Part shown: in pieces, positions 1 to 15,028 of the stretch
Layout of the letters: every line of letters begins with the position of its first letter
Numbering within the stretch: the first letter of the stretch is position 1
NCBI GenBank assembly: GCA_019242465.1
Contig: JAFAVL010000309.1
Span: 1-15,028 of the forward strand
Length of the DNA stretch: 15,028 bases
Direction of reading: 5' to 3'
From: Chroococcidiopsidaceae cyanobacterium CP_BM_RX_35
Lineage (GTDB): Bacteria; Cyanobacteriota; Cyanobacteriia; Cyanobacteriales; Chroococcidiopsidaceae
Program-made: the position numbers and the translations under genes
Notes under the pieces: model-generated
Told to the model about the DNA's origin: nothing
Database searches by the model: none
Seen by the model: the letters and a program-made list of their open reading frames with translations, nothing else

Positions 1-61
1 CCAGTTGACCCAAAATTTTTCCTTCTTCATCCCGAATCACCACTTCTACCTTAGCTTTCAT
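1..61 (-). CDS. Partial CDS, N-terminus of an unidentified protein cut by the window edge
   Basis: An ATG at 61-59 on the minus strand opens a frame that stays open to the window edge and reads MKAKVEVVIRDEEGKILGQL. The charged, beta-strand-like start with a glycine turn looks like a cytoplasmic cyanobacterial hypothetical protein, but I do not recognise the family. No strong Shine-Dalgarno sequence precedes it; an AGTCAGGG run lies right next to the start codon. About 54 bp upstream is a direct repeat of TCCGGT with an 11-bp period (131-115, read leftward). It runs leftward like the hpnP operon, but 370 bp separate them, so it probably has its own promoter. Only 20 codons are visible, so both the frame and the identity are uncertain. 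Confidence 0.45.
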   Translation of the reverse strand, partial: MKAKVEVVIRDEEGKILGQL

Positions 62-168
62 CCCTGACTCGCTCTGCCTCTCATTCCCCTCATGGGGTAC
101 ATCTCCCCTAGTTTACCGGATGCTCACCGGAAAATTTACAGCAGGAATTCTTACAGCGTCAGGTAGGT

Positions 169-242
169 GGACTGTTTATAAAAAATAGGGCGATTACCTC
201 CTAGAACAGTCCTTTAAAACTGCATTCACCCACCCTATTTTT
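169..242. repeat. Two interleaved perfect inverted repeats in the 62-431 gene-free region
   Basis: GGACTGTT (169-176) is complementary to AACAGTCC (205-212), and AAAAATAGGG (181-190) to CCCTATTTTT (233-242). The arms interleave, so in RNA they would form either a pseudoknot or two mutually exclusive hairpins. The larger repeat ends in a T run on both strands, so it could terminate the leftward squalene synthase-hpnP transcript, although its 42-nt loop is long for an intrinsic terminator. The rest of 62-431 holds an ACCGGA direct repeat (115-131) and no credible ORF. Confidence 0.4.
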
Positions 243-431
243 CTCCAGTCAGAGGTTTTGATAGCGCTTGTAATTCTTCCCACCTATAGTGACTAGACAA
301 CTTGATTGGTCTATCATTGGCTCCTATCCCCATCTCAATTGTCGGACTAATTATTTCAGCTAACTCTTGACCACCAAGACTGAATTACCTAGTAAGAGAG
401 CTGCAAATCTTCCACAACACTAAGATAATAT

Positions 432-2078
432 TCAAGATTTCATTAAGGAACGTTGAGGCTGACGTAGCTTTTGAGAATAGAATGAGGCAGATTCCTCGCC
501 CATAGCACACTCTTGAGCAAATTGAATTAAATGATGACCAACAAGCCCCACATGAATTAAATTTTCGATTTCGCCTGCTTTCAGTTCTGGTAGAGCCATC
601 TGCCAGAAAGTTTTACGGTAATGACTCATAAGACCTACCCTTAGAAAAATATTGCTCATGATGGTCAAACCTTTGCAGATATTAGCCCAAGAAGCACGGG
701 TTGGACTATTTGGGACTTTAATGCGATTCGGGTAGGTATGTTTTATATTGTAGGCAAATCGCTGATATAGAAATTCTGGCTCATAGGCGGCGGTGATACA
801 CCGACGCCACATCTTGATAACCTGTTCATAGGGCATCAAAAACTCGACATTAGATTCACGGTTTTCGTCGAAGACTAATCGCCCTTCCAATTCTAACCTG
901 CGCCAAAGTGGAGTTTTCGGTAACGCATGGAGCAGGTTAATGGTCAGCATGGGAATTTGGGACAGACGAATAAATTCAAGAATCCTGTCAGCTGTTTCCA
1001 ATGTATCTGTATCTAACCCGATAATAATACCCGATACAACCTCCATGCCGTAGCTGTTCAAAGTTTTAACTGCTTCTAAAATCGGGATGCTTAAATTCTG
1101 ATCTTTAGAGATAGCGTGAAGAGCATTAGGCTCAGGCGTTTCAATACCACAAAAAACTGTACAAAAGTAAGCTTCGCGCATCATTTCTAGCAGTTTTGGG
1201 CTCTGAGCTAGGTTAAGCGTGGCTTCACAAGCGAACTGAATCGGGTAGCCATTAAGCTTTTGCCACTCAATCAGGTGAGGTAGTAGCTTTGTGATGGCGC
1301 GGCGATCACCCACAAAATTGTCGTCTACGAAATACAGTGCCCCTGGGTTGCCAGATTCCAGCATCGTGTCCAGTTCAAAGAGAAGCTGTTCTGGAGTTTT
1401 AAAGCGAGGATTGCGACCGTAAAGTTCGGGAATATCACAAAACTCGCAGCGGTACGGGCAACCACTGGAGAACTGTACGTTGGCAAGGAAGTATTGATTA
1501 AGATTCAGTAAGTGGTAGGCGGGGGTAGGAAACTTGCTGAGGGGTAAACGCTCTTTAGTTTCAAACCGAATCTGTTGAGCAGGACGTTCTGTGTGTTGGT
1601 CTATGTACTCAATCATCAAATCAGTAGCATCCCCCAACTCTCCTAAGTGCAAAATATCAAATTCGGGGTAGTATTCTGGACAGCCACTTACTGAAGGACC
1701 TCCCACAATCGTGATTTTGCCCCAACGATGGGCGAGGTCATTAATTTGATTGATATGAGGACGCTGGATATGCATCCCGCTCACAATTAGGACATCGGCC
1801 CATTGATAGTCAGCTTGTGATGCCGGGTTGATATTTTCATCAATAAAGCGGACCTCCCAGTTTTGGGGTAAATAGGCAGCCACAACTAAAATACCTTGGG
1901 GCGGCATAAAAGCCCGAACATTATTCACTAATGGGTATGCGTAATGAAAGGTACCAAATGAGCGGCTGTACTTTGGAAAGATGCAGAGGATGCGTCGCTG
2001 GTGACGAGCAATGTAGTGGGATCTTTGAGCAGTGTTTTCAGAAGTTGGCGGATCTAATTCCTTTGGTTTAACAGTCAT
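432..2078 (-). CDS. hpnP: B12-binding radical SAM protein, probable hopanoid C-2 methylase HpnP
   Basis: This 548-aa protein has a cobalamin-binding fold at about residues 25-165 (VGGPSV at 125-130, a GELGD element near 146), then a radical SAM domain with C207, C211 and C214 as the CxxxCxxC [4Fe-4S] ligands. Further radical SAM landmarks are VDDNF at 251-255 and GIETP at 311-315, and a DUF4070-like tail follows from about residue 400. The N-terminal SFGTFHYAYP...RAFMPPQG block is, from memory, characteristic of HpnP, which uses S-adenosylmethionine and cobalamin to methylate hopanoids at C-2. The start at 2078 has GGAGG four bases upstream. It lies 12 bp behind the squalene synthase homologue on the same strand, so the two are probably one operon, and that neighbour supports a hopanoid role. 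The main alternative is another DUF4070 radical SAM paralogue of unknown substrate. Confidence 0.72.
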   Translation of the reverse strand: MTVKPKELDPPTSENTAQRSHYIARHQRRILCIFPKYSRSFGTFHYAYPLVNNVRAFMPPQGILVVAAYLPQNWEVRFIDENINPASQADYQWADVLIVSGMHIQRPHINQINDLAHRWGKITIVGGPSVSGCPEYYPEFDILHLGELGDATDLMIEYIDQHTERPAQQIRFETKERLPLSKFPTPAYHLLNLNQYFLANVQFSSGCPYRCEFCDIPELYGRNPRFKTPEQLLFELDTMLESGNPGALYFVDDNFVGDRRAITKLLPHLIEWQKLNGYPIQFACEATLNLAQSPKLLEMMREAYFCTVFCGIETPEPNALHAISKDQNLSIPILEAVKTLNSYGMEVVSGIIIGLDTDTLETADRILEFIRLSQIPMLTINLLHALPKTPLWRRLELEGRLVFDENRESNVEFLMPYEQVIKMWRRCITAAYEPEFLYQRFAYNIKHTYPNRIKVPNSPTRASWANICKGLTIMSNIFLRVGLMSHYRKTFWQMALPELKAGEIENLIHVGLVGHHLIQFAQECAMGEESASFYSQKLRQPQRSLMKS

Positions 2079-2090
2079 CCTCCCTCCAAA

Positions 2091-2993
2091 CTACTCAACA
2101 CATGTTCCGCCCTTTCCAGCAGCAAAACTGCAGTACTCATTATCAGCCTCAGGACGGTTAGCAGATTTTTGCCATGATACACCAGTTACCTGCGCAATGA
2201 GAGTAAGAACAGCACTACGACTAAGTTTGGGTTCACCGCGACTCAGAGTACCAAGTGTAGCATACGCCAGAGTCAGCGGAATTTTACAAAATTCTAAAGC
2301 CGGACCCAACGAAAGAGCTTTTGTGTAAGCATCAGCAAGCGTCAGATTACGCTGCGCATAGGCATAGAAATCTTCTCGATTCCAACCATCTGGAAAAAAA
2401 TCGACCCCTCGTGCCAGATCTTCGGTGCGGTTACGTAGAATGTTGACAGCTTGTAAGCCTCGACCAAAGCCGATCGCCTGGGGTCGGCTGGTGTTGGTGC
2501 CATCATACCAGGCCCACAAGTCAGAGAGTAACAATCCTACAGCACCAGCTACCCCGAACGTGTAGCGGTCTAAATCAGCTTCTGTGCGGATCGCCCAGTT
2601 ATGGGAAGCCCAGTAAGCCATTCGGTCTGCCATCGCTGCTGTTGCATCCCAAATGCGAGGCGCAATCGTTGCTGGAGCAAGTTCAGCCCATTCTTGAATC
2701 CGAATTGACACCTCCGGCAGTGGGGGTCCTTGATGTAAAGATAACAAGACCGAAAAGTCTTCAACAGGACAACCATCAACTGCTGCTTGTAGGGACAGGC
2801 TGATAGCTTGTAACAGCTTTGCTTTTGTTTGGTTATCCAGTTTTGGGTGATCTTCAATTTCATCAATGGCACGCATACATAAGTATGCTGATGCAACTGC
2901 TTCTTGCAGTCCTGCTGGTAAGCGACTGATTGGAATGTAAAAAGTCCGACTAGTCTCCTTAAGTATATCCAAAGCATTTTTACGCAAATCCAT
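2091..2993 (-). CDS. sqs: Squalene/phytoene synthase family protein, probable squalene synthase
   Basis: This 300-aa soluble all-alpha prenyl synthase joins two prenyl diphosphates head to head; in this family the product is squalene or phytoene. The first aspartate-rich motif is DEIED at 44-48, within the conserved AYLCMRAIDEIED stretch. The second motif is NILRNRTED at 184-192 followed by FFPDGW, with asparagine (N188) where most relatives have the first aspartate of DxxED. I chose the ATG at 2993 because MDLRKNALDILKETSRTF matches the family N-terminus and GAGGAG lies six bases upstream; an ATG at 3038 would add 15 residues and lacks such a site. It is the first gene of an operon with hpnP and has a leader of about 250 nt or more that contains palindromes and the shared promoter element. 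Squalene is the precursor of hopanoids, so squalene synthase is preferred over phytoene synthase. Confidence 0.75.
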   Translation of the reverse strand: MDLRKNALDILKETSRTFYIPISRLPAGLQEAVASAYLCMRAIDEIEDHPKLDNQTKAKLLQAISLSLQAAVDGCPVEDFSVLLSLHQGPPLPEVSIRIQEWAELAPATIAPRIWDATAAMADRMAYWASHNWAIRTEADLDRYTFGVAGAVGLLLSDLWAWYDGTNTSRPQAIGFGRGLQAVNILRNRTEDLARGVDFFPDGWNREDFYAYAQRNLTLADAYTKALSLGPALEFCKIPLTLAYATLGTLSRGEPKLSRSAVLTLIAQVTGVSWQKSANRPEADNEYCSFAAGKGGTCVE

Positions 2994-3193
2994 GTACACT
3001 CCTCTAAGCCACGTTGTAAGATTTTGAACACCAAACATCTTTTAGACAAAAGTTTGTCTTTTGCTAGAACCAAACTTAGTCACTTATACCAAGTAAACTG
3101 CTGGCTGAACGAGTCGGGTTTTGAGGTCGCATTGCATGTGTACAGATAACACACTGATCGCGCCACTCCCGCAAACCGTCTAGATGCATACTA

Positions 3194-3237
3194 AAAGTTA
3201 GGTAAGTAGCCCTTACCGGACTAACTTTAGAAAGTTA
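3194..3237. repeat. Competing palindromes in the squalene synthase leader
   Basis: AAAGTTAG (3194-3201) pairs with CTAACTTT (3221-3228), and inside it GTAAG (3202-3206) pairs with CTTAC (3212-3216), giving a two-part hairpin. TAACTTT (3222-3228) also pairs with AAAGTTA (3231-3237) across a 2-bp centre, forming a perfect 16-bp palindrome. The central arm can therefore pair with either flank. The site lies 12-55 bp downstream of the promoter element at 3249-3314, in the untranslated leader of the squalene synthase gene. It could be an operator or an RNA switch; nothing here decides which. Confidence 0.4.
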
Positions 3238-3248
3238 AATGGACTATT

Positions 3249-3314
3249 GCTTCTTCCTAAGGAATTAATCATCGTTTCTTGCCAAGGAGTAGAATTATTT
3301 CATATCAATTTCAT
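3249..3314 (-). promoter_or_regulatory. Shared composite promoter element, copy A (towards squalene synthase-hpnP)
   Basis: Read leftward, ATGAAA-TTGAT-ATGAAA (3314-3298) is a direct repeat with an 11-bp period, and TTAGGAAGAAGC follows at 3260-3249, 38 bp beyond the repeat. The -10 box is weaker than in the other copies (TTGGCAAGAAA in place of TTAGAWAYAAG). It sits about 305 bp upstream of the squalene synthase start, in the 2994-3403 gene-free region. The same arrangement recurs at 7146-7211, 9392-9458 and 12221-12286. Confidence 0.55.
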
Positions 3315-3403
3315 CTTTTTATGCAATGGTGAATTTTGGCAATCAATAAACCTTTTCATTCTAGGGAAATTAATGAGGTGGAATCCGCTCCTATTGCCCT
3401 TAA

Positions 3404-3826
3404 TTATTTAGCGGATATACCACTCACGCCCACAAGTGATGTAACGCCAGCCACGACTACCGCGACACCTACCCATCTCAGCCAGGTGACCCGCTCGTGA
3501 AGTATGATTTTGGCGAGGATGGTGTCAATGATGTAAGTAGACGACATTAGAGGCACAACCGTTACAACAGGAGCCGTTCGCATTGATAGGAGATAACCAC
3601 CAAAATGACCTGATAACACGACAACGCCTAAGATCAGTTTCCAGTTGTGGAAGATGCCGGACTGCCGGATGAACTTGAAAAGCTTCAATGGGTTAAGTAA
3701 TCCCCAGATACCGCCAAATGATTTAATGTCAACCTCGTTTAGCGCCTGGGAACCCTGTTTGATCAAAAAATCCCCAATGACAGAACAAATAATCGCCATA
3801 CTAATGCCAACTGCAAATAAAGTCAT
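3404..3826 (-). CDS. Small DMT/SMR-type membrane protein, second subunit of pair 1
   Basis: This 140-aa protein has four predicted transmembrane segments and resembles half-size EamA/SMR transporters such as ArnE, ArnF and EmrE. D19 lies in the first helix in a SVIGDFLIKQGS context, near where EmrE carries its essential acidic residue. Helix 3 has the TAPVVTVVPLMSSTY signature and helix 4 follows a HERVTWLRW turn. The start at 3826 is set by an ATGA overlap with the stop of the upstream partner, implying translational coupling; a longer frame to 3895 would run inside the partner gene and lacks family sequence. Two coupled, non-identical small subunits suggest a heterodimer. The substrate is unknown; a lipid or lipid-linked sugar is possible by analogy with ArnE/ArnF. 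A paralogue lies at 10265-10618. A 7-bp inverted repeat (3383-3389/3410-3416) spans the stop codon. Confidence 0.75.
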   Translation of the reverse strand: MTLFAVGISMAIICSVIGDFLIKQGSQALNEVDIKSFGGIWGLLNPLKLFKFIRQSGIFHNWKLILGVVVLSGHFGGYLLSMRTAPVVTVVPLMSSTYIIDTILAKIILHERVTWLRWVGVAVVVAGVTSLVGVSGISAK

Positions 3827-4311
3827 GATTTCTTGCCCTGTGCAGTAAATCCAATTATGACGACACCAATCAAGATGATCAAGATGGAACCCCACCGCTC
3901 AAGCGAAACCTTTTCATGCAGGAAAACCATGGCCAGCAAAGTTGTGGCCATATAGGTAGCAGCACCGCGCACTGGCACTACCAAACTTAGCGGACCGATG
4001 CGTAAGGTATGAGCGAAAGTGATGAATTGGATAATCATGAGTACGATCGCGATGTCTAGCCAAGGAATTGACAATGCCTCCACTACGGCATAGGGGATGC
4101 CTAAAGGAGAATCGACTTTTGGTGCTCGGTTGCCGCTCATGCTGTACTTGAGCAAGATATCAGCTGCTGATGACGATATAACGACTATGGCTAGAGAGAT
4201 CATAAAAGACTTAAGCTTCTCTCTTGGTACACCTCCAGTTTTCCCCTTCTTCCCTGTTGAGGAATCGTCTGACTGATTGTCATTTTCCGATTGATTATTT
4301 TTCTTAACCAC
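3823..4311 (-). CDS. Small DMT/SMR-type membrane protein, first subunit of pair 1
   Basis: This 162-aa protein opens with a polar, lysine/serine/asparagine-rich cytoplasmic tail (about 1-34), followed by four predicted membrane helices (roughly 36-54, 83-101, 108-130 and 139-156). D51 in SSSAADILLKYS sits in helix 1, and RIGPLSLVVPVRGAATY and FLHEKVSLERW are DMT-family landmarks. It overlaps the next gene by four bases (ATGA). The paralogue at 9807-10265 has the same layout: polar tail, GD in helix 1, and the LAxPLRA-type motif in helix 3. The gene is divergent from the carbamoyltransferase across about 200 bp, in which I see no copy of the shared promoter element, only a lone TTGAAACTAG near 4412. 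I infer one half of a heterodimeric transporter or flippase; the substrate cannot be read from the sequence. Confidence 0.75.
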   Translation of the reverse strand: MVKKNNQSENDNQSDDSSTGKKGKTGGVPREKLKSFMISLAIVVISSSAADILLKYSMSGNRAPKVDSPLGIPYAVVEALSIPWLDIAIVLMIIQFITFAHTLRIGPLSLVVPVRGAATYMATTLLAMVFLHEKVSLERWGSILIILIGVVIIGFTAQGKKS

Positions 4312-4518
4312 TGATGAGAACCTTCTTGAGGATGATTTAGAGCTTAATAGTGCTTTTAATGATTGTGACCCACCTCAAATTAGCAATCCATCTATCTAAA
4401 AGAGAATTAATATTGAAACTAGAGTTGTTCCAGCAATTTACCCTCTTCTCCTGATTTAGGATAGGTCTTTCGCTTGAACACTGCAAAGTCTAAATATCTA
4501 GAGATAAGGGTTCAGAAT

Positions 4519-6204
4519 GTGATATACAACTTAGGAGTGATTTGTTATTCAAGGCATGATGCAGCGGCAGTTTTAGTCGAAGATGGTTGTGTCGTGGCAG
4601 CCGCTGAGGAGGAGCGCTTTTCACGGAAAAAGCTTGATAGTAGTTTTCCCGCTCAGGCAATCAACTTTTGTTTGGCAAAAGTGGGAATTACTCCACAGGA
4701 TCTTGCCGCTATTGGTTATGGATTTCATCCAACACGGAGGTTTAGTTCACAAACCTTATATGTTGTTAAAAATCTTCCTAGATCTGTAGAATTGGTAGTT
4801 ACTGAGAGACCGTTTGTCCGTAAGATGAATGGCATCAAGCGGGATTTTCGCGAACATCTGGGCTATTCAGGTCCAGTGTATCAGTTGGGACATCATCTGT
4901 GTCATGCTGCCAGCACTTTTCTCGCCTCGCCCTTTGCTGAAGCTGCCATTCTCACCATCGATGGTTTAGGAGATTGGGAGTCTTGCTGGTGGGGTTTAGG
5001 TCAAGGTAATGAATTAACCGAACTGGGAAAGATTGATTGGCCTCAGTCTTTAGGACATGTTTATGCGGCTTTTACAGATTACTTAGGTTTCCAAGCCTTA
5101 TCCGATGAATATAAAGTCATGGGTTTGGCTGCTTATGGTGAGCCACGCTATTTGGCGCAGATGCAAGAGATATTCTGGGCAACCCCCCAAAGCTACCAAG
5201 TTAACCTGGACTATTTTAACTTTCAAACCAGGCATTGTTCTCCCTGGTTTAGCCCAAAACTAGTAGAGTGCTTTGGTCCAGCTTTGCGCGATACCAACAA
5301 AGATGTTCCACAGCACTACCGGGACATTGCGGCATCACTGCAAGCGCAATTAGAGCAAGTCATTTTTCACCTAGTACAGAAAGTTGTTGCCACAACTGGA
5401 AGTCGCAACCTCTGTCTGGCAGGTGGAGTGGCAATGAACTCAGTCGCCAACGGCAAAATCCTGACTCAAGGTTTAGTCGATGGCTTGTATGTCCCGCCTT
5501 GTGCTTCCGATGCCGGAGTGGCTCTAGGAGCAGCTTATCTAGCTTACAAAGCCACTACAGGCAAACTCCAGCGACAAGTGTTAGAAACGGCATTGCTCGG
5601 ACCAGAGTATGATGCTGAGCAAATTCTCGCTGCCATTAAAAGCCGAGGCTTGCAGGCAGAAGTTGTCAGCCACCCAGCCGCGAGTGCCGCACAACTTTTG
5701 GCTACAGGTAAAGTCATTGGTTGGTTCCAAGGACGGATGGAATTTGGTCCCAGGGCTTTAGGAGCGCGTTCGATCTTGGCTGACCCAAGACGGGCAGAAA
5801 TGCAAGATATTGTGAATACCAAGATTAAGTTTCGGGAGCGGTTTCGACCGTTTGCACCTTCAGCTTTGGCTGAATATGCTAGCGAATACTTCGACTGTCC
5901 AGCTCCCACACCGTTCATGACTCAGGTGTATTCAGTGCATCAGGATAAGCAAGCAACTATCCCTGCCGTCACCCATGTGGACGGGACAGCGAGAGTGCAG
6001 ACAGTATCCCAGTCAACCAACCCCTTGTACTGGGATTTGATTCATGCCTTTTATCAGCTCACAGGGGTGCCGATTGTGTTGAACACTTCTTTCAATGTCA
6101 AGGGACAACCGATTGTGAATACTCCAACTGAAGCTGTAGATACGTTTCTCAACACTGGGCTAGATGCTCTTTTGTGTGGCAACTATCTTGTTTTGAAAGA
6201 CTGA
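4519..6204 (+). CDS. NodU/CmcH-family carbamoyltransferase
   Basis: This 561-aa enzyme has the two-part build of O-carbamoyltransferases, which transfer a carbamoyl group from carbamoyl phosphate to a hydroxyl group through a carbamoyl-adenylate. The N-terminal Kae1-like domain shows RHDAAAVLVEDG at 12-23, EERFSRKK at 31-38, the metal-site HxxxH at H125/H129, an ILTIDGLGDWES strand at 144-155 and AGGVAMNSVANGKI at 301-314. The C-terminal domain shows EFGPRALGARSILADPR at 408-424, FRERFRPFAPS and LNTSFNVKGQPIV. I prefer the GTG start at 4519, with AAGGG eight bases upstream, because it puts the protein right at the family N-terminus; a TTG at 4474 would add 15 unrelated residues. It overlaps the convergent rhodopsin gene by 22 bp. 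The acceptor is unknown; neighbours suggest a hopanoid polyol or sugar, which is inference only. Confidence 0.85.
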   Translation: MIYNLGVICYSRHDAAAVLVEDGCVVAAAEEERFSRKKLDSSFPAQAINFCLAKVGITPQDLAAIGYGFHPTRRFSSQTLYVVKNLPRSVELVVTERPFVRKMNGIKRDFREHLGYSGPVYQLGHHLCHAASTFLASPFAEAAILTIDGLGDWESCWWGLGQGNELTELGKIDWPQSLGHVYAAFTDYLGFQALSDEYKVMGLAAYGEPRYLAQMQEIFWATPQSYQVNLDYFNFQTRHCSPWFSPKLVECFGPALRDTNKDVPQHYRDIAASLQAQLEQVIFHLVQKVVATTGSRNLCLAGGVAMNSVANGKILTQGLVDGLYVPPCASDAGVALGAAYLAYKATTGKLQRQVLETALLGPEYDAEQILAAIKSRGLQAEVVSHPAASAAQLLATGKVIGWFQGRMEFGPRALGARSILADPRRAEMQDIVNTKIKFRERFRPFAPSALAEYASEYFDCPAPTPFMTQVYSVHQDKQATIPAVTHVDGTARVQTVSQSTNPLYWDLIHAFYQLTGVPIVLNTSFNVKGQPIVNTPTEAVDTFLNTGLDALLCGNYLVLKD

Positions 6205-6926
6205 ATACTATGATAAGCGCTATTTTGAATGTACGATTTAACGTCTGTCATCATGCTACTAGACGCCTGTACTAAGACTTGCTTGTTCTTAGTAAGAACA
6301 AAGCCAAAGCCTACCTTAGATAAGATATCTACAACAGTATATGAGAATGCTTCCCAACCAGGGCTAATCAGATCTAACCCTTCAGGACCAATTATCCAAG
6401 TTAGTGGGTAACCCGTCCAAACAACGATGAGTTGCAATTTTAACTTATTGAACAGTTGTTTTACCTTGGAATTGCGGTTTGCAGCACTTGCCGAAAACTC
6501 AGTTAAGATTGCTGTAACAATGGCAATGAAAGCTCCGCAACTGATAATGTACCAGACGAGATTGCTTGGCTTTGTCGAAAAGTTCCCAACTAATCCTCCT
6601 AAGATCATGAATATATCTGCTGCCATTACGCCTGCTATAAGTTTAGGACGTAATCCAGCTACAAGACCAAGATTAAGCAACAACAAAGGGGTAGCGACGA
6701 GCCAGTCTATATAGCGCCCCCAGTAGACCTCGCGACCCTGAAATATAGTCACTGTCTGATGGAAAATCATGGTTAGGTAGAGTGCTGCGCTCCAAAGCAC
6801 TACGAAGAAGCTTAGCAGAGGGAACTCCACCCCTTCTTGTCGCCTCATCCTAGCTGCTTTAACACCAAATACAAGCGCTGCCAAGTCAAAGACTATAAAA
6901 TTGACCCAAAGCCAAATCTGTGTCAT
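6183..6926 (-). CDS. Microbial (type I) rhodopsin with an unusual helix C motif
   Basis: This 247-aa, seven-helix retinal protein aligns well with bacteriorhodopsin (BR). K204 in VVDILSKVGFGF is the Schiff-base lysine, with counterion D200 (BR D212). Helix C reads YWGRYIDWLVATPLLLLNL, giving R71 (R82), D74 (acceptor D85), A78 (T89) and N85 (donor D96). D103 matches BR D115, W170/Y173/P174/W177 match the helix F retinal pocket, and E182 and E192 match the proton-release pair E194 and E204. It therefore keeps acceptor, counterion and release group but lacks the carboxylate donor. It is unlike Anabaena sensory rhodopsin, which lacks the D212 counterion, and no transducer gene is adjacent. Function could be a slow outward proton pump or a sensor. 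Start 6926 has only a weak AGAAGA upstream. The C-terminal tail after about 215 is polar. Confidence 0.9.
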   Translation of the reverse strand: MTQIWLWVNFIVFDLAALVFGVKAARMRRQEGVEFPLLSFFVVLWSAALYLTMIFHQTVTIFQGREVYWGRYIDWLVATPLLLLNLGLVAGLRPKLIAGVMAADIFMILGGLVGNFSTKPSNLVWYIISCGAFIAIVTAILTEFSASAANRNSKVKQLFNKLKLQLIVVWTGYPLTWIIGPEGLDLISPGWEAFSYTVVDILSKVGFGFVLTKNKQVLVQASSSMMTDVKSYIQNSAYHSIQSFKTR

Positions 6927-7034
6927 AGAATCTTCTAGCTTGAAGAGATTGAGATATTGTCTTTAGACTGAATAATTAGTAACATTGTTGCATCGATTTT
7001 CAGCTAAAGAGCTAACAAGGTAATGTAAATTGAA

Positions 7035-7056
7035 GTGAATTGAATAAGCAATTCAC
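7035..7056. repeat. Perfect 8-bp inverted repeat upstream of the rhodopsin gene
   Basis: GTGAATTG (7035-7042) and CAATTCAC (7049-7056) are perfect complements around a 6-bp centre. The site is 109 bp upstream of the rhodopsin start, in the AT-rich 6927-7262 intergenic region shared with the gene at 7263. An operator for a dimeric regulator is plausible. The only other marked structure in this region is the promoter element at 7146-7211. Confidence 0.35.
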
Positions 7057-7145
7057 CCACTATCTACAGATATATGAATTGCCGACCTAAAAATAAATTA
7101 TATCAATTGTCTAATACATTTTGCGGTTAAGAAATGTCAATAAAA

Positions 7146-7211
7146 GTGAAATTAGTATGAATTTATTCTATTTACTTAGATACAAGTGAGCAATAAGCCA
7201 TTAGAAAGAAG
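7146..7211 (+). promoter_or_regulatory. Shared composite promoter element, copy C (towards the 135-aa membrane protein)
   Basis: GTGAAA-TTAGT-ATGAAT (7146-7162) forms the 11-bp-period direct repeat. TTAGATACAAG begins 14 bp beyond it (7176), so that TACAAG at 7181 is at the -10 position. TTAGAAAGAAG follows at 7201-7211, 39 bp after the repeat, the same spacing as in copy B. Read rightward, the element is about 100 bp upstream of the start at 7263, the shortest leader of the four copies. It could also influence the divergent rhodopsin gene, whose start is 220 bp away. Confidence 0.55.
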
Positions 7212-7262
7212 TAAGTATTTGTCTAATTTTATAACCTAAGTTTAGGAAAAAATATAATAGGG

Positions 7263-7670
7263 ATGGCTAATATGTATACTGATGAATCTTTTAAACTCCA
7301 TGCATCTGCTGCTGATAATAGTTTTACCCAGGTAAATTTGATTGAGACAAAACCTGTTAAGGCACATTCTGATACAACAAATTTAAATGGGGCTAAGGCG
7401 GTTAGAGCCGCTACGCCTGATAGCGCAATTCTTTTAGTTCCTATTTTCTCTATAATGGTTTGGATGATTGTCGCTTCTAAGCTTCCAGGGGTTTGGAAGG
7501 AGGCAAGGAATAGAATTGTGAGTCTCAATCAGTTGGAGCCAATGCCCTGTAGAAACTGTCGATTCTTTGTAAACAATCATTATCTCAAATGTGCAGTGCA
7601 GCCTTCTATTGTTCTAACTCCACAAGCACTCAAGTGCTCTGACTACTGGCCTGATCATAGGCCTTACTGA
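7263..7670 (+). CDS. Single-pass membrane protein with a C-terminal four-cysteine cluster, function unknown
   Basis: This 135-aa protein has a polar N-terminal half, one hydrophobic segment at about 54-73 (SAILLVPIFSIMVWMIVASK), and a C-terminal domain with C96, C99, C110 and C125 in a PCRNCRFF...YLKCAV...LKCSDYWP pattern. The CxxC-x10-C-x14-C spacing could bind a metal ion or an iron-sulfur cluster. I have the impression that this tail recurs in cyanobacterial hypothetical proteins, but I know no function. The start is uncertain: ATG 7263 abuts an AGGG, whereas ATG 7272, three codons in, has GGGATGG five bases upstream. It stands alone, with a copy of the shared promoter element about 100 bp upstream. 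Confidence 0.7.
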   Translation: MANMYTDESFKLHASAADNSFTQVNLIETKPVKAHSDTTNLNGAKAVRAATPDSAILLVPIFSIMVWMIVASKLPGVWKEARNRIVSLNQLEPMPCRNCRFFVNNHYLKCAVQPSIVLTPQALKCSDYWPDHRPY

Positions 7671-7827
7671 ATAATAAGCGGCAATTAAGTATTCCTCTCC
7701 ATCAAGCGGGGCAGGGTTTGAGTCATCTAAATTTTCGAGGGGCAATCTTGAAAACATTCTCCTGTCAGTCACGCCTGCAATGTGAATTGGAGGAGAAAAA
7801 ACCAAATGAACTAGGGAAAAGACAGTA

Positions 7828-8904
7828 ATGTCAAGCTTTAGATATAGAGACAGGATAGAGAACCAAATTACCCGTGGAGCGCCCCTAGCATTAGTGATGG
7901 CAGCGATCGCCTTTGTGCTTTATAAACTAGTAATAGTGCTTGAGATCTTGGCTGTGGCGGTGCTGTTAGCTCTAGTTCTGCGAACTCTTCTACGGTGGTT
8001 ACAAAGAATTTTCAAGCTGCGCTGGCTATCAATACTCGTACTGATACTGCTAATAATAGGGTTTGGAGCCTTTATTGCACTGGTGCTAATCCCCGGCTTC
8101 ATATCTGAGACTCAAACTTTGATTGCGAAATTGCCAGACTATGCCAACTCTTTACAGAATTTGGCGGCTAGATTGCACAATCGATGGAGCTTTATTCCGA
8201 GTATCTCCTCCATAAACTTGAATCGGCTGAGAGGATATCTTGAAGGGATACTGACTTCCGTTCCACTGCTAGCCAGAAACTCTTTTAGTGGCGCTATTGA
8301 GACCATTGGTACAATCATTTTAGCCCTCTACATGGCCTACGACCCTAATTCTGTGATTCGCGGTATCTTGCGACTCATACCGCGTCGGCACCATGAGAAG
8401 TTTAAGGAGTTTCTCCACTCTTGTGAGGTGCGGTTGCGGGGCTGGATTTTTGGGACAGGAGTTGCCATGTTTTTTATTGGTGTCGGAGCTGGGGTTGGTC
8501 TCTGGTTTATCGGAGTTCCGTTGCCCATCTCCTTTGGTGTCTTTGCCGGATTTTTTGAGATTATTCCCTACTTTGGCTCGATTGCCGGTGCAGTGCTGCC
8601 TGCGTTGATAGCGCTGACAACTCCTAACGGTCTAATGAAGGCAGTCTATGTCTTGGCATTATTTCTGGTTTTGAACCAAATAGACGCTCACCTGATCCAA
8701 CCACTAATTATGGGTAGACAGGTGCATGTGAGCCCAGTCATGGTCATCGTTTCTTTTTTAGTTATGGGTGAACTGTTTGGATTCGTTGGGGTACTGGTGG
8801 CAGTTCCAGCGGCAGCAGTTGTTGTGACTCTAGTGGATGAGTACACTCCAAAGGAGCGTCAACAAGATGCACCAAAAGCTAAAACCGAAAACTACAATCC
8901 CTAG
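7828..8904 (+). CDS. AI-2E/PerM family membrane protein (UPF0118)
   Basis: This 358-aa polytopic protein has the AI-2E transporter family layout: an N-terminal group of hydrophobic helices (about 18-90), a soluble amphipathic segment (about 95-150, with SETQTLIAKLPDYANSLQNLAARL), then further helices. Family landmarks in the second half are GVPLPISFGVFAGFFEIIPYFGSI and NQIDAHLIQPLIMGRQVHVSPVMVIVS, ending with a charged tail. Members have been linked to autoinducer-2 export or sodium/proton exchange, but most cyanobacterial members have no assigned substrate. The ATG at 7828 has AGGG 11 bases upstream. A stronger GGAGGAG (7789-7795) instead precedes a two-codon ORF ATG-AAC-TAG at 7806-7814. 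It converges on the DUF2141 gene with a 20-bp gap. Confidence 0.88.
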   Translation: MSSFRYRDRIENQITRGAPLALVMAAIAFVLYKLVIVLEILAVAVLLALVLRTLLRWLQRIFKLRWLSILVLILLIIGFGAFIALVLIPGFISETQTLIAKLPDYANSLQNLAARLHNRWSFIPSISSINLNRLRGYLEGILTSVPLLARNSFSGAIETIGTIILALYMAYDPNSVIRGILRLIPRRHHEKFKEFLHSCEVRLRGWIFGTGVAMFFIGVGAGVGLWFIGVPLPISFGVFAGFFEIIPYFGSIAGAVLPALIALTTPNGLMKAVYVLALFLVLNQIDAHLIQPLIMGRQVHVSPVMVIVSFLVMGELFGFVGVLVAVPAAAVVVTLVDEYTPKERQQDAPKAKTENYNP

Positions 8905-8915
8905 CAATTTCGGTT
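8883..8915. terminator. Candidate terminator between convergent genes
   Basis: AACCGAAA (8883-8890) and TTTCGGTT (8908-8915) form an 8-bp perfect stem that straddles the stop codon of the AI-2E family gene. On the minus strand the stem is followed by TTTTAGCTTTT, so it fits best as the terminator of the DUF2141 gene. On the plus strand the downstream sequence is only weakly T-rich. Confidence 0.4.
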
Positions 8916-8924
8916 ATTCTCAAC

Positions 8925-9320
8925 TTATAGGTACTTCATAGTAATTTCGACAACGTTGCTTTCGGCTGTAAACTCAAATTCTGCTTGGTGAAACTTAGGT
9001 GCCCCTTTCCACACCTTTGGGTCCTTAGAAAAGCCAAAACCCTCTTTAGGAAAACCGAGAGTTCCTGTGTCAAATTCATTATTCGAATTCTCGTCATGGT
9101 ATAAGGTCACAGCATAATGTCCATACGGCAGGTCTTCAATGGTAATAGTAAGGGGAACTTCTGAGACAGGAACTTGCCCTGTTTTGGTAGCTTTAGATGT
9201 ATCAGTAGGAAACCCTTCTGGAGTTGAAAACAGGGCAAAATGTACAAGACCTTGTTTCTTACGCAGTTCACTCACTTTGAGTGCTAGAGACGGTGTTTCT
9301 TTTGCTTGTGTAGAACTCAT
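8925..9320 (-). CDS. DUF2141 domain protein
   Basis: This 131-aa protein matches DUF2141, a beta-sandwich-like domain: LVHFALFSTPEGFP at 25-38, LPYGHYAVTLYHDENSNNEFD at 64-84, LGFPKEGFGFS at 88-98 and a closing VVEITMKYL strand. Most family members I know of are exported, but this one has no signal peptide: its N-terminus is polar (MSSTQAKETPSLALKVSEL). A cytoplasmic location is therefore likely unless it leaves by another route. The biochemical function of DUF2141 is not established. It starts 72 bp from copy B of the shared promoter element, though that element points away from it. No clear Shine-Dalgarno site precedes the ATG at 9320. Confidence 0.85.
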   Translation of the reverse strand: MSSTQAKETPSLALKVSELRKKQGLVHFALFSTPEGFPTDTSKATKTGQVPVSEVPLTITIEDLPYGHYAVTLYHDENSNNEFDTGTLGFPKEGFGFSKDPKVWKGAPKFHQAEFEFTAESNVVEITMKYL

Positions 9321-9391
9321 TGACTGAACGAATTTGGTGTTTAACGACTTATTCTAGTATAAGCATGATAGATATATAAACAAGAGAGAAA

Positions 9392-9458
9392 ATGAAACTA
9401 GCATGAAACTTTTATGTTTAATTAGATATAATCTAACTTTGTTCCTTTAGAAAGAAGC
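9392..9458 (+). promoter_or_regulatory. Shared composite promoter element, copy B (towards SMR pair 2)
   Basis: ATGAAACTAGCATGAAA (9392-9408) is the clearest 11-bp-period direct repeat. TTAGATATAATC follows with TATAAT at 9427-9432, exactly where a -10 box would sit if the repeat covers the -35 region. TTAGAAAGAAGC is at 9447-9458, 39 bp beyond the repeat. The orientation points to the SMR pair starting at 9807, which implies a leader of about 370 nt. Within that leader, in the 9321-9806 gene-free region, lies a GCCAAA/TTTGGC inverted repeat (9684-9703) and no credible ORF. Confidence 0.6.
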
Positions 9459-9806
9459 TTTTTTTCCTAGTTCTTTGCACAGTGATTGCAGCAAAAAGTC
9501 TTACTTTTTCCTGGTAAACAAAAGGTAGCAGACGTGAATTCGGTGTAGCGCAATTCCTGAGTACATAGAAGGTTTGAAGCCAAGATTTACCAATTTTGCG
9601 ATTTCGTGAAGAAAAGAAGAAGTTACAAATCTTGTCTTTGGGTTAGAACAAATATTTTAAGATGCTAGACAAATTAAGCTTTTGCCAAATTAAAAATTTT
9701 GGCTTTACAATGATTTTATGTTTAATATCACGACTTGGTTATAATTGAGCATAGTTTGGAATATTAATTTCAAGCTATGTCAACATGTATAGCACTAACA
9801 AGATGA

Positions 9807-10265
9807 ATGCCTAACCCAATAAAGACTAAACCCTTGTTGCCGAAGCAGAAAGACCAGCAAACCTCAAGACAGGTTCGTCAAAGGTTCGCTGTGGCTATGA
9901 TCATCGTCGTACTAGCTACATCATTGGGAGACGTGTCACTCAAAGGTGGTTTGAGCCAGGTGCCACTTCCTTCGGCAGACTCTCTTTTAGCTATTCCCCA
10001 AGCTGTGCTGGAGACACTGACGAACATCTGGGTAGATATTGCTATCCTATTGCTGATTGGTCAATTCATCGCTTGGGCTCATGCCCTACGCTTGGCTCCA
10101 TACAGTCTTGCCATTCCACTACGCGCCTCCTCATATATCTTTACCGCTTTATTGGCACTTTACGTTCTACAGGAGCCGGTTCCGCCCATGCGTTGGGTTG
10201 CCATTCTGATCGTTCTGCTTGGTGTCATTATGGTGGGAGTTAGTGGTGTAGAAGGAGATAGCTAA
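9807..10265 (+). CDS. Small DMT/SMR-type membrane protein, first subunit of pair 2
   Basis: This 152-aa protein has a polar N-terminal tail (1-26), then four predicted helices (about 27-47, 75-92, 98-121 and 129-147). D42 in ATSLGDVSLKGG lies in helix 1, RLAPYSLAIPLRASSY corresponds to RIGPLSLVVPVRGAATY of the paralogue at 3823-4311, and VLQEPVPPMRW precedes helix 4. It overlaps the next gene by one base (TAATG), so the pair is translationally coupled like pair 1. The ATG at 9807 has no good Shine-Dalgarno site. It is convergent with the HpnI-like gene beyond its partner. Likely half of a heterodimeric exporter or flippase; the substrate is unknown. Confidence 0.75.
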   Translation: MPNPIKTKPLLPKQKDQQTSRQVRQRFAVAMIIVVLATSLGDVSLKGGLSQVPLPSADSLLAIPQAVLETLTNIWVDIAILLLIGQFIAWAHALRLAPYSLAIPLRASSYIFTALLALYVLQEPVPPMRWVAILIVLLGVIMVGVSGVEGDS

Positions 10266-10618
10266 TGCTTCTATTTTTGGTAGCGATGAGCGTAGCGATT
10301 AGCTGCTCAATCTTAGGGGACTTTTTCGTGCAGCAGGGTGCTACTGCGGTTAAAAGCTCTAACGCCTGTTCCTTCTGTGGCATCTTTCGCCATCGAAAAA
10401 TGCTTTTCGGTGTTGGTCTGTTGACTTGCCATTTTGCTGGCTATACCCTAGCAATGCGACTAGCTCCCATTACAGTGGTTGTGCCTCTGATGTCATGTAC
10501 TTACATTGTTAATATTGCCCTGGCTCGCACTGTACTTCAGGAGCGGGTAACGAGACTGAGATGGGCAGGTGTTGCTGTGATCGTGTTCGGCGTCATAGTG
10601 CTTGGCATCTGGTCGTGA
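10265..10618 (+). CDS. Small DMT/SMR-type membrane protein, second subunit of pair 2
   Basis: This 117-aa protein is the paralogue of the 140-aa protein at 3404-3826. The two share MSVAISCSILGDFFVQQGA against ISMAIICSVIGDFLIKQGS (D19 in both), LAPITVVVPLMSCTYI and LQERVTRLRWAGVAV. It lacks about 20 residues of the loop between helices 1 and 2, and carries two extra cysteines there (NACSFCGIF). The size is close to that of ArnE. Start and stop are fixed by the TAATG overlap with the upstream partner and a TGA at 10616-10618. Confidence 0.75.
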   Translation: MLLFLVAMSVAISCSILGDFFVQQGATAVKSSNACSFCGIFRHRKMLFGVGLLTCHFAGYTLAMRLAPITVVVPLMSCTYIVNIALARTVLQERVTRLRWAGVAVIVFGVIVLGIWS

Positions 10619-10651
10619 AACACAGGCAATGATAATCTCAAGAGGCTATTG

Positions 10652-10685
10652 TGGGTTCCTTTGCTTGTTAAGCACCCATAACCCA
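10652..10685. terminator. Possible bidirectional terminator, nested hairpin
   Basis: TGGGTT (10652-10657) pairs with AACCCA (10680-10685) around an inner GCTT-GTT-AAGC hairpin (10663-10673). It fills the 68-bp gap between the convergent SMR pair 2 and HpnI-like genes. There is no clear T run on either side, so this is a position-based guess. Confidence 0.3.
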
Positions 10686-10686
10686 T

Positions 10687-11943
10687 TCAACTTGAAAGTG
10701 CCTTTACAGAATCAACGGTATCATCTGTAAGTGGTATGAGCTTCCCATCTTTTGCCAGTTTCAGTCTTCGACCACGCCACTCGATCGTGTTGCCAGCAAA
10801 ACTGTAGCACCATAGTGCAAGGCTCATAAGGTCGCGTAGAGGAATAAGCCACAGAAACTTTTTAGCCACCGGATCGTGAAGCCCCTTAACACCAACAACC
10901 CAGCCCATTGCTAATCTTGTGATCCAAGTTATACATAGCACCACCCAACCGAAAATCGAGCCCCCAGTTGCCATCAAGAAAAATAAGCTTGTTGCTGTTC
11001 CATAGGTAAGGAGAAGACCTAAGTAGCTCCAAGGTCGAGACACCCGGACACAGCAAGCCCAACGGCTCTGACGGTGGATTAAATCAATTATGTTTGTTGT
11101 TGCGATGACATGCTCAATTACATAATGGGAGAGTTCCACCTTATAACCAGCTTGGGCGGGTAGGTAGCCGAGTTGGAAATCATCTGCCAGATAATCGGCA
11201 ATTGCCGCAAATCCACCGATGGCTTCGAGTGCAGTTTGGCGGATCGCAATAGTTGGGCCGAGGGCAAACTTCATTCCCTCCAGCTTTCTAGCAGCTAAAA
11301 CGCCAGCTTGGTAATCGGTTGAAATCCCAACTGCTTCCAGGATTGCCACCCTACCTCGCACCAGCGGACGGTACAGACAGGTAACGACACCAACATCCTG
11401 GTTGCGCATCGGCTGGATGGTTTGCCTCAAGTAGTCCGGTCCGACCCGAACGTCACTATCTGCCAAGAGCAGAAATGAGTACCGGGCTTCGGTTACTGCA
11501 TTTGCTAGGTTACTAACTTTTAGATTTGTACCAATTGTCCTCTCACTTACCACAAGACGAATATCAATATTTGGGAAATTATGAATTATTCTCTTCACAA
11601 CTTCCACGCTAGGATCGCGCTCATGACGAACACTAAAAATGATTTGGTACTCTGGGTAGTCTTGCCGGCAGAATGATGCAAAGTTTTCGTAGGTGTCGAT
11701 GTCGAGACCACAAATCGGTTTCAAAATAGTAATAGGTGGATGAAAATCAGGATCGCTCTGGGGTGGGTGGGAAAAGAACTCAGTCGCTGCATAAATTGTA
11801 TATGAATAATACCAAATTGCTGATAGGCACAGCATCAGAAGTAGTATCAGAAGATATTGTCTAGGGTCTCTTAATGCAGAGTAGTGACCAAGTTCTATAA
11901 CTGCCTGGTACCTTACCTCTGCCAGCTCTAGAAAAGTAGTCAT
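10687..11943 (-). CDS. hpnI: GT21-type glycosyltransferase, probable HpnI (bacteriohopanetetrol N-acetylglucosaminyltransferase)
   Basis: This 418-aa membrane glycosyltransferase has one N-terminal helix (about 29-51), a cytosolic family 2/21 catalytic domain and a C-terminal hydrophobic region with three or more segments (about 305-383). The GT-A motifs are intact: PITILKPICGLD at 70-81, the metal-binding D162-S-D164, D254-D255-F256-Q-L-G and RQSRW at 291-295, the RxxRW signature of processive and ceramide-type enzymes. HpnI transfers N-acetylglucosamine to bacteriohopanetetrol, the first step towards glucosamine- and cyclitol ether-hopanoids; a ceramide glucosyltransferase-like role is the alternative. 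Partner genes hpnK and hpnJ are not in the window. The start at 11943 has GAAG a few bases upstream. About 330 bp further upstream is copy D of the shared promoter element, which links it to the squalene synthase-hpnP operon. Confidence 0.78.
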   Translation of the reverse strand: MTTFLELAEVRYQAVIELGHYSALRDPRQYLLILLLMLCLSAIWYYSYTIYAATEFFSHPPQSDPDFHPPITILKPICGLDIDTYENFASFCRQDYPEYQIIFSVRHERDPSVEVVKRIIHNFPNIDIRLVVSERTIGTNLKVSNLANAVTEARYSFLLLADSDVRVGPDYLRQTIQPMRNQDVGVVTCLYRPLVRGRVAILEAVGISTDYQAGVLAARKLEGMKFALGPTIAIRQTALEAIGGFAAIADYLADDFQLGYLPAQAGYKVELSHYVIEHVIATTNIIDLIHRQSRWACCVRVSRPWSYLGLLLTYGTATSLFFLMATGGSIFGWVVLCITWITRLAMGWVVGVKGLHDPVAKKFLWLIPLRDLMSLALWCYSFAGNTIEWRGRRLKLAKDGKLIPLTDDTVDSVKALSS

Positions 11944-12220
11944 GATTCTTCAAATAGAGATAGGTGTGAGTAAAATTGCAAATTTATTTTGGACAACCAT
12001 AAAAAGCTCATGATTTAGGCTCTGCTTCCTTTTGGATTAATATCACTTCCGCATGAACAAGAATCATTGGTAGCTCGCTATCATTTAATCTTGTAATTAC
12101 GTTTATTATTGATGATAATTCTAAGAGTAGAATCTGAGTTGGTTTTCTAAAAACTTTCCGATTAGCTTTATAAAATATCCTGTCCCGTTAAGCTCACACT
12201 ATATACTTGTTGAAATTAGC

Positions 12221-12286
12221 GCTTCTTTCTAATGGGGGAATATAGCTTATTTCTAATGGATTAAAAGAATTTCATACTAGTTTCAT
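12221..12286 (-). promoter_or_regulatory. Shared composite promoter element, copy D (towards hpnI)
   Basis: Read leftward, ATGAAACTAGTATGAAA (12286-12270) is the 11-bp-period direct repeat. CCATTAGAAATAAG follows, with its TTAG starting 14 bp beyond the repeat, and CCATTAGAAAGAAGC has its TTAG at 12232, 38 bp beyond. The two CCATTAGAAA boxes are themselves a direct repeat with a 24-bp period. The element lies 327 bp upstream of the hpnI start, implying a leader of nearly 300 nt. Confidence 0.58.
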
Positions 12287-12599
12287 TTTATTATGAGGTT
12301 GTTTCTGCTGAAGTTTGAGCTAAAAACTTTTAGGGGACTGGCACAGAAGATTTCTTGTTCTTTGTACGCTTTCTTTTAAGAGCCCCTGTTAAGCAAAAAA
12401 CGGCTTACCGCTATAGCAAGCCTTGCAGGAGTTCGAGACTCTCTTCCCTTGTCCTCTCTTATCTTAAGTGGTTTATTAACAATGATATTGTTCACAAATC
12501 AAATAGGACTGCTATATTTAATCTCTGTACTAAATCAGAGTACCAATTTTGTCATTACACAAAAAGCTAAGGCTAGTGAAGGCATGGTCATGTCGGTTT

Positions 12600-12628
12600 T
12601 GCCCTCATCAAAGCTGTAGATGAGGGCA
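12600..12628 (-). terminator. Strong hairpin just downstream of hemL
   Basis: TGCCCTCATC (12600-12609) and GATGAGGGCA (12619-12628) form a perfect 10-bp, GC-rich stem with a 9-nt loop, ten bases past the hemL stop codon. On the minus strand it is followed by AAAACC, not a T run, so it lacks the canonical intrinsic-terminator tail. It may still stabilise the 3' end of the transcript. Confidence 0.45.
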
Positions 12629-12637
12629 CGGATCTCG

Positions 12638-13936
12638 TCACATGCCAGACAACACATCCTGCGCTGTAGCTAAAGTCTGGTCAATATCTGCATCTGTGTG
12701 AGCCAAAGAGGTAAACCCTGCTTCAAACTGAGACGGAGCCAAGTAAATTCCGCGCTCCAACATCCCATAATGGAAGCGGCTGAACTTGCTGAGATCTGAC
12801 TTTTTCGCATCCTCGTAGTTGTAAACTGGTCCAGCAGTGAAGAACATGCCAAACATTCCACTAATTTGACCACCACAAGCTGCATGACCAGTCTCCTGTG
12901 CAACTCGCAGTAACCCATCTGCTAACTTCTTGGTGATGCGGTCAAGATCTTCGTAAGTGCCAGTTTTTTGCAGCAATTCCAGCGTCTTAATCCCAGCAGT
13001 CATTGCGAGGGGATTACCAGAGAGCGTTCCAGCTTGATACATTGGTCCGGCAGGTGCCACCATTGACATGATGTCGCGCCGTCCGCCGTAAGCTCCGACT
13101 GGTAAGCCACCGCCAATAATCTTACCCAGCGTTGTTAGGTCTGGGGTAATACCGAACTTCTCTTGTGCACCACCGTAGGCAATGCGGAACCCAGTCATGA
13201 CTTCATCAAATACAAGTAAAGCTCTATGTTCCTGAGTCAGTTCCCGCAAGCCTTCTAAAAATCCTGGGGTAGGGGCAATAAACCCAGCATTACCTACTAC
13301 TGGCTCTAGGATGACACCAGCGATCGCGTTAGGGTTCTCCTCAAACAGGGCTTTAACAGCTTCTAGGTCATTGAAGGGAGCAGTTAAAGTATTAATGGTG
13401 GCAGATTTGGGGACTCCAGGGGAGTCAGGTAGGCCCAAGGTGGCAACACCAGAGCCAGCCTTAACCAAAAACATGTCGGCATGACCGTGGTAACAGCCTT
13501 CAAATTTGATGATTTTGTCGCGTCCAGTGAAAGCCCGCATCAAGCGCAAAACTGCCATACAGGCTTCTGTACCAGAGTTGACAAATCGTACCATTTCCAT
13601 ACTGGGAACGGCTGTAATCACCATTTCCGCTAAGATATTTTCCAACACGGAGGGAGCACCGAAGCTAGTGCCTTTTTCCAAGGCTGCATGTAGCGCTTTG
13701 ATCACTTCTGGATGAGCGTGACCGCAAATCGCTGGTCCCCAAGTGCCGACATAATCGATATATTGATTGCCATCAACATCCCAAATGTATGCACCTTGAA
13801 CCCGGTCAAATACAATTGGTTGCCCTCCCACAGATTTGAAGGCGCGAACGGGAGAGCTGACCCCTCCTGGCATCAAGTGCTGAGCTGCGGCGAAGATTTC
13901 TGCGGATTTAGCTGTCCTAGTTGTCGTATTTACCAA
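12638..13936 (-). CDS. hemL: Glutamate-1-semialdehyde 2,1-aminomutase
   Basis: HemL converts glutamate-1-semialdehyde to 5-aminolevulinate using pyridoxamine/pyridoxal phosphate, the last step of the C5 route that feeds haem, chlorophyll and phycobilin synthesis. The 432-aa length is normal for the family. K272 in [18 protein letters not shown] is the cofactor lysine, DEVMTGFR at 244-251 carries the pyridine-nitrogen aspartate, and NSGTEACMA near 120 binds the cofactor phosphate. The start codon is TTG at 13936, with AGGAG six bases upstream, and the protein then begins [14 protein letters not shown] as in other cyanobacterial HemL. No in-frame ATG is better placed. It is divergent from the small ChaB-like gene, and about 100 bp lie between them. 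Confidence 0.97.
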
Positions 13937-14043
13937 AATTCTCTCCTAAGTGGGGTTGTTATCAGGTCTACCTGTAGATAGGCGTAAACCTTGGGCAAAA
14001 CTCCTATACTAATTAATCATCCTAGCTAGGAGAAATGGGATGT

Positions 14044-14232
14044 ATGTTTTACAAAACGAATCAAGATTTACCTTTAGAAGTTCGTGTTTCCCTGTCCGAT
14101 ACAGCTCAGGACCTTTACAGGGCTGCTTATAATTCGGCAGTTCAATGGTATGGTGAAGCAGCAAAGGCGCACAAGGTTGCCTCCAGTGCTGTAAGAATTG
14201 AATTAGCCCGACATCTAAGTTGCCTTGTCTAA
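14044..14232 (+). CDS. Small ChaB-like protein with a degenerate C-terminus
   Basis: This 62-aa protein begins MFYKTNQDLPLEVRVSLSD and continues TAQDLYRAAYNSAVQWYGE and AHKVASSAV, the pattern of the ChaB family (annotated as cation transport regulators; the mechanism is unclear). In ChaB relatives I recall, the AH-VAW-AVK helix leads to a K-Y ending; here the tryptophan is serine and the tail (RIELARHLSCLV) is unrelated, so the end may be decayed by mutation. AGGAG at 14028-14032 is 11 bases from this ATG and only two bases from an earlier in-frame ATG at 14035. I chose 14044 because it matches the family start. It lies between divergent hemL and the downstream hisIE. Confidence 0.6.
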   Translation: MFYKTNQDLPLEVRVSLSDTAQDLYRAAYNSAVQWYGEAAKAHKVASSAVRIELARHLSCLV

Positions 14233-14359
14233 AGCTGTGGCAGGGATGGACGCTGCCTTTAGTAAGTGCAAACTGATTAACCATCATGGAATAGACTATA
14301 CCAACCCACTCATAATGATATCTTGGACGCATAAGTCTTTGCTTGGGTGACCTACCAGT

Positions 14360-15010
14360 ATGTCTGCTCCTGAATCCAACTTGTTAACCAACGCTATCCC
14401 ACCATCGCAAATTCAGTACGATGAGCGAGGACTAGTGCCAGCCATTGTTCAAGACTATTTGGATGGCACTGTTTTAATGATGGCATGGATGAATCAGGAG
14501 TCGTTGCAAAAAACGCTCTTGTCGGGAGAAACCTGGTTTTGGAGTCGTTCCCGTGCCAGTTTGTGGCATAAGGGTGCAACTTCTGGTCACATTCAGCAGG
14601 TGCGATCGCTACGCTACGACTGTGACAGTGATGCCCTACTGATTGGTGTAGAACAGTTAGGAGATGTCGCCTGTCACACTGGCGAACGCAGTTGTTTTCA
14701 TCAAGTGAATGAGGAAGTTGCTCCGCCACCAGCGGATACGTTGTCTCAGTTGTTTTCTGTCATCTGTGATCGCCGTGACAACCCAGTAGCAGATTCCTAC
14801 ACTTGCAAGTTATTTGACGCTGGCGACAACCAGATTCTCAAAAAGCTAGGCGAGGAGACAGTTGAAGTCGTGATGGCTGCCAAAGATAATGACCCGAAGG
14901 CGATCGCCAGTGAGGTAGCTGACTTGCTATATCACACCCTCGTTGCCTTGGCACATCATCAGGTTGATTTGAAAGCTGTCTATCGTAAATTGCAAGAGCG
15001 CCGTCGCTAG
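14360..15010 (+). CDS. hisIE: Bifunctional phosphoribosyl-AMP cyclohydrolase / phosphoribosyl-ATP pyrophosphatase
   Basis: This 216-aa fusion carries out steps 2 and 3 of histidine synthesis. The N-terminal HisI domain (about 15-118) has [19 protein letters not shown] at 59-77, the metal-binding DCDSD at 87-91 and zinc-ligand cysteines C88, C105 and C112 ([11 protein letters not shown]). The C-terminal HisE domain (about 128-215) shows [13 protein letters not shown] at 162-174 and [14 protein letters not shown] at 184-197, acidic residues that bind magnesium. Length and fusion order are as usual for cyanobacteria. The ATG at 14360 has no obvious Shine-Dalgarno site. The gene is complete and ends 18 bp before the window edge. 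Confidence 0.97.
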
Positions 15011-15028
15011 CTACTGCTACTCCTGCTT

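Follow-up and report, generated by a model that had tools for sequence, protein, structure and literature searches.

A composite promoter element upstream of hopanoid and other membrane genes in a cyanobacterium, with a CopR/RppA-family protein as candidate regulator

The stretch of DNA analysed here (15,028 nucleotides, hereafter the window) carries four copies of a composite promoter element, which precede a squalene synthase-hpnP gene pair, hpnI, a gene for a four-cysteine protein and a pair of SMR/EamA genes. We consider it likely that the element forms the regulatory portion of promoters under an OmpR/PhoB-type regulator of the CopR/RppA family (NCBIfam NF041734), with an older role in copper or metal defence that was later widened. 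The four copies fall in a large group of like promoters with the site of a copper-response regulator, and in the lineage of the window this group seems to have recruited hopanoid membrane-lipid genes. Hopanoid fossils serve as markers of ancient life, and what sets off 2-methylhopanoid synthesis in cyanobacteria matters for 2-methylhopanes as biomarkers. A 2023 paper describes the physiological roles as not yet fully understood and mentions stress protection as a suggested one (PMC10697835). The element points to a candidate regulator, defines exact sites and predicts a transcription start, and its profile picks out such promoters in many cyanobacteria.

Four copies of the element and their genes

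A search with ATGAAAYTAGYATGAAA, allowing up to three mismatches, matched the window at 3314-3298 (-), 7146-7162 (+), 9392-9408 (+) and 12286-12270 (-) and nowhere else. By comparison, 200 dinucleotide shuffles of the window gave a mean of 0.23 and a maximum of 2 matches. The places and strands of all four copies are those given in the initial annotation.

Copy 1 consists of the direct repeat ATGAAA-N5-ATGAAA (3298..3314, -), a weak middle box, TTGGCAAGAAA (3275..3285, -), a third box, TTAGGAAGAAG (3250..3260, -; predicted position about -43 to -33), and a predicted -10, TAAAGT (3224..3229, -). Its first target is a squalene synthase-like gene (2091..3038, -) that scores 92 bits with Pfam SQS_PSY and falls under the NCBIfam cut-offs. 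Behind it lies a B12/radical SAM gene recognized by Pfam (432..2078, -) that resembles hpnP, the hopanoid C-2 methylase, a source name carried by 7 of the 120 homologs listed. Copy 2 (repeat, 7146..7162; middle box TTAGATACAAG, 7176..7186; third box TTAGAAAGAAG, 7201..7211; predicted -10 region TATAACCT, 7230..7237; all +) stands upstream of the gene for a 135-aa four-cysteine protein (7263..7670, +), for which Pfam, NCBIfam and PHROGs searches returned no match. Copy 3 (repeat, 9392..9408; middle box TTAGATATAAT, 9422..9432; third box TTAGAAAGAAG, 9447..9457; all +) precedes SMR/EamA pair 2 (9807..10618, +; Pfam EamA, the second member below its cut-off). It has no TANNNT at +31, and its middle box holds a possible -10, TATAAT, 18 bp past ATGAAA. 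Copy 4 (repeat, 12270..12286; middle box TTAGAAATAAG, 12246..12256; third box TTAGAAAGAAG, 12222..12232; predicted -10 region TATAGTGT, 12196..12203; all -) lies upstream of hpnI (10687..11943, -; TIGR03472, 354 bits against a cut-off of 310). The repeat of copy 1 is conserved in locus L076 and those of copies 2 to 4 in L001/L095, and the predicted -10 is 9/9 identical in L076 for copy 1 and in L095 for copies 2 and 4.

The middle box, the weak part of the element, starts 13 bp past the second hexamer in copies 2 to 4, within the 13-14 bp first described, and 12 bp past it in copy 1. From the same hexamer to the start of TTAGRAAGAAG the distance is 37 bp in copies 1 and 4 and 38 bp in copies 2 and 3, and not 38 or 39 bp as first measured. 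Copies 1, 2 and 4 have a further part that the initial annotation had missed, a TANNNT box 31 bp from where TTAGRAAGAAG begins.

We confirm the four-copy element as real and as a promoter element. In the nearest relative, a metagenome-assembled genome (G001) whose hpnI is 91% identical to that of the window, it precedes all four orthologous genes. A seven-copy profile gave 24 matches in G001 at E<=1e-3, three of them training copies.

Three other readings were discarded. An RNA element was rejected because no Rfam family was found at the gathering threshold, and a leader peptide read from ATGAAANNNNNATGA was set aside since ATGAAANNNNNATGA follows from the repeat itself. The OrrA and desiccation literature was rejected as a source of the motif, the passage concerned containing no such motif.

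Promoter layout

Of 27 copies, 19 (3 of 4 in the window and 16 of 23 in G001) have TANNNT 31-32 bp from where TTAGRAAGAAG begins, whereas the mean over offsets is 0.77 copies. These 27 copies are the R1 matches, 30 in all, that have both anchor columns, and they were found without using this downstream region. Alignment A4 comprises 24 of them; alignment A5, the basis of R2, comprises 20 window and G001 copies together with 15 hand-picked family copies. The fixed distance of TANNNT places the repeat near -98 and -87. We propose that a CopR/RppA-family regulator binds the direct repeat at these positions and probably touches the DNA at two more boxes, the middle one (about -68) and TTAGRAAGAAG, whose predicted position (about -43 to -33) is where a -35 is expected. 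The bound regulator would then recruit sigma-70 polymerase to the TANNNT -10, and would activate rather than repress its targets, in response to a signal that may be copper, redox or osmotic.

The promoters of ompF and of Bacillus PhoP are multi-site promoters of the OmpR/PhoB family. The element resembles them in its one-turn repeat, in possible weaker sites down to -35 and in having no clear -35. It differs from them in that 24-25 bp separate boxes 2 and 3, no whole number of helical turns, and in that these boxes have a sequence different from that of the repeat. The different sequence of box 3 would also suit a pair of regulators, with a CopR-type protein on the upstream repeat and TTAGRAAGAAG and the -10 served by some other factor or by an alternative sigma factor. 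So would the R2 matches to box 3 and the -10 that come without the repeat in some genomes, for example in L157, L158, L160 and L173, four orthologous-looking promoters. Those matches, however, are weak (E 7e-5 to 3e-3) and contain GCGATCGC, which we take to be an abundant cyanobacterial octamer, and the spacing from repeat to box 3 is fixed at 54 or 55 bp in 24 of the 27 copies. Two separate factors appear possible but somewhat unlikely.

The CopR/RppA-family candidate

Among the known systems most like the element is the copMRS/copBAC system of Synechocystis sp. PCC 6803. The copM and copB (pSYSX) promoters have the hexamers of the window repeat (TTTCAT on the other strand) with the same 11-bp period. 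Both genes are reported targets of CopR, and the window repeat is close to the site published for this regulator, TTCATN4-5TTCAT (PMC4182526). A strict count on the cop promoters yields TTCAT-N6-TTCAT, which differs from the published spacing. Their repeats read TTTCAT towards the gene, on the opposite strand relative to the window copies, and R2 finds only the repeat there and no full composite, whereas in the window the repeat lies far upstream, with box 3 and TANNNT at a fixed distance. The window element also stands on hopanoid, glycan and membrane genes, unlike the cop promoters.

The G001 regulator scores 377 bits against NF041734 (cut-off 250), the family to which Synechocystis CopR also belongs; the two proteins are 59% identical and share the segment SNVVAAxxRLLRR. 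Two more loci of G001 exceed the RppA cut-off; one of them contains an internal stop, and the other scores 250.8 bits. The element of the regulator gene itself is weak (E 0.0015).

Of 291 genomes sampled from the class, the refined profile found the element in 42. A close CopR/RppA-family homolog is encoded by 41 of the 42 genomes with the element and by 89 of the 249 without it, counts that are unadjusted for genome size or kinship (element E<=1e-5 with stricter filters, regulator E<=1e-75); the sole genome with the element and without a close homolog is G051. The regulator gene lies within 10 kb of the element in at least 21 of 40 genomes and within 2 kb in at least seven, as counted among the matches listed, with G001 and G015 left out. 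In L208, L209, L212 and L223 it is divergent, with the element in between. Linkage of this kind may partly mirror the clustering of copper genes. Likeness to the cop promoters and co-occurrence with the CopR/RppA family both support the earlier view that the one-turn direct repeat fits an OmpR/PhoB-type regulator.

In NCBIfam the regulators encoded next to the element are classed as RppA and the L126 kinase as RppB, the names of the RppA/NrsR (sll0797) and RppB system of Synechocystis. That system is not matched in the draft G001, where RppA is over its cut-off and the best RppB score is 218 bits, below the cut-off of 400; both are present in G011 and G013. According to a review, the motif of Synechocystis RppA sll0797 is AAMAWCTCYYWCCCC (PMC13421787), which is unlike the element, so family membership does not fix specificity. 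This second motif, and the many OmpR-type regulators encoded by G001, leave some room for a different OmpR-type regulator at the repeat, with the CopR/RppA gene linked only through copper-gene clustering. We regard this as unlikely, given that the same repeat precedes copM and copB and that the regulator gene lies so close to the element, in four loci divergently across it.

Conservation and target genes

Conservation also bears on the layout. Across the four orthologous promoters, the window and G001 are identical at 78 of 88 positions of the repeat, 54 of 60 of TTAGRAAGAAG and 33 of 36 of the -10, above the flanks (156/220 and 175/268). The middle box, identical at 45 of 60 positions, is no better kept than the adjacent spacers. 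A repeat adjoining the -35 is the usual OmpR/PhoB layout, and the initial annotation had placed the repeat over the -35 and read the middle box as the -10, which would put TTAGRAAGAAG in the first transcribed bases, to work at the RNA level or as a downstream operator. Copy 3 agrees with this, since it is without the downstream TANNNT and its ATGAAA-18-TATAAT fits 10 of 12 sigma-70 positions. Most copies do not: the T required at the sixth position of a -10 (T6) is replaced by A in the middle box of 22 of 29, and the downstream TANNNT prevails. The earlier layout is probably wrong for most copies, and as a general reading we find it quite improbable. Chance similarity or copying of a mobile repeat, which the AT-rich motif and the closeness of several copies might suggest, is of negligible probability in view of the shuffles, of flanks that do not align (as the initial annotation stated), of conserved orthologous places and of only 2 of 115 matches inside long ORFs, against 60% under random placement.

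A same-strand ORF start lies within 500 bp of 101 of the 115 matches, against 24% at random. The 17-mer alone classifies poorly, with 37 matches in G001 (up to three mismatches) against 19 for the reversed pattern. R2 was trained on most G001 copies, so its E-values there are flattered and R1 is the fairer test. The 76 fetched loci were chosen because matches or repeats were present in them.

The proposal of a regulon centred on hopanoid tailoring did not hold. Only 2 of the 26 distinct target genes in G001 concern hopanoids (squalene synthase-hpnP and hpnI), most being envelope, stress or unassigned genes. No element match was found at shc in G001, a place where the initial annotation had suggested looking, and no repeat at E<=0.5 in 13 other cyanobacterial hpnI loci (L014 not among them). 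In relatives and other cyanobacteria the commonest targets are copper-storage-like (Csp-like) proteins (30 of 101 matches), which suggests that these are a widespread target of CopR/RppA-family regulators. The targets in G001 are mainly other than copper-resistance genes, with one heavy-metal-type P-ATPase, and a search for Csp in G001, run without a positive control, gave no match.

The hopanoid genes look like lineage-specific recruits. Copper or metal defence would be the older role, retained in relatives, and in the window lineage envelope and stress genes would have joined the regulon, among them squalene synthase-hpnP and hpnI. More tentatively, a copper-type response regulator that has lost its own kinase might have become a regulator of envelope stress in a Chroococcidiopsis-like lineage, with some 25 promoters that share a single fixed arrangement of boxes. 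It might turn on the supply of squalene, methylation at C-2 and glycosylation of the hopanoid head group, along with glycan and redox genes and genes for small membrane proteins; the amount of 2-methylhopane from such cells might then in part reflect metal, redox or osmotic stress. Further targets in the relatives are metal ATPases, DUF305 proteins and a multicopper oxidase.

The composite element in the window and in its nearest relative

The repeat 17-mer (ATGAAA-N5-ATGAAA) occurs with up to three mismatches at four places in the window, against a maximum of two across 200 shuffles. All four copies lie where the initial annotation had placed them, while the spacings it gave were off by one through a difference in counting. 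When the four 201-bp stretches were aligned, the boxes were conserved and the flanks aligned poorly.

Fifteen loci came up in a scan for relatives of hpnI. The nearest of them, L001, at 91% identity, belongs to a Chroococcidiopsidaceae MAG (G001), and the element there precedes hpnI, SMR pair 2 and the four-cysteine gene; on a separate contig of G001 it precedes squalene synthase-hpnP. Over the four orthologous promoter pairs of the window and G001, identity is 78/88 in the repeat, 54/60 in box 3 (TTAGRAAGAAG), 33/36 in a newly predicted -10 (TANNNT) downstream of it and 45/60 in the middle box; the spacers reach 33/44, 21/32 and 51/68, the upstream flank 156/220 and the downstream flank 175/268.

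Spread, genomic position and promoter architecture

Two sequence profiles were built, R1 from seven copies (four of the window, three of L001) and the wider R2 from 35 copies, -10 included. R1 gave 37 matches in G001 at E ≤ 10 and 24 at E ≤ 1e-3, three of these 24 being training copies, and matched 16 of 19 family genomes at E ≤ 0.1. R2 matched 17 of the 19 at E ≤ 0.01, G001 contributing 31 matches; in a class-wide sample of 291 genomes it matched 42 at E ≤ 1e-5, G001 and G015 included.

The initial annotation had named matches scattered inside genes as grounds against its reading, and this is not what was found. R2 has 115 matches over 76 loci (4 window, 30 G001, 23 family, 58 class); as the loci were chosen for holding matches, these counts bear on the position of the element and not on its frequency. 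Two of the 115 fall inside long ORFs, against 60% of random placements on the same loci, and for 101 an ORF on the same strand begins within 500 bp, against 24% of random and 57% of random intergenic placements.

TANNNT, which lay outside the R1 profile, stands at +31 of box 3 in 14 of 27 R1 copies and at +32 in five more; averaged across 280 offsets there are 0.77 copies per offset, and the runner-up offset, -48, has six and falls within the repeat. In the window it is present in copies 1, 2 and 4. Copy 3 has no TANNNT at the downstream place, and its middle box gives ATGAAA-18-TATAAT. The proposal that the middle box serves as the -10 suits copy 3 and is probably wrong for most copies: the T6 position is A in 22 of 29 and TANNNT lies downstream in 19 of 27. 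If transcription starts about 7 bp past TANNNT, the predicted places would be roughly -43 to -33 for box 3, around -68 for the middle box and around -98/-87 for the repeat. At L157, L158, L160 and L173, loci from different genomes, box 3 to -10 is matched without the repeat, and similar-looking start regions then follow.

A related repeat family, ATATGAARCTGATATGA, occurs in G001 without box 3 (L269:1936, L269:2791, L270:1303, L271:2679 and L272:4317), and for most of these no ORF begins on the same strand within 600 bp; they are possibly sites of another regulator.

A CopR-type regulator as candidate

The repeat is an already known kind of operator. For CopR the published site is TTCATN4-5TTCAT, which was also located in silico ahead of mntC and between nrsRS and nrsBACD (PMC4182526). 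The Synechocystis plasmid pSYSX carries genes annotated as DUF305, rppA, rppB and an RND pump; the repeat of the element, on the opposite strand, is found both before the first of them and before the pump. By gene order and PMC4284471, these genes are copM, copR (slr6040), copS and copBAC. In both cop promoters we counted a spacer of N6, against the published N4-5. Within the family, plasmids of C. thermalis PCC 7203 and Gloeocapsa PCC 7428 that are predicted to be conjugative carry the repeats inside copper-resistance islands with rppAB.

Against the CopR/RppA family NF041734 (cut-off 250) the G001 regulator reaches 377 bits, and a weak element lies upstream of its gene. Homologs of 60-72% identity were found in 13 further loci of 96 searched: 11 with listed R2 matches, L126 with one element match and L142 with the repeat alone. 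A regulator homolog (E ≤ 1e-75) is present in 41 of 42 genomes that carry the element and in 89 of the 249 that do not (Fisher 2e-15); in at least 21 of 40 genomes, no more than 10 kb separates the gene from an element. The segment SNVVAAxxRLLRR, which we take to be the recognition helix, is common to the DNA-binding domains of Synechocystis CopR and eight relatives.

Several findings count against this candidate. The motif of the Synechocystis RppA sll0797, given in a review as AAMAWCTCYYWCCCC (PMC13421787), is unlike the element, so the regulator reading rests on CopR. Since three G001 loci exceed the RppA cut-off (C323, intact; C131, with an internal stop; C112, at 250.8 bits), any of them could be the acting regulator. 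The C131 copy (L267:4710-5093) is a close second copy, 84% identical. For the partner kinase RppB nothing in the draft G001 passed the cut-off (best 218 of 400 bits); it is above cut-off in G011 and G013. Were the G001 regulator an orphan, Hik2 would be one candidate input: in PMC4751278, this sodium-inhibited kinase passes phosphate to RppA in vitro, as deduced there from the loss of phosphate by Hik2.

Target genes and the hopanoid link

Among the 101 matches followed by a gene, over all loci, BLAST joins the downstream genes of 30 into the largest group, of which a DUF326 protein is typical; the best PDB match of the one member tested is the copper-storage protein CSP3 (1.5e-25). Counting against a CopR-type regulator, a search for Csp in G001, run with no positive control, found no match. 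Small groups follow, among them flavodoxins, metal P-type ATPases and DUF305 proteins. The 26 distinct G001 targets include squalene synthase-hpnP, hpnI, SMR pair 2, two four-cysteine proteins, a GH15/trehalase-like enzyme, two GMC oxidoreductases, a heavy-metal-type P-ATPase, and LmeA-like, beta-lactamase-fold, peptidoglycan-binding and SDR proteins.

The initial annotation had asked whether the element falls upstream of shc, hpn and membrane genes; in G001 shc sits on contig C36, where neither R1 nor R2 matches. Among the 19 family genomes hpnP is found at 92% identity in G001 only, remaining matches being at most 40% identical, and the repeat is absent at E ≤ 0.5 from thirteen other cyanobacterial hpnI loci, of which L007 alone shows two weak partial matches, the repeat missing. 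The link to hopanoids is therefore most readily understood as an addition specific to this lineage, known from two organisms only. In searches that covered open-licence full texts, we noticed no description of the composite element, of Csp genes controlled by it, or of a regulator of this type acting on hopanoid genes.

In the window, hpnI scores above its NCBIfam cut-off, the squalene synthase-like gene above the Pfam cut-off and under the NCBIfam ones, and the hpnP-like radical SAM gene is assigned by Pfam/NCBIfam; 7 of 120 listed homologs of its protein bear the source name hopanoid C-2 methylase. Pfam/NCBIfam also assign an AI-2E-type permease, DUF2141, a class-III aminotransferase, hisIE and two EamA/SMR pairs (3404-4311, minus strand; 9807-10618, plus strand) within the one 15-kb window. 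The best matches of the pairs are weak, to ArnE/ArnF and phosphonate-linked families, and a lipid or head-group flippase is conceivable. A carbamoyltransferase of the Carbam_trans_N/C family (4474-6204, plus strand; Pfam) sits within this hopanoid/SMR neighbourhood and has a relative in L001. The bacteriorhodopsin-like gene (6183-6926, minus strand; Pfam, 168 bits) and the four-cysteine gene are transcribed away from each other on either side of copy 2, and the two genes are neighbours in L001 as well. The four-cysteine gene itself has no Pfam or NCBIfam match. A second small four-cysteine protein (L084:4845-5252, on G001 contig C151), encoded behind an element, has a comparable CxxC...C...C arrangement, likewise lacks a Pfam match, and may form one unnamed family with the 135-aa protein of the window.
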